Part shown: one piece after another, positions 1 through 64,000 of the stretch | Numbering within the stretch: the first letter of the stretch is position 1 | Layout of the letters: every line of letters starts with the position of its first letter | From: Spirochaetota bacterium | GTDB taxonomy: Bacteria; Spirochaetota; Spirochaetia; Treponematales; Treponemataceae | Assembly (NCBI GenBank): GCA_016285185.1 | Contig: JAEEQG010000007.1 | Coordinates: 1 to 64,000, forward strand | Direction: 5' to 3' | DNA: 64,000 nucleotides | Program-made: the position numbers and the translations under genes | Notes under the pieces: model-generated | The model's database searches: none | Seen by the model: the letters and a program-made list of their open reading frames with translations, nothing else | What the model was told of the DNA's origin: nothing

Positions 1-1182
1 CGTGTAAAGCACGTCGTCGGCTTCGCGGCTTACTGTTGAGCCTACACAGTTTGTGATTGCAATAATATGCGAACCCACTGATTTTGCAAGGCGCAGGGCG
101 GCGAGCGTGTCGGCTGTTTCACCTGATTGGCTTATGACAATCAGTACATCGTCTTTATCAAGAATAGGGTTCATATAGCGGAATTCGCTCGCAACATCAA
201 CCGCAACGGGAATACGTGCATAACGCTCAAAAGCGTAACGTGCAACCATACCGGCGTGATATGCGGTACCGCACGCTGTAATTACTACTCGCTTTGCCTT
301 TTTCCATTCTTCAAAGTTGATTTCGTCAAAATGAATGTCAACCGGCTTATCGTTCTCATATACAAAGCGCGGGCGCATTGTATCAACAAGAGCTTTTTCC
401 TGCTCATGAATCTCTTTAAGCATAAAGTGCGCATAACCGCTTTTTTCCGCAGAAGAAACATCCCAGTCAACGTGGTAGGGTTCACGGATTATTTTTGCGC
501 CGTTCTCGTCAAACAAGTCAACGTGGTCGCGGTAAAGAACTGCAAATTCGTTCTGGTCAAGAAAGTATACTTCGCGCGTGTATTCGAGTACGGCGGGAAC
601 ATCGCTTGCAATAAAGTTTTCGCCGTTGCCAAGTCCTATGATAAGCGGACTGTCCTTGCGCGCGGCGATGAGCCGGTCCGGGTAGTCTTTGCAGATAACG
701 CCCAGTGCGTAACTGCCTTCTATTTTTTGCGTCGCTTTTTGTACGGCTTTGAAAATGTCGTGGAATTCTTCATAATAATAGTTGATGAGGTGGGCGACTA
801 CTTCGGTATCGGTTTCGCTACGGAATACTATTCCTTTGCTCTGGAGCCAGGCTTTGAGTTTAACGTAGTTTTCGATAATGCCGTTGTGAACTATGGCGAT
901 TGTACCGCTTACGTTTGTGTGCGGATGTGCGTTTATGTCGCTAGGTTCGCCGTGCGTAGCCCAGCGTGTGTGTCCTATTCCGATTGAACCGGCGATAACT
1001 TCGTCGGCAATGCGTTTTTCAAGAAACTTGAGTGCGCCTTTTACCTTGCGCACAATAATGTCTTCGTCCGACAGAATCGCGATTCCCGCACTGTCGTATC
1101 CGCGGTATTCCAGCTTTTTAAGTGCGTTTACAAGCACCGGAGTAGCGTTCTTTTCGCCTACGTATCCTACAATTCCACACAT
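1..1182 (-). CDS. glmS: Glutamine-fructose-6-phosphate aminotransferase (isomerizing), partial at left edge
   Basis: Reverse strand from 1182 reads MCGIVGYVGEKNATPVLVNALKKLEYRGYDSAGIAIL, the N-terminal Cys nucleophile glutaminase domain; open to the window edge. Not in the ORF track because it is truncated. Confidence 0.95.
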   Translation of the reverse strand, partial: MCGIVGYVGEKNATPVLVNALKKLEYRGYDSAGIAILSDEDIIVRKVKGALKFLEKRIADEVIAGSIGIGHTRWATHGEPSDINAHPHTNVSGTIAIVHNGIIENYVKLKAWLQSKGIVFRSETDTEVVAHLINYYYEEFHDIFKAVQKATQKIEGSYALGVICKDYPDRLIAARKDSPLIIGLGNGENFIASDVPAVLEYTREVYFLDQNEFAVLYRDHVDLFDENGAKIIREPYHVDWDVSSAEKSGYAHFMLKEIHEQEKALVDTMRPRFVYENDKPVDIHFDEINFEEWKKAKRVVITACGTAYHAGMVARYAFERYARIPVAVDVASEFRYMNPILDKDDVLIVISQSGETADTLAALRLAKSVGSHIIAITNCVGSTVSREADDVLYT

Positions 1183-1316
1183 AATATAACCTCAAAGATT
1201 TTTTATAGTACCTTGCAGGATTATTTTTGGTCAATAGGCGTTACTACTGTAAAAGACTATATACACCAGATTATAAAACAATAGCTTGTTATCTTTTTTT
1301 GTGTTATCATTAGAAT

Positions 1317-3113
1317 ATGTTTATAAACAAGCTTAATCAGTTATATAAACCAAAACGTATTCTCTATTATACCGAAGCAACACTGGAAGAGATTCAGGCG
1401 TTTTATAACGGCACTATTCCTGAAACTGTCAAAAAATATTCCAACGCCTTTGGAACTTATGATTATCCCGGCATATTTTATGTAGAAGAACTCAAGAGCG
1501 AAGTAATCGGGATTGAGTTCAGACCGGATGATTCGCGGATAGACTATCCAACAGAACTTAAAACAATCACTCTGGATGCTTCTTTTTTTTATTCCGTTGA
1601 AATTGACGGTGATATTGAGATTAATTATCCATTTATACAAAAGCTTTTTACAGATATTGAAAAAGAAGACAATGCTCACAGACCTTACAGCGACCTTTGT
1701 ATAAAAGAGGATGCAAAGGTAATAAGTGTTTTTCACGGCTACAAAAAGAACCGGATCCTTTATGAGTGGAAACTTTATAATGACAAGGCTGCTCATATCA
1801 TGTGCGATGATTTTACAAAGTTCGAAAAAGACGAACTGTATAAATCTGCCTTTACAGATATAATTACCGGCAGCTATAACTGGAACCATCTTGAGGCTTA
1901 TCTTGAAGTTCCAGCCGACAAAGGAATTGAGGATTATGCATTTGCACATTTTGATATAAAAGAATTCCGTGTAATAAATGAGGCCTACGGACACATCGCC
2001 GCAAACAAGGTTCTGAACAATATTGTAAAAGCAATGAACGAATCTGATTTTATTCTTGCAAGCGGACGCTGTCATAATGACAACTTTGCAATGATTTTAA
2101 AAGATATGCCGGAAGCACAGCTTGTTCAAAAGCTTAAAGATTTTTTTGAAAAGCTTTCTGTTCTGGAAGAAGATCCTAATTATAAGATTTATTACAAATG
2201 CGGACTTGTTCCTATGAAACGTGCAATGCTATCCGGGAACCGTGTGGCTGACTTTGCAAAAATGGCTCAGACTCTTGCAACAAATCAAAAGCAGACCGAA
2301 GTTGTTATCTACACCGACAAAATGCACGATGACCTCTCCTGGGGCAACTATATAAAAGCCTATGTAGAAACTGCAATAGAACAGGATGAATTTGTCGTTT
2401 ACCTTCAGCCAAAGTTTGATATCTCAAAAGAAACAATAAAAGGCGCAGAAGCCCTGATTCGCTGGAATTATAAGAAAAAAGAATTTTTGCCGCCTTACCG
2501 CTTTATACCGTATTTTGAAAATGATGCTTCCATTGCAAAAATTGATGATATTGTCTTGAAAAAGGTTTGTGAGGTACTTGCAAAATGGAAAAAAGAAGGT
2601 AAGCCCCTTTATCCCATTTCCGTAAACCTTTCGCGCAGCCGTTTGTATAACGAAAACCTCATAGATAACCTTGTAAACATCGTTGACCATTATGGAGTGG
2701 ATCATAAGCTGATTGATTTTGAACTGACAGAAAGCGCAACATATGACAACATGGAACACATGCTGAGCGTGCTCGAAGAACTCCGCAGCCGTGGCTTTAA
2801 AATCTCTATGGATGATTTTGGAACGGGTTATTCCTCGCTTTCGCTTCTTACACGGATGCCGATTGATACACTCAAAATTGACAAAAGCTTTGTAGACAAT
2901 GTTGCAACCGAAACTAAACGACCGGAAGATATTATTGTTTTGCGCCATATCATAACGCTTGCAAAAGAACTGGGCTTTGTCTGCCTTGCTGAAGGCGCCG
3001 AAAGCAAACCTCAGGTAGACCGTCTGCGGGATTTAGGTTGTGAAATTATACAGGGATACTATTACAGTAAACCAATTCCAATTGCCGAGTATGACGAAAA
3101 GTATCTTAAATAG
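1317..3113 (+). CDS. GGDEF-EAL protein, probable c-di-GMP phosphodiesterase with degenerate GGDEF
   Basis: EAL motif GAEALIRWN, ELTES, DDFGTGYSSL, LKIDKSFV, QGYYYSKP; GGDEF position reads RCHNDNF. Confidence 0.92.
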   Translation: MFINKLNQLYKPKRILYYTEATLEEIQAFYNGTIPETVKKYSNAFGTYDYPGIFYVEELKSEVIGIEFRPDDSRIDYPTELKTITLDASFFYSVEIDGDIEINYPFIQKLFTDIEKEDNAHRPYSDLCIKEDAKVISVFHGYKKNRILYEWKLYNDKAAHIMCDDFTKFEKDELYKSAFTDIITGSYNWNHLEAYLEVPADKGIEDYAFAHFDIKEFRVINEAYGHIAANKVLNNIVKAMNESDFILASGRCHNDNFAMILKDMPEAQLVQKLKDFFEKLSVLEEDPNYKIYYKCGLVPMKRAMLSGNRVADFAKMAQTLATNQKQTEVVIYTDKMHDDLSWGNYIKAYVETAIEQDEFVVYLQPKFDISKETIKGAEALIRWNYKKKEFLPPYRFIPYFENDASIAKIDDIVLKKVCEVLAKWKKEGKPLYPISVNLSRSRLYNENLIDNLVNIVDHYGVDHKLIDFELTESATYDNMEHMLSVLEELRSRGFKISMDDFGTGYSSLSLLTRMPIDTLKIDKSFVDNVATETKRPEDIIVLRHIITLAKELGFVCLAEGAESKPQVDRLRDLGCEIIQGYYYSKPIPIAEYDEKYLK

Positions 3114-3153
3114 GATACATCACCCATGAGAGAAAATATCTAATTTTATCTAA

Positions 3154-3250
3154 GGAAACTCTAAGACTTACCTGAGGTAAGAGTTAGAGTTTCCCCATAA
3201 AAGTCTTAGAGTTACCAAAAGGAAGTTATAGAGTTACTTCAAGAAAGACT
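3154..3250. repeat. Cluster of overlapping inverted repeats with alternative pairings in the intergenic region between convergent genes
   Basis: GGAAACTCTAAGACTTACC(3154-3172)/GGTAAGAGTTAGAGTTTCC(3176-3194) pair 17 of 19; AACTCTAAGACTT(3157-3169) is also the perfect reverse complement of AAGTCTTAGAGTT(3201-3213). Confidence 0.85.
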
Positions 3251-3351
3251 TAGGATAAAGAAATTCTGGTGATACAGCATAATTTGTTTTGATTAAGTAT
3301 ATCACCTTCCGAAAACGCCAGAAAAATTTGTAAAGTTCATTTTGTGTTTCC

Positions 3352-4095
3352 TTATGCAGTCTTTCTAGCCCGGATAATCAGAAAATCTGATTTGAAAGAT
3401 GAATCTTTGAATTGCGGATACTTTGCGAGCAGCGCTTTATCCGGCAAAGGCTCAATCATTTTTTCGATGCAAAAACCGGCTTCAATCAGCGTGTTCACGA
3501 TTGTCGAAAACATACGGTGATATTTTTGAACATTATCAACGAACCATGTGGAGTAGCGCTCTCCCTCAACGCTGTAATCTTTGAGGTTCAGATAAAGCTT
3601 GTTGCCGTTTGCGTCGCGCGTCCATCTGTCGCCGCCGGAATGACATGTACTAAGCGGATTTTCCTGTGAAAACACCAATAAGCCGTCGTCTGCAAGCAGC
3701 GCATGAACAGCTTTTATCACGCCTGAAAAATCCTGCACATAATGTAAAGAGAGCGAGCTGATTACAACATCAGCTTTTAGGTTGAGCGTCGCCAAATCTT
3801 CCATCGGCATCATAAGATATTCAATTTTCGGGTCTGAGTTTTCCCTCCGCGCAACTTCGAGCATTTTTTCAGAAATATCGATTCCCGTAACATGCTCTGC
3901 ACCCATTTTCACATATTCGATGCAGTGTTCGCCAAAACCACAGCCAAGGTCGAGTACAGTCTTACCGTGCAAATCGGGCAGTAGCGAAAACAGCGTAGGA
4001 ATCTCAAAAACAGTATTTGCGTTTATTTTGTTCTCTCTGAGTTTTCTGTAGCCTTCAAAGAAAGTTTCATTGTCAAAAATGTTCTGCATCGCCAT
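3352..4095 (-). CDS. Class I SAM-dependent methyltransferase
   Basis: TVLDLGCGFGEHCIEYVKMGAEHVTGIDIS motif I. Start reset to MAMQNIF at 4095, preceded by AAAGGAGC; the track start at 4173 overextends. Confidence 0.88.
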   Translation of the reverse strand: MAMQNIFDNETFFEGYRKLRENKINANTVFEIPTLFSLLPDLHGKTVLDLGCGFGEHCIEYVKMGAEHVTGIDISEKMLEVARRENSDPKIEYLMMPMEDLATLNLKADVVISSLSLHYVQDFSGVIKAVHALLADDGLLVFSQENPLSTCHSGGDRWTRDANGNKLYLNLKDYSVEGERYSTWFVDNVQKYHRMFSTIVNTLIEAGFCIEKMIEPLPDKALLAKYPQFKDSSFKSDFLIIRARKTA

Positions 4096-4126
4096 TTTGG
4101 GCTCCTTTTGTGTTCTGCGGCTTATA

Positions 4127-4401
4127 TCACGGACGGTGCGGTTCAATTTTACGCGAATAAACACGTGATTCATCGCCCCAAACTGTTTTCATCTGTCCAA
4201 AATAAGAAAAGCCGTACTTTTCGTAAAGCCCGACTTCATCTGTTGAAACAAAAACTTTCTGTGTTTCAGGGTAAAGTTCCGGCGCAACCACGGTACAGCA
4301 ATGATCAATCAGTTTGCCTGCGAGATGTTTTCCGCGCCTTTTTCGAGCTGCGCTAAAATGCCAGCCTTATTTTCATATTCAAAATAATTCACAATCCGCA
4401 T
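4127..4401 (-). pseudogene. Frameshifted GNAT acetyltransferase remnant
   Basis: ATG at 4401 reads MRIVNYFEYENKAGILAQLEKGAENISQAN*, while another frame gives SAARKRRGKHLAGKLIDHCCTVVAPELYPETQKVFVSTDEVGLYEKYGFSYFGQMKTVWGDESRVYSRKIEPHRP*, a GNAT motif A plus C-terminus. Confidence 0.6.
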
Positions 4402-4433
4402 ACAGCCATTCTATCCGATGAAAAAGCAAATAG

Positions 4434-4892
4434 TTAATCTTTCAGTGTTTTTGCAAACGAAACATGACCCACTAATTCAGTAAAGCCGTTCTTTTTATAG
4501 AATTCATAAGCCGGAACATCGCGGTCTGTCTGCAAGAAAATGGCCTTAAGCCCGATACTTTTGATATAGCGTTCGATTTCCTGCATGAACTTTGTGCCAA
4601 GTCCTTGGTGCTGACGCGTGCGGCTGATGCAGAATTCGTCTATCACATATTCAGTGCCTCTGAACCAATGCGTGATGTAGCCCATCGACAGCCCGACTAT
4701 TTCTTCGCCTTCAAAAAGCCCAAGCGTAAGTGAATGAGACTGGCCGGTTAAGTCCAGAATATAATTGTGCAGCTGCTCGCCGTCGCTCCAATCATCGTTC
4801 CACGGTTCATTTGTGAATACATCAGCGAAAAAGGCCTTTACCATTTCTATACTGCTTACGTCAAGCCGCCGCAAGACAAGTTGTTTTTTCAA
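4434..4892 (-). CDS. GNAT family N-acetyltransferase
   Basis: IDEFCISRTRQHQGLGTKFMQEIERYIKSIGLKAIFLQTDRDVPAYEFYKKNGF. Confidence 0.9.
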   Translation of the reverse strand: MKKQLVLRRLDVSSIEMVKAFFADVFTNEPWNDDWSDGEQLHNYILDLTGQSHSLTLGLFEGEEIVGLSMGYITHWFRGTEYVIDEFCISRTRQHQGLGTKFMQEIERYIKSIGLKAIFLQTDRDVPAYEFYKKNGFTELVGHVSFAKTLKD

Positions 4893-4908
4893 ACTAATTC
4901 TCCTATTT

Positions 4909-5511
4909 TCAGTTGCCGGACGATGAGCTTGATGATGCGCTTGAAGCAGCCTGTCTGTCTTTAATCATGTGCTGTAGTGTAATCAGAATAGCAACGACAA
5001 TCTGCTCATGTTGTTTTTTGTAGATATCGATGCACCATTTGTCGTGAACCGAAAGCATTTTTTGCCCGATAACAGCTATAATGCTGTCGTTTTCATCGTA
5101 CAGCTCAAAATTCAAGCCGAGCAAGTTGCCTCGCAGCTGCCAGCCGAGCCCTTCAATGTTCGTAATGTCTTTTATAAAATGAAAAAGCTCGTTTGAAAGC
5201 TCAAAAGCTTTTCCGTCAGCCATCGTGATAGAATGGCGCTGATGCAGTGTAAGAATCTTGCGCTCCATGTGCGCAATATGCTCGCCTGACACTGTTGAAA
5301 TGTCAGTCTTATCGTGCAGAGAAAAGAATTTAGATTCTGCCTGATAAACGACATTCTCGTTTGAGTCTGTAACGTCAATGTGATGGTGTAGTGAAAGAAT
5401 CTTAGTCGTAGTAAAAAGCGAATACGCCGGCACACCGAAATTTTCTACATTGTTGACGTTTGCATCTTCACCCGCCTCGTGAAATCTGTGAATTTTTGAA
5501 AATACTCCCAT
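4909..5511 (-). CDS. LURP-one-related/YxjI-like protein
   Basis: Repeated beta-strand pattern typical of LOR family (KILSLHHHIDVTD..KFFSLHDKTDIS..KILTLHQRHSITMADG..WQLRGNLLGLNFELYDEN); Ser-rich C-terminus. Confidence 0.65.
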   Translation of the reverse strand: MGVFSKIHRFHEAGEDANVNNVENFGVPAYSLFTTTKILSLHHHIDVTDSNENVVYQAESKFFSLHDKTDISTVSGEHIAHMERKILTLHQRHSITMADGKAFELSNELFHFIKDITNIEGLGWQLRGNLLGLNFELYDENDSIIAVIGQKMLSVHDKWCIDIYKKQHEQIVVAILITLQHMIKDRQAASSASSSSSSGN

Positions 5512-5732
5512 AGTTTCCTCCTGAAATCAGGTTTTATGGTGCTTGCATCTTTTTTTATGTTTAACATCATAAATGATGAACCAACTCTTGTACATAAACT
5601 GCAAGTTTAATCAGGTGCTTCCGATTTAGAAACAATATGATATAATATAACAGCAAACTCAAGATATTAATATGTATAAGAAAAGATTTTTTATTCATAT
5701 TTATTTTTCTAAGATTATATGAGGTAAATGTA

Positions 5733-6110
5733 ATGACAAATCTTTGCGAAATTTACAAAAGCGTACTTGAGGCGGACAGAGCCGCTGTGGTTATCTGCAA
5801 TCTTGAGCATATTATCATTTATATGAATCCGGCTGCTGTTGCGCGGTATGCCAAATGGGGCGGCAAAGCCCTGTTGGGCAAAAGCCTGCTTGACTGCCAC
5901 AACGAAAAATCAAGAGAAATGATTAAAAAGATACTGGACTGGTTCTGACAATCAGCGGACAACAACATAGTTTACACATTCTACAATGAAAAAGAGAACA
6001 AAGATGTGTACATGGTGGCACTCCGCAACGATGCCGGAGATTTAATCGGGTATTATGAAAAACATGAGTACCGCAACCGCGAAACAATGAAGATGTATGA
6101 TTTGGGGTAA
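5733..6110 (+). pseudogene. PAS-domain protein interrupted by an in-frame TGA
   Basis: ORF 5733-5948 ends DWF*, and the same frame continues QSADNNIVYTFYNEKENKDVYMVALRNDAGDLIGYYEKHEYRNRETMKMYDLG* without another stop until about 6110. Confidence 0.65.
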
Positions 6111-6160
6111 CGGATATGAGCAGCCGATGGATATAATTATGATAAAGGTGGTATAGATAA

Positions 6161-6514
6161 ATGGAAAGATTACATAAGATTTCAAAGGTTATTGATGTAT
6201 TTGTGTTTGCAGCTACTACACTTGCTATTGCAGGGGTGTTCTACGAGGGAATGACTCAAAAATGGTATGACTTTGTCGGAATACTTGTGGTTTGTATGGA
6301 TTATTCTTTTATGCCGGCAACTATCATTCATCTGATTGTGGACAGAAAAGAAAAGATTGTATGGTTCCATGTATTCTCAATGGTTATTATCCTGATAGCA
6401 ATCATAATGAAGATAGCCGGAATGGCTTATCCTGCAATTACTCTTGTATTGTGGTATTTTTATATATGGTTCCTGTACGGATTATTAAATATAAAAAACA
6501 TTTTTGGGAAGTAA
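6161..6514 (+). CDS. Small integral membrane protein
   Basis: 117 aa with several hydrophobic segments; GGTGG-type ribosome site upstream. Confidence 0.6.
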   Translation: MERLHKISKVIDVFVFAATTLAIAGVFYEGMTQKWYDFVGILVVCMDYSFMPATIIHLIVDRKEKIVWFHVFSMVIILIAIIMKIAGMAYPAITLVLWYFYIWFLYGLLNIKNIFGK

Positions 6515-6554
6515 AAGATAATTTGCAGTTGATTATTATGCTTATGAGGAGGGC

Positions 6555-6959
6555 ATGATGGATTTAGAACCTGAGCAGATCAAAGTATCGCCGATACCAA
6601 AAACGTGGATATTGGATCTTGACGGGACTCTGGTCATCCACGACGGCCCGTATATAATGGGGAAAGATCAATTCCTGCCGGGGGCGCGGGAGTTTTTAGA
6701 TTCAATTCCAGCAAGGGATATAATTATTTTTTTAACGGCAAGATGTACATACGAAAAACCGCATACTCTGCGGTTTCTTAAGGAGAACAATGTCAGGTAT
6801 GATCACATAATCTTTAATGCCGGGCAGGGTGAGCGGATTATGATAAACGACATGAAGCCGGATGGTTTGATTACTGCATATGCCGTGAACACTAAAAGAG
6901 ACCGGTTCTGCCGTACTAAATTTGTCACAGACAGTAACCTTGGAACAGATTACGATTAA
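6555..6959 (+). CDS. HAD-superfamily hydrolase
   Basis: WILDLDGTLVIHDGP motif I, FLTAR motif II. Confidence 0.8.
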   Translation: MMDLEPEQIKVSPIPKTWILDLDGTLVIHDGPYIMGKDQFLPGAREFLDSIPARDIIIFLTARCTYEKPHTLRFLKENNVRYDHIIFNAGQGERIMINDMKPDGLITAYAVNTKRDRFCRTKFVTDSNLGTDYD

Positions 6960-6990
6960 TAAGTAATGTAGTATTTATAAGGAAGAACAA

Positions 6991-7509
6991 ATGGAAATCT
7001 GGGATTTATATGATAAAAATGGTAATCGAACAGGACAGACATGGGAGCGTAGATTTGGAAATTACAAGCAGATTCCTGAAGGCTATTATCATATGGTAGT
7101 AGATATCCTTGTTCAGCATGTGGATGGTACGTATCTGTTAACGAAAAGAGATATGAGCAAAGATGTTTATCCCGGATATTGGGAAGCCAGTGCGGGAGGA
7201 TCTGCATTAGCAGGTGAAGAACCGCTTGAGGCTGCAAAGCGTGAGCTTTTTGAGGAAACCGGACTTACCGCATTGAGCATGAAACCTATAAGCCATACCT
7301 TTAGAGAACCAAGTCACAGTATGTTTTATTCGTTTCTGGCAATTGTAGATGCAGATAAAGAATCTGTCGTCCTTCAAGAGGGGGAGACAGTAGACTATAA
7401 GTGGGTGGATGACCGGGAATTTATCGAATATGTTGAATCTGATCTTGCTATAAAAACGCATAATGACAGATATAAAGAGCTTATAGAACAAATAAAAGAC
7501 CGGTTATGA
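6991..7509 (+). CDS. NUDIX hydrolase
   Basis: GGSALAGEEPLEAAKRELFEETGL Nudix box. Confidence 0.92.
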   Translation: MEIWDLYDKNGNRTGQTWERRFGNYKQIPEGYYHMVVDILVQHVDGTYLLTKRDMSKDVYPGYWEASAGGSALAGEEPLEAAKRELFEETGLTALSMKPISHTFREPSHSMFYSFLAIVDADKESVVLQEGETVDYKWVDDREFIEYVESDLAIKTHNDRYKELIEQIKDRL

Positions 7510-7665
7510 TAAATGATCAAAAAGGGATGATGACATTGCACATTAAGTATATTCCGTACATTCTAAAGCCAGATTTTATAAAGCAGACAAATCAGTCGTT
7601 GCTGCTTGGACCTTTGTATTTTCCTGTAGCAGGAATACCTAGTATTATTTGGGGAATGGTGAAAA

Positions 7666-8232
7666 ATGAAAAACATTTACGAAGAATGCCCAACGTTTGA
7701 AAACGCTCATTGGCTATTGCGTTTTGTAGAAAAGTCTGATTCGGAAGATTTGCTAAAAGTTTACGGGGACAAAAATGCTCTCCCCTTTTTTAACAGCGAC
7801 AATTGCGACGGTGACAATTTTTATTATCATACAAAAGAGCTCATAGATAAGGCCATAGATTTTTGGCTTTATTCTTACCGCGAAAAGTGGTTTGTGCGCT
7901 GGGCTATTATTGATAAGGCAACCGGTAAGGCGATTGGTACCATCGAGTCATTCAAGCGGCTTTCTGAAGATGATTTTAATGAATCTGGCGTTCTGCGGCT
8001 CGATGTTGGAAGCTCTTATGAGAGGGCTGGGGTTCTTGAAGAAATCATGTCACTTATTGTTTCTCATATTTTTGAAATGTTTGACTGCAGGCAGGTGGTG
8101 ACTAAGATTCCTGTTTATGCAGTGGAACGAGCAGAAGCTGCCAAAGCTTTTGGTTTTGAAAAAACGAATTCACTTCTTGTTGCAAAAGATGGCGTCGCCT
8201 TTAACGGGTATTGGATTTTCAAGAAGAAATAA
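7666..8232 (+). CDS. GNAT family N-acetyltransferase
   Basis: HWLLRFVEKSDSEDLLKVYGD..KATGKAIGTIESF..RLDVGSSYERAGVLEEIMSLIVSHIFEMFDCRQVVTKI, RimJ/RimL-like layout. Confidence 0.75.
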   Translation: MKNIYEECPTFENAHWLLRFVEKSDSEDLLKVYGDKNALPFFNSDNCDGDNFYYHTKELIDKAIDFWLYSYREKWFVRWAIIDKATGKAIGTIESFKRLSEDDFNESGVLRLDVGSSYERAGVLEEIMSLIVSHIFEMFDCRQVVTKIPVYAVERAEAAKAFGFEKTNSLLVAKDGVAFNGYWIFKKK

Positions 8233-8284
8233 ATGATTCTCAGCGTTTCCCGACGGACAGTGTAGATATTGGAGTTTACAAGAC

Positions 8285-8752
8285 ATGTCAGCACATATGA
8301 ATGAAATAACGATGAAGCCCATAGGACGGGTTAAGAATGAGGTCTCGGAAAAGAAGGATGTTTCCTGGGGCAAAGATATATCTTATATTGAACTAGAGAA
8401 AGAATATCATTCAGGATTAAAAGGGCTTGAGGATTTTTCGCATGCAATTATCCTCTTTTATCTGGATAAGGCTGAATATATAAGAGAAAAGCATCTGCAA
8501 AGACATCCTCAAAACAGGCAGGATATGCCTCTTGTCGGTATTTTCTCGCAAAGGGGAAAGGACCGTCCAAATAGGATAGGACTGACATCGGTTGAGATTA
8601 TTGCAGTCAGTGAAAGCGTACTTACTGTTAAAGGTCTTGATGCTGTCAGTGGTACTCCGGTACTTGACATTAAGCCTTATTACCCGGTCTATGACAAAAA
8701 AGATGCAAAAACTCCTGAATGGGTTGACAGATTAATGGAGAGGTATTTTTGA
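8285..8752 (+). CDS. TrmO/TsaA-like tRNA methyltransferase
   Basis: MKPIGRVKNEV..GLEDFSHAIILFYLD..GIFSQRGKDRPNRIGLTSVEII. Confidence 0.88.
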   Translation: MSAHMNEITMKPIGRVKNEVSEKKDVSWGKDISYIELEKEYHSGLKGLEDFSHAIILFYLDKAEYIREKHLQRHPQNRQDMPLVGIFSQRGKDRPNRIGLTSVEIIAVSESVLTVKGLDAVSGTPVLDIKPYYPVYDKKDAKTPEWVDRLMERYF

Positions 8753-8761
8753 GGGAGCATT

Positions 8762-9442
8762 ATGGATAGACCGATAACAACTTTATTTATGATTATGTCT
8801 TTGGATGGAAAGATTAGTACTGGAGCATCAGATGATTTAGATGTAGACAGAGATTTTCAAAAGATAGCGGGGTTAAAAGAAGGACTGCATCAGTATTATG
8901 AAATAGAGCAGACAACGGATTTGTGGTCTTTTAATACCGGACGTGTTCAGAAAAAGATGGGAGTTAATGAAATGCTGCTCACGGAAAAAACTCCTGTCTC
9001 TTTTGTGCTGTTGGACAATACCCATTTGACAGAACACGGCATCAGATATTTTTGTGCCAAATCGAATGAATTTGTTCTTATTACCTCGAATAAGAATCAT
9101 CCTGCTTATAAAGTCAGTGAAAGCAATCTCCATATTATTTTTCAGGAAGAGCTTTCTCTTAAGGATGCACTGCGTGAATTAAAAAAATCATATGGATGTG
9201 AAAGATTAACGGTACAAAGCGGCGGGACTGTGAACGGATTGTTCCTGCGTGAAAAACTGTTTGATTATGTTGATGTGGTTGTGGCACCGGTTTTGGTAGG
9301 TGGAAAAGATACATCTACCTTAATTGACGGCAGTTCAATAACGAATGTGGATGATTTGGAAAAGCTTGGTGTTCTACAACTGGAGAAATGTGAAACACTT
9401 GAAAACTCATATATAAGACTCAGATACAAAGTGATTTCGTAG
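8762..9442 (+). CDS. RibD C-terminal/dihydrofolate reductase-like protein
   Basis: TLFMIMSLDGKIST..LTVQSGGTVNGLFLREKLFDYVDVVVAPVLVGGKDTSTLIDG. Confidence 0.88.
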   Translation: MDRPITTLFMIMSLDGKISTGASDDLDVDRDFQKIAGLKEGLHQYYEIEQTTDLWSFNTGRVQKKMGVNEMLLTEKTPVSFVLLDNTHLTEHGIRYFCAKSNEFVLITSNKNHPAYKVSESNLHIIFQEELSLKDALRELKKSYGCERLTVQSGGTVNGLFLREKLFDYVDVVVAPVLVGGKDTSTLIDGSSITNVDDLEKLGVLQLEKCETLENSYIRLRYKVIS

Positions 9443-9443
9443 A

Positions 9444-9498
9444 AAAAGAAAACAGATGCTGTGAGTATAAACATACATCACAGCATACTTGTTTTTTT
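9444..9498. terminator. Bidirectional terminator between convergent genes
   Basis: ATGCTGTGA(9456-9464) GTAT AAAC ATAC A TCACAGCAT(9478-9486), A-rich left flank and T-rich right flank. Confidence 0.85.
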
Positions 9499-9913
9499 AC
9501 TTATTCGTTACGGCTCCAATTAGTCCTACAATCCAACCGGCAATAATCATGTAAAGACCGACTGCCATATATTTGAGTGAGAATTTTCCGATAGCCTTTG
9601 TAATACTATTGTCATTAAATTTGACGAAGAAAATCAATCCACCGACAATACTTACGATAATGCAGATAAGTCTGAGCATATTTGTAGATTTTCCTGCATT
9701 TACAAAGCATAAAACAGCACCAATTGCAGCGCCGAAAAAAATCAACAGAGCCGCAATAGAACTCCAGCCAAAGTTTTTGTCAAAATGAATAAAATTCCAT
9801 CCGTTTGCGGATATCTTTAATATTTTTCCGCTGAAGAGAGGAAGACAAAAACCAATTGCTACCAGAAGCACGCCGATTAAATAGATGAGAGGCAGACTAT
9901 TCTTTTTACCCAT
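9497..9913 (-). CDS. Small multi-pass membrane protein
   Basis: 138 aa with four hydrophobic segments. Confidence 0.65.
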   Translation of the reverse strand: MGKKNSLPLIYLIGVLLVAIGFCLPLFSGKILKISANGWNFIHFDKNFGWSSIAALLIFFGAAIGAVLCFVNAGKSTNMLRLICIIVSIVGGLIFFVKFNDNSITKAIGKFSLKYMAVGLYMIIAGWIVGLIGAVTNK

Positions 9914-9999
9914 AAGAAATACTCCTTACCGCTTTTTATGCGGTTCTGTAATTATAACACACTATTCTGAAAAAACAACATTTTGGTGGATGACCAACA

Positions 10000-11523
10000 T
10001 TACAGCATACTTGCAATTTCCTTAACGTTTTCAGATGCGTTGGAAATATTAGTTGTGCTCTGCGAAAAGCTTTCGATACCCTGCGCAATCTGCTGCAAAG
10101 TGATAAAAATCTGTTCGCTTGCGCTTGTAAGCTGGTTTACGTTATCCAAAATTTCGTGTGAACTTGAGGCCGTTGCTTTTGACGATTCCATAATGCTTTC
10201 AAAACCGCTTTCAAGAGAACGTGCGCTTTCGCAGCCGGAATCAATCTGTGCTGTGCCTTTTTCGCTGTCCAAAATAAGGGCATCGGAAGCTTTTTGGATT
10301 TCCGTAATTATCTCACGGATTTCCTTGATGCTATCTATGATGTTGTCTGAAAGTCGGCGGACTTCTGTCGCAACAATGTGGAAATTCTTTCCTGCTTCAC
10401 CTGCACTTGAAGCTTCGAGCTCCGCATTGAATGCAATGATTTTAGTTTGGTCTGCAACATTGTTAATGATGCTTACGATATCCCAAATGCCTTTGATTTT
10501 GTTGCTCAATTCTTTTATTCCATCTATCGTAAGAACGTTTGTGTTCTTGATGTTCAAAAGTTCCTGCACATTGTTCTGTAAAGCTTCGCTGCCCGAAACT
10601 ACAGCGTCACGCGACTTTTCTGCAAGACTTGTAACCTGCTTGATTTTTTCGCCAATGTTGTTTGCAAGCTCGGTAGAGTCGTGCATAGTGGCAACAATTT
10701 CTTTTACGGCTGCAGTCTGATTCTGGCTGTTTTCCGCATTCTGCTTTGTTGCGTCGGCAAGATTCTGTGTTTCTGCCAGCAGATTTTTGCTTATATTTTT
10801 TTCGTTTTTCTGAATTGTCTTAGTGATTACCTTGAAAACAATGAAAAACTCAACAAGGCTTGTTACCCAGCCAATCAAACAATAAATGAGAAATGTATTA
10901 TAACCGTCTGTTCTGGAATTAAGAATAATGCCGTAAGGAACGGTCATCATGTTTATTATGGATGCATCAACAGAAGCCCACATAGCCACATTCTGTACAC
11001 TTGAAAGGTTTTCGCTGAGCTTCATGCCAATCTGCCGCATTTGACCAGCCATGTATATTCTCTTTACTAAAACATAGTTAACGGTATAACACATAAAGCC
11101 TGTGGCAACAGACTGCATTTCAATCAAAGTAAATGTTATCGGGTTGAACGGTGCAAGCCCTTTTGCAGAAGAAATAATTGCAGTAGACCCTGCTCCTATA
11201 AGAAATCCGACAGCGTTTGCAACTATGATTATGATATCATAATTACGGTAAGCTTTTGTACAATAATCAAAATCACTTTGAGTAAGTGCATCAGGATTTG
11301 CTTTCCCTTTTGCTATGATTTTGTCAAACTCTGTTAAGAGCGGCCACTGAAAGAGGGAACAGATTACAATAAGACCAAGAGTAATAAAGAATGTGGGAGC
11401 AAAGCCCAAAATTATTTCTGCAGGTTTTTCATAAATAAAACCATAGTGAAATATTCTGAGAAATATAACTCCTGCATAGGTTGTAGCTATAATGGTGACT
11501 AAATATCGTTTGAAAGTTTTCAT
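10000..11523 (-). CDS. Methyl-accepting chemotaxis protein (MCP3), membrane N-terminus
   Basis: Hairpin-tip region DQTKIIAFNAELEASSAGEAGKNFHIVATEVRRLSD; multiple N-terminal TM segments. Confidence 0.9.
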   Translation of the reverse strand: MKTFKRYLVTIIATTYAGVIFLRIFHYGFIYEKPAEIILGFAPTFFITLGLIVICSLFQWPLLTEFDKIIAKGKANPDALTQSDFDYCTKAYRNYDIIIIVANAVGFLIGAGSTAIISSAKGLAPFNPITFTLIEMQSVATGFMCYTVNYVLVKRIYMAGQMRQIGMKLSENLSSVQNVAMWASVDASIINMMTVPYGIILNSRTDGYNTFLIYCLIGWVTSLVEFFIVFKVITKTIQKNEKNISKNLLAETQNLADATKQNAENSQNQTAAVKEIVATMHDSTELANNIGEKIKQVTSLAEKSRDAVVSGSEALQNNVQELLNIKNTNVLTIDGIKELSNKIKGIWDIVSIINNVADQTKIIAFNAELEASSAGEAGKNFHIVATEVRRLSDNIIDSIKEIREIITEIQKASDALILDSEKGTAQIDSGCESARSLESGFESIMESSKATASSSHEILDNVNQLTSASEQIFITLQQIAQGIESFSQSTTNISNASENVKEIASML

Positions 11524-11535
11524 GCAGCCTCCAAT

Positions 11536-13383
11536 TTACTTTGTTGTAAATGCAATTGCGCCGTCCCAGTTTTCCGGCGGATTCTCGATGAACTCCTCAC
11601 AGCGCGAAAGCATAAGCTTTGCGGCTTTATCGCCTTCCGCCGCAGCAAGTGCTTTTGTAAAATAGTCACGGGCAAGATTCCAGATTCCCTGTTTGTACAA
11701 ATCCATACCTTTTATGTACGCATCTTTGTATTCGGGCGGGAATTCATCTTCACTGCGGTCAACGGCATAAATCGGTACGGCGTTTTTCTTGCCTTTTACG
11801 CGGACATCGTCAAGATGTCTGAAGTAGAACGAATCTTCGCCTGCATCTTCGCGAACGCTGTCGCTTACAAGAATTTGTGTGCCGTATGTTTTTGTTAGTC
11901 CTTCAAGGCGACTCGCAAGGTTTACGCTGTCGCCGATTACAGAATAGTCGGTTTTGTCCTTTGAGCCTATTGAGCCTACGATTACATCTCCGTAATGTAT
12001 GCCGATTCCAATGTTGAATTCCATTCCGTCCGGCATAACAAGGTCGCCGATTTCAACATTCGGTAGCATAGCGCGCATCTCAAATGCGGCGGCAACAGCG
12101 CGCCGGCAGTTATCCTTATAGCTTACAGGCGTACCGAATTCAGCCATAATTGCGTCGCCGATAAACTTGTCAATTGTGCCGCCATACTTTTTGATAATAT
12201 CAACCATCATGGAAAAGTAGCGGTTGAGGAAAGCAACAAGTACATCAGGCTTGTTCTTTTCACTGATGTTTGTAAATGAGCGGATGTCGCTGAAAAGAAT
12301 TGCAACCGAGCGTGTTTCACCTACGGCAACTTTTTCATCCGTGTCATCAACCTGCATAACAAGGCTGTCTATAATCTGCTCTGGAACAAACCTTCCGAAT
12401 GCACGGCGGATACGTTTTTCAAAGAACATCTTCTTTTTGACTATAAGTGCTTTTTCAAAGACCGCACCGGCGTTCTTTACACAGAACGAAAAGAAATCCT
12501 GCTTTTCACTCGTGATGTTGCCTTCACTTACAATATGAACTGTTCCAAAATAATTACTTTCGTCGCTTGATTTAAGGCTTTCGTTTCCGTAGCTTGAAAG
12601 CTGTACTTTTGTACTGTAAAAGCGGTTGAGTTCCGGTTTTGCTTCCAGCTTTTTAGGAACAATTTTTGTGGTATTGTAATCAGGCTGGTTCTTTTCAAAA
12701 TCGGCGGCACATACGTTGAGAAAATCCGTAATTTCCTTTTCGCCTATGTTTTCTGAACAAACATAATAGCTGTGTGGTCCGTCATTCTCAATCATATAAA
12801 GAGCTGCGAGCGGTACTTCGCATACTTCGGCTACAAGCAGCAAAAATATCCGCACCATTTCTTCAATGTTTTCGATGTTGTCTACCAGACAGATGATTTT
12901 TGAGAACATCGCATTTTTATACGAATCACCGTACAAAAGTGCCGCTGTATTCATAAACAAAAAGGAATCATCAAACGTCTTTTTTGCCTGCGAAACAGCG
13001 GATTTATCGATTTTAGGTGCAGAAAGGGATGCAAGTTCATCAAGGTTTATAACGAGCGTTTTTGGATCAAGCCGGACAAATGAATTAACGCCGCATTCCA
13101 TCGCAAATGTTTCGTCAAGCGATGCAGGAACGTTTGCGTACATTCCGATTGTCAGTTCTTTAAAGCAGTTTATTGAGCGTATGATACGTACAATTTCAAA
13201 GCTGTGCGGTTCCTGAATATCGGAATTCAGAAGGAACAGGTCGGGTTGAAATTCAAACAGTTTGTAGAAGGCTTCTTTTCCGTTTGTTACAAACTGAACC
13301 GTGTAGTCGTCGTTGTCCAGCGTTGTTGTGAAAAGCTTTTGTAATGTAACGGAAGTTTCAAGTATAAGAATTTTCTTACTCAT
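11536..13383 (-). CDS. Adenylate cyclase (class III) with N-terminal receiver-like and middle sensory (GAF-like) domain
   Basis: AILFSDIRSFTNISE..GGTIDKFIGDAIMAEFG..YSVIGDSVNLASRLEGLTK; N-terminus MSKKILILETSVTLQKLF is receiver-like. Confidence 0.9.
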   Translation of the reverse strand: MSKKILILETSVTLQKLFTTTLDNDDYTVQFVTNGKEAFYKLFEFQPDLFLLNSDIQEPHSFEIVRIIRSINCFKELTIGMYANVPASLDETFAMECGVNSFVRLDPKTLVINLDELASLSAPKIDKSAVSQAKKTFDDSFLFMNTAALLYGDSYKNAMFSKIICLVDNIENIEEMVRIFLLLVAEVCEVPLAALYMIENDGPHSYYVCSENIGEKEITDFLNVCAADFEKNQPDYNTTKIVPKKLEAKPELNRFYSTKVQLSSYGNESLKSSDESNYFGTVHIVSEGNITSEKQDFFSFCVKNAGAVFEKALIVKKKMFFEKRIRRAFGRFVPEQIIDSLVMQVDDTDEKVAVGETRSVAILFSDIRSFTNISEKNKPDVLVAFLNRYFSMMVDIIKKYGGTIDKFIGDAIMAEFGTPVSYKDNCRRAVAAAFEMRAMLPNVEIGDLVMPDGMEFNIGIGIHYGDVIVGSIGSKDKTDYSVIGDSVNLASRLEGLTKTYGTQILVSDSVREDAGEDSFYFRHLDDVRVKGKKNAVPIYAVDRSEDEFPPEYKDAYIKGMDLYKQGIWNLARDYFTKALAAAEGDKAAKLMLSRCEEFIENPPENWDGAIAFTTK

Positions 13384-13393
13384 TCGTCTGCTC

Positions 13394-15493
13394 CTATTCT
13401 CCCAAGAGTTCCTTGATTGTGGTAATCAGATTTCCACGCTTGAAATCTCCTTTTTGAATGATTGCGCTGGCACGCAGCTGTTCAAATTCCTTAACGGCCT
13501 TAGCACTCTGATCGCCCATAACAATAACAACCGGTGAATCTTTGTACTGTTCCATACGGCGCAGGTTATCAAGGAGAACAAGTCCCGTCATGCGCGGCAT
13601 ATCCCTGTCGGAGAGAATAAGGTCGTACTGCTTTGTTTTTGCTTTTTCAAGGGCATCAAGTCCATCAAAGGCGGTATCTACAACAAAGCCTGCACTTTCG
13701 AGAATGGATTTTTCAATCTGCCGTGTTGTGTCAGAATCATCAACAACAAGAATACGTACTGTGCGTTTTTTAGTTGCCGCTTCGTACTTTTTAATGTCGT
13801 ATCCGCGTAACGACTTGAATTTTTTGAGTATGTCGGGAACATGCAGAATCGGTACTATGTCATAATGCTCGTCGAATACAATTCCCTGAAGAATCGAAAA
13901 GTTACGGAACGCTTTGGGAAGCGGTTTTACAACGAGAGACACATATTGCTGCACCTGTTCCACGATGATTCCAATCCGCTGTTCCATATATTCGGCAATA
14001 AGGATTGAATCCGCGTCCTGTGCAACAAAACCTTTCTGCTCGTCAAAAAGTGAGGAAAGCGAAAAGCATGGAATAAGCTGGCTTTCGAGCTTGATGTAGC
14101 TTTGGTTTTGCAGTGTGATATATTCGCTTTTCTTTCGGTATATGATGTCAACGATGTGCTGTGACGGAATGAGGTACTTTTCTTTGTTAGAGCGGACAAA
14201 AAGTCCCTGCAACGTTGAAAGGGAAAGCGGAAAGTGAAGGATAAACGAAGTTCCCTTGCCGGGTGTACTTTCAACTTTGATTCTTCCCTTGATTTTTTCA
14301 ACGTTGGACCATACAACATCAAGTCCTACACCACGGCCTGAAAGTTCTGTAACTTCGTCTTTTGTTGAAAATCCCGAAAGGAACAAAAATTGCGTGAGTT
14401 CCCGATCGTTCATATTCTCAATTTCATCGGTACGTTCAGGATACTGCTTTGCCGCTTTTGTGCGGATTTTTTCGTAATCAATGCCGCGTCCGTCATCACT
14501 GACTTTAAGTTCTATGTATTTGGCTTCGCGTTCACAGGTAATGCTGATAGTTCCTTCTTCGGATTTTCCTGCCGCCTTGCGCTCTTTTGGGCTTTCAATA
14601 CCGTGGTCAATTGCGTTGCGTATCAGGTGCATAAGGATATCGCCCAATTCTTCAAGAATTACCTTGTCAATCGCAATGTCGGCTTCGGGAATGTTGCAGT
14701 GTACTTTCTTTTTAAGGTTCATTGCCTCAAACGCGATTGTGTTTTCCAGCGGCCTGAGCACAATGCTTATCGGGAGCATCCGCAGGTCAAAAACCTGTTC
14801 CTGTACGCTGAAAATCGAAGTTTCAAGCGCATAAATGTCATTTTCAAACTGCTTGCGGATTTTAGAAAGCTCGTGGTTATCTATCTTTTCTTCAAATTTC
14901 TGAAGCTCATCAAGCTGGTGCTTTAAATGGAACTCTCGCGTAATCATTGTGTCAAAGGCTGTAATAATCTCATTTACACGCGAAAGTTTTATGCGGATTG
15001 ACTGTATATCACTGACATTTTCCGCAAGTTCTTCTTCATCGTCCTCTTCAAGATTGCCGATTTTTGAACGGTTGATTTCTGTAATAAATGCGTCAATGTC
15101 TATAAGTTCGCCTGCCGCAAGTTTATCACAGTATTGCAGGTACAAATCAATATTTTCTTCGTCCGTCCCGTTCTTTACAATACGAGAAACACAATCAGAA
15201 ATTTTATCTGCTACGGCAAAAACAAGTCGTACGAGACGGTCGGAATTTTTTACCTGTCCGTCTTTAACGCTCTTGTAAATATCTTCAACCGCATGTGAAA
15301 GCTTTTCGATTGTCGCAAAGCCGAGCATACGTGAATTTCCCTTGATAGTATGCAAATTCCGCAAGAGCCGCGTCATCGTTTCACTGTCATTCTGACTTGA
15401 TTTTAACGTGATAATGTCTTTTTTTGAGGATTCCAGAAGTTCCTTAACCTCTGAAACATAACTTTCGGTGATATCGCTTGCGATTTTAGCCAT
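13394..15493 (-). CDS. cheA: Hybrid CheA histidine kinase (Hpt-dimerization-HATPase-CheW-REC)
   Basis: LHTIKGNSRMLGF (Hpt), HLIRNAIDHGIESPKER, DDGRGID, GRGVGLDVV, C-terminal ILVVDDSDTTRQ..LILSDRDMP. Start MAKIASDIT at 15493 overlaps the cheR end by 8 bp. Confidence 0.93.
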   Translation of the reverse strand: MAKIASDITESYVSEVKELLESSKKDIITLKSSQNDSETMTRLLRNLHTIKGNSRMLGFATIEKLSHAVEDIYKSVKDGQVKNSDRLVRLVFAVADKISDCVSRIVKNGTDEENIDLYLQYCDKLAAGELIDIDAFITEINRSKIGNLEEDDEEELAENVSDIQSIRIKLSRVNEIITAFDTMITREFHLKHQLDELQKFEEKIDNHELSKIRKQFENDIYALETSIFSVQEQVFDLRMLPISIVLRPLENTIAFEAMNLKKKVHCNIPEADIAIDKVILEELGDILMHLIRNAIDHGIESPKERKAAGKSEEGTISITCEREAKYIELKVSDDGRGIDYEKIRTKAAKQYPERTDEIENMNDRELTQFLFLSGFSTKDEVTELSGRGVGLDVVWSNVEKIKGRIKVESTPGKGTSFILHFPLSLSTLQGLFVRSNKEKYLIPSQHIVDIIYRKKSEYITLQNQSYIKLESQLIPCFSLSSLFDEQKGFVAQDADSILIAEYMEQRIGIIVEQVQQYVSLVVKPLPKAFRNFSILQGIVFDEHYDIVPILHVPDILKKFKSLRGYDIKKYEAATKKRTVRILVVDDSDTTRQIEKSILESAGFVVDTAFDGLDALEKAKTKQYDLILSDRDMPRMTGLVLLDNLRRMEQYKDSPVVIVMGDQSAKAVKEFEQLRASAIIQKGDFKRGNLITTIKELLGE

Positions 15494-16355
15494 CGGCTTT
15501 ACCCCCTGTTTTTTTGTGAAAATAAAAAACGCTGCCGTCAAAGTTCTTTTCGAGCGATGGCGGAATTATAGTTGAATCTGTCTGTGCAATTTCGCTCATG
15601 GAAACAAAAAGCAGACCGTCTTCTGCAAGACATTTTTCGGCGAGTGTACGAAGAATGCGAGCGCGCAGTTCCTGACTGAAATAGATGAACACGTTGCGCA
15701 AAAAAATAATGTTCTGGTTTTTAGGTAAAAAAGCAGTACACTTCGGTGAATCAATTTCAGAAAGATTGAGCTGCATAGTCGTTATGCATGATTTAATTTC
15801 GTCATCAAACTCAATTTTACCGTCGTTCCGCTTGTACGGAACAATAAGGTTCTGGAATGAACTTCCGTCTACGGTTCTGAGTGATGTTCCTAAAAAAAGC
15901 CCTTGTCTGCAATGCTTGAGGACTTCGGAATTGATGTCGCTTGCGGTAACACATGGCTTTATGCCACATGATTTTGCAAGAATTGCCAGAGAGTACGCTT
16001 CTTCGCCATAGGAACATGCCGCACTCCATATTCTTATTTCAGAACCCTGTGATTTACTGCGCCATAGAGGAAGAATTTTGTCATGAAGAAGGGCAAACTG
16101 TTTTTCTTCTCGAAAAAAATATGTTTCATTAACTGTGCTTCCGTTTACAAAATCAGCAAAAACCGACGGGTTTGATATGAGCTGAAGTTTGTAATCCTGG
16201 ATGCCGATTTTCTTTTTTGCGACTTGGGTTTGAATGTAATTTCTTATACCGTCAAGATGGCTTGCGCGCGGAATAATTCCTGTACGTTCAGTTAATATGC
16301 TGATGAAAGAGTCAAATTCGTCCTGAGTAAGTTGTACAGTCGTATTTTGAATCAT
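15486..16355 (-). CDS. cheR: CheR chemoreceptor methyltransferase
   Basis: NETYFFREEKQF, IRIWSAACSYGEEAYSLAI, FLRNVFIYFSQELR. Confidence 0.93.
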   Translation of the reverse strand: MIQNTTVQLTQDEFDSFISILTERTGIIPRASHLDGIRNYIQTQVAKKKIGIQDYKLQLISNPSVFADFVNGSTVNETYFFREEKQFALLHDKILPLWRSKSQGSEIRIWSAACSYGEEAYSLAILAKSCGIKPCVTASDINSEVLKHCRQGLFLGTSLRTVDGSSFQNLIVPYKRNDGKIEFDDEIKSCITTMQLNLSEIDSPKCTAFLPKNQNIIFLRNVFIYFSQELRARILRTLAEKCLAEDGLLFVSMSEIAQTDSTIIPPSLEKNFDGSVFYFHKKTGGKADG

Positions 16356-17338
16356 TTACGTAACAGCTCCAATATACGCTTTGCAATTTCACCGCGGGGG
16401 AGAATTTCTTTAGCACCGCCTGCTTCTATTGCGGCGGCGGGCATACCAAATACGGCACAGGTCGATTTATCTTCTACAATTGTCCAGCCGCCGTTATCAC
16501 AGATTTCTTTGCAGCCGTCAGCGCCATCCGCGCCCATTCCGGTAAGAAGTACAGCAAGACAGTGCTTTTTGTATTTTCGTGCTGCGCTTCTGAACAGTTT
16601 GTTTACGGCTGGACGCAAAAAACGTTCCGGCTCTTCATCAGAAAGTTTTAGAACCGGATTTCCTCCCGGTTTTATGTAATCAATTACAAGGTGCTTGTCT
16701 GCCGGTGCCATGTACAGGTTGCCGGCTTTTGCTTCTTCGCCGTTTTCAGCAAGCTTTACATGAAAGTTTGTACATACACCGGAGAGCCAGTCTACCATGT
16801 TTTTGTCAGCACCTATTTCAATGTGTTGGGTGTACAAAACCGCAAGCGGAAAATTAGTACCCAAGCCCGAGATTACTTCGGACACTGCGGAAGGTCCGCC
16901 TGTAGATGCGCCTATACACAGGATTTTGAACGGCCCTTTTTCTTTGTTGTTGTATTCGGAATCTTTCGGAAAATCGCTTGTAAGCTTTTCCAGATTAGAT
17001 ATGAGCACACTGAAAAACTCCTTGCTATAGCCTTTAAGACTAGGCTTTTGCATTGTTTCTGATGGCTTTAAAAAAGATGGAACAGTGGATGAAGATTCGG
17101 ACAGAATAAGCACAGGTATATGCATTTCACTGCAAAGTACTTTGAATGATTCGTTTTCACCAGTATCACTCAAATCAGTTCCGCTGATTATTACATCAGG
17201 ATGTTCCGATTCCGCAGCATACAGAACTTTTTTGCCGTTGGAAACAGAAGCGGTTATTTCTATATTGCCATATTTTTTGAGATTTTGTTCTATAATGGCG
17301 CGTACTACAGCAGAACCGTCTGCAATGATGACCTTCAT
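16352..17338 (-). CDS. cheB: CheB methylesterase with degenerate receiver domain
   Basis: GASTGGPSAV, YTQHIEIG, LLTGMGADGADG catalytic elements; receiver reads IIADGSAVVR and DVIISGTDLSD. Confidence 0.9.
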   Translation of the reverse strand: MKVIIADGSAVVRAIIEQNLKKYGNIEITASVSNGKKVLYAAESEHPDVIISGTDLSDTGENESFKVLCSEMHIPVLILSESSSTVPSFLKPSETMQKPSLKGYSKEFFSVLISNLEKLTSDFPKDSEYNNKEKGPFKILCIGASTGGPSAVSEVISGLGTNFPLAVLYTQHIEIGADKNMVDWLSGVCTNFHVKLAENGEEAKAGNLYMAPADKHLVIDYIKPGGNPVLKLSDEEPERFLRPAVNKLFRSAARKYKKHCLAVLLTGMGADGADGCKEICDNGGWTIVEDKSTCAVFGMPAAAIEAGGAKEILPRGEIAKRILELLRK

Positions 17339-17349
17339 TCCGATATTCC

Positions 17350-17871
17350 TTATTTTGCCTTTATAAGCCCCGCAGAAAAGAATTTTCTTAGCAAATTGTC
17401 AGGTGATATAAGAATTTGCTTGCGTACCAAATTTTTGTTTTTGCCGTCTGGTTTAAAACCGATGGCGCACACACCGCATTCCGTCAGTCGTGACCGTATA
17501 CCCTGCGGAAGCAGACGCAGGTTTGAAATATCAATAATACGACTTGAAATTGCACTGTTTACCGATAGGGCAAAATTGCCGCTCGCGGGAAAAGCCGTTT
17601 CGGTATAATTTACAACTGCTTTTTGTACATCATTCTCAAAATCCTGCATTTTCATTACGAGAACAACATTGCTTTCTTCAACCGGATTACACAGGAATTC
17701 TTTTTCGAGAAGATTGCCGATGCGAATATGTGGTAGTGTTTCACGGTTGAAGACTATGTTCCGCAGACCGTTTTCAACATCAAGGTAAATGCCGAAAACC
17801 ACATACTTGCTCTGAATGAGAAAATCTACTGTGTCGTATGCAATGCAGGTAAAATGATTATGCACTTCCAA
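17350..17871 (-). CDS. Divergent CheW-like protein
   Basis: FLIQSKYVVFGIYLD..VFNRETLPHIRIGNLLEKEF resembles CheW beta-barrel spacing; sits between cheW and cheB. Confidence 0.5.
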   Translation of the reverse strand: MEVHNHFTCIAYDTVDFLIQSKYVVFGIYLDVENGLRNIVFNRETLPHIRIGNLLEKEFLCNPVEESNVVLVMKMQDFENDVQKAVVNYTETAFPASGNFALSVNSAISSRIIDISNLRLLPQGIRSRLTECGVCAIGFKPDGKNKNLVRKQILISPDNLLRKFFSAGLIKAK

Positions 17872-18361
17872 GGTCTTTCCTTATCAGAGCTTCAAAGGCA
17901 GCCGGATTAAGCGCTGGAATTTCTTCGCCGCTGTATGCGAGCGTTCCTAGAAAAAAACCTTCTTCATTGCCGCCCGGAATAAGATTCAAGTCACCTTCTT
18001 CCATTTCAGTAAAAAACAGAATGTCCGAAATATGAATCGAAAGCTGGTCATCTACCTGCTTTAAAATCATAAACAGAGGCTCCTGAGGCGGTGTTGTTTC
18101 AGTATCGCCGATTAAAGAGCGTGGATTAATTACGGTAAAAGGATCGCCGCGCCGGTTCAAAACACCTTCAATATATGATGGCATAAACGGCAGTTTGTAC
18201 ACTGAAACATCACGTATTATCTCAAGAACATCGCTTGAACGTACAGCATATTTTTTATTGGCGATTAAAAACACAAGCCATGTGGTCATGTGCTTTTCTT
18301 CAACGTTCTCAACTGTCTCTTTGTTATTGGCTTCTATCTGATCTATAATCTCTTCGTTCAT
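17858..18361 (-). CDS. cheW: CheW coupling protein
   Basis: TWLVFLIANKKYAVRSSDVLEIIRDVSVYKLPFMPSYIEGVLNRRGDPFTVINPRSLIG. Confidence 0.9.
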   Translation of the reverse strand: MNEEIIDQIEANNKETVENVEEKHMTTWLVFLIANKKYAVRSSDVLEIIRDVSVYKLPFMPSYIEGVLNRRGDPFTVINPRSLIGDTETTPPQEPLFMILKQVDDQLSIHISDILFFTEMEEGDLNLIPGGNEEGFFLGTLAYSGEEIPALNPAAFEALIRKDLGSA

Positions 18362-20076
18362 GTATTTTCCTCTGTCTTGCGGGTACTCAAGTCTTCGGCA
18401 ATCTTTTTGAGGTTCTGTGATGCAAGTGAGATGTGTTCAGTTGCCATTGTAAAGTTTTCTACACCTGAAGCAATCTGCTTGAGTGTAACAAGAATCTGCT
18501 CACTGGCAAGCGCCTGCTGCTGAATAATTGTTGTGATGTCACCAGCGCTTGATGCGGTAATTTCTGAAGCGTTCTTGATGCTGCCGAACCGCTCCTCAAG
18601 GTTCTTTGCGTTTTCAACACCGGCCTTAATCTTTTCGGTACCGCTTTCGCTGGCAAGAATAAGGCTGTCGGATGACTGCTGAATTTCGTTAATCTTTTCT
18701 TTTATTTCTTTTGTACCATCGATGATACCGTCTGCAAGACGGCGGATTTCCGTTGCAACAATGTGAAAGTTACGACCGGCTTCGCCTGCACTTGAAGCTT
18801 CAAGTTCCGCGTTAAACGCGATGATTTTTGCCTGATCCGCTACGGAATTTATAAGCGTTACGATGTCCCATATGTTCTCAATCTTTTCATCGAGCGATTT
18901 AATACCGTCTATTGTAGTCTGGTTTGCAAGCGCAATTTCGTGCAATTGGTGTACATTCTCTTCGAGATAGGAAACGCCTTCGGTAACATCACTGTTAGTT
19001 TTGCTTGCAACGCCCGATACGTCTTTGATTTTTTGTGAAATATCTTCTGACAGGGCAGTGTTGTCTTCCATTGTGGCAACAATCTCTTTAACGGCCGCGC
19101 TCTGATCCTGCGCCGTTGCCGCTGTTTCCTTTGAAGAAACCGCTAGATTCTGTGTTTCAGCAAGAAGCTGTTCACCTATAGCGTGTTCTTTTTGGTTTGT
19201 CTTGCTGTAAATGTATCCGTTATAAATAACGTTTCCAATTATAAGAGCAATTATAACAAGAACGATTATATTGACCCATTTTCGAATTTCCCCGGTAAAA
19301 TCAGACATAGGACCGGTTGTAACAAGAAACCACGGAGAACCGTTAAGCAATTGAACAGCATAAAAAGTATCATCTTTTACAAAAGCTTTCTTAGTTCCGT
19401 CAAAAAAATTCTTTGGTTCAATTGTTTTGTGGTTTATAGTATTTTGTGCTACAAAACCTGGAATATCATCAACTAAATAAGATTTTGAATTAGGAGAAAC
19501 AGAAACTGATGAAACAATTTCCGCGAGTTTTGCAAACGGGAGTTCTGTTCCTACAACGCCTATGAATCTGTTCTGTTTATCATATACGGCGCGTGAAAAA
19601 ATGATGCATTTATCATTATCAATATGCGAGTTATTTACAACAGCCGCAAAAATAGTATCTTTAGCGTCTCTCGCACCTGTGTACCATGCCGCATTCGTAT
19701 AATCAAAATCTTTTGGTGCGGTCCAGTTATCATTTGTCATAAAACTTGAGTAACCGTTCCGACCAAAGAAGAATTCAACACATTGAGGATAATTCTTTGC
19801 GAACACTTTAAGTAAGTATGAAATATTTTCAGCACTTGTATCGCTTACTATAGATTCTGCAAGTGAATTAACACCTATGGAAGGAGTTTCAAATGCAATC
19901 TTTGTTTCATACTGCACCTGATCATTTGCCCATTGTGCTTTTTCTGAAACATTCTGTTCCAGAACCATATTAAGAATGAATAATGTTGAAAAAGTTGCGT
20001 AGATTGCGATGATTGCAAGCGGCAAAATAATACTAAGAACCTGTTTGAAACTAAGTGAAAATAATTTCTTTTTCAT
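18358..20076 (-). CDS. Methyl-accepting chemotaxis protein (MCP2), Cache-type sensor
   Basis: Periplasmic Cache-like region between two TM segments; tip DQAKIIAFNAELEASSAGEAGRNFHIVATEIRRLAD. Confidence 0.92.
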   Translation of the reverse strand: MKKKLFSLSFKQVLSIILPLAIIAIYATFSTLFILNMVLEQNVSEKAQWANDQVQYETKIAFETPSIGVNSLAESIVSDTSAENISYLLKVFAKNYPQCVEFFFGRNGYSSFMTNDNWTAPKDFDYTNAAWYTGARDAKDTIFAAVVNNSHIDNDKCIIFSRAVYDKQNRFIGVVGTELPFAKLAEIVSSVSVSPNSKSYLVDDIPGFVAQNTINHKTIEPKNFFDGTKKAFVKDDTFYAVQLLNGSPWFLVTTGPMSDFTGEIRKWVNIIVLVIIALIIGNVIYNGYIYSKTNQKEHAIGEQLLAETQNLAVSSKETAATAQDQSAAVKEIVATMEDNTALSEDISQKIKDVSGVASKTNSDVTEGVSYLEENVHQLHEIALANQTTIDGIKSLDEKIENIWDIVTLINSVADQAKIIAFNAELEASSAGEAGRNFHIVATEIRRLADGIIDGTKEIKEKINEIQQSSDSLILASESGTEKIKAGVENAKNLEERFGSIKNASEITASSAGDITTIIQQQALASEQILVTLKQIASGVENFTMATEHISLASQNLKKIAEDLSTRKTEENT

Positions 20077-20099
20077 GTGTTCTCCTTAATTATAGAAAA

Positions 20100-20128
20100 A
20101 TTATAACACGGGATTATTGAATTGTAAA
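20100..20128 (-). promoter_or_regulatory. Candidate sigma-70 promoter for MCP2 and downstream genes
   Basis: Minus strand TTTACA-17 bp-TATAAT with extended TGT before the -10. Confidence 0.6.
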
Positions 20129-20144
20129 AAAGCGATTTACTTTA

Positions 20145-21914
20145 TCAACTCAAGTCCTCCGCGATTGATTTTAAGTTCTCCGATGCGGTGGAAATACTTC
20201 CTGTCGCAGCCGTAAATTTTTCAACGCCTGAAGCAATCTCTCTCAGTGTGATAAGAATTTGCTCGCTGGCAAGCGCCTGCTGCTGAATAATTGTGGTGAT
20301 GTCGCCGGCACTTTCCGCTGTGATTTCGGACGCATTCTTAATACTGCTGAACCTCGCTTCAAGGCTTTTAGCGTTGTCAACACCTGCCTTTATTTTTTCG
20401 GTACCGCTTTCACTCGCAAGAATAAGACTATCGGACGAATCCTGAATTTCGTTTATCCGTTCCTTTATTTCTTTTGTGCCGTCGATGATGCCGTCAGCAA
20501 GGCGGCGGATTTCGCTTGCGACAATATGAAAGTTCTTTCCTGCTTCACCAGCGCTTGAAGCTTCAAGTTCTGCATTGAATGCGATTATTTTTGCCTGATC
20601 CGCTACGGAATTAATAAGCGTTACAATGTCCCAGATGTTTTCAATTTTATCACCGAGTGATTTGATGCCGTTGATGGTAGTCTGGTTTGCAAGCGCAATT
20701 TCGTGCAGCTGGCGGACGTTTTCTTCGAGATATGAAACACCTTCGGCAACATCGCCGCTCGTTTTGCTTGCAACGCCCGAAACATCTTTGATTTTTGTGG
20801 AAATGTTTTCGGAGAGGGCAGTGTTGTCTTCCATTGTGGCGACAATTTCTTTTACAGCCGTGCTCTGGTTCTGCGCAGTAGCCGCATTTTCTTTGGAAGA
20901 AACAACAAGATTCTGTGTTTCGGCAAACAGCTTTTCACTCAAAGATTCTTCCTTTGAGCGCATATTCTTCATTATTAGACCGGTAATGGTCATAATTACT
21001 ATGAAAAGCACAAAGAACGATACGGCAAGCAGACGTGAAACCTGTCTTGTGTTTGCATTTACATCGCTCTCAAGTTTACCCAGTACATAGTACCAGCCCG
21101 TAGTCTTCATGGGCATGGCGATGAACCTGTATTTTTTACCGTCCATTTTGCCGTATACAATATCATCGTGCTCAGAAATCAGTTTTTCTCCGAGCGTTTT
21201 GTATATGCCGCCTTCGACACTGAGAATATTTTCGTCGGGCGTGTATTTTTCGTGCATAAAAAAGTTGCCTTCCGGCGACAGAATGAACGACTGGTCAGTT
21301 TCAGCGGTCTTAAGGCTGCTTAACAGCCTCAGAAGGTCAGTCAGCGGATAGTCAAATGCAACAACACCGTCCAGTTCACCGTTTTTATAAACCGCCTGTG
21401 AAAATGTAACAACAAGGTCGCCGGTAAAAGCGTCAATATACACATCTGAATAGAACATGCCGCCCTGGCGCTGTACGGCACCCTTGTACCAGCCGCGGCT
21501 TGTAGGATCGTAGCCTTCGGGAAGCGTGAGGTTTGGGGTTGTAAACATAGTTTTGTTGGTACGGCAACCATAAAAGCCCGAAAACTCTGGATATGCGAGC
21601 GACATATTTACGAACACCTTTTCGGTATCAGCATCACTTTTGTAATAGCCATCCTTAAAGACCCATGCGATTGCTTCGGTCATCTTCATGGGCGCGGTAA
21701 GTTCGTTTTCAAGCTCAAGAACACATTTTTGCGTATGTGTCTGCATAAAAGAAGAAACTTGTCTGCCGGAAAAACGCGAAACAAAAGATGTTGCAATAAT
21801 GGTTGTAAGTACAAAAAACAATGCAACCGGTACGCCAATCATAATCAGTGATTTTTTTACGAATGTCATACCTTTTTCTTTGAGTGGGCTGCTTTTCTTA
21901 AACAAGCCTTTCAA
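20145..21914 (-). CDS. Methyl-accepting chemotaxis protein (MCP1), dCache-type sensor
   Basis: Cache motif region (PTSRGWYKGAVQRQGGMFYSDVYIDAFTGDLVVTFSQAVY); tip DQAKIIAFNAELEASSAGEAGKNFHIVASEIRRLAD. Start codon uncertain: TTG at 21914, or ATG at 21869 with a better ribosome site. Confidence 0.9.
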   Translation of the reverse strand: MKGLFKKSSPLKEKGMTFVKKSLIMIGVPVALFFVLTTIIATSFVSRFSGRQVSSFMQTHTQKCVLELENELTAPMKMTEAIAWVFKDGYYKSDADTEKVFVNMSLAYPEFSGFYGCRTNKTMFTTPNLTLPEGYDPTSRGWYKGAVQRQGGMFYSDVYIDAFTGDLVVTFSQAVYKNGELDGVVAFDYPLTDLLRLLSSLKTAETDQSFILSPEGNFFMHEKYTPDENILSVEGGIYKTLGEKLISEHDDIVYGKMDGKKYRFIAMPMKTTGWYYVLGKLESDVNANTRQVSRLLAVSFFVLFIVIMTITGLIMKNMRSKEESLSEKLFAETQNLVVSSKENAATAQNQSTAVKEIVATMEDNTALSENISTKIKDVSGVASKTSGDVAEGVSYLEENVRQLHEIALANQTTINGIKSLGDKIENIWDIVTLINSVADQAKIIAFNAELEASSAGEAGKNFHIVASEIRRLADGIIDGTKEIKERINEIQDSSDSLILASESGTEKIKAGVDNAKSLEARFSSIKNASEITAESAGDITTIIQQQALASEQILITLREIASGVEKFTAATGSISTASENLKSIAEDLS

Positions 21915-21941
21915 ACTGCTGCCGAATAATTTACCATGCAG

Positions 21942-23000
21942 TCATATCTTTTCTTTTTTCCATTTTTTTATTACCAATTCATTGAACGAACGCTTTTTGT
22001 CTTCATCAAGGAATGACGCGTCGAACGAATTGTGTATAATTTGTTTAAGTTCTTTTAATTTAAAACCTGTTTGGGAATACATATTCCAGTATTCGTCCAA
22101 AAGTTCTGCGCCAAAAAACAGCGGATCGTCTGAGTTGAGCGTAACAACAATTCCTTTGTCAAAAAAAGTTCGAATTGGATGTTCTGAAATTGATTTTACG
22201 TATTTTTGGGTAAATACGTTGCTTGTGGGGCATACTTCAAGCGGAATTTTACGTTTTGCAAGAGTCTGCATCAGTTCTTCGTCCAGTGCCGCCGAAGTTC
22301 CATGTCCTATGCGCGCCGCATGAAGAATATTGATGGAATCCCAGATTGATTCAGAACCAGCGTCTTCTCCGGCATGAGCTACCGTTACAAGGCCGTTTTT
22401 GCGGGCTTTGTCAAATACGTTGCCGAACAATTTTGCAGGACCTTTCTGCTCGGAACCTCCCAGTCCTATTCCTATAATTTCAGGAATGCGGTATGCAAGC
22501 AGAAGCTGAAGGTTCTTTTCTGCGTTTTCAAAACCAAAAGTGCGCGAAACATCAATTAAGAGGCGAACGTCTATTCCTGTTTCTTCCTTTATTTTAAGTA
22601 CATTTCGATGATACGTATCTATCAGTTCTGAAAAATCCCAGCCTTTTTTTATGAATGCGCTCGGTGCAGCAAAAACTTCCGCGTAACAAATGCCGTTCCG
22701 TACGAGGTAATCGGCAAGGTCAGCAAACACATAGTCAAAATCGGAAGGATCTTCGTACAAGTCCTGAACCTCAAGGTATGCCTGAATAAAACCGTTGAGA
22801 TCCGAATAAGTAAACATTTCTGTAATTGCAGTATCTGCCTGTTCTGCGGTTGCGTCCGGGTGTCTGCGTTGGTAAAAACGACAGATTGTCTGACGGCTTA
22901 TTACGGCTTCGAGGTGCAGGTGCAGTTCCGCTTTAGGAATTTGCTTGAAAAAAGTATAGAATTCTTCTTTTGCGAGATAAGGTTTGCGAGCGCGTTTCAT
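21942..23000 (-). CDS. add: Adenosine deaminase
   Basis: PKAELHLHLEAVI, VTVAHAGEDAGSESIWDSINILHAARIGHGTS, LEVCPTSNV, VTLNSDDPLFF. Confidence 0.93.
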   Translation of the reverse strand: MKRARKPYLAKEEFYTFFKQIPKAELHLHLEAVISRQTICRFYQRRHPDATAEQADTAITEMFTYSDLNGFIQAYLEVQDLYEDPSDFDYVFADLADYLVRNGICYAEVFAAPSAFIKKGWDFSELIDTYHRNVLKIKEETGIDVRLLIDVSRTFGFENAEKNLQLLLAYRIPEIIGIGLGGSEQKGPAKLFGNVFDKARKNGLVTVAHAGEDAGSESIWDSINILHAARIGHGTSAALDEELMQTLAKRKIPLEVCPTSNVFTQKYVKSISEHPIRTFFDKGIVVTLNSDDPLFFGAELLDEYWNMYSQTGFKLKELKQIIHNSFDASFLDEDKKRSFNELVIKKWKKEKI

Positions 23001-23086
23001 GCAATTCTCCTGTGTATATAAAAAAATTATAACACAGTTTTTTACAATGTGTGAGAAAACTTTATCGAAAATAGAAGAAAAAAAGT

Positions 23087-23722
23087 CTAACTGTAATACG
23101 AAAGGGATTTTTCCATTTTGGAGAATGTAAACGAAACAACCCAGTTCATTACAAAATAGAACGCACCCGCAATAAAAATAGGCATGGTAGAAAACTCGCG
23201 GCTTGCAGCGTTCTGTGCAGCGCGGAATAACTCCGCAACACCGATTGTCTGGGCAAGCGCAGTATCTTTTACAAGTGTAATAACTTCGTTGCCTGCTGCC
23301 GGAAGTATACGTTTGAAAACCTGAGGGAGGATAATTCGAAAGAAAGTTTTTGCCTTTGTTAGTCCCAGCATTTGTGCTGCCTCATACTGGCCCCTTGGAA
23401 TGGATTCTATTCCTCCGCGGTAGATTTCGGCAAAGTAACATGCATAATTTATGGAAAACGCTATTATTGCTGCAACAAAACGGTCATAAGAAATTTTTAG
23501 AATGTAATATGGTGCAAAATAGATAAAAATGAGCTGAAGAATAAGTGGTGTTCCCCTTATGACAAGCATGAGAGCTTTTACCGGCAGATTTATAATCTTT
23601 ATTTTGCTCATTCTGCCGAAAGAGATTATCAATCCTAAGGGGATAGAAAACAATAATGTAAGAAAAAATACTTTCAGGGAAACAACCGTCCCTGAAAGCA
23701 TTGCCATAAAAAGTTTCTGCAT
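23087..23722 (-). CDS. Polar amino-acid ABC transporter permease
   Basis: RGTPLILQLIFIYFAPYY, YFAEIYRGGIESIPRGQYEAAQMLGLTKAKTFFRIILPQ. Confidence 0.93.
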   Translation of the reverse strand: MQKLFMAMLSGTVVSLKVFFLTLLFSIPLGLIISFGRMSKIKIINLPVKALMLVIRGTPLILQLIFIYFAPYYILKISYDRFVAAIIAFSINYACYFAEIYRGGIESIPRGQYEAAQMLGLTKAKTFFRIILPQVFKRILPAAGNEVITLVKDTALAQTIGVAELFRAAQNAASREFSTMPIFIAGAFYFVMNWVVSFTFSKMEKSLSYYS

Positions 23723-24531
23723 TATTTACCGATTACGGATTTTTCTTCGTTAAACCATTTCAGGTCGATTTTCTTCATTGTTCCGTCTTTCACCATTGCT
23801 TCGAGTTCAGCCTGAACAGCATCACGAAGAGCAATATCATTTTTGCGGAAACCAACGCCATACTGTTCGGATGCAACTGCTTCGTCAAGAATTACAAAGG
23901 CTTTTCCGTCTTTCTTAATAGCGGACTGTGCAACGCCAATGTCGAGTATAACGCCGTCAACGCCTTTAACTTCAAGGTCCATAAGTGCAGTAAGGTTGTC
24001 TTTGAATTCAACAACATCCTTGAGAGAAGCTTTAAATTCCGGTGCGGAATCCAATGCGTCAGCTGCGCTTGAACCTGCCTGGAGTCCGATTTTCTTTCCT
24101 TTGAGGTCGGCAAGCTTTTTGTAGCCGGAATCTTTTCTTACGGCAACAATCTGTGAGTTGTCAACATATGCGGCTGTGAATGCCATTGCGGCAAGACGTT
24201 CATCGTTGATTGTAAAACCATTCCAGATGCAGTCAATGTTACCTGTGTTAAGTTCCATCTCTTTTGCATTCCAGTCAATCGGCTGGCATACAAGTTTTAC
24301 ACCAAGTCTTTTGCATACTTCTGCAGCAAGATCTATATCGTAACCAACAATATTGTTGTCTTCATCACGATAACCATATGGAGGAAAAGAGTCATCAAGA
24401 CCAAGGATAAAAGTTCCTCTTTCCTTAATTTTTGCAAGGGAATTGTCATTTGAAGACTTGTCTTTTTTCCCGAATGCAAAAATGGAACACATACATAAAA
24501 GTGCTGTTAATGTAAGAATTAGACGTTTCAT
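23722..24531 (-). CDS. Amino-acid ABC transporter substrate-binding protein
   Basis: LIKERGTFILGLDDSFPPYGY-type SBP family 3, N-terminal signal peptide. Confidence 0.92.
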   Translation of the reverse strand: MKRLILTLTALLCMCSIFAFGKKDKSSNDNSLAKIKERGTFILGLDDSFPPYGYRDEDNNIVGYDIDLAAEVCKRLGVKLVCQPIDWNAKEMELNTGNIDCIWNGFTINDERLAAMAFTAAYVDNSQIVAVRKDSGYKKLADLKGKKIGLQAGSSAADALDSAPEFKASLKDVVEFKDNLTALMDLEVKGVDGVILDIGVAQSAIKKDGKAFVILDEAVASEQYGVGFRKNDIALRDAVQAELEAMVKDGTMKKIDLKWFNEEKSVIGK

Positions 24532-24596
24532 AAGTTCTCCGAGTAGTTTAAATATATTGAGATTTTAGTCTAAATAATTGTTATTATCAAGTGTAC

Positions 24597-25811
24597 TTAA
24601 TGTTCAAAAGTGTCAAAAAAGGCTCCGACATCGATGCCATTTACCTTTACACCTTTTTTATACAGTTTGAGAAGATTGTTCCTTCCCTCTCGTAAATGTT
24701 GCGAAGTTATACCGTAATTTATGGAACTGTCTGCTTCCAAAAAGGCGGCTATGTGATCAGAAGCACGTACAAGTTTACCGTCTACAGGAAAATAAGAGGC
24801 ACTGTTAAATTTGGTGTTAAGGTCTTCAAATGAAACATGCTGAACATTTACATCGGCAAATCGGATTCGGTTTTCAAATTCATCGCTTGTAAAATAGAGA
24901 AGTTCTTCCGCATAAAAGTCTTCCATAAGCGGATACAATTCTTCATGCACGATTTTGTCTTCTATGTCTTTGACAATGGAAGGAAGTTCCCGTGTTGCCT
25001 GTTTTACCGGCGAGATAATGTCGCGGGTAACAGCTTCCGGCAGATCGTGGAATAAAGCTGAAAAAAAGTTGTTGTAGACACGAGCTTTACACATTTCAGC
25101 GCCACATTCCCGTCCGAGTATCAGGGTAATGATGGCGACAAAAAATGAATGACCTAAAACCGTTGTCTTGGGAACTCTCGGAGTTTGGTTCCATCTTGTC
25201 TGAAACCTTAATTTTTCTATCATAAGCAGAAATTCATAAGGTTTCTGTTTTGTCAAAAGCAGCTGAAGTCCTTTAAAATCCAAATACTCACCTATATCCT
25301 CATTCAGTTCCTTTTCTATTTTTGCCAGTCGGATTGATTCATTAAGAGGCGCAAGCATTTCGAATTCACGCATGGTTGAATATTTGTGTGCAGCTCTGAA
25401 TATGCGCATTTCAAGAGTTTCCTCCTGCTGCTTGTTTGTGTTCTGGTCAATGTATTTTTTGAACTTGTATTTTAAATCTTCATCCGTGATAAGTGTTTCG
25501 TACTGTTCAAACACCCATTCATTGAGTTTTGCATATTCTGCCGGATACTGTTTGCGTATCATTCTTTGTACGGGAGATTTTATGTCACACAAGGCGATTT
25601 TTCGGAGCAGTTCAAAAAGAGAAGCATATATCAACCATTCCCAGTCAATCTTCTTACCTTTTTGTTCTTCAAATTTACCAATTATATAAACCAGAACCAT
25701 TTTTTCGGCTGACTTGTCCATCTCGATGAGATCAAAGGGTCTTATAAGATCGTTCCAGCGTTCAATGGAAAAACCTTCAAAAATTTTTAGTGCAAAATCT
25801 TTTTGTAACAT
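24597..25811 (-). CDS. HD-domain phosphohydrolase (YfbR-like)
   Basis: VLGHSFFVAIITLILGREC..NNFFSALFHDLPEAVTRDIISPVK. Confidence 0.82.
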   Translation of the reverse strand: MLQKDFALKIFEGFSIERWNDLIRPFDLIEMDKSAEKMVLVYIIGKFEEQKGKKIDWEWLIYASLFELLRKIALCDIKSPVQRMIRKQYPAEYAKLNEWVFEQYETLITDEDLKYKFKKYIDQNTNKQQEETLEMRIFRAAHKYSTMREFEMLAPLNESIRLAKIEKELNEDIGEYLDFKGLQLLLTKQKPYEFLLMIEKLRFQTRWNQTPRVPKTTVLGHSFFVAIITLILGRECGAEMCKARVYNNFFSALFHDLPEAVTRDIISPVKQATRELPSIVKDIEDKIVHEELYPLMEDFYAEELLYFTSDEFENRIRFADVNVQHVSFEDLNTKFNSASYFPVDGKLVRASDHIAAFLEADSSINYGITSQHLREGRNNLLKLYKKGVKVNGIDVGAFFDTFEH

Positions 25812-25961
25812 TTAAAACTCCGTAATCCTATGCTAACATTTCTGTTATGAATTTGCAAATTTGGTAAGGAATTTTTTATTGTGAATTCTCCAGAATCTCA
25901 TTTTTGACATATATCTCAAAAGCCGTATTTTTTTTTGAGTCCAAAATAGAAAAAATGCTTG

Positions 25962-26018
25962 ACTTTATATATAGTGTGATGTAGGCTTGTAGAGATGAGT
26001 ATACCACTATATGTGGTT
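25962..26018 (+). promoter_or_regulatory. Candidate NrdR-box pair upstream of nrdR
   Basis: ACTTTATATATAGTGT (25962-25977) and ACCACTATATGTGGTT (26003-26018), 41 bp apart; similar to the ACAC-AT-rich-GTGT NrdR box; second box weaker. Confidence 0.55.
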
Positions 26019-26035
26019 AACCTCTGGGGTGGGTT

Positions 26036-26497
26036 ATGCGTTGCCCGTATTGTGGCAGTTTTGATGATAAAGTAATAGAATCTCGTACTATGGCCAACGG
26101 TGAAAGTATCCGCAGAAGAAGAGAATGTATCAGCTGCGGTTATCGTTTTACCAGTTACGAACATATAGAAGAAAAGCAGTTCATGGTAGTAAAGCGTGAC
26201 GGAAGACGACAACCGTTTGACCGTACAAAGCTTGAAAAAGGCATTGAACGTGCCTTGGAAAAAAGAGCTGTTTCCAATACAGAAATCGACAATATAGTAA
26301 ACGACATTCAAGACAAAGCCGTAATGAAAGGCAAAATCTCAAATGAAATAACAACCCGGGAACTTGGGGATTTAGTTTTGGAAAAACTATTTGAAACAGA
26401 TAAAGTAGCTTATATACGATTTGCTTCTGTGTATCGTCACTTTGAAAACATTGATGAATTTATACAAGAGGTAAAAAATGTGGGAGGATTAGGGTGA
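26036..26497 (+). CDS. nrdR: Transcriptional repressor NrdR
   Basis: MRCPYCGSFDDKVIESR..RRRECISCGYRFTSYE zinc ribbon plus ATP-cone. Confidence 0.96.
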   Translation: MRCPYCGSFDDKVIESRTMANGESIRRRRECISCGYRFTSYEHIEEKQFMVVKRDGRRQPFDRTKLEKGIERALEKRAVSNTEIDNIVNDIQDKAVMKGKISNEITTRELGDLVLEKLFETDKVAYIRFASVYRHFENIDEFIQEVKNVGGLG

Positions 26498-28614
26498 GCG
26501 ACCAAAAAGAATTTCCGGAATGGAAGAACTTTCTTGACAACAAGGAAGAAAAAAGGGCGGGGCTTGTTATTAAGAGCGTTGTCAAGCGTTCCGGAGAAAT
26601 TAAGCCGTATGATTCGGATAAAATCACGGCTGCAATCGGAAAAGCCATTGAGGCTGTAGAAAAAAAACCGAATATGGAAAAAGCAAGGCAGTTGACAAAG
26701 GAAGTTGAAAAAAAACTTAAGGAAATGATGTCGATGCGCCATGAGCATTCTATTCCTGCTATTGAAGAAATTCAGGACATTGTTGAAAATGTTCTTATAA
26801 GTAATAAAGAAGTTGCGGTTGCCAAAGCCTATATTCTGTACAGAGCAAGACACGACGCAATCCGTGATGCGAAAAGTCTTATGCTCGATATAAATGACAC
26901 AATGGACGGTTATTTAAATCAGTCCGACTGGCGTGTAAATGAAAACGCAAATGTCAATTTTTCGCTCGGTGGTCTTATTCTTCACAATTCAGGTACAATT
27001 ACAGCAAATTACTGGCTGCGTAATATCTATTCGCAGGAAGTTGCGGAAGCCCACAAAACAGCAGCTTTTCATATACATGATTTGTCAATGTTCTCCGGCT
27101 ACTGTGCGGGTTGGTCTATCCGACAGCTGATTGCGGAAGGTTTGGGCGGTGTTCCTGACAAAATAACGTCAACACCTGCAACGCATCTTTCAACACTGGT
27201 AAATCAGATTGTAAACTTTCTCGGTATTATGCAGAATGAGTGGGCGGGAGCACAGGCTTTCAGTTCTTTTGATACTTATCTTGCTCCTTTTATCAAAAAA
27301 GACAATCTTTCAGAGAAAGAAGTCCGCCAGTGCATCCAGAGCTTTATTTTCGGTGTAAACACACCGAGCCGTTGGGGTTCTCAGGCGCCGTTCACAAATA
27401 TCACGCTAGACTGGGTATGTCCTGATGACTTAAAAGACAAGCCTGCCATTGTCGGTGGTAAGGAAATGCCATTTAAATACAGCGATTGTCAGAAAGAAAT
27501 GGATATGATCAACAAGGTCTTTATTGAACTGATGATTGAAGGCGATGCAGCGGGACGCGGTTTTGCCTATCCAATTCCAACATATAATATTACAAAGAAC
27601 TTTGACTGGGACAGCGAAAATGCAAAGCTTTTGTTTGAGATGACAGCGCAGTATGGTACTCCGAACTTCCAAAACTTTGTAAATTCAGACTTGAATCCGA
27701 GTGATGTACGTTCAATGTGTTGCCGTCTTCAACTAGACAAACGCGAATTGCGCAGACGCGGTGGCGGTTTGTTCGGTGCGGACGAGTTTACCGGTTCTTT
27801 GGGCGTTGTTACAATAAACCTGCCTCAAATCGGTTATCTTGCAAAGGATGAAAAACAATTCTTTGCAAGACTTGATTACCTTATGGATCTGGCAAAAGAA
27901 AGCCTCTGCACAAAGCGTAAGGTTATTCAGCGCCTTCTTGATGGCGGACTTTTTCCGTATACAAGCCGTTATCTTAAAAAGCTTGACAACCACTTTAACA
28001 CAATTGGATTGTGCGGTATGAACGAATGCTGCATGAACTTTTTGGGAACAGACATTACGACTGCAAAAGGCAAAGCCTTTGCGGAAAAAGTTCTCGTTCA
28101 TATGCGAACACGTCTTGCAGACTATCAGGAAACTACCGGTGAGTTGTTCAACCTTGAAGCGACTCCTGCGGAAAGTACTTCGTACAGACTTGCAAAACAC
28201 GACAAAAAGACATATCCGGATATTATCACATCAGGTGAAGAAGAACCGTTCTATACAAATTCTTCCCAGCTGCCGGTAGATTATACCGCCGATGTTTTTG
28301 AAGCTCTTGATCATCAGGAATCATTGCAGACCAAGTATACCGGAGGAACAATGTTCCACGTATTCATGGGTGAAGCTGTACGTGACTGGAAAACATGCCG
28401 TGATTTGGTTCGCTCAATTGCATCAAGTTATCGTATTCCTTTCTTTACGATTTCGCCGACTTATTCAATCTGCCGTATTCACGGTTACTTGAACGGTGAA
28501 CAGTTTGAATGTCCTAAATGTAAGGAAGAAGCAGCATACGAACTGCAAAGAAAGCTTACAAAGCTTGAAGCCGAAAGGGCAGATCTGTTGGCGGCCGCAG
28601 GACAGACAAATTAA
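26494..28614 (+). CDS. nrdD: Anaerobic ribonucleoside-triphosphate reductase catalytic subunit lacking the C-terminal glycyl-radical segment
   Basis: ATP-cone VVKRSGEIKPYDSDKI; NrdD core; ends SICRIHGYLNGEQFECPKCKEEAAYELQRKLTKLEAERADLLAAAGQTN with no RxxGY motif. Confidence 0.93.
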   Translation: MSDQKEFPEWKNFLDNKEEKRAGLVIKSVVKRSGEIKPYDSDKITAAIGKAIEAVEKKPNMEKARQLTKEVEKKLKEMMSMRHEHSIPAIEEIQDIVENVLISNKEVAVAKAYILYRARHDAIRDAKSLMLDINDTMDGYLNQSDWRVNENANVNFSLGGLILHNSGTITANYWLRNIYSQEVAEAHKTAAFHIHDLSMFSGYCAGWSIRQLIAEGLGGVPDKITSTPATHLSTLVNQIVNFLGIMQNEWAGAQAFSSFDTYLAPFIKKDNLSEKEVRQCIQSFIFGVNTPSRWGSQAPFTNITLDWVCPDDLKDKPAIVGGKEMPFKYSDCQKEMDMINKVFIELMIEGDAAGRGFAYPIPTYNITKNFDWDSENAKLLFEMTAQYGTPNFQNFVNSDLNPSDVRSMCCRLQLDKRELRRRGGGLFGADEFTGSLGVVTINLPQIGYLAKDEKQFFARLDYLMDLAKESLCTKRKVIQRLLDGGLFPYTSRYLKKLDNHFNTIGLCGMNECCMNFLGTDITTAKGKAFAEKVLVHMRTRLADYQETTGELFNLEATPAESTSYRLAKHDKKTYPDIITSGEEEPFYTNSSQLPVDYTADVFEALDHQESLQTKYTGGTMFHVFMGEAVRDWKTCRDLVRSIASSYRIPFFTISPTYSICRIHGYLNGEQFECPKCKEEAAYELQRKLTKLEAERADLLAAAGQTN

Positions 28615-28632
28615 AATACGAAAAAAAGATTA

Positions 28633-28690
28633 ACACTAAATATAGTGTAAAAAGCTTGCAAAAAATCAAAAAGCACACTATATTTAGTAA
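28633..28690 (+). promoter_or_regulatory. Candidate NrdR-box pair between nrdD and the glycyl-radical ORF
   Basis: ACACTAAATATAGTGT (28633-28648) and ACACTATATTTAGTAA (28675-28690), 42 bp start-to-start. Confidence 0.75.
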
Positions 28691-28756
28691 AGATGTAGTA
28701 AAAAGTTACCGATATATAATGTAACTGAATTATTACAAGTTTGGGAGGAAAAAATT

Positions 28757-29296
28757 ATGGAAACAACAGGAAGAACTTTGGAAGCTATAGATGCTGAAAT
28801 TGCACGCACAAAAGAAGCTCTTGCCAATGTAAAAGGCAGCGAAACAGAAGTATATGCAAGAATTGTAGGTTATTACCGTTCTGTAAGAAACTGGAACAAA
28901 GGTAAGCGTGACGAATATAATCACAGAAAAATGTTTGTATATGACAATAAAAATGCTGCAGAGACCGTTATGGATAAAAAAGCAGCTGCACCTGTTGCCC
29001 ATACTGCAGAAGCAAATGAAAATACAAAGAGTGCTTTTACTCCTGCCCGCTATGAATTGTTTGCAAGGGCAACATGTCCAAATTGTCCGCCTGTAAAAGA
29101 ATATATGGCAAATGTAATAATTCCCGGAACAATGATTGACGTTGATTCTGAAGAAGGATTTGCCAAGGCTTCTGAACTCGGAGTTTTTGCCGCTCCTACA
29201 GTTATTGTTTATGATGCAAATGACTGTGAATGCGCAAGAGCACACTCAGTTTCCGAACTGGCTGCAATTTTTGAGCCGGTTGCAGCAGTATGCTAG
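28757..29296 (+). CDS. Stand-alone NrdD glycyl-radical domain fused to a CPNC thioredoxin/glutaredoxin-like domain
   Basis: ETEVYARIVGYYRSVRNWNKGKRDEYNHRKMF matches the NrdD C-terminal glycyl-radical region (Gly38, codon 28868-28870); C-terminus YELFARATCPNCPPVKEYM..VFAAPTVIVYD. Confidence 0.85.
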   Translation: METTGRTLEAIDAEIARTKEALANVKGSETEVYARIVGYYRSVRNWNKGKRDEYNHRKMFVYDNKNAAETVMDKKAAAPVAHTAEANENTKSAFTPARYELFARATCPNCPPVKEYMANVIIPGTMIDVDSEEGFAKASELGVFAAPTVIVYDANDCECARAHSVSELAAIFEPVAAVC

Positions 29297-30009
29297 AAGG
29301 CGAAAACAGACAAAAGAAAATCGGAGCTCTGATAAAAACATCTCTGGTTGATTATCCGCAGAAAGTTGCAGCAGCCGTGTTCCTACACGGCTGTAATCTT
29401 AGGTGTCCGTATTGTTATAACGTTGAGCTTGTTACCGGAAAAACAGATGATTATGACTGCGTAACATATGAAGAAGTTATAGCTCACCTTGAAAAGCGTA
29501 AAAATGTTCTCTCCGGTTTTGTTATTTCAGGCGGAGAACCATGTATGAGTTCCTGTTTGGAATCACTAATACGGGATGCGCGAAGTATTGGTTATCTTAT
29601 AAAACTGGATACTAACGGAACTTTCCCTGAAAAACTTGAATCTCTTTTTTCAAATACAGCTCTTATTCCTGATTTTGTCGCTATGGATTTTAAAACAACA
29701 CCTGAAAAATACACCTTATGCGGAAAAGAAGTATCTGAAAAAATAAAAAAATCAATTTCCATTATTTCGCAATTATCATCTGAAAAGCGTGAATTCCGTA
29801 CGGTTCTTGTTCCTAATCTGGTAAATGAAGAAGATATTGCTGATATGGCACAATATTTACCTAAAGATGCAGCATGGCGTTTTGCCCGTTTTAGAAACGA
29901 CAATTGCCTTGATAAAAACTATGAATCTCTTGTGCCATATACACAGGAACAAATTGATTCGCTTGTGCGCATTGCCGCAAAATATATACCGGATTCTGTA
30001 TTGCGCTGA
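29290..30009 (+). CDS. nrdG: Anaerobic ribonucleotide reductase activating protein (radical SAM)
   Basis: LVDYPQKVAAAVFLHGCNLRCPYCYN CxxxCxxC motif; VISGGEPC; adjacent to nrdD locus. Confidence 0.9.
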   Translation: MLEGENRQKKIGALIKTSLVDYPQKVAAAVFLHGCNLRCPYCYNVELVTGKTDDYDCVTYEEVIAHLEKRKNVLSGFVISGGEPCMSSCLESLIRDARSIGYLIKLDTNGTFPEKLESLFSNTALIPDFVAMDFKTTPEKYTLCGKEVSEKIKKSISIISQLSSEKREFRTVLVPNLVNEEDIADMAQYLPKDAAWRFARFRNDNCLDKNYESLVPYTQEQIDSLVRIAAKYIPDSVLR

Positions 30010-30029
30010 TTAAACTTTAAAAGGATTTT

Positions 30030-30908
30030 ATGAACAAAAAACAAATACGGGCAAATATTTTACTATTCCTTACTGCCCTTATATGGGGATTTGCATTTTC
30101 AGCACAAAGATTCGGTGCGCAATATCTCAAACCCTTTTGGTTCAACGGAATACGCTTTGCCCTTGGCAGTCTGTCTCTTGTGCCGCTTATTGTTTATCGT
30201 AAAAGACATGGAACTTCTGTTCAAAATACTGCGAAGAACCTGCTCGTTGCCGGTATATTGTGCGGAATATGCATGTTTGCAGGTGCAAGTTTGCAACAAA
30301 TAGGTATTGAAACAACAACAGCAGGCAAAGCAGGTTTTGTTACTGGTTTGTATGTGGTTCTAGTTCCTGTAATAGGTTTGTTTATGGGGCGAAAAACCGG
30401 AGCCATGACATGGATTGCAGTGATAATTGCGTTGCTGGGACTTTATCTGTTAACTGTTACTGAAAAATTCAAAATAGGTAAGGGTGATTTAATTGTCCTT
30501 GTCGGTTCTCTTTTTTGGGCATTCCATATTCTGATTATAGACCATTTTTCGCAAAAAACAGATCCTTTGGAGTTATCAAGCGTACAATTTGCCGTTTGTT
30601 CCTTTTTCAGCCTTATCATTGCATTCTATACGGAAGAAATCTCCGCTGGAGCTGTTAAAGGTGCATTGATACCGATTTTGTACGGTGGTTTTTGTTCTGT
30701 CGGTATAGCATATACTCTACAGGTTGTCGCGCAAAAAGACGCTGAACCTTCCCAAGCATCATTAATTCTTTGCCTTGAGACAGTATTCAGTGTTTTAGGC
30801 GGTATGCTCTTATTAAACGAAGAAATGACATTAAGAAATATCTGTGGATGTTTTTTGATGTTTGGTGCAATCGTTATTGCACAACTACCGCAAAGAAAAA
30901 ACAAATAA
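30030..30908 (+). CDS. EamA/DMT-family transporter
   Basis: Ten hydrophobic helices in two repeats; ALIWGFAFSAQRFGAQYLKPFWFNGIRFALGSL. Confidence 0.88.
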   Translation: MNKKQIRANILLFLTALIWGFAFSAQRFGAQYLKPFWFNGIRFALGSLSLVPLIVYRKRHGTSVQNTAKNLLVAGILCGICMFAGASLQQIGIETTTAGKAGFVTGLYVVLVPVIGLFMGRKTGAMTWIAVIIALLGLYLLTVTEKFKIGKGDLIVLVGSLFWAFHILIIDHFSQKTDPLELSSVQFAVCSFFSLIIAFYTEEISAGAVKGALIPILYGGFCSVGIAYTLQVVAQKDAEPSQASLILCLETVFSVLGGMLLLNEEMTLRNICGCFLMFGAIVIAQLPQRKNK

Positions 30909-30909
30909 A

Positions 30910-30936
30910 AAAGCTGTCTCTTTACAAGACAGCTTT
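30910..30936. terminator. Bidirectional terminator
   Basis: AAAGCTGTCT-CTTTACA-AGACAGCTTT between convergent genes. Confidence 0.85.
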
Positions 30937-30945
30937 CTATAAATC

Positions 30946-31317
30946 TTATTCTTCAACTGTTGCAGCGTCAGGTGCATTTTTCTTTATTGATTCAATGCCC
31001 TTCAAGCAGCTTGCTTTAGCCGGATAGCTTTCACCGGTTGCAATAATTTGTCCATTTGATGCCTTAAGACGGAAGCGGAATTCACCGGCTTTATCTTTAT
31101 ATACTTCAAATTTAGGATTTTTTTCTGTTGCAAAGCCGTCTACGGTCTGATCTTCGATTGCAGCAACAGGTGCATTTTTCTTTACACTCTCGATGCCGTT
31201 TTTGCAACTTGCATCACTTGTATACACTTCAGATGTAGCAATGATTTCACCGTTGCCTGCTTTTAAATTGAATTTTACACCATTTTTGGCTTTTGAAATA
31301 ACAAATTTTCCTGCCAT
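30946..31317 (-). CDS. YegP-like DUF1508 protein, two tandem repeats
   Basis: MAGKFVISKAKNGVKFNLKAGNGEIIATSEVYTSDASCKNGIESVKKNAP, then KFEVYKDKAGEFRFRLKASNGQIIATGESYPAKASCLKGIESIKKNAP. Start reset to MAGK at 31317. Confidence 0.88.
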   Translation of the reverse strand: MAGKFVISKAKNGVKFNLKAGNGEIIATSEVYTSDASCKNGIESVKKNAPVAAIEDQTVDGFATEKNPKFEVYKDKAGEFRFRLKASNGQIIATGESYPAKASCLKGIESIKKNAPDAATVEE

Positions 31318-31332
31318 ATTATCCCCTGTAAA

Positions 31333-31368
31333 AAATAAATCTGTACATAAAATACGTACAGATTTATT
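31333..31368 (-). terminator. Terminator hairpin after the flagellar gene group
   Basis: AATAAATCTGTAC (31334-31346)/GTACAGATTTATT (31356-31368), perfect 13-bp arms, T-rich tract on the minus strand. Confidence 0.75.
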
Positions 31369-31414
31369 ATAGACGTAAAATGTTATTTTAGCAAATAAAA
31401 AATAAAGAAGTTGT

Positions 31415-31981
31415 TTATTTTCCGGCAAGCTGAAGATAAACCTGATCTGCCAGACCAAAACCTGCGGCTTTTGTCATTGCAGAAGCATATTCATCATAAA
31501 GCATGTCCTCATACATATCCTGAGCATATGAGTTTTTTTCACCGAACAGGTTAGTTTTACTGATTGTATTGCGCATTGAACCAAGCATGATTTTTACAAA
31601 ATATGATTCAAGTTCCAAAGCCTGTTCATACAGCTTACTGCTTTTGTCAATCTTTTCGGATGAAGCCATACCATGAGCACCGACAGCGTTTGCAGCGGCT
31701 CCTGAAGGCATAGCAGATTTATCTGCGGGATTTGCAAAGGCATTTGCCATTCCAGAAACAAAATCACCGTTAAGTCTGCCACTTTCAGTTATCTGTTCGG
31801 ATGAAAGAGAACTCTTGTTTTCCATTCCAGCCTGGATACCGTCAATCAATGCCTGAAACTTTGAAATTTCGTTATTGGTCTGAGCCATTTTTGAGGCGCT
31901 CATTCCAGCTATTCCGCCTGAAGGAATGTTTACAGAATTTGTTCTGTTATAAAACTCTGCTATGTTAAGTGCTGACGGCAT
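31415..31981 (-). CDS. FlgJ-like rod-binding protein
   Basis: LESYFVKIMLGSMRNTISKTNLFGEKNSYAQDMYEDMLYDEYASAMTKAAGFGLADQVYLQL; downstream of flgG. Confidence 0.82.
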   Translation of the reverse strand: MPSALNIAEFYNRTNSVNIPSGGIAGMSASKMAQTNNEISKFQALIDGIQAGMENKSSLSSEQITESGRLNGDFVSGMANAFANPADKSAMPSGAAANAVGAHGMASSEKIDKSSKLYEQALELESYFVKIMLGSMRNTISKTNLFGEKNSYAQDMYEDMLYDEYASAMTKAAGFGLADQVYLQLAGK

Positions 31982-31995
31982 GTGCTATTCTCCGT

Positions 31996-32790
31996 TTACC
32001 GCTTTAAGTTAGTTGCTGTTGAAAGCATATTGTCGCTTGTCTGTATTGCTTTTGAGCTGAACTCATACGCACGCTGGGCAACAATCATCGAAACCATTTC
32101 ATTTACAACTGAAACGTTTGACATTTCAAGGAATTTGTGATGAGTTTCACCCATACCGTCAAATCCTGGACGATTGGCTATAGGATCCCCGGATGCATTT
32201 GTTACAATAAAAAGATTATCTCCATCGGCTTTAAGACCTACAGGGTTCGGAAATCTGTAAAGCTCAATCTGTCCAACCTGCATAGGAATATCATTGCCTG
32301 AAACTTTTACTGTTACTCTTCCGTCTCTGCTGATAGCCAGTGTATCGATAAGAAATCCTTCCGGCATGATAATTTCAGGCATAACATGCAATCCGTTGGA
32401 AGTTACGAGCTGACCATTTGAATCAATCTTAAATGAACCGTCACGTGTATATGCATAACTGCCGTCATACTGCTGAACGCGGAAGAAACCTTCACCTTCG
32501 ATGGCAAGGTCAGTAGCATTCTGTGTATGTTGTAATGAACCTTGATCAAACATTCTCTGTGTTGCAGCAACCTTAACACCGCTACCCATCTGAATTCCAA
32601 CAGGTGTAACCGTGTCTTCCGTAGCAGGAGTTCCTGCTCTTTTTACGTTCTGATATACCAAATCTTCAAATTCAACACGCTGTTTTTTATAACCGCTTGT
32701 ATTTACATTTGAAAGGTTGTTGGAAATTGTATCAATGTTTGCCTGCTGTCCGTTCATTCCGGTTGCAGCTGTCCATAAGCTTCTTACCAT
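31996..32790 (-). CDS. flgG: Flagellar basal-body rod protein FlgG
   Basis: MVRSLWTAATGMNGQQANIDTISNNLSNVNTSGYKKQRVEFEDL; C-terminal NEMVSMIVAQRAYEFSSKAIQTSDNML. Confidence 0.95.
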   Translation of the reverse strand: MVRSLWTAATGMNGQQANIDTISNNLSNVNTSGYKKQRVEFEDLVYQNVKRAGTPATEDTVTPVGIQMGSGVKVAATQRMFDQGSLQHTQNATDLAIEGEGFFRVQQYDGSYAYTRDGSFKIDSNGQLVTSNGLHVMPEIIMPEGFLIDTLAISRDGRVTVKVSGNDIPMQVGQIELYRFPNPVGLKADGDNLFIVTNASGDPIANRPGFDGMGETHHKFLEMSNVSVVNEMVSMIVAQRAYEFSSKAIQTSDNMLSTATNLKR

Positions 32791-32803
32791 TTTTTATTCC
32801 TTA

Positions 32804-33598
32804 TTATCTAAGTGTTGCAACTTTTGACCATAAAGTTGACATCATTGAATCTTCTGACTGGATAGTTTTTTGATTTGCTTCATATGCCCTGTTTACTTCG
32901 ATCATCTGAACCATTTCATTAACAACGTTAACGTTTGATGTTTCAACATATTCCTGCAAAAGGGAAGGGCGCTCTTCTCCCTCAGCGATATATGCTTTGC
33001 CAGAAATTTCAGTATCTATGTAAAGGCTGCTGCCCTGTTTTTTAAGGTATCTTTCGTTGTCAAAACGGACAAGCTTAAGTCTGTCAACGACTTCGTTATT
33101 TTCTTCTGTTATGATTCCATCATCATTAACTTTAAAGTGTTTATCAGTGAGCTGGATAATTCCATTTTCACCAAGAACAGGATAACCTTCTTTTGTTTCG
33201 AGGATTCCTTCTTTGCCGATTATAAAGTTACCGTTTCTTGTATAGCGCTCGCCCATTGGTGTCTGAACAGCAAAAAAACCTTCGCCTGTAAGTGCTATAT
33301 CAGTAGAAGCACCTGTATTCTTGAATGAACCCTGTTCAAAATCAGTATAAAGTTCGTTTGTTTCTACTCCAAGTCCGAGTTTTCCGACAATAGGTGCTGC
33401 ATCAGCTGAACCGCCGTAGAATTTATATTCGCCGTCTGCTTTCATTCTGCGAATCAATAATTCAGAAAAGTTTTTGCTTACTGTAACATCACGTTTAAAT
33501 CCGTTTGTGTCCACATTAGCAAGATTATTAGAGATTGCATCCAAATGGTTCTGCTGGGCGCTCATTCCGCTTGCGCCGATATACCAACCTCGTACCAT
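32804..33598 (-). CDS. flgF: Flagellar basal-body rod protein FlgF-like
   Basis: MVRGWYIGASGMSAQQNHLDAISNNLANVDTNGFKRD; FFAVQTPMGERYTRNGNF. Confidence 0.88.
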   Translation of the reverse strand: MVRGWYIGASGMSAQQNHLDAISNNLANVDTNGFKRDVTVSKNFSELLIRRMKADGEYKFYGGSADAAPIVGKLGLGVETNELYTDFEQGSFKNTGASTDIALTGEGFFAVQTPMGERYTRNGNFIIGKEGILETKEGYPVLGENGIIQLTDKHFKVNDDGIITEENNEVVDRLKLVRFDNERYLKKQGSSLYIDTEISGKAYIAEGEERPSLLQEYVETSNVNVVNEMVQMIEVNRAYEANQKTIQSEDSMMSTLWSKVATLR

Positions 33599-33687
33599 AC
33601 GAGCCTCCTGATTCCAATACTTATTTATCGGAGGCTGAAAAAAAAGATTAAGCGAAAAATATAGGTTTTTACATAGTTTATAGGCTT

Positions 33688-34833
33688 TTAAAGAATAAAA
33701 ATTGCTAAAGACTCTATGTGACTAGTCTGCGGGTAGTAGTCGAGGAGACACAGGTTTACAAGCTTGTAGCCAAAAGAAATTAAATCCTGAGCATCTCTGG
33801 CAAAAGTGACAGGATCACAGGAAAGAAAACGAATTTGCGGTATTTGCGAAGCTTTTATCCATTCCCGTACGGATTTTTCCATGCCGCTTCTGGGCGGATC
33901 TATAACTACTGCATCAAATTTTTGTTTTGAATCAGAAAGTTGCGTCCATTTTTCGCCGCTGACTCCGTAACTCTGGTGCCTTATTCCTCTCAGGTTCCGT
34001 TCTGCAAGAATAAGGGCTTCTCTGTTGTGTTCGACAAGATACATTTCTTCAAATTGTTCACCCAAAAAAACAGAGAATGTTCCGACACCGCTGTATATAT
34101 CGGCACAACGTTTACCGCTAAAATTCACTGTTATGCGGTTTATGGTCTTTTCCAGCATCTGCAGATTGGATTGAAAGAATCCGCGGACATTAAACTGAAT
34201 ATCTTTTCCGTTTATGTGAACTGTGACAATCTCTTTCTCATTGATAACGGCACCTTCAAACTTCTTTCTCGGTGCCTTTTCTGCAAGAACTGCCGTTGTA
34301 ACTTTGCCGTCAGCGCCAAAAACATGTGTGCGTGTACCTTTTGGTACCTGATCCGTCTGCAGACATTCGTGTATTTCGGAACAAGCTGTGAGGCAGTCTT
34401 TTACTGGAACAATTTGTGATGAGCCGGCTTCTTTCAAACCGCCGTCATGCAACTGAAAACGATTCCTGTAACCCCATTCACTGCCATATTCTGTTTCAAT
34501 TTCAGGAATCTGTTCTTCCTTTACACCTGCACGAATAAGGGAATCTGTTATAATTTCTTTTTTTAGCTTACGCTGGTATTCGGCACTGGCAAACTGGAGA
34601 TTACAGCCTCCGCATATCCCATAGTACTTGCATTCCGGCTGTATTCGAAATTGTGATGGAGTAATTATTTTTTCAAGCTTTGCTTCGATAAAATCGCGCT
34701 TTTCTTCCTGTATCTTTATTTGGACTGTCTCACCGGGCAAAGTACCTGGTACAAAAACATTTTTACCGTTAAGTTTTCCCAATCCGGAACCGCGTGCGAT
34801 CATTTTTATTATTGTAATTATGTTGGAATCCAT
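33688..34833 (-). CDS. TrmA/RlmD-family 23S rRNA (uracil-C5) methyltransferase
   Basis: TRAM domain; CKYYGICGGCNLQ; DIYSGVGTFSVFLG; VVIDPPRSGME; LSCDPVTFARD. Confidence 0.9.
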   Translation of the reverse strand: MDSNIITIIKMIARGSGLGKLNGKNVFVPGTLPGETVQIKIQEEKRDFIEAKLEKIITPSQFRIQPECKYYGICGGCNLQFASAEYQRKLKKEIITDSLIRAGVKEEQIPEIETEYGSEWGYRNRFQLHDGGLKEAGSSQIVPVKDCLTACSEIHECLQTDQVPKGTRTHVFGADGKVTTAVLAEKAPRKKFEGAVINEKEIVTVHINGKDIQFNVRGFFQSNLQMLEKTINRITVNFSGKRCADIYSGVGTFSVFLGEQFEEMYLVEHNREALILAERNLRGIRHQSYGVSGEKWTQLSDSKQKFDAVVIDPPRSGMEKSVREWIKASQIPQIRFLSCDPVTFARDAQDLISFGYKLVNLCLLDYYPQTSHIESLAIFIL

Positions 34834-34867
34834 GTAATATGATACTATATCAAAGAAAGGAAAAATT

Positions 34868-35797
34868 ATGAAGAGAGAAACTTTTTTTATGCATATGTCC
34901 GATGGTAAACAGATTGCAGTTCATCGTTGGTTGCCGGATAAAAAAAGTACCATAAGGGGCATAATTCAACTTAGTCACGGTATGAATGAGTACGCTATGC
35001 GTTATGACGGATTTGCAGAGTTTTTAACTGCAACCGGTTTTGCAGTGTATGGGGAGGATCACCGTGGACATGGAGAGACGGCCGGTTCTCCTGAAGAATT
35101 AGGATATCTGGCTGATATGGCGGGATTCCAGAGAGTTGTTCTGGATTTGCGTCAGGTTATCAAGAGAGCAAAAAATGATTTTCCGGGAAAAAAGATATTT
35201 TTGTTCGCACATTCTTTCGGTTCTTTTATAGGACAGAGTTTTATCGAACAGTATTCGTATGATATCGACGGCTGTATTTTGTGCGGTACAGCTGGTCCAA
35301 GACAGGCTCTGATGTCTTTTGCGAAATTTCTGGCAAAGACATGTATTCTGTTTGGACGCAAAAAAAAGCCTGCAAAACTGTTGGCAATGATTTCTTTTGC
35401 CGGTTATAACCAGCGCTTTCCGGAGTCAGAAGGTAAAAATGCCTGGCTGACAAGGGATTTATCTATAACACAAAAATATGCGAATGATCCATTATGCAGT
35501 TTTGTTCCCAAAACAATGTTTTATTATGATATGTTCACAGGTTTGCATAGTATTCATAAAAAAAAGGCAATGAAAGCCATTCCCCGTTCTTTCCCTGTTT
35601 TTATGATTGCAGGTGGGGATGACCCTGTCGGCGGCTATGCTAAAACTGTTGAAAAACTGTATGAGATATATAAAAATAATGGAATGAGTGATGTTGAATT
35701 AAAAGTTTATCCGGGTGGAAGACATGAACTTTTGAATGAAACAAACAAAGAAGAAGTTATGAATGATGTTTTGGCATGGATTGATGCCAGAATGTGA
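34868..35797 (+). CDS. Alpha/beta hydrolase (monoacylglycerol lipase-like)
   Basis: GIIQLSHGMNEYAMRYDGFAEFLTATGFAVYGEDHRGHGET; FAHSFGSF; YPGGRHELLNE. Confidence 0.88.
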   Translation: MKRETFFMHMSDGKQIAVHRWLPDKKSTIRGIIQLSHGMNEYAMRYDGFAEFLTATGFAVYGEDHRGHGETAGSPEELGYLADMAGFQRVVLDLRQVIKRAKNDFPGKKIFLFAHSFGSFIGQSFIEQYSYDIDGCILCGTAGPRQALMSFAKFLAKTCILFGRKKKPAKLLAMISFAGYNQRFPESEGKNAWLTRDLSITQKYANDPLCSFVPKTMFYYDMFTGLHSIHKKKAMKAIPRSFPVFMIAGGDDPVGGYAKTVEKLYEIYKNNGMSDVELKVYPGGRHELLNETNKEEVMNDVLAWIDARM

Positions 35798-35810
35798 GAC
35801 TTTTGTTCTC

Positions 35811-36908
35811 TCAGTTTATAACATCAGCCCAGACAAGACCGCTGCCGTTCTGTACATCTCTTGCAAGTTCTGCACCTAATACGGTGTTGTAAAATTCCGG
35901 TGAAATCCCTGGAGAAAGAACTTTTTCTGTCCGCAAAACAGCAATGTCGTTTTCTGTTATTTTTTCTCCCTTACACATGCTCCTCATAAAGTGAATGGAA
36001 CGGTTTGTCCGTGAGTAGTTTTGTTTTTCTGCGGCTGCCAGTTCTTTTTTACCGGTCCCAAGTATGCGCAAAACTTTTTCACTCCCATATTCGGAACTCA
36101 TCTCTGCGGTTATTTCGGCGAAAGAAAGCTTTTCTGCGTGACGAACTGCTTTTACCATTTTTAAAAAATCATCCGGTTCCAAAGCTACAGGATCGTCAAG
36201 CCCTGAATCTTTCCTGCTGAGGCATATATGCTTTTCTATAATGCTTCCGCCGCAGGCAACGGAAAGTACAGGAACAAGAACCGGATCCATACTGTGATCG
36301 CTGACTCCGGCAGGAACTCCGAATATGGCGGAAAGGTTTTCTATCACCTTAAGATTATATTCTTCTTCCGGAGCCGGATATGCCGTTATACAGTGAAGCA
36401 AAGCCCTCGATTTTACGTTTGTTGTTGCTTCAAGAGCTTTTTCTATGTCGGATAGTTTGGAAACACCGCTGGAAAGAACCAGTGGAAACTTGTTATAGTT
36501 TTCGTTTATACAATGTAAAAGCGGGAAATGATTCAGTTCCGGTGATGCTATTTTTATCAGTGCGGGATTTATTCCTGCTAGTTCTTTAAGACTTTTCAGT
36601 CCAAAAGGAGAGGCGGAAAAAAGTATGTTCTGTTTTTTGCAATAATCTGCACACATTATGTAAAATTCGGGCGAAGTCTCAAGTTCCATAAATCTGTCGT
36701 ACAGGGGAATGTTACCTGTAGGGAGTTTTACAAATCCAGTATCGGGATGAAGAATCTCATGCGCATAAACAATCTGGAATTTTACGCAGTCAGCTCCTGC
36801 GTAAATTGCGGCATCTATCAGTTCTTTCGCTTTATCAAATGAACCTCCGTGAGAGGTTCCTATTTCGGCAATTATAAATTTATGCGGGATGGATGTAATA
36901 AAACTCAT
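35811..36908 (-). CDS. NeuB-family nonulosonate synthase with C-terminal SAF/antifreeze-like domain
   Basis: IIAEIGTSHGGSFDKAKELIDAAIYAGADCVKFQI; VSDHSMDP; C-terminal MCKGEKITENDIAVLR. Confidence 0.88.
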   Translation of the reverse strand: MSFITSIPHKFIIAEIGTSHGGSFDKAKELIDAAIYAGADCVKFQIVYAHEILHPDTGFVKLPTGNIPLYDRFMELETSPEFYIMCADYCKKQNILFSASPFGLKSLKELAGINPALIKIASPELNHFPLLHCINENYNKFPLVLSSGVSKLSDIEKALEATTNVKSRALLHCITAYPAPEEEYNLKVIENLSAIFGVPAGVSDHSMDPVLVPVLSVACGGSIIEKHICLSRKDSGLDDPVALEPDDFLKMVKAVRHAEKLSFAEITAEMSSEYGSEKVLRILGTGKKELAAAEKQNYSRTNRSIHFMRSMCKGEKITENDIAVLRTEKVLSPGISPEFYNTVLGAELARDVQNGSGLVWADVIN

Positions 36909-36945
36909 GTTAATATTGTCGGATTAAAAGAAAAGGTTTTTGAAG

Positions 36946-36978
36946 ATAAAAAAAACCGTTCCTGTTTTAAAGGAACGG
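36946..36978 (-). terminator. Rho-independent terminator downstream of tRNA-Phe
   Basis: CCGTTCC (36956-36962)/GGAACGG (36972-36978) followed on the minus strand by a T-run. Confidence 0.85.
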
Positions 36979-36981
36979 CTT

Positions 36982-37054
36982 TGCCGCCGGACAGAATCGA
37001 ACTGTCGACACAAGGATTTTCAGTCCTTTGCTCTACCAACTGAGCTACAGCGGC
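36982..37054 (-). tRNA. tRNA-Phe(GAA)
   Basis: Reverse complement GCCGCTGTAGCTCAGTTGGTAGAGCAAAGGACTGAAAATCCTTGTGTCGACAGTTCGATTCTGTCCGGCGGC folds as cloverleaf with GAA anticodon; no encoded CCA. Confidence 0.96.
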
Positions 37055-37117
37055 GAGATGAAACTAATATATATGCATAATTAAAAAATGTCAATAGTCA
37101 GTTTAAAAAATCTGCAT

Positions 37118-38512
37118 TTAATATGCATTTTTATTGATAAATCCCTTGAATATTGTAAGGAATATTATTTTTATGTCAAACATAAAAGTCCAGTTTTCTA
37201 TATAATAAATATCATGTTCGATACGTTTCTCGATTGAAGTATCGCCTCTCCAGCCGTTAACCTGTGCCCAACCGGTCAATCCCGGTCTAACCTGGTGTTT
37301 GACCATGTAACGCGGAATACTTTCCTTAAATTGTGAAACAAAAAACGGTCGTTCCGGTCTGGGACCAACTACCGACATACTGCCTGTAAGGATGTTGAAA
37401 AACTGAGGGAGCTCATCAATGCTTGTTTTCCGCATAAATTCACCCCATTTTGTTTTACGGGGATCATCCTTTGTTGTCCATATTGTCTGGCTGTCTTTTT
37501 CCGTCTGAACGCGCATAGAGCGGAATTTGTACATCTGGAAGGTCTTTTGATTCAATCCGACTCTTTCCTGCTTGTAAAAAACGGGTCCGGGCGAAGTCAG
37601 CTTTGTCAGTATCGCCGCAATAATCATTACCGGCGAAGAAACAATCAGCGCCAAAGCAGAAAACAGAATGTCAAAAGCCCTTTTTATCATTTGATAAAAA
37701 GCAAAATCCAGCGGTACATAGCGTGTATCAATTACCGAAAGTCCGTCCAAATCTTCTATAACAGGTTTTGAAGGTATGTATTCCGTATAATACGGAATTA
37801 TCAAAGTTCTTGAACCGCTTTTTTCACACATAGGAAGAATACGGTTCATTGACGAGTAATCTGCAGGAGAAAGTGCGATAATGACAATATCAAAATACTG
37901 ATTACGTAAGGTTTCGCTGAGATTTTCAAGTGTGTTTATTATGGAGATTCCCCAGAAATTTGCCTGGTGAAATTCAAATTCCGAAATAATACCTGAAATT
38001 TCATATCCCCATTCAGGATGCTGACGGGTTTTTTCGATGAATTTGCGGCTTAATTCGTTGGTTCCGATCAAAAGGCAGTATCTTTTGTTGTATCCGTGCT
38101 TGCGGTAGTTTGTAAGGATGGCTCTTATGATTATTCTCGAAGTACCTGTAAGCAGGGTATTTATGATGCCGAAGAATACAATCAAATATCTTGAAAAGTG
38201 AATAATTGACAGCATATAAAGCAGCAGAGTGAGTACAAGCATACTTATTATATTGCTGTAAACAATGGATGTAAGTTCTTTTAACAACGGTTTTGTTCTT
38301 CTTGAACTGTAAAGACCAAAAGCGGAGTACAAAAGAAAATATGTCGGCATGAGAATAAAAACAGGCAGAATCGTTTCAAAAGTTTCAAGGTTGTTGGTTC
38401 CGTCAAAAATATCAAAACGGAAAAAGTATGCGATAATAAACGAAAGAGGAATAAATAGTAAGTCTAAAAATATCTGAACTCTGTTTAATGTTTTTTGGTT
38501 TTCATTAATCAT
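37118..38512 (-). CDS. Polyprenyl phosphate sugar-1-phosphate transferase (WbaP/WcaJ-like)
   Basis: N-terminal TM bundle; KRAFDILFSALALIVSSPVMII..KQERVGLNQKTFQMYKFRSM..TSIDELPQFFNILTGSMSVVGPRPE. Confidence 0.95.
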   Translation of the reverse strand: MINENQKTLNRVQIFLDLLFIPLSFIIAYFFRFDIFDGTNNLETFETILPVFILMPTYFLLYSAFGLYSSRRTKPLLKELTSIVYSNIISMLVLTLLLYMLSIIHFSRYLIVFFGIINTLLTGTSRIIIRAILTNYRKHGYNKRYCLLIGTNELSRKFIEKTRQHPEWGYEISGIISEFEFHQANFWGISIINTLENLSETLRNQYFDIVIIALSPADYSSMNRILPMCEKSGSRTLIIPYYTEYIPSKPVIEDLDGLSVIDTRYVPLDFAFYQMIKRAFDILFSALALIVSSPVMIIAAILTKLTSPGPVFYKQERVGLNQKTFQMYKFRSMRVQTEKDSQTIWTTKDDPRKTKWGEFMRKTSIDELPQFFNILTGSMSVVGPRPERPFFVSQFKESIPRYMVKHQVRPGLTGWAQVNGWRGDTSIEKRIEHDIYYIENWTFMFDIKIIFLTIFKGFINKNAY

Positions 38513-38530
38513 AATTTTTTCAAAAGCATA

Positions 38531-39649
38531 TCATAAAAGTCGCTTATCAACAATTGCATAAGCGTTTGTTACATTATTAAAAACAGAATCCAATGTGAAT
38601 AAGTTACTTCTTTTTTTGCTTTCTTTGGAGAATTTTTCATAAAGTGTTTTATCACTTATCAGCTTATTAAGCTTGCTTTCAAACTCTTCTTCATCACCGG
38701 GAGAGAAAAGAAATCCGCTTTCTCCGTCAATGATTAAATCCACATGACCTTTTACCCGTGAAGCAATAACCGGTATTCCGGAACACATGGCTTCCATAAT
38801 ATTGAAAGGCAGACCTTCGCTTTTTGAAGCGGAAATTACGATGTTTGTTTCAGCAAGTACATCCTGAATGTTACTTACATATCCGGGTAGCAGTATCCTT
38901 TCTTCCAGTTTCTTTTCTTTTATAAGCTGTTTGCAGTTTTCATAGCAGGCACCTGTTCCTGCCAGCATGACATAAACTGTCTCATTCTTTGCAAGGACAG
39001 GCTCCAAAAGCCTGATGAGCGATTCTTGGTTTTTCCTGTTTGAAAACTCCGCCGCATATGTCAGCAAAACTGCGTCTTTTGGGATATTGAACTCACGTCG
39101 GATACTCTGCCCGGAAGAGGCTGGTATTTTATGAGGTTGTATCCCGACTCCGGGAATATTTACTATGTTTTTACAAAACTTGTATTTTTTAGCCGCTTCG
39201 TAATCTTCCCTGTTCATAGTAATTACCAAGTCTGTAACGTGTGAGAAAAACCTTTCGACAGATACAAGAAGCAGTTTTTTCAGCGGTTTGGTGTTCTTTG
39301 AAAAAAGATAACCGTGACAGCTGTGAATCATGACAGGGCGTTTCCGAAAAAACAAAAGACCTGCTCTCGTTACAGCCCCTGCCAGAGTAGCGTTTGATAT
39401 TACAATATCTATTTGATTTTCCTTTACAAGCTTCCGTAAAAGAAAAATCCCCTTTAGATTTTTAAGAGGCCTTTTTTTGTCAAAAACAAGCTCGTGCTGA
39501 ATCAGCGGAAAATCAAAAACGGCCGTTCCCTGCGCCGCAGTGTGAACTTCATAACCTTTGTCATAATAATACTTTAAGTACGGTATATGAAACTGTGTAA
39601 AATGAGAAACCCTTGAAGCTGTAAAAAGAATTCGAGTTTTGTTTTCCAT
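38531..39649 (-). CDS. GT4-family glycosyltransferase
   Basis: AEFSNRKNQESLIRLLEP..LLPGYVSNIQDVLAETNIVISASKSEGLPFNIMEAMCSGIPVIAS. Confidence 0.92.
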   Translation of the reverse strand: MENKTRILFTASRVSHFTQFHIPYLKYYYDKGYEVHTAAQGTAVFDFPLIQHELVFDKKRPLKNLKGIFLLRKLVKENQIDIVISNATLAGAVTRAGLLFFRKRPVMIHSCHGYLFSKNTKPLKKLLLVSVERFFSHVTDLVITMNREDYEAAKKYKFCKNIVNIPGVGIQPHKIPASSGQSIRREFNIPKDAVLLTYAAEFSNRKNQESLIRLLEPVLAKNETVYVMLAGTGACYENCKQLIKEKKLEERILLPGYVSNIQDVLAETNIVISASKSEGLPFNIMEAMCSGIPVIASRVKGHVDLIIDGESGFLFSPGDEEEFESKLNKLISDKTLYEKFSKESKKRSNLFTLDSVFNNVTNAYAIVDKRLL

Positions 39650-39655
39650 ATCAAA

Positions 39656-40438
39656 TCAAGTAAGATAAACTATAATACATTTGCGCAGATATTTAAGACA
39701 AGTAGAACCTAAGGCAAGACAGAGCTGTCCCAAATTTATAAATCCTTGTGAAAAAAGCTGAAGAAAACCCCTCACTTCATCAAGTGTGAGGGCATGAAAA
39801 TCAGCCGATAGTCCTGAAGATCCGAATGTCCTTTTGGGTGCAAAAAATACAAGCTTTTCATCTATAAAGACTATTTGATTATGCCGTGCTATCTTTAACC
39901 AGAGGTTATAGTCTTCGGCCCTTTTCAGTTTTTCATTGAACAGTATTGGTTGAATTATTTCTGTCTTTACAAGCACTGATGAGGTAATAACGTGGTTCTT
40001 TATCAGCAGCTTTGTATACGGAACAATTTTTGTTGAATTTGAAAAACTGTTTTTTACTGTACTTGATGTAGAAACAAAAACAGCTTTTGGATAGTCTGTA
40101 AAGGCTTTCAGCTGTTTTTCCAGCTTTTCGGGATGCCACGCATCATCACTGTCAAGAAAAGCAATATAGGATGTATCAGCCCGTTTTATCCCGTTGTTTC
40201 TGGCGCTTGAAGCTCCACCGTTTTTTTGAGTTATGAACTCAATGCTGATTTCTTTGTGCAGCCCGGCAAATTCACTTACAAGTTTTTCGGTTTTATCAGT
40301 AGAACCGTCATTTACTATAATGATTTTTTCGGGTTTTACAGTTTGTGCAAAAATGCTTTCCAGTGCGGAAATAATTGTTTTTTCTGCGTTATATGCGGGG
40401 ATTATGACTGTTACGGATGCTGTCAATATGCTGTTCAT
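39656..40438 (-). CDS. GT2-family glycosyltransferase
   Basis: VTVIIPAYNAEKTIISALESIFAQT..VNDGSTDKT..AFLDSDDAWHPEKL. Confidence 0.92.
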   Translation of the reverse strand: MNSILTASVTVIIPAYNAEKTIISALESIFAQTVKPEKIIIVNDGSTDKTEKLVSEFAGLHKEISIEFITQKNGGASSARNNGIKRADTSYIAFLDSDDAWHPEKLEKQLKAFTDYPKAVFVSTSSTVKNSFSNSTKIVPYTKLLIKNHVITSSVLVKTEIIQPILFNEKLKRAEDYNLWLKIARHNQIVFIDEKLVFFAPKRTFGSSGLSADFHALTLDEVRGFLQLFSQGFINLGQLCLALGSTCLKYLRKCIIVYLT

Positions 40439-41301
40439 AATTCTATCTTAATCCAGTTTGCGGGCAGCTCTTTTTTTGTGTTGCCGGCGGTTTTCTTCCA
40501 GATTGCGGGTGCAATAACGATTTTTCCGGGATTGGGGTTAAGATACGCCGCCCACCAGCTGAAAGAACTGTTGGGAATAATATTGTACATGCACCTGCTC
40601 ATAAGATACATGTCCTGCCATGAATCCCTGCCCGTATTCCAATCTGCATATACTACAGGGATGTTGCCTGTATTCAGGTTGTCGCGGCACCATGGAGAAT
40701 CATCCGAAAAAACAATTATTCTGTCGATTTCTGTCTTGCCCTTTAGGGTTTGTAATGCTTTTTCATAGTAAGCGAGGTCGCACACGTTAAGAAAACTGTT
40801 CATTTTCAAAAGATAGTCTCCGCGACGAATGTGGATTGAAGCTGTTTTAGAAGTTATCTGTTTTTCTGCTTCGCAGGATTCCGCATTAAGCGGTTTTTTG
40901 AATGAAAAAATACTGTTTATGTTTTGTTTTATCGGTTCAAAATATTTTTCGTTCTGCCAGTATCCTTCAAAATAGTGGTCGTCTTTGAATGAAAAAACGT
41001 TTTTGTCGAATAGTTCTTCGTTTTCAATATAATGTGTCGGTTTGGTAAGGTATTTGCGGCGTATCCTGTTCACGAATGAATCCGGTATGGTACCGATTCT
41101 TTTAACTTCATCTTCCGCAGCAATAGGCAAATCAATGTTAAAAAGTTCTGCAAGCTCAAAACCGTTGTGCAGATTTTCCAGTTTGAAATGTGATATATCA
41201 AGGAGAACTTTGTCGTTGCTCAGAGCCTGCCAGGTTTTGGCAAACGCATACTGGAACATCTGGTTCCCAAGACCACTCTTTATTTTTATGATTTTCATCA
41301 A
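40435..41301 (-). CDS. GT11 alpha-1,2-fucosyltransferase-like
   Basis: GLGNQMFQYAFAK..SIHIRRGDYL..FSDDSPWCRDNL..NSSFSWWAAYLNPNP. Confidence 0.9.
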   Translation of the reverse strand: MMKIIKIKSGLGNQMFQYAFAKTWQALSNDKVLLDISHFKLENLHNGFELAELFNIDLPIAAEDEVKRIGTIPDSFVNRIRRKYLTKPTHYIENEELFDKNVFSFKDDHYFEGYWQNEKYFEPIKQNINSIFSFKKPLNAESCEAEKQITSKTASIHIRRGDYLLKMNSFLNVCDLAYYEKALQTLKGKTEIDRIIVFSDDSPWCRDNLNTGNIPVVYADWNTGRDSWQDMYLMSRCMYNIIPNSSFSWWAAYLNPNPGKIVIAPAIWKKTAGNTKKELPANWIKIEL

Positions 41302-42074
41302 ATTCGTCTCCAGCCGGATTCCGCCGGAACAAGCTGATTGATCACCTCAGGTCTGTCATTGTGCCATTTTGCAGGGGTAATAACAGTTTTGTCCGGGTTT
41401 TTGTTAAGATAAGCCGCCCACCAGCTGAATGTGGAATTTGCTATTATGTTTGATTTGCAGATACTTTGCAGGTATAAGTCCGATTCAACCGTTGTTCCCG
41501 TTACATAAACAAATTCCTCATTCAAACCGGAAAGCATATTCTGCGCATACAGAGCATCGTTCGTAAATACAAAGAATACCGGTTTTTTGTAAACAGCTTT
41601 AATGGTTTCTATTGCCTTTTCATAGTACTCTTTTGTACAGATGTTGCCGTATTCGGCATATTCCTGAGTGCGCAGATAGTCTCCGCCTCGAATGTGTATC
41701 GAAATACTCTCGCAGGATTTTATTTGAGATGTGTAGGATGCTTGTGAAAGCAACTGTTCGTGAGCAAATGCAAAGTTGGATATATCGACAGATTCCGGAA
41801 AACGGTATTCCTGATAGTAGCCGGTGTCCCAGTTACGATTTATATATTTGGCATAGAATTTGGCAATTAGGAGAGAGAGTTTTGAGCGCGGAATGGTAAA
41901 AAGATGCTTGTCTATGTTGAAAACTTCAGGCAGATCAAAGAATGTTTTTTTGCTAAAATTTCTGTTTAAAATAAAACGCACACGGACTCCCTGCTGCATA
42001 AGGAATAAGCCGTGTGCATATTGAAAAAGCTGGTTTCCGATACCAGCATAGATTTTTATATAATGAGTTTTCAT
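41298..42074 (-). CDS. GT11 alpha-1,2-fucosyltransferase-like, second copy
   Basis: GIGNQLFQYAHGLFL..SIHIRGGDYL..ANSTFSWWAAYLNKNPDKTVITPAKW. Confidence 0.88.
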   Translation of the reverse strand: MKTHYIKIYAGIGNQLFQYAHGLFLMQQGVRVRFILNRNFSKKTFFDLPEVFNIDKHLFTIPRSKLSLLIAKFYAKYINRNWDTGYYQEYRFPESVDISNFAFAHEQLLSQASYTSQIKSCESISIHIRGGDYLRTQEYAEYGNICTKEYYEKAIETIKAVYKKPVFFVFTNDALYAQNMLSGLNEEFVYVTGTTVESDLYLQSICKSNIIANSTFSWWAAYLNKNPDKTVITPAKWHNDRPEVINQLVPAESGWRRI

Positions 42075-42097
42075 ATATGTTTATAATACATGAAAAA

Positions 42098-43051
42098 TCA
42101 TTTCTTTAACAGTCTTTTTATGATAAACCACTTTAATTTTGATGCCCACATATCAAGAGGATAGGGCAGCCGTTTTGCGTCTTTAAGACGTATTTTCATT
42201 TCGCGGTTGTCGCGGACGGAGTCTGCCATAACATATTTGGGATGTACAAGCGGAAACTCCAGGTCTTTTGTACCCATACTGTCAAAAACGCTTTTGTCGT
42301 TTGTATGTGTCGCCTCCTGACCGAATCCTATATTTGAAATTAGATTGTACTTTGGTGCGATTGAAAGGCCTGATTCTTTCCAAACGGAATAAACCCATGG
42401 ACCAGCCCACGAATCTATCCTGTTTTCATAAAGCAGCCTGAAAAGCTGGCACCAGTAAAAATTAAAGGCTTTGTTGGGCGAGTACTGGTTCATAAAACCT
42501 TTTTTGTCTATCTCGGGCCAGTCTGTCATGGTTATGTCCATTTTTTCCCATGCACGCTTCCATGTAGCCCAGCCCCATATCTGCACTTGTCTTGTAAAAT
42601 AATAACTTGTTTCAAGCTCCTCTTTTGAAAATGATTTGTTATCACCCGAAATCAGCATTATTCTGGTATCATTGCGGTATTTTTCCAAAAGTTCCTGGCA
42701 GTATTGAAAAAAGCTTTTTGTAGCAATACAGTCGTCTTCGAGAATGATGGCTTCATCGACAATGGAAAAAGCCCAGTCAAGTCCGCCTGAAATACGCTTT
42801 CTGCAGCCAAGGTTCACATCCGAAAAATTTGTGTGAACTTCACATTCCCAGTCAACCTGCTGAATGATGGCTCTCGTTTCGGCAACTTTTTCGGCTTCTC
42901 CGGCTTTGTTCGGTCGCGGGCCGTCACCGATTACAAGGAGCTTCGGCGGCTTCATCTCGCGTATTATGTTGAAAACTGCCTGTGTAGTATCTTTCCTGCT
43001 GAAAATTATAAATACAATTGGTGTTGTAAGCTTAAAACTCATGATATACAT
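42098..43051 (-). CDS. GT2-like nucleotide-sugar transferase
   Basis: TPIVFIIFSRKDTTQAVFNII..AIILEDDCIATKSFFQYCQELLEKY..GWATWKRAWEKMD. Confidence 0.8.
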   Translation of the reverse strand: MYIMSFKLTTPIVFIIFSRKDTTQAVFNIIREMKPPKLLVIGDGPRPNKAGEAEKVAETRAIIQQVDWECEVHTNFSDVNLGCRKRISGGLDWAFSIVDEAIILEDDCIATKSFFQYCQELLEKYRNDTRIMLISGDNKSFSKEELETSYYFTRQVQIWGWATWKRAWEKMDITMTDWPEIDKKGFMNQYSPNKAFNFYWCQLFRLLYENRIDSWAGPWVYSVWKESGLSIAPKYNLISNIGFGQEATHTNDKSVFDSMGTKDLEFPLVHPKYVMADSVRDNREMKIRLKDAKRLPYPLDMWASKLKWFIIKRLLKK

Positions 43052-44006
43052 CCACCAGCATTTTTCTTGGAAGACAAAATGCTGTTTTTTCTGATAACTC
43101 AGTTATATTGCCGCCGAAAGATACGACAGCCGTTTTAAAGCCCGCTTTTTGTGCAAGCCCGTATTCCCGTTCCGTAACTTCATTTGCTGTCCCGAACGGA
43201 AATGCAAAATGTTTTACAGGTTTCCCCGTTTTTTCTTCCAGTATCTGTTTTGACTGCAAAATCTCATGATAAGCGTCATCATCGTCCATCTCTGCCAGAT
43301 TCACATGGTTTGTTGTATGAGCTCCGATTGTACAAAGCGGTGAATCTGCCAGCTGTTTTACCTCATCCCAGGACAAGGCAAGTTCTTTTGCTTTTTCTTT
43401 TAAGTTTATTTTGTAACCAGAAAAATATTCCGTAAACTTGTTTTCAAAGTCATCTGCAGGGAACTTAAGGATTATTTCCCTTAACGCCATATAAACGTCA
43501 ATTTTACGCTGCTTTGTAGTACAATCCCATACAACGCCGTCTGATGTTTTAATCACGGAATTTGACGAAATAATGTCGTCAAGTACAAACCACCAAAGGT
43601 TTGCGGTATAGTCAGGAAAGCAGGTTGTAACATAGACAGTAAAAGGAACACCGTATTTTTCAAAAACAGGCAGAGCTTTTTTTAGATTGTCCTTGTAACC
43701 GTCATCAAAGGTAAAGACTATAAAAGGTTTTTCAGGCAAAGATTTTGACAAATCATCCAGTGACAGAAACGAATGTGTTTTTGCCGCTTTTTGAATAAAC
43801 TGTTCTAAATATTGCGGGGATACTTTAAGAATCTCATTCGGGAGAAGCTTTGTCGTATCATATTCCTCACACCTGTGCAGCATAAGGATGGAACTACCTG
43901 ACAAGAGTTTTTGTTCTCTCGCATACTGTACCGGTGGAAGTTTTTTAATAATAAGTTTGGCTTTTTTTATAAAGAAATATAGCAGGTTATTTTTTCCAGT
44001 ATTCAT
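43032..44006 (-). CDS. Polysaccharide deacetylase
   Basis: FIVFTFDDGYKDNLKKALPVFEKYGVPFTVYVTT; GAHTTNHVNLAEM; HFAFPFGT. Confidence 0.92.
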   Translation of the reverse strand: MNTGKNNLLYFFIKKAKLIIKKLPPVQYAREQKLLSGSSILMLHRCEEYDTTKLLPNEILKVSPQYLEQFIQKAAKTHSFLSLDDLSKSLPEKPFIVFTFDDGYKDNLKKALPVFEKYGVPFTVYVTTCFPDYTANLWWFVLDDIISSNSVIKTSDGVVWDCTTKQRKIDVYMALREIILKFPADDFENKFTEYFSGYKINLKEKAKELALSWDEVKQLADSPLCTIGAHTTNHVNLAEMDDDDAYHEILQSKQILEEKTGKPVKHFAFPFGTANEVTEREYGLAQKAGFKTAVVSFGGNITELSEKTAFCLPRKMLVDVYHEF

Positions 44007-44865
44007 AAAAAATAACCTTTTTTATAATGGTTTTTATACAGCGGATAAGCCATGTTGAACCGGGAGTCCAGCTTACTTCCCAGTAATGGATAGCAATAGA
44101 TTCCGGTTTTATGAATTTATGTTTGAGCTTTTTTGGAGAAATGGAATTGACCGCCTCATAATTAGGCAGCGGATACAGGTAATGTGTGGGAAAGAAAACA
44201 TCCGTCGGTTTAAGGAGTTCTTTGTTTTCCTGTATTATGCGTGTAAAAAATGCGGGACCTGTTTTGTCCAGAATGTTGTTATACTCAATATTGAGTTTTT
44301 TGCATTCCAAAAGCTTTTTTAAGGTCTCGGTAATAAGCGGATGCGCTGGCACAGCACCAACGATTCCGCCTGCAATTTCAGGTTTGGTATCAAAGATTAC
44401 ACCGGCAAATAGGGTTGTAGTATCTGTAACTGGCGAAAAGTCTTTAAGACACTCAAAATCCGTATCACAATAGATACCGCCGTATAACTCAAGCAGCTTG
44501 TAGCGTGCAAGATCGGAACGCGGACCGGGGTTTGGTGTTGAAAAGTACCATTCCTTTTCTTCTTCCGTAAAGATTGGCAGCAGTTTTTCTTCTGTCCACA
44601 GGTTGTATTCCCAGCCGTTCCGCTTCCAGCTCTCGGTCCATTTTTTATATTTGTCGGGAAGAGGACTGCCTACCCATACCTGATGGATTATTTTGGGAAT
44701 ATGTGTAGAAAGTTCTTTTTTTTCTGATTGATAGTCTGCCCAACGCTGTGCAATAGAGAGCCAGTCGTCGAGGTTTTCCGCCTTTGAATCAAAGTCTTTT
44801 ATGAAGTCAGTCTTTTTGTGAAAATCTGTTTGCTTAAACTGTTCTAGTTGATCCTGAAAACTCAT
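43987..44865 (-). CDS. GT32-like DXD glycosyltransferase
   Basis: IPKIIHQVWVGSPLPDKYKKWTESWKRNGWEYNLW..RSDLARYKLLELYGGIYCDTDFE. Confidence 0.9.
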   Translation of the reverse strand: MSFQDQLEQFKQTDFHKKTDFIKDFDSKAENLDDWLSIAQRWADYQSEKKELSTHIPKIIHQVWVGSPLPDKYKKWTESWKRNGWEYNLWTEEKLLPIFTEEEKEWYFSTPNPGPRSDLARYKLLELYGGIYCDTDFECLKDFSPVTDTTTLFAGVIFDTKPEIAGGIVGAVPAHPLITETLKKLLECKKLNIEYNNILDKTGPAFFTRIIQENKELLKPTDVFFPTHYLYPLPNYEAVNSISPKKLKHKFIKPESIAIHYWEVSWTPGSTWLIRCIKTIIKKVIFYEYWKK

Positions 44866-46607
44866 AAATCCTTGTCTATCTTTTTATACACATTTAAAAG
44901 CTGCTTGTTCTTTATAATAAAAAAAGCTCTTTTATAAAAAGTTTCCAAGAATGAGAGTATCATAAACTTTATTTTTTTTCTACCTGTATTATTTCCCCAT
45001 TTATCAATCCTTTTCAGATAATTTGGTGTTTTTGTATCCCTGCTTTGGATAAATTCAGCGTCAAGGCTTATTGATTTGCCGTAATGATTTTTGCCGTCGG
45101 GCGTAAGGCTCTGAAAATTCCTGCTGTAACAGTGAGAAAGCTTCCATTTGTATTTGTACGCAAGATAAGAAAGTGCCGTCTGGTCATGGCGGTGACCTTT
45201 TACACGGCTATCTGAAGAAACAATGTTGTTGTAGTTTCTGTTTGTTTCAGAAAGCGGATATTCTTTAGGAATACCGCGGAAAGTTTTCCCGTCAAGCGCG
45301 TATTTGCACCACTCATCAAGTAGAGCAAGAGCCTGCGGATTTGTAGTGCTCACCCCGATATATCCCGAATGTGTTTCAACAATTTTGAGCGACTTGTCCC
45401 GTGAAATTCCAAACTCCGCCAAGGTTGTGTCGGAACACCATTCTCCCATCGGAACAGCGTACTCGCACTGCATAAAATAGCCGTTTTTCCGCAGTGATTT
45501 AAGGATTTTTACAGGATTGCGGATACATACCATGTTTGCGTCTACCCACAGTACATATGCGTAACCTTGTCTTATGGCTTCGCGTATCGCAAGCGGCTTG
45601 TATCCCATGGGCGATTCATTATGTGACGGCCAGCCTTGTGGTATTGAAGAAAAGAACAATGTATCTCCTTTATAGCCGCATTTGACAAGGCTTTCTTTAA
45701 GCCGGTTCTGACCGTTTACGTAAAGACCGTCTGCAACGTTAACGATGCAGTATTTGGAATCTATTTTTGTAGAGCCGTATACTCTTTCAAAGATTGTGTT
45801 AACAAGACTTTTTGTCTTCAGCTTTCTTGAAAGATACCAGGAGATTTTGTCAATCACCTTGTCAAAGAACGTTCTCTTTTTAGGAATCCTTCCGGAGGAC
45901 AAAATGTACATTTCACGCAGTGTGAGCGTGTGAAAAGCTATCGGATTGTCTATCAGGGGCTCGGATACAAACTCTCCGCTGCCGTTCCAGTACTTGTCTC
46001 CGGGGTATTTATACGGGGCAACGGTATAAAATCCGTCTGCATATACTGGCTTTATACCAAGGTATTTCAGCAAAAACCACCCCATAGCCGCATCACAGGC
46101 ACCTTCCTCATAAAAAAGATGGTAGGATGGAATTTCTTCCAGTATACGGTCTATGTATGGCAGTAGTTTTTTTACCAGAGGATTTGACAGGGCAAATCCG
46201 GGACCGCCCGCCGGAAAAAAATAATCCGTGTTTTCTATGTTGCGTTTTAAAAAATTGCCGCCTATGTAATATTCTTGTGTTGCATCGTATTTGCTCAAAA
46301 GTTCACAAAGCGGTTTATAAAACACATAGCCGTCACAGCCGAGAATATAAAACCATTTAGTGTCGGGATACTTTTCGTATAAAGCCTTGAGCCCCAAAAA
46401 CTGTTTTGGAGTTGCGGAAAAATAATCTTCCTTCACGTTAGGAAGCGAAATCATCCTGAGTGACGGATCATAACAGTAACCGCCGACAAGATGTCCTTTG
46501 GGAAAAGAGCGCATCCATGTTTTCTGTACGGACAAAGCCCTTTCATGCAAATTTAATGCGGATGTAAATACTAATACTGCAATGTCATCAGGTATAATAG
46601 AGTTCAT
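44862..46607 (-). CDS. Two-domain putative glycosyltransferase (Fringe/GT31-like N-terminus plus second nucleotide-sugar-transferase-like domain)
   Basis: N-terminus KWFYILGCDGYVFYKPL..FPAGGPGFALS..EEGACDAAMGWFL; C-terminus YAYVLWVDANMVCIRNPVKIL..HRHDQTALSYLAYKY. Confidence 0.65.
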   Translation of the reverse strand: MNSIIPDDIAVLVFTSALNLHERALSVQKTWMRSFPKGHLVGGYCYDPSLRMISLPNVKEDYFSATPKQFLGLKALYEKYPDTKWFYILGCDGYVFYKPLCELLSKYDATQEYYIGGNFLKRNIENTDYFFPAGGPGFALSNPLVKKLLPYIDRILEEIPSYHLFYEEGACDAAMGWFLLKYLGIKPVYADGFYTVAPYKYPGDKYWNGSGEFVSEPLIDNPIAFHTLTLREMYILSSGRIPKKRTFFDKVIDKISWYLSRKLKTKSLVNTIFERVYGSTKIDSKYCIVNVADGLYVNGQNRLKESLVKCGYKGDTLFFSSIPQGWPSHNESPMGYKPLAIREAIRQGYAYVLWVDANMVCIRNPVKILKSLRKNGYFMQCEYAVPMGEWCSDTTLAEFGISRDKSLKIVETHSGYIGVSTTNPQALALLDEWCKYALDGKTFRGIPKEYPLSETNRNYNNIVSSDSRVKGHRHDQTALSYLAYKYKWKLSHCYSRNFQSLTPDGKNHYGKSISLDAEFIQSRDTKTPNYLKRIDKWGNNTGRKKIKFMILSFLETFYKRAFFIIKNKQLLNVYKKIDKDL

Positions 46608-47530
46608 TAGTGCTTGTACTTGTTAATTAGTTTTTCCCAGTAATCGTAGTATGCGGCCTGAGTGTTGCTGTTTTTCATAGTCTGCTCATAAAGGAGAGAC
46701 AGTTCCTGTTCGCTTTTTTGCGAAAAGGTTTCCCATTCATCCACACAGATAATGGGCAGCCCGAGTGATGCAAAATAACGGTTGAGATAATTGTTGTTCA
46801 CTACAGGAACAAGCCCCAGATAAATGGCTTCCCATGTTCTGTGACAATCAATGCCGTTTCCTTCCGGTGAAGCTATGAACATGTACTGTAAAATAGTTTT
46901 CCTGTAAATGCTTGAACTTGTTATGTTGTTGATAAAAACAGCGTTCGGTTTTTTCCAAAAAGCCCTGTAGCATGGATATCGTTTGTCCGGATTTGTGGAA
47001 AGATTCAGGGCTACGACAATTTTCGATACATAGTTCCTTTTCTTTTTGGAAAGTTTCTTAAAATCGGCAGTGTTCCCAACATTGTGCAACGCCTGGTTTT
47101 CAAGACCGATAGGCAGAGGTGTGATTTTCGGGTGCTCAAAATCGCAGTTCTGTGCAAACCAGTGGATTATTTTGGGATTGGCAGCCAGATATTCAAAATC
47201 TTTTGTGATGTTTATATCGCCTTTATGCGTTATTAGGATAAAATGAGCCGTAACATCCGGCAGAATCTTTTCTACAAAGAAGGGCAGCAGGTCTATAAAA
47301 ACAAACACCACCGAGTTTTCTTTTATATCCGAGACTTTCGGATTTGAATGCGCATCAAAAACAACATCAGCCAAGTTTCGGAAAGTGTCACCGCTCAAAA
47401 AAGGTTTGCTTGAAGGAAAACGGTGAAAAGTCCTGTTCAGTTTTGCACAGACAGAACGTTCAATCTCAAAAGGTATACATGCCAATAATTCTTTAAGGTT
47501 CATAATGTTTCCGGTATGTGGTTTTTCCAA
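46607..47530 (-). CDS. Exostosin/GT47-like glycosyltransferase
   Basis: QYMFIASPEGNGIDCHRTWEAIYLGLVPVVNNNYLNRYFASLGLPIICVDEW. Confidence 0.6.
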   Translation of the reverse strand: MEKPHTGNIMNLKELLACIPFEIERSVCAKLNRTFHRFPSSKPFLSGDTFRNLADVVFDAHSNPKVSDIKENSVVFVFIDLLPFFVEKILPDVTAHFILITHKGDINITKDFEYLAANPKIIHWFAQNCDFEHPKITPLPIGLENQALHNVGNTADFKKLSKKKRNYVSKIVVALNLSTNPDKRYPCYRAFWKKPNAVFINNITSSSIYRKTILQYMFIASPEGNGIDCHRTWEAIYLGLVPVVNNNYLNRYFASLGLPIICVDEWETFSQKSEQELSLLYEQTMKNSNTQAAYYDYWEKLINKYKH

Positions 47531-48348
47531 AAGGTCTCATACTCATATTTTTTGTATGCATGAGTACCGAATGGAAGTATGCGGGAAGTTTTTTCAAATA
47601 AATACGAAGACCATTGTTCAAATGCAAAGTACATGGCAATTTCAGGTTCAGGTACTTTCATAGGAAAATAAGTGTCCGTATTTGCAAAGTTTTCAATCCA
47701 GAACCAGTCCTCAAGACGTGCGGAATTATTTATAGTCCTGATATGATTAAGAATACCTGTTTTGTATCCCAAATACCTTGCAAGTTTTTTCAGGCTCCTG
47801 GGATTTGTTTTAAGCCTTTCCAGTTTTTGCTTTATACCGGTCGGTGTAAAAAGCTTTTTGTTGGAAGACAGTATGTTAATAAAGTATTTGGTTCTTCTTA
47901 AGGAAAAACCTCCGTTTCCTGATTTTACAAAAGGGTTTGTTTCGGAAGGTGGTGCGTTTTCTTTGCACCATGGAGCACCGATATAATCATAGCCTTTGTC
48001 ACACCATTCAATAAGCTGATCCGAAAAAACCCATGCATCAAGCTGATAAATCAGAATGTATTCATAATCAGAATATGCCTCATAAAAGGCAAGTGATCTT
48101 ACGAGCTTGTTGTAGCCATGAATCGATGAAAAAAAAGAATCGTCAAAATATTTGACATAAAGTTTTACAGACTGCGAATCTGCGATTTTGCGGTATTCGG
48201 ATAAATCAAGACTTTCAAAAGTAAAAATTGAAATATCATATTTACCCAAAACGGAGAGGCACTGCTTAAAAGACTGTATTTCGTCTTTGTCCGGATGAGG
48301 CTTGTAAACAGGTATTACGATACAGACTTTTTTGTTCATTTGTTCCAA
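47500..48348 (-). CDS. DUF5672-like putative glycosyltransferase
   Basis: YEYILIYQLDAWVFSDQLIEWCDKGYDYIGAPWCKENAP..GNGGFSLRRTKYF. Confidence 0.72.
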   Translation of the reverse strand: MEQMNKKVCIVIPVYKPHPDKDEIQSFKQCLSVLGKYDISIFTFESLDLSEYRKIADSQSVKLYVKYFDDSFFSSIHGYNKLVRSLAFYEAYSDYEYILIYQLDAWVFSDQLIEWCDKGYDYIGAPWCKENAPPSETNPFVKSGNGGFSLRRTKYFINILSSNKKLFTPTGIKQKLERLKTNPRSLKKLARYLGYKTGILNHIRTINNSARLEDWFWIENFANTDTYFPMKVPEPEIAMYFAFEQWSSYLFEKTSRILPFGTHAYKKYEYETFWKNHIPETL

Positions 48349-49427
48349 ATAAGATAAACGGATTCCAGATCCTGTGTGATGTAATAATCACACAACTCTT
48401 TATTTTCAAGAACCGGTAAGAATGAGGAATACAAAAATTCAAAGTTCTTATTGACAATTGGCGAAAGCTCTGCGCCTGTAAGAAAACGGAACGGCTTTGA
48501 AAGTTTTTTCAGCAAAGAATGTTTGATTTTCAAAAGACCTTTTTTTGTTCTTGGTGACAAGCAAAGCTTTACAAATGTATGTTCCTTTGTTTTTAGTATT
48601 TCCTCAAGGACAAGAAAGCAATCCAATTCATTGCTGTTGAATTGCCTTACAAATGGTTTTTGCGTTTCAATACATTTTAGGATAGGTCGGTCTTCCTGTG
48701 TCAGTATTTTACCAAAGTCCTGGTCTAATACCGGATTATAATTGTTTTCGCAGAATGAGCGCATGCTGTCATATTCTGCCGTATACGGACGCAAAAAGCC
48801 TGTTTCCGCGTTCGGATGCCATTTGTGGTATATACGGTTCTCGTCAGAGAGCCATGCTATGGCAACATTGTGTTTTTGCAGGCGGTTTCCCCAGTCAAGG
48901 TCTTCCATTCCCCAGTATTTGATGCGTTCATCATAGCCGCCCATTTCTTCTGCCAGCGCTTTTTCAAGAAACTGAAAACCACCCTTTGCGGATACACCGG
49001 CACACTTTGCTTTTTTAATATCACCGTTCTTAGGCAGCCAGTAAGACATGGCATAATACACGGTTTTACACGGGTTTTGCTTAATCAGATTTTCAATTTC
49101 TTCATAAGGATTTGATGCAAAAAGCATATCAACGTCTGTCGTTGTTACGTATTTGGTCTTAGCTGCCCTGATACCGGTATTTAATGCCCTGGCACGGCTC
49201 CATGGCAACCCTTCCGTATATGTTTTTACATAATCAATATTCAGTTCATTGCAGATTTTTTCATAAATGAGTGAATTTGAATCTTGTGAACCGTAATCAA
49301 GGAGCAGAAACTGCGACCTGATATCATTGTTTCTTGCGGATTTCACAAGGCTTTCTATTCGTTCTGCATCGCGGTCGCGGATTGTAAAAATGATAGTATT
49401 CTCATCCTGAATCATATTGTTATTCAC
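48336..49427 (-). CDS. GT2/galactosyltransferase-like glycosyltransferase
   Basis: FLLLDYGSQDSN..SRARALNTGIRAAKTKYVTTTDVDMLF..YWGMEDLDWGNRLQKH. Confidence 0.82.
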   Translation of the reverse strand: MNNNMIQDENTIIFTIRDRDAERIESLVKSARNNDIRSQFLLLDYGSQDSNSLIYEKICNELNIDYVKTYTEGLPWSRARALNTGIRAAKTKYVTTTDVDMLFASNPYEEIENLIKQNPCKTVYYAMSYWLPKNGDIKKAKCAGVSAKGGFQFLEKALAEEMGGYDERIKYWGMEDLDWGNRLQKHNVAIAWLSDENRIYHKWHPNAETGFLRPYTAEYDSMRSFCENNYNPVLDQDFGKILTQEDRPILKCIETQKPFVRQFNSNELDCFLVLEEILKTKEHTFVKLCLSPRTKKGLLKIKHSLLKKLSKPFRFLTGAELSPIVNKNFEFLYSSFLPVLENKELCDYYITQDLESVYLIWNK

Positions 49428-50146
49428 CTGCTCAAAAACTGTTTTACAGCTTTTTTAACTGATTCCATTTTTGTAGGTTCTTTGTACACTCCGTATTTTA
49501 GCTTTATGGCGATTACCTCTTTTTCTGTTTCAGCACCGCTTGTACGCTGTGAAATTCCATTGAGATCAAAATCACAGATTATTTTGTCAATAAATACAAA
49601 ATTAACGCCTTTTTTGTAAAACCGCAGAAAGCATTCATAATCAGCGGCGATTTTATAATCAAGGTCGTAATAACCGTATTCGTCATAAACCTGCTTTGGA
49701 ACAAAAGCCGCAAGGTGAGGTATCATCTGACGCGGCAACAAGTCTGCGTTCCAGCCCCATATGGAATCAAAAACACCGTTTCTTGAGGTTTTTAATGCTC
49801 CGTACAGTATGGAATCAGGATGTGCCTCATGCAGTTCTTTTAACCCTGTCAACGCATCCGGCAGAATTGTATCGCCCGAATGCACAAGCCCGATCAGGGA
49901 ACCTTCTGCCAGTTTTATGCCCTTGTTGATTGCATCATAGATGCCGCTGTCTTTTTCGGTTATTATCTTTGTTATAAAATTTGAGTTTTCGTTTAGTACA
50001 TCAAGACTCCCGTCTTCAGAAGCTCCGTCTATTACAATGTACTCAAAATCACGGCATTTAAGGCTTTTAACGCTCTCAATTGTTCTTTTTAAGCCGCCTG
50101 CATTGTTGTAGTTTATTGTAATCAAAGTTATTGTCGGTTTTGACAT
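49424..50146 (-). CDS. GT2-family glycosyltransferase
   Basis: PTITLITINYNNAGGLKRTIESV..IDGASEDGSLDVL..EKDSGIYDAINKGIKLAEG. Confidence 0.92.
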   Translation of the reverse strand: MSKPTITLITINYNNAGGLKRTIESVKSLKCRDFEYIVIDGASEDGSLDVLNENSNFITKIITEKDSGIYDAINKGIKLAEGSLIGLVHSGDTILPDALTGLKELHEAHPDSILYGALKTSRNGVFDSIWGWNADLLPRQMIPHLAAFVPKQVYDEYGYYDLDYKIAADYECFLRFYKKGVNFVFIDKIICDFDLNGISQRTSGAETEKEVIAIKLKYGVYKEPTKMESVKKAVKQFLSR

Positions 50147-51163
50147 TTATTTGTAAAGACCCTTTTTTTCTGCCAGATTTTCAAAAAGCTCACGTGTTTG
50201 CATGTTCAACTCATAAATATAATCAACAGAAGAGTCCAAAAGTTTCGGTTGTTTTCGGAATTCCTCATACAAAGACGGGTTTTTAAGCAGTGTTTGTATT
50301 TTCTCGGCAGCTTCATCGGGCTTGTCAGGATTATAAAAAATCACCGCATCATAATTTATAACTTGGGGTTCAGGCTTGTTTCCGCTGCCCCAGTAAACCG
50401 GAATGCTGTCCGAATAGAACGCCTGAAAAAGTTTTTCGGTTACATAACCGGGGTAATCAAAGTTTTCAGTACAAATATTGAATTTGAACTGGTCAAGATA
50501 GGCTTTTTTATCGTTTTTAAACTCGTTCCACAACGAATCATCATTATGGCGCCATTCTCCCGCAGCGCATACCGAAACGGACGGGGAAAGAGCGTTGAGC
50601 AGTTTTTCCCGGGAGCCATGTCTGTCATGCCGGACAATCAAAGCGATGTCCCTTGATTTTACGTAGTGTGTGGAATTTATGTTATCAACAAAACTTTTTA
50701 TAATATCCTTTGAAAAAACTGGTTTTTTATTAAAATAATACAGTATCCACAACGGGTATCGAATATAATTGGGTTCATTCAAATAGTCAAACCCGATGGA
50801 CAAGTCGACGGAACCTATCAAATGATCTTCAAAAACTTTGAATTCTGGATATACATCCGAATGTACACATTCCCCCGTATAAAAAATCTTGCATTTTGCT
50901 TTTGATTTCAATGCTTTTGAAGGTGAATCCCATACCGAGAAAAACTCAATGTCAGGTTTGTAGGAGGAGATTTTTACAGGGTTTTTAAGATTGAAAAAGT
51001 GGGAAAAGTAATAGTTTTCAAAATATTCCTGAGGCTCAGGGTAATAACCGGTAAAACGAATCCTGTACTTTTCGGGGTGCTCTGCCGCATCGCTTTTGTC
51101 GGATAAATAATTTGAAAACCTTGATGGTAGTGTAACCGCTTTTTTTATTGTATTCAGAATCAT
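50147..51163 (-). CDS. GT10 alpha-1,3/4-fucosyltransferase-like
   Basis: FKFNICTENFDYPGYVTEKLFQAFYSDSIPVYWGSGNKP, the GT10 signature; CKIFYTGECVHSDVYPEFKVFEDHLIGSVDLSIGFDYL. Confidence 0.9.
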   Translation of the reverse strand: MILNTIKKAVTLPSRFSNYLSDKSDAAEHPEKYRIRFTGYYPEPQEYFENYYFSHFFNLKNPVKISSYKPDIEFFSVWDSPSKALKSKAKCKIFYTGECVHSDVYPEFKVFEDHLIGSVDLSIGFDYLNEPNYIRYPLWILYYFNKKPVFSKDIIKSFVDNINSTHYVKSRDIALIVRHDRHGSREKLLNALSPSVSVCAAGEWRHNDDSLWNEFKNDKKAYLDQFKFNICTENFDYPGYVTEKLFQAFYSDSIPVYWGSGNKPEPQVINYDAVIFYNPDKPDEAAEKIQTLLKNPSLYEEFRKQPKLLDSSVDYIYELNMQTRELFENLAEKKGLYK

Positions 51164-53217
51164 AAAAGCTTTTCTGTTGTAAGGTGATTTTTAAGAAAGT
51201 TTTCTACAATGTCTATATTAACAGTTATATTTTCATTTTGAGGATGAATGTTTTGGGTATTTGGTGTGTCGGCTATGTAGTAATGGTAGTTTGACATTTT
51301 CTTGTTATTTGCCAGAATATAAAAACAATTCTCATTATAATAGTGAGGAAAAATTTCAAGAACTGTTGTATCCGGCTTGGAGAAAACCAAATTGACAAGA
51401 CCCGCTCCGTGAGGAGCTAAGACACATTCTGCTGAACGGAACAATTCTATTTGTTCAGATACATTTAGTTCTTCCAAATAATATGTTTTGAACTGATATT
51501 TTTGGAGTATCGGGAACAAGTCTTTTTCATTTGTTATAATCCTTCTTTGAGTTCTGTTCCGGGATATGTAAATTCTTTTATCCGCTGGTTTTTGAGGAAA
51601 TTTATCAATAATCGATTTGTAAATTTCACTGTAAAAAGAAGGAAGCCACACTTTTACCTGCCAGTCGTATTCACGGACTTTTATAGGTCTGGAATTGTTA
51701 AGCATAGAGGTAAAAATCAAAGTTTCTGCCTGAACAATAGTTCCTTTTTGTACATGAAGAATTTTCTCTTTAGGAATACCAAATAATTCATAATATTGCC
51801 GCTGAAAAGGACAGGATTCCTCAAGGACATAATAATCAGGCTCAATATTTGCTTCTTTTATCAGATAATACCTCATCATGTATTCGGTTAAAAAGTGATA
51901 ATAGTTTGATGCAAGGTTATATGATAGAGAAAAATAAGCTACGGAACCCTTTATATGCAACTTTCTTTTATACGGAAAGATGTTTCCGATTTGTGGATTC
52001 TTATCGAGCGAAGTAATCCCTGTAATTACTTGTTTTTTGTGTGTATAGATTTCTTCCAGACCGTTTTCAAAAATTCCATTCTTCAAAAGATAAACATTCA
52101 ATTGTGGAATTTGTACCGGTGCTTCTGTTTGATCAAGTGAGGCAAGATACTTTCCGCATATATCCGGTTTTGCAGGTAGAGAAAAAGTTTCTTGTTTTTT
52201 TACAGGTATAAGAGTCAGTCCTTTAATACCATCATGTACTGAAACAGCACCAATTTTATGATATAAAAACGGACTAAAGATTTTTTTCAATAACTTCTTT
52301 ATGTAGTTTTTATAAAATTCTTTTATTCTATATGATAATATATGATGTATTACAATAAAGTATTGCCTTTCGCTTATTGCATCACAAAGCTTTTCGTTAT
52401 ATTCAATCTTCCGGGGATGAGTTATTTCTTCAAGCTCATAGCGTTTCATGTTATTCTGCGGGGCTGTAACATCGGTTGTGTGGAGTGCATCTGCGGAAAA
52501 ACCAAGATTGCTTACCAGGTTTTTGCAAGGAATAGTACAGAAACCGTAATTTTTTAATATTGCGTAAGCCCATTGATAATCCCATGAGTTTAATTTATGT
52601 TCTGACGCTTCGTAAAAAACCCTTTTCCAGTATGCGCGTTCTGTTGAGTGCCTGAAAACCTTTTTAAACTGTTTGGATTTGCAAAATTCATCTGTGTTTG
52701 TAATAGTAAAATTAAAGTGCTTCCATGCTCTGCTCCAGCTTGCCCAGCCCCAGCACTGCTGTATCTTGGAAAAAAAATAGCTTGTATTTTCTGCATCACA
52801 TACTTCTAAAGGATTGTTACCCGCAATATGCATGATTCTGGAATCATCCTTATATTTTTTCAGCAGTGTTTCGCAATAAACAAAAAAAGAATCCGACGGC
52901 ATACAGTCATCTTCAAGGATTATTCCATACTCAACATTTTCAAAAAACCAACTTATTGCGGAAGAAACAGCTTTGTCACAACCAAGGTTTTCTTCCCTGA
53001 AGAGGGTTTTTAAATCACAGTTCCAGTCAATCTGAGATAAAACCCAATTTCGTACTTCTTCAACTTTTTCTTTTTCTCCTGATACATTTGCTCTCGGACC
53101 GTCTGAGGCAAAAAAAAGCTTTGTCGGTTGCTGTTTTTTTATCTGTCCAAAAACTTGCTTTGCGGTATCAAGTCTGTTAAACGTTAAAAATAAAACAGGT
53201 ACTTCGTACATACACAT
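51160..53217 (-). CDS. Fused GT2-like plus GT61/DUF563-like glycosyltransferase
   Basis: N-terminus VPVLFLTFNRLDTAKQVFGQI..YGIILEDDCMPSDSFFVYCETLLKKY; C-terminus RIYISRNRTQRRIITNE..SAECVLAPHGAGLVNLVFSKPDTTVLEIFP. Confidence 0.82.
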   Translation of the reverse strand: MCMYEVPVLFLTFNRLDTAKQVFGQIKKQQPTKLFFASDGPRANVSGEKEKVEEVRNWVLSQIDWNCDLKTLFREENLGCDKAVSSAISWFFENVEYGIILEDDCMPSDSFFVYCETLLKKYKDDSRIMHIAGNNPLEVCDAENTSYFFSKIQQCWGWASWSRAWKHFNFTITNTDEFCKSKQFKKVFRHSTERAYWKRVFYEASEHKLNSWDYQWAYAILKNYGFCTIPCKNLVSNLGFSADALHTTDVTAPQNNMKRYELEEITHPRKIEYNEKLCDAISERQYFIVIHHILSYRIKEFYKNYIKKLLKKIFSPFLYHKIGAVSVHDGIKGLTLIPVKKQETFSLPAKPDICGKYLASLDQTEAPVQIPQLNVYLLKNGIFENGLEEIYTHKKQVITGITSLDKNPQIGNIFPYKRKLHIKGSVAYFSLSYNLASNYYHFLTEYMMRYYLIKEANIEPDYYVLEESCPFQRQYYELFGIPKEKILHVQKGTIVQAETLIFTSMLNNSRPIKVREYDWQVKVWLPSFYSEIYKSIIDKFPQKPADKRIYISRNRTQRRIITNEKDLFPILQKYQFKTYYLEELNVSEQIELFRSAECVLAPHGAGLVNLVFSKPDTTVLEIFPHYYNENCFYILANNKKMSNYHYYIADTPNTQNIHPQNENITVNIDIVENFLKNHLTTEKLL

Positions 53218-53219
53218 AC

Positions 53220-53636
53220 TTATTCTGTTTTTTCTCCCTTAAAGGACCAGAATTTGTTAAGTAAAAAATTCAATGGAATTGTTATTACAAGCGAAATTAG
53301 AGGTGCGATATATTTTGAAATGTGCAGGATTTCTACAAAAAAAGCAAGAAGTATATTATTTAGAACAAGGGATGTTCCTGCATAGGACAAAAAGGTTTTG
53401 ACAAGAGCTTTCCAAAGGTTACGCTTTTCATCTTTCTGCTTTTTAAAAACAAAAACATTATTCCAAAAAAAAGCGTTGAATGTGCTTACAATAAAACCGC
53501 AGATGCTTGCAATAATATAAGGTGTTCCGAAATAAACCAGAAGAGCATACGTTGCATAACTAATCAGGGTATTTGCTGCACCTACAAACCCGAATTTTAT
53601 GAACTGCAGGACTGTTTCTTTGGTTATAGACACCAA
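53220..53636 (-). CDS. GtrA-family membrane protein
   Basis: LQFIKFGFVGAANTLISYATYALLVYFG..NAFFWNNVFVFKKQ; four TM segments. Confidence 0.9.
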   Translation of the reverse strand: MVSITKETVLQFIKFGFVGAANTLISYATYALLVYFGTPYIIASICGFIVSTFNAFFWNNVFVFKKQKDEKRNLWKALVKTFLSYAGTSLVLNNILLAFFVEILHISKYIAPLISLVITIPLNFLLNKFWSFKGEKTE

Positions 53637-54971
53637 TTAAGCCAGTCCCTGCTTAATTACAGATATCATTTTATCAAGCATTTCTTCAGACATCCCGGGA
53701 TAAACACCAATCCAGAATGTGTCATTCATGATTCTGTCAGTTACTTCAAGGGATGATGTTATACGGTATCCCTTTTTTTTACTTCTCATCTGATCAAAAC
53801 AGGGATGCTTTGTAAGGTTTCCGGCAAACAATGCCCTTGTTTGTATCTTGTTTGATTCGAGAAGCTTGACCAGTTTGTTCCGCATATCCGGTTCTTTGCA
53901 GGTTATCAGGAAGCCGAACCAGCTTGGATCTCCGTTTTTTACAGGTTCCGGCAGAATCAGCCTGTCTGAACAGTCTTTTAAACCGTCATAAAGGTGTTTC
54001 CAATTCTTTTTGCGTTTTTCAACAAAAGAGGGGAATTTTTCAAGCTGAGCGCAACCGATTGCCGCCTGCATATCTGTAGCTTTAAGGTTGTAGCCAAAGT
54101 GGCTGTACACATATTTGTGGTCATAACCTAACGGCAGTTCTCCGTACTGTCGGTCAAAGCGGTGTCCGCACAGGTTGTCTCTTCCGCTCGGGCAGACACA
54201 GTCACGTCCCCAGTCGCGAAGTGAGCGTACGATTTTATGCAGTAAAGGATTTGAGGTGTATACCGCACCGCCTTCGCCCATGGTCATGTGATGCGGAGGA
54301 TAAAAGCTTGAAGTGCCGATGTCTCCCCAGGTTCCTGTTAATTTTGTTACACCGTCCATAGTGTATCGGGAGCCGAGAGCATCGCAGTTGTCTTCTACAA
54401 GCCAAAGATTGTGTTTATTGCAGAACTCGCTGATAGCCTTGATATCAAATGGATTACCGAGCGTGTGTGCAATCATTACTGCTTTTATTTTTGGCGAATA
54501 CGCCTTTTCAAGCAGTGTAACATCTATGTTATACTGAGGAATCGTTACATCTACAAAAACCGGCACGGCTCCATATTGAATAATCGGTGTTACTGTAGTC
54601 GGAAAACCGCATGCAACCGTGATAACCTCATCTTCGGGTAAAATCTGTCGTTCTTTTAATAGCGGTGAGGTAAGTGCCATAAAGGCTAGAAGATTAGCGG
54701 ATGAACCGGAATTAACTAGCGAGCAGAAAGGTACTTTAAGATAGTCCGCAAGCTTTTTTTCAAACTCATCAGTATATCTGCCGCTTGTAAGCCAGAATTC
54801 AAGGGCGCTGTCAACAAGGTTAACCATTTCGTTTTCATCAAAAACGCGGCTTGCGTACGGAATCCTGTCACCATCCTTGTAGGCTGGTTTTTGCATAAAG
54901 GTTTTATAGTATTCACAAACACTGTTGAGAATCTGTTTTGTCGCTTCTTCTTTTGTCATATTGGAAAACAT
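53637..54971 (-). CDS. rfbH: CDP-4-keto-6-deoxyglucose 3-dehydratase, RfbH-like
   Basis: SGRYTDEFEKKLADYLKVPFCSLVNSGSSANLLA..VEDNCDALGSRY..SSFYPPHHMTMGEGGAVYT (His in place of the PLP Lys). Confidence 0.92.
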   Translation of the reverse strand: MFSNMTKEEATKQILNSVCEYYKTFMQKPAYKDGDRIPYASRVFDENEMVNLVDSALEFWLTSGRYTDEFEKKLADYLKVPFCSLVNSGSSANLLAFMALTSPLLKERQILPEDEVITVACGFPTTVTPIIQYGAVPVFVDVTIPQYNIDVTLLEKAYSPKIKAVMIAHTLGNPFDIKAISEFCNKHNLWLVEDNCDALGSRYTMDGVTKLTGTWGDIGTSSFYPPHHMTMGEGGAVYTSNPLLHKIVRSLRDWGRDCVCPSGRDNLCGHRFDRQYGELPLGYDHKYVYSHFGYNLKATDMQAAIGCAQLEKFPSFVEKRKKNWKHLYDGLKDCSDRLILPEPVKNGDPSWFGFLITCKEPDMRNKLVKLLESNKIQTRALFAGNLTKHPCFDQMRSKKKGYRITSSLEVTDRIMNDTFWIGVYPGMSEEMLDKMISVIKQGLA

Positions 54972-54980
54972 ATCTTGTCC

Positions 54981-56384
54981 TTATCTCAATACAATATTTG
55001 CCGGTATCAACAGAACGAGCTGGAACAGGCATAAAAACAGGTTTATACAAAGCCTAAGCCATGTAATTACTTTTACCTGATTTTTTACAGGCAGCACGGA
55101 GAGTTCCTGAATATCCCGTTTTTTTACATTAAAGATGATAAAATAAATCAGACCAACAGCAAAAACACAAATTATCAGAGGAATTTCAAGCCAGTCGTAT
55201 TTTCCAAGTGAAAACAACCTTGAAACTGAAAATACGGTGTCTTTCCAGTCAAATTTCGCAAAGTTCCTTATAGGCGAAAGATTGAACGCCTGTGTATTAA
55301 AGTAAAACGGTTCCTGCAGAAAGTTCCGGAGTATAAAGCCTGTAGAAAGTACTAATTCTAACAGAATGTTTTTTCCATAATTCTCATTTATAAAGACCAG
55401 CAGTGCAATATAAGGCGAAATAAGAATAATCCAGTAAAAATGGGAAAAACACAGAATAAAAAATATGGAAAAAGAGATTAAAGGCAAAAGAATTACATAT
55501 ACGGGATTATTACCGGGCTTTGAAAAATATAGTATAAAAACAAAAACCACATATGCCAGAAAGAATGAGGGAATCGGAATTTCGTTAAAGTGTATCTGTA
55601 TTCCTGAGCGGATATAGCTTATTAATCCCATGGAAAGATTCATTGCCTGCGAGATTCCTGCCATGTCCTTAAAGAACAGTATTCTAAAAAATAGGGTTGG
55701 AATTACGGCAATAAAAGAATATGCGATAATTTTGAGGATATTCTTATCCCTGTACAGCAAAAGAGGAATAAGTGCAAAAAGCGCAAAATACTTGAATGAG
55801 ATTGCTATCGCAAAGAAGAGCAGGAATTTTTTATTGTCGTTTTTCAGATAATAATAAATGCCCCATAACGTAAAAGCAATACTGAATATATCATACTGGG
55901 CTACGACAAAAAACGGTTCAATAAACAGTGAAGATGTAACCCAAAAGAAAAGGCAGCAGTTTGTCTTTTTTTCATCAAACGAAAAAAACTCGCAGATGCG
56001 TCTGAATGCTTTTACAGCTATTATGAAAAATACAAAAAGTATCAATTTGGAGTATAGAATACAAAGTGTACTATCCAAAAAAATAGTTTTTGTCACATGT
56101 TCGTATATGTACAGGGGTAAGTCCCAGATTGCAAACACTATATAAATCGGGAATGGATAATGGGCAGGACATACCGTTTCGTTTGAAATCATATTCAGTG
56201 AATAATAATTCAATATTTTCCCTGAAAATAAGGCTTCCCATACATTTATTCCGTGTCTGGTCGTAAACCCCATGTCCTGAAAATAATAGCACAAAAAGCA
56301 TGGTATCATTGCAAGAATATATAATACCAGTTGTGAAACATCTATTCCGGAATTCGTAAGTTTATTTGAAATTTTTTTTAGCAT
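54981..56384 (-). CDS. Polytopic membrane protein, possible GT-C glycosyltransferase
   Basis: 467 aa, about ten hydrophobic segments, located between rfbG and rfbH. Confidence 0.65.
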   Translation of the reverse strand: MLKKISNKLTNSGIDVSQLVLYILAMIPCFLCYYFQDMGFTTRHGINVWEALFSGKILNYYSLNMISNETVCPAHYPFPIYIVFAIWDLPLYIYEHVTKTIFLDSTLCILYSKLILFVFFIIAVKAFRRICEFFSFDEKKTNCCLFFWVTSSLFIEPFFVVAQYDIFSIAFTLWGIYYYLKNDNKKFLLFFAIAISFKYFALFALIPLLLYRDKNILKIIAYSFIAVIPTLFFRILFFKDMAGISQAMNLSMGLISYIRSGIQIHFNEIPIPSFFLAYVVFVFILYFSKPGNNPVYVILLPLISFSIFFILCFSHFYWIILISPYIALLVFINENYGKNILLELVLSTGFILRNFLQEPFYFNTQAFNLSPIRNFAKFDWKDTVFSVSRLFSLGKYDWLEIPLIICVFAVGLIYFIIFNVKKRDIQELSVLPVKNQVKVITWLRLCINLFLCLFQLVLLIPANIVLR

Positions 56385-56385
56385 A

Positions 56386-57495
56386 TTAATCCTTGTTGTT
56401 AAAATATTCTTTTATTTGTAAATCCGTTATTTCCGCTGCCGATATTCCGTTATCAAAAGCTTTTTCCCATTCCACAATCTTTTTAACCGCGGTTTTTATA
56501 CCACATTGCGGGTACCAGCCGAGAACTTTTTTTGCTTTTGAACAATCCAGTTTTAAAAACGATGCCTCATGCGGGGCGTTTTTTTCTGCCTCGTTTTTCC
56601 AACTCGCACCTGAACCCCATGTGGAACAGAACAAGTCAGTCAAATCGCCTGTGGTAACGCAGCTTTCTTCATCCGGTCCAAAGTTGTAGCTACCGGCTAC
56701 ATTTTTATCCAAATACTGCATTTGGGCGAGCATCAGATAACCGCGTAAACATTCAAGCACATGCTGGTAGGGGCGGGTAGAATGAGGATTGCGAATGTGA
56801 ATGATTTGTTTTTTTTCAGTTGCACGTATGCAGTCGGGAATAATACGGTCTTCCGCATAATCACCGCCGCCTATTACGTTACCGCTACGGGCTGTTGAAA
56901 CAGCAGGTGCGGAATTATTCGCAAAGAATGAGTTTCTGTAGCTAAATGTAACAAGCTCGCTGCAACTTTTGCTATTGGAATACGGGTCAAAACCGCAAAG
57001 GTTTTCGTTTTCACGGTATCCCCAGTCCCATTCTTTGTTTTCATAAACTTTGTCAGTCGTAACGTTTACAAAACTTTTTACACTCCCACAGCCTCGTACC
57101 GCTTCCAGAATGTGTACGGTTCCCATAACGTTTGTTTCATATGTGAGGACAGGTTCCCGATATGAGAGCCTTACGAGCGGCTGTGCCGCAAGGTGCAGAA
57201 CGATATCCGGCTCAGCCTGTTTTACAGTGGCAGCAAGCTTTTCTCTGTCTCGTATATCGCCTTCAATATGATTAATGGAATCGGCAGTTTTGGTAAGATC
57301 AAAAAGAGAAGGTGTTGTATTAGGCTTCAACGCATATCCTGTTACCTGTGCCCCAGCATAGAGCAGAATACGGGTAAGCCATGTTCCCTTAAAGCCTGTA
57401 TGACCTGTAATAAAGACTTTTTTGCCTTTATAGAATTCTAAAAGATTGCACATACTTATTTCCAAACTTTCCACGGAGCGGAACCTGTATTCCAC
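56386..57495 (-). CDS. rfbG: CDP-glucose 4,6-dehydratase
   Basis: KVFITGHTGFKGTWLTRILLYAGAQVTGYAL; YKNKEW-type YENKEWDWGYRENENLCGFDPYSNSK. Start probably at MCNLLEF, about 57453. Confidence 0.92.
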   Translation of the reverse strand: MEYRFRSVESLEISMCNLLEFYKGKKVFITGHTGFKGTWLTRILLYAGAQVTGYALKPNTTPSLFDLTKTADSINHIEGDIRDREKLAATVKQAEPDIVLHLAAQPLVRLSYREPVLTYETNVMGTVHILEAVRGCGSVKSFVNVTTDKVYENKEWDWGYRENENLCGFDPYSNSKSCSELVTFSYRNSFFANNSAPAVSTARSGNVIGGGDYAEDRIIPDCIRATEKKQIIHIRNPHSTRPYQHVLECLRGYLMLAQMQYLDKNVAGSYNFGPDEESCVTTGDLTDLFCSTWGSGASWKNEAEKNAPHEASFLKLDCSKAKKVLGWYPQCGIKTAVKKIVEWEKAFDNGISAAEITDLQIKEYFNNKD

Positions 57496-58238
57496 ATTTC
57501 ATTAAGTTCTGTTTTGTCGCGGAGTGTATCCATGGGTTTCCAAAAACCAGTATGCTTGTATGCCTGGAGCTGTCCGTCTTTTGCGAGGTTTTCAAGAGGA
57601 GCACGTTCAAAAATGCATGAATCATAATCAGATTCAGGTATATAATCAAAAACTTCCGGCTGTAAAACCATAAAACCGCCGTTTACCCAATTGCCGTCAC
57701 CCTGTGGTTTTTCACAGAAAGAATCAATCTTGCCGTCGCCTGAAATTTCAAGTGCACCAAATTTACCTGACGGTAGGACAGCTGTCATCGTAGCTAGCTT
57801 GCCGTGCCGGTAGTGGTATTCAAGCAGGGCTGGAATATCAACGTTTGAAACACCGTCTCCGTAAGTGAGCATAAACGGTTCGTTACCTATGTATTTTTGA
57901 ATCCTTTTGAGTCTGCCACCGGTCTGGGTATTCAAACCTGTATCAGCAAGTGTAATTTTCCAAGGTTCAGAAGCCGCGGAATGATATTCAACATTGTTTT
58001 TCTTAAGGTCTATCGTTATATCCGCTGAATGCATGTAGTAGTGGTAAAAAAAGTCCTTGATAACATAGGATTTGTAACCGCAGCAGATTACGAATTCATT
58101 AAATCCGTAGTAAGAATACAATTTCATTATATGCCACAGAATCGGTTTACCGCCTATTTCTACCATAGGCTTTGGTTTTAATTCAGTTTCTTCTGAAAGT
58201 CTTGTTCCAAGTCCTCCGGCAAATATAACTGTTTTCAT
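57456..58238 (-). CDS. rfbF: Glucose-1-phosphate cytidylyltransferase
   Basis: MKTVIFAGGLGTRLSEETELKPKPMVEIGGKPILWHIMKLYSYYG. Confidence 0.95.
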   Translation of the reverse strand: MKTVIFAGGLGTRLSEETELKPKPMVEIGGKPILWHIMKLYSYYGFNEFVICCGYKSYVIKDFFYHYYMHSADITIDLKKNNVEYHSAASEPWKITLADTGLNTQTGGRLKRIQKYIGNEPFMLTYGDGVSNVDIPALLEYHYRHGKLATMTAVLPSGKFGALEISGDGKIDSFCEKPQGDGNWVNGGFMVLQPEVFDYIPESDYDSCIFERAPLENLAKDGQLQAYKHTGFWKPMDTLRDKTELNEMWNTGSAPWKVWK

Positions 58239-59104
58239 TTTGTGTTCCTTTTTAAGATAGGATTAACAATGTATTTTACAAATCTCATTTTATTCCTGTT
58301 AATAAATCTGTCAAGCTGTGTTTGTCTGTCAGGATGCTTTGTTCCTCCAAGCTTTAACCACTGACTGTAATATTTCTCCCAATCATCATTGTGCAGACCA
58401 TTCCAGAATTTTGGATGACCATATGCGTGAAGAATCTTTGCTTGTTGTGCTAATTCTGTATTTTTCGGGTGAACTACATAAATATTATTATCAATAATGT
58501 CAAAAGAGAGACCAAATTCTTGTATCATAAAGGAAAAAACAGCCTGTTCAGGACAGAATAGATTTTCAGCATATTGAATTGTTTTTTCTATGCAGTATGA
58601 GTACAGCTTTTCAGTATAAGGCAGTGTATCAAAAAAAACAAAAATGCCCGTAGCCATCGCTGGAGCATCCATGTTATATTCTGAAACCGGATTGTGAAGC
58701 TGGTAAAAAACTGATTCTATTGACATCGTTTTTATGGAATTAGCGGTGGTTTCAAACAGATCATCAAGCTTGTCCTGTACTACCACATCATAGTCCGACC
58801 ACAGTATTGCAGAATACTCAGAAAGAAGTTTAAGACATTCATATTTGCAGAAAACCATCAGGCTAAAGTATTCGGTAACGACTGTACCGAATTTATCTGT
58901 GTTTTTAAATGGTGATGTGTAATAAATGAATCTTGTCGGGAAAATGCTTTGTATTCTTTTCTGGTCTGATTTTTTTATACCGTCGTGGAATATGACAATT
59001 TCGTCAACAAGATTAGGGTTTGTTTCCTTAATGTTTATTACAAAGGTTGCGATTGCCGCTACCTGATCCGCGCTGCCGCCTGTTACAAGGGCTCTTTTTT
59101 TCAT
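58235..59104 (-). CDS. Putative GT8-like glycosyltransferase
   Basis: DEIVIFHDGI..LSEYSAILWSDYDVVVQDKLDDLF..AMATGIFVFFDTL. Confidence 0.6.
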   Translation of the reverse strand: MKKRALVTGGSADQVAAIATFVINIKETNPNLVDEIVIFHDGIKKSDQKRIQSIFPTRFIYYTSPFKNTDKFGTVVTEYFSLMVFCKYECLKLLSEYSAILWSDYDVVVQDKLDDLFETTANSIKTMSIESVFYQLHNPVSEYNMDAPAMATGIFVFFDTLPYTEKLYSYCIEKTIQYAENLFCPEQAVFSFMIQEFGLSFDIIDNNIYVVHPKNTELAQQAKILHAYGHPKFWNGLHNDDWEKYYSQWLKLGGTKHPDRQTQLDRFINRNKMRFVKYIVNPILKRNTK

Positions 59105-59106
59105 TG

Positions 59107-60195
59107 TTACAGCATTTCCTTTAGTTTGCGCAGTGGTTTTGTAATTTTCCAGCTTGAACTCTGTACAAATTCCTGTTCCTGTTTTTCAAGATAATAATCC
59201 AAAAGGTGAACTTGCTCAGAGAGTTTTGAAAACGTTTTATAGTCAAAGCCATACAAGGAGTGCAGCAATTCCATGTTACCTTTTTGGTTTAAAAAAGCAA
59301 TGAGTGTGCGAAAGCCCCACAGGGATAAAAGCCTGTTTTCGGGTTTTGAAAGTGCCAGCCTCGCTAAAAAGTATGGAATTGTTTCTTCCGTTGGTTCACC
59401 GAAAGCTTCTATGTCTTTACAAAAGATTTGTTGTAATAATGACACTGATTTAATACCTTTTACAAAATAATCAAGTGCAAACGGTGTTTCAATCTCTATT
59501 CTCTTAAAAGCTTTTTTATCATTGCTGCTCAAATGATTGTTACAATCCGTTGGAATCCGGTAGTCAACAAGCGGGATATCCAAAAAACCGCAGTCAGCCT
59601 GTAGCAGGAGCTGAATATGTATAATAAAATCCTGATGCTGTTGTATTCCCTCATCAAGCGGAAAGACCTTTTCCGCATACTTCCGGTTTAGCATCATGCC
59701 CGGTGAACCCATTCCGTTACCGTAGTAAAAAAAACTTTTAAGCATCTGAAACCGTTCACCTGAAATTTTATAGTCCTGCTGGTTTGGAATTAGCTTTCCA
59801 GCTTCGTCTACCTTTTGTATTTTGGGATAAACAACCGCAAAATCTTTATGCTGTTCAAAAAAAGCTAACATTCCCTCGAGATACTGCGGTTCAAGAAAAT
59901 CATCAGAGGCAAGAATTGCAATATATTTGCCTTTTGCTTTTGAAAACGCAATATTAAGGTTCCCGTTCATACCACGGTTAAAATCATTGCGAAAAAAGTG
60001 GATTCTTTCGTCCTTGTACTGTTCGATAATTGATGTTGTGTTATCCGTGGAACAGTCATCCACAATAATAAGCTCAAAGTTAGTGTATGTTTGGGCAAGA
60101 ATGCTGTCTAAAAAGACGGAAACATATTTTTCGTGATTGTATGCTGGAGTTAGTATTGATACCAGTGGTTCATAACCACTTATGCTACCACTCAT
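59107..60195 (-). CDS. GT2-family glycosyltransferase
   Basis: [52 protein letters not shown]. Confidence 0.92.
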
Positions 60196-61285
60196 TCAAA
60201 ACCTCAATGATATAATCAATCTCATTCTGCAAAAGTGCCGGATTCAGCGGAATACTGAGTTCCTGAGCATGGATTTTTTCTGAAATCGGGAACGAAAGAG
60301 AGTTCCATTCTTTATAACATTCCTGCTTGTGGGGTGGAATAGGGTAATGAATAAGCGTTCCGATGCCTTTTTCCTGCAGATACTTTTGAAGACTATCCCG
60401 GTTTTCGGTTCTTACGGGAAAAACATGAAAAACGTTAGAATCTCTAACGGAAATTTGCGGGAGGATTATTTTTCCATTTTTTATTTTTGATATGTATTGT
60501 TCCGCAATCTGCTTTCGGATTTCGTTATCCCTATCCAAATAGTTTAACTTTACATCCAGTACAGCAGCCTGAATCTCATCCAGTCTCGAGTTTTGTCCTT
60601 TGTACTTAAATACATATTTTTTTGATGAGCCGTAATTTGCAATTGAACGTACTGCTTCCGCAAGAACTGAATCATTAGTGGTAACACAGCCGCCGTCTCC
60701 AAGTGCACCCAGGTTTTTCCCCGGATAAAAGCTGTGTCCTGCCGCATCGCCAAGAGAACCGGTCTTTTTGCCGTTGAACATACATCCATGAGCTTGAGCG
60801 TTGTCTTCTATAAGCTTTAATTTGTATTTTTTGCAAAGGTTTAAAATCTTGTCAGTATAGGCACAACGGCCGTATAAATGAACAATCATGATTGCTTTTG
60901 TTTTATTTGTTATCTTGGCTTCTATAAGGTTTTCATCGATTTGGTACGTTGTAATATACGGCTCAACGAGAACTGGTACAAGATTATTCTGTGTTATGGC
61001 AAGAATCGAAGCAATGTACGTGTTTGACGGAACAATAACTTCGTCTCCGTCTGCAAGAACACCCAGCTCTTTGTATGCATGCAGGATAATGGAAAGCGCA
61101 TCAAGCCCGTTTGCGGTTCCTATGCAGTATTCGGTTCCAATGTATCGGGCATAGTTTTCTTCAAAGGTCTTGTTCGCCTTACCCTGCAGATACCAGCCCG
61201 AATCAATTACATCCGAAACAGCCTTGTGAATTTCAGCTGAGTTTCTATCTGTTATTTTTTGTAAAGATAAATATGGTATTTGCAT
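60185..61285 (-). CDS. DegT/DnrJ/EryC1 sugar aminotransferase (FdtB/QdtB-like)
   Basis: [65 protein letters not shown]. Confidence 0.93.
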
Positions 61286-61740
61286 TAATTAAGCTCTCTT
61301 ACAAATTTTGCAGGATTTCCATACCATAGTGTATTTGCGGGAACATCCTTTGTAACAACGCTGCCTGCACCAATCATGGCGTTTGCTCCGATTGTTATAC
61401 CGGCAAGAATCGTTGAATTTGCCCCTATGCTTGCGCCTTTTTTTATAATTGTTTTTTCAAATTTTTGCGGATATTGTTTTGAGCGTGGAAACAAGTCATT
61501 TGTAAAGGTGACATTTGGTCCTATAAAAACATCATCTTCAACAGTTACTCCGTCCCAAAGCTGAACGCCGCATTTGACGGTTACATTGTTTCCGATGACA
61601 ACGTCATTCTCAATAAAAACACTTGCACAAATATTGCAGTGATCGCCTATTATTGCGTTTGGCAGAACCACACAAAACTGCCAGATATTGGTATCTTTTC
61701 CAATATGTTTGCTTTGAACATCAGCCAGTTTATGAATCAT
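61285..61740 (-). CDS. Left-handed beta-helix acyltransferase (FdtC/QdtC-like)
   Basis: Hexapeptide repeats; [44 protein letters not shown]. Confidence 0.9.
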
Positions 61741-62155
61741 TTTTTACCAGCTTCAAAAAATCATCGTAATTTCTTATATAGTCTGATTCATCATATTGTT
61801 CCGATGCCAGAACCAGACAAACCGCACCGGATGAAAATCCCTGTTCAGCAGCCCAGATTCCCGGTGGAATATGAAGTCCGTAAAAAGGTCTGTTAAGTTG
61901 AACCGTTCTTTTTGCATTCCCGTCGTCAAGAAAAACCTCAAATGCGCCGGATGCGGCAATCAAAAACTGATGGCATGTTTTATGCGCATGTGCACCACGG
62001 CTTTCTCCACCTGGTATATCATAGAGATAGAATATTCTCTTTACTGAAAAAGGAATATGCAATTCATTTTGAATTACCGTCAGATTTCCTTGTTCATGGT
62101 GATGGCGTGGAAGTTCAAAAAGAGAACAGTTATAAACTGTTGTTTTTTTCATCAA
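61730..62155 (-). CDS. WxcM/FdtA-like sugar 3,4-ketoisomerase
   Basis: [76 protein letters not shown]. Confidence 0.9.
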
Positions 62156-63200
62156 TACGTGTCCTTAGTTTTTTGTAAATCGGATTGACAAAGTATTTTT
62201 CTGATATATATGAAAAAAAGAGTGTGACAATAAGATATACAGTAAAAAAGACAAAAGGATATTCATTGTAAGTATTGTATCTGTCAAGAAAGAGCCCGAC
62301 AAAATGCTGCATATACAAGTGAATCATATACAGGCTGAAACTTATTGACCCTAAAAATTGCAAAAACTTTGTTGCAAAAAGTTTTGCAAGCGGTCCTTTA
62401 TTGTCGGTAAAAGCAAAAACAATAAGGACAAAAGCCGATGTTACAAAATATAAAAAGCTTATCCGGTATTTTGTCGGAATCCTTGGAGAGACAAATACTG
62501 CCGCTACAAATACTGCAACAGCAGCTAATTCTAAAAAGATATAAACAAATAAAGGAAGTTTTATATCTTTAATTTGTTTATAAAGAAGACAAAGCCACAT
62601 TCCTCCCAAAAAATCAATAAGGTGCACAGGCGGAAAAATAAAAAACGCAAAGTCATCCATTGATTTTACATAATGCCCGAACAATATCAGAGCAATTGAC
62701 AACAGACATACTAGAATCAGTATAAAAATAAATGAATTCTTTGATTTAAAAAGAAACTTTCCAAAAAAAGCAAAAACAATATAAAGAAAAATTAAATCAC
62801 ACAAATACCATGAAAGAATGTTAAAAGAATAATAATAATTAACATCCGGTATATATGACTGCAACAACAAAACATTAAAGAAAGCCTTCTTAATCAAATC
62901 AAACGAAATTGGTGTTGTTCTTAGTGTCCATATGGACCAAATAACAAAAACCAGTATATGCAGTGGATAGATTCTTGCAATTTTTTTAAGGAGGAACGGT
63001 ACAGGAGTAAAGTTATTGCTTTTTATCTTTTCTTCATATTGCAGTGTAAGGAGAAATCCAGTCAAAACAAAAAAGAAATGGACACCTATTATTCCGCCTT
63101 CAACAAATATTGAGCGGTTGTAGGGGGCAGGCAGGATAAAGTGGTTTAATACTACAAAAAACGCAAAAATAAAACGAAGTCCGTTCAATGATTTTATCAT
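62130..63200 (-). CDS. Acyltransferase 3 family membrane protein
   Basis: KSLNGLRFIFAFFVVLNHF..GVHFFFVLTGFLLTLQYEEK; about ten TM segments. Confidence 0.92.
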   Translation of the reverse strand: MIKSLNGLRFIFAFFVVLNHFILPAPYNRSIFVEGGIIGVHFFFVLTGFLLTLQYEEKIKSNNFTPVPFLLKKIARIYPLHILVFVIWSIWTLRTTPISFDLIKKAFFNVLLLQSYIPDVNYYYSFNILSWYLCDLIFLYIVFAFFGKFLFKSKNSFIFILILVCLLSIALILFGHYVKSMDDFAFFIFPPVHLIDFLGGMWLCLLYKQIKDIKLPLFVYIFLELAAVAVFVAAVFVSPRIPTKYRISFLYFVTSAFVLIVFAFTDNKGPLAKLFATKFLQFLGSISFSLYMIHLYMQHFVGLFLDRYNTYNEYPFVFFTVYLIVTLFFSYISEKYFVNPIYKKLRTRIDEKNNSL

Positions 63201-63613
63201 TTATTCAATCCTTTAAAAATATCAAAATTTCTTATATAGTCGTTTTCATCATAATCAGTTGATGCAACAATGAGTGCAAGTGAATTTGTGGAAAAATTAC
63301 ACATTTGGCGCCATAACATATTGGGAATATAAAGACCGTAATATGAGCGGTTCAGTGAAAATGTCTGTTTATCTATACCATTGTCAAGAACAACGTCAAA
63401 ACTACCGGAAAGCGCCACTACAAATTCTTCCGTCTGTTTATAAGCGTGTCCGCCTCGTTTTTCACCTCCGGGTACATCATATATCCAATATGTTCTTTTT
63501 ATTTCGAACGGAATGTGTTTTCCCGTTTCAAAAAACGAAAGATTTCCTCGTGGATCCATTATTTTGGGTAATTGTATGATTTCAGGCTTTTTCATTGATA
63601 TTGTGTATCCCAT
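63197..63613 (-). CDS. WxcM/FdtA-like sugar 3,4-ketoisomerase, second copy
   Basis: EIKRTYWIYDVPGGEKRGGHAYKQTEEFVVALSGSFDVVLDNG..NSLALIVASTDYDENDYIRNFDIF. Confidence 0.9.
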   Translation of the reverse strand: MGYTISMKKPEIIQLPKIMDPRGNLSFFETGKHIPFEIKRTYWIYDVPGGEKRGGHAYKQTEEFVVALSGSFDVVLDNGIDKQTFSLNRSYYGLYIPNMLWRQMCNFSTNSLALIVASTDYDENDYIRNFDIFKGLNK

Positions 63614-64000
63614 TGTATTACAGGATGTATATCTCCCTGATGGTTTTCTTCTCCCAAAATATTGAACGGAAGAACAATCGATTGAAAAGGAATTATTTCC
63701 TTTTCATTATAAACACCGGCATAGATATCAATATAGTATGAACCGTTTTTTAGTATATTAACGGGTATAGGTACAATAAATTTATTGAATCCTTGTTTTA
63801 TGGGATTTGAACCTGAGTTTTCATTGCGCCATGTTACATAAACCGTACTGTTATTATTACGTTTTATGGCAACAGCCATATTGAAAAGGGTATGAGGAAC
63901 TTGTACTTGTGTTTCTATTATGCAGTTTACTGATGAGTCAGATCTGGAAAAATCCCGTGTTATTTCATGCTCACTGTTTGTCATGTATATTTTTAATGGT
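63592..64000 (-). CDS. Probable C-terminal domain of a Wzt-like glycan ABC transporter ATPase, truncated at right edge
   Basis: Beta-rich Wzt-C-like domain (FNMAVAIKRNNNSTVYVTWRNENSG..FIVPIPVNILKNGSYYIDIYAGVYNE); the frame stays open through the edge (..PLKIYMTNSEHE). Confidence 0.6.
   Translation of the reverse strand, partial: PLKIYMTNSEHEITRDFSRSDSSVNCIIETQVQVPHTLFNMAVAIKRNNNSTVYVTWRNENSGSNPIKQGFNKFIVPIPVNILKNGSYYIDIYAGVYNEKEIIPFQSIVLPFNILGEENHQGDIHPVIQWDTQYQ

Follow-up and report, generated by a model that had tools for sequence, protein, structure and literature searches.

The 142-bp gap (28615-28756) between nrdD and the small open reading frame that follows it most probably carries an NrdR operator enclosing a sigma-70-type promoter, from which a two-gene unit, gly-nrdG, would be transcribed; judging from the sequence, we put the probability of this reading at about 0.88. 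The window, i.e., the whole 64,000-nucleotide stretch of DNA analyzed here, contains nrdR, nrdD, the gap, a 179-aa open reading frame (hereafter gly) and nrdG2, all on the plus strand (Table 1). The GTG start of nrdD overlaps the nrdR stop, and the gap extends from the nrdD stop to the ATG of gly. An intact nrdR lies two genes upstream of gly, and thus the genome encodes the repressor. An earlier note on this DNA had proposed that the radical subunit and nrdG can be transcribed apart from nrdD. In silico, this proposal is well supported, because the box pair is conserved, the promoter is embedded in it, and gly-nrdG units occur unlinked from nrdD elsewhere, mostly with NrdR pairs.

Table 1. 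Genes, NrdR boxes and candidate regulatory elements of the split nrdD locus (positions in the window).
Feature	Position	Strand	Description
NrdR box A ACTTTATATATAGTGT	25962..25977	+	overlaps -35 (TTGACT 25959-25964) and spacer of a weak candidate promoter
NrdR box B CCACTATATGTGGTTA	26004..26019	+	pairs with the 25962 box, spacing 42
nrdR repressor	26036..26497	+	Zn ribbon and ATP-cone; TIGR00244 176 bits (cut-off 124.65)
nrdD body	26494..28614	+	ATP-cone, class III RNR barrel, C-terminal heptad-like tail, no glycyl radical loop
NrdR box 1 ACACTAAATATAGTGT	28633..28648	+	0 mismatches; just upstream of -35
Candidate -35 element TTGCAA	28656..28661	+	4/6 match; TTGACA in most relatives
NrdR box 2 ACACTATATTTAGTAA	28675..28690	+	2 mismatches; contains -10
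Candidate -10 element TATATT	28679..28684	+	inside box 2; 17 bp after -35
5' UTR stem-loop candidate of the gly-nrdG transcript	28694..28737	+	near-identical in close relative L024
gly subunit	28757..29296	+	N-terminal helix, glycyl radical loop, linker, thioredoxin-like domain with CPNC
nrdG2 radical-SAM activase	29290..30009	+	TIGR02495 161.6 bits (cut-off 131.15); overlaps gly ORF end

The nrdD product, which matches NF006126 (PRK08270) with 1084 bits, covers columns 1-531 of the 562 in the Pfam NRDD profile, while the glycyl radical loop of the gly product, RIVGYYR (RIVGYYRSVRNWNKGK), corresponds to columns 531-562. The box pair is therefore located at the split in NrdD, as had been claimed earlier. 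The hallmarks of a class III ribonucleotide reductase (RNR), namely the NRDD barrel, the glycyl radical motif and the NrdG activase, are found here only across two chains; instead of sharing a polypeptide with the barrel, the loop is encoded by a separate open reading frame, both here and in 98 distinct loci. In the genome assembly, the only NRDD matches are the loop-less body and the gly subunit, a search for a class I or class II RNR large subunit returned none, and class III is the sole RNR family detected. Downstream of the loop, a low-confidence linker leads into a thioredoxin/glutaredoxin-like domain, an assignment based on weak family matches, a PDB profile search, an AlphaFold model with a mean pLDDT above 90 across gly residues 101-170, and Foldseek matches to thioredoxins.

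Both boxes in the gap are 16-bp palindromes close to the NrdR consensus (ACACWAWATWTWGTGT), with a pair score of 32.2. The earlier note had placed two boxes 42 bp apart between nrdD and gly, the second being close to the reverse complement of the first; the coordinates in Table 1 confirm this start-to-start distance, and 14 of the 16 positions of box 2 are identical to the reverse complement of box 1. The outer half-site of box 2 is degenerate here, and that of box 1 is degenerate in many relatives. The distance of four helical turns, also pointed out previously, leaves a spacer of 26 bp, which is one of the two spacings (approximately 15-17 or 25-26 bp) that work for NrdR: binding has been reported to be best with spacers of 15-17 bp, with a second optimum at approximately 24-27 bp, and repression was observed in vivo at 26 +/- 1 bp (PMC12051234). 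The pair is, moreover, positioned as expected of an operator at an RNR-gene promoter, with candidate -35 and -10 elements embedded in it and gly and nrdG downstream.

Single boxes alone carry little weight in this genome. A loose scan of the window for single boxes (at most 3 mismatches) gave 8 matches against 6.2 expected, which is not significant, and genome-wide only box 1 matches perfectly, accompanied by six sites with 1 mismatch. Five of these are copies of a repeated element carrying ACACTGAATATAGTGT (G000 C13, C63, C150 (position 72), C86:37447 and C112:23940), and the sixth (C45:10424) has a sequence context similar to that element, a partner 32 bp away and no RNR gene; as additional NrdR targets, these near-perfect sites were rejected. 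Such results are what one would expect if the boxes in the gap were themselves AT-rich palindromes arisen by chance, belonged to a repeat, or were bound by some other regulator. However, the flanks of the gap boxes are unlike the repeated element, and pair, spacing and position are all conserved. Since the single-box scan does not rise above chance, it is on pairing, spacing, position and conservation in relatives that the significance of the boxes rests.

Conservation was assessed on 69 loci from a scan of bacterial genomes, nearly all of them spirochaete (L092 belongs to a different lineage), together with seven same-genus genomes and 60 fetched regions, which after removal of near-duplicates amounted to 98 split loci. 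With a pair defined by a start-to-start distance of 41-43 or 31-33 bp, an NrdR pair was found in 48 of the 58 distinct split loci whose gap measures 80 bp or more, in none of the 40 with a shorter gap, and in neither of the control sets (0/1160 equal-length coding stretches and 0/1160 shuffled gaps). When the spacing was left unconstrained, the best value peaked at 42-43 bp (33 of 50 loci). The comparison of spacing among relatives for which the earlier note had called thus reveals that the canonical pair is kept; these comparative data refute a chance origin of the pair, and leave an origin in chance, repeats or another regulator barely credible as a whole. In a tree of 99 NrdD proteins, obtained by a quick search and with some unsure long branches, the internal operator is a clustered trait of a Treponemataceae clade, and the short-gap, operator-free loci fall outside that cluster. 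Since an internal operator is absent from about half of the split loci, a split NrdD can exist without separate transcription.

The promoter elements recur in register with the boxes. Among the 42 operators scored, i.e., pairs spaced 41-43 bp, a -35 element matching TTGACA in at least 5 of 6 positions lies 16-18 bp upstream of a -10 element inside box 2 in 35, against a background of 2.8%, and a -10 element of at least 5/6 within box 2 is present in 34. In the window, we infer a transcription start near 28691, 66 bases ahead of the gly ATG, which would fall at the low end of the range given in the earlier note (28690-28750). The segment 28694-28737, a candidate stem-loop of the resulting transcript, folds weakly better than its shuffles (z -1.6).

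The strongest evidence for what appears to be an NrdR-controlled gly-nrdG transcription unit is provided by two genera of Treponemataceae (g2 and g3), in which a long distance separates gly and nrdG from nrdD on chromosomes that are complete or nearly so (1.37 Mb versus 1.88 Mb in one example), and which form one side of a well-supported branch in the NrdD tree. Every g2 gly-nrdG unit has its own NrdR pair, spaced 41-42 bp, and in most of them a near-perfect box 1 is located in the spacer of a TTGACA-17-TATAAT-like promoter, with the second box 41-42 bp further on. The g3 pairs are more variable, one locus having a strong score (29.8), one a weaker score (17.1) and one a weak score (11.3). In several g2 and g3 genomes, nrdR-nrdD or nrdD carries a pair of its own too. 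Most g2 genomes encode a gly protein of only about 95 aa, without the thioredoxin-like domain (L234-L238), paired with nrdG. A different arrangement was observed in L267 (G365), where two glycyl-thioredoxin open reading frames (1-546 and 4368-4796) lie approximately 4 kb apart and nrdD is on a different contig.

No intrinsic terminator and no U tract were found in the gap, and read-through from nrdD into gly is possible. NrdR bound in the gap could then act mainly as a roadblock or fine-tuner on transcription coming from the nrdR promoter, with a minor internal promoter setting the nrdD : gly ratio. The order of the operon genes, which is conserved in relatives, would agree with such a role, as would the many relatives that combine a short gap with an NrdR pair upstream only. 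On the other hand, most relatives have a consensus TTGACA in the embedded promoter, whose register with box 2 is kept, and the internal promoter should be able to serve alone, because gly-nrdG units occur unlinked. As the principal function of the boxes, we therefore regard this alternative as unlikely, yet a roadblock or ratio-setting role is possibly compatible with an operator over a gly-nrdG promoter, the two not being exclusive.

The inverted boxes could also function mainly in RNA, by pairing into a hairpin when transcription from nrdR-nrdD reads through, and so govern how the mRNA is degraded or processed between nrdD and gly. A long stem of -17.8 kcal/mol is indeed predicted (z -4.9, with 0 of 200 shuffles as good), and the inner half-sites are complementary and partly co-vary (position 14 of box 1 with position 3 of box 2, correlation 0.44). 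However, complementarity between the boxes is already expected, because each NrdR box is itself palindromic in keeping with NrdR specificity. Moreover, the pair is kept in the unlinked loci even though box 1, in the -35/-10 spacer, lies there outside the transcript, the gap has no U tract, and similar inner half-sites occur ahead of nrdR, a place at which they have no partner gene upstream that would require them. The clustering of the spacing at three or four helical turns and the promoter elements embedded in register point to DNA binding, and a hairpin function, less consistent with the comparative data, appears highly improbable.

The internal operator is, as the earlier note implied, separate from another NrdR pair, located before nrdR (boxes A and B in Table 1). 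This second pair is weaker, with a score of 19.3 versus 32.2, and because the internal pair scores above it, the gly-nrdG unit may be more tightly held than the nrdR promoter. In the pre-nrdR operators of split loci, the inner half-sites are kept (TAGTGT-N26-ACACTA) and the outer halves have decayed. An upstream pair with a score of at least 17 is present in 10 of 44 loci with an internal operator versus 23 of 41 without (Fisher p 0.002); as these loci are phylogenetically clustered, we do not rely on this apparent trade-off. For half-site variants in the two operators of one genome, r was 0.29 (p 0.07).

We infer NrdR binding, repression and the association of the NrdD and gly halves, and propose the following mechanism. 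At high dATP levels, an NrdR tetramer carrying dATP and ATP would bridge the two boxes across four helical turns and, sitting on box 1, just upstream of the -35 element, and on box 2, over the -10 element, would exclude RNA polymerase. A drop in dATP would derepress gly-nrdG and raise the radical subunit and its activase relative to the NrdD body, which would be transcribed from the nrdR promoter, itself equipped with a weaker NrdR pair. Because one NrdR repressor serves both promoters, their transcription is separable and not independently sensed. An NrdR switch dedicated to the loop and its activase would allow radical-bearing capacity to be controlled apart from the catalytic body.

We rejected the idea that a frameshift or an assembly error had produced the split, since 98 distinct loci share it and complete chromosomes exist on which the two halves are unlinked. 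In other spirochaete families, single-chain NrdD fused to a thioredoxin-like domain is present, and where the junction of the fused protein is readable (L251, L253 and L273), the zinc ribbon continues directly into the loop. In the split proteins, NrdD has an additional heptad-rich tail and gly begins with a matching helix, and these two probably dock. Several genomes of the window's family (G093, G160, G164, G237, G242, G275, G359 and G381) have instead a complete, unsplit NrdD, which in G160 and G381 is either far removed from the split type or escapes detection with a split NrdD query.

The operator appears to be a variant of known NrdR regulation. As in the NrdR regulon operators of E. coli nrdDG and nrdHIEF, Streptomyces nrdRJ, and Streptococcus nrdHEF and nrdDG, a pair of 16-bp palindromic boxes is spaced by an integer number of helical turns near an RNR promoter in a genome with nrdR, and the 26-bp spacer is shared with the streptococci. 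In contrast to these operators, the one described here is internal to a gene that elsewhere is undivided, and it would control a radical-loop subunit and its activase separately from the catalytic body. In a published NrdR survey, the scan covered the 500 nt preceding whole RNR operons, with genes grouped at distances of up to 300 nt (PMC12051234), and because only these regions were scanned, the internal operator would be missed; more generally, such operators would escape surveys restricted to the upstream regions of whole RNR operons, just as a small gly open reading frame would escape annotation that takes it for a fragment. The open literature searched, whose coverage is incomplete, yielded no account of a spirochaete NrdD that is split or of an nrdD-internal NrdR operator, and novelty is provisional.

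Other RNRs offer partial parallels for the split protein. Class III enzymes with a glutaredoxin or thioredoxin reductant and NrdG2 (PRK08270-type NrdD) likewise have an NrdG2 activase and a thioredoxin-like partner, but here the polypeptide is interrupted after the zinc ribbon and before the glycyl loop, and each new end bears heptad-like helices, which the fused single-chain NrdD-Trx relatives lack. In the split class II RNR NrdJab of Pseudomonas (PMC4520616), the catalytic chain is also made as two proteins, although the class and the break point differ. Phage nrdD genes can be interrupted by introns, inteins or homing endonucleases, or be broken (PMC3653736); at the present locus, by contrast, there is no intervening mobile element, and the split is maintained in many spirochaete families.

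By analogy, the nearest functional idea is GrcA/YfiD of pyruvate formate-lyase (PFL), likewise a small separate protein with the glycyl-radical loop of a larger enzyme (PMC8683613). The gly subunit resembles it in being a small separate glycyl-loop protein, but while GrcA supplements an intact PFL, replacing the damaged loop of an otherwise complete enzyme, this genome holds only a loop-less body and gly. Because the NrdD body has no loop of its own, the gly subunit must be obligatory; unlike GrcA, it is in this genome also fused to a thioredoxin-like domain. Class III RNR has been reported to be cleaved by oxygen at its glycyl radical (PMC3019208), and we tentatively raise the rather doubtful possibility that gly is a swappable radical cartridge for NrdD, a logic also used by phages supplying their own glycyl subunits. 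If so, destruction of the radical chain by oxygen would lower dATP and release NrdR from the internal operator, newly made gly subunit and activase would re-arm existing NrdD bodies without their resynthesis, and phages would provide free-standing NrdD-type glycyl subunits to host reductases. With an operator at the split, this spare-part idea becomes testable for RNR.

Many viral contigs, up to 87 kb long, encode a free-standing NrdD-type glycyl domain of approximately 47-163 aa and no NrdD body. Examples among the IMG/VR contigs L124-L193 are L126:4998-5186, L137:4989-5180 and L190:4626-5114, and the 38,465-base record of ANMV-1 virus holds a 145-aa open frame (L274:2234-2668) that matches only NRDD columns 519-562. 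The few viral glycyl open reading frames compared with PHROGs matched NrdD large-subunit families or none, and no dedicated family. These products are possibly radical subunits for a host class III RNR and, together with additional glycyl open reading frames in a metagenome-assembled genome (G398), they make the cartridge idea worth testing, without being proof of it. The G398 genome has a split NrdD (L263) with a gly open reading frame of 67 aa that lacks the N-terminal helix, and two further glycyl open reading frames (L264:4000-4251 and L265:5-106), one sharing its contig with mobile-element-like genes, among them helicase- and ParA-like ones, and the other at the edge of a contig.
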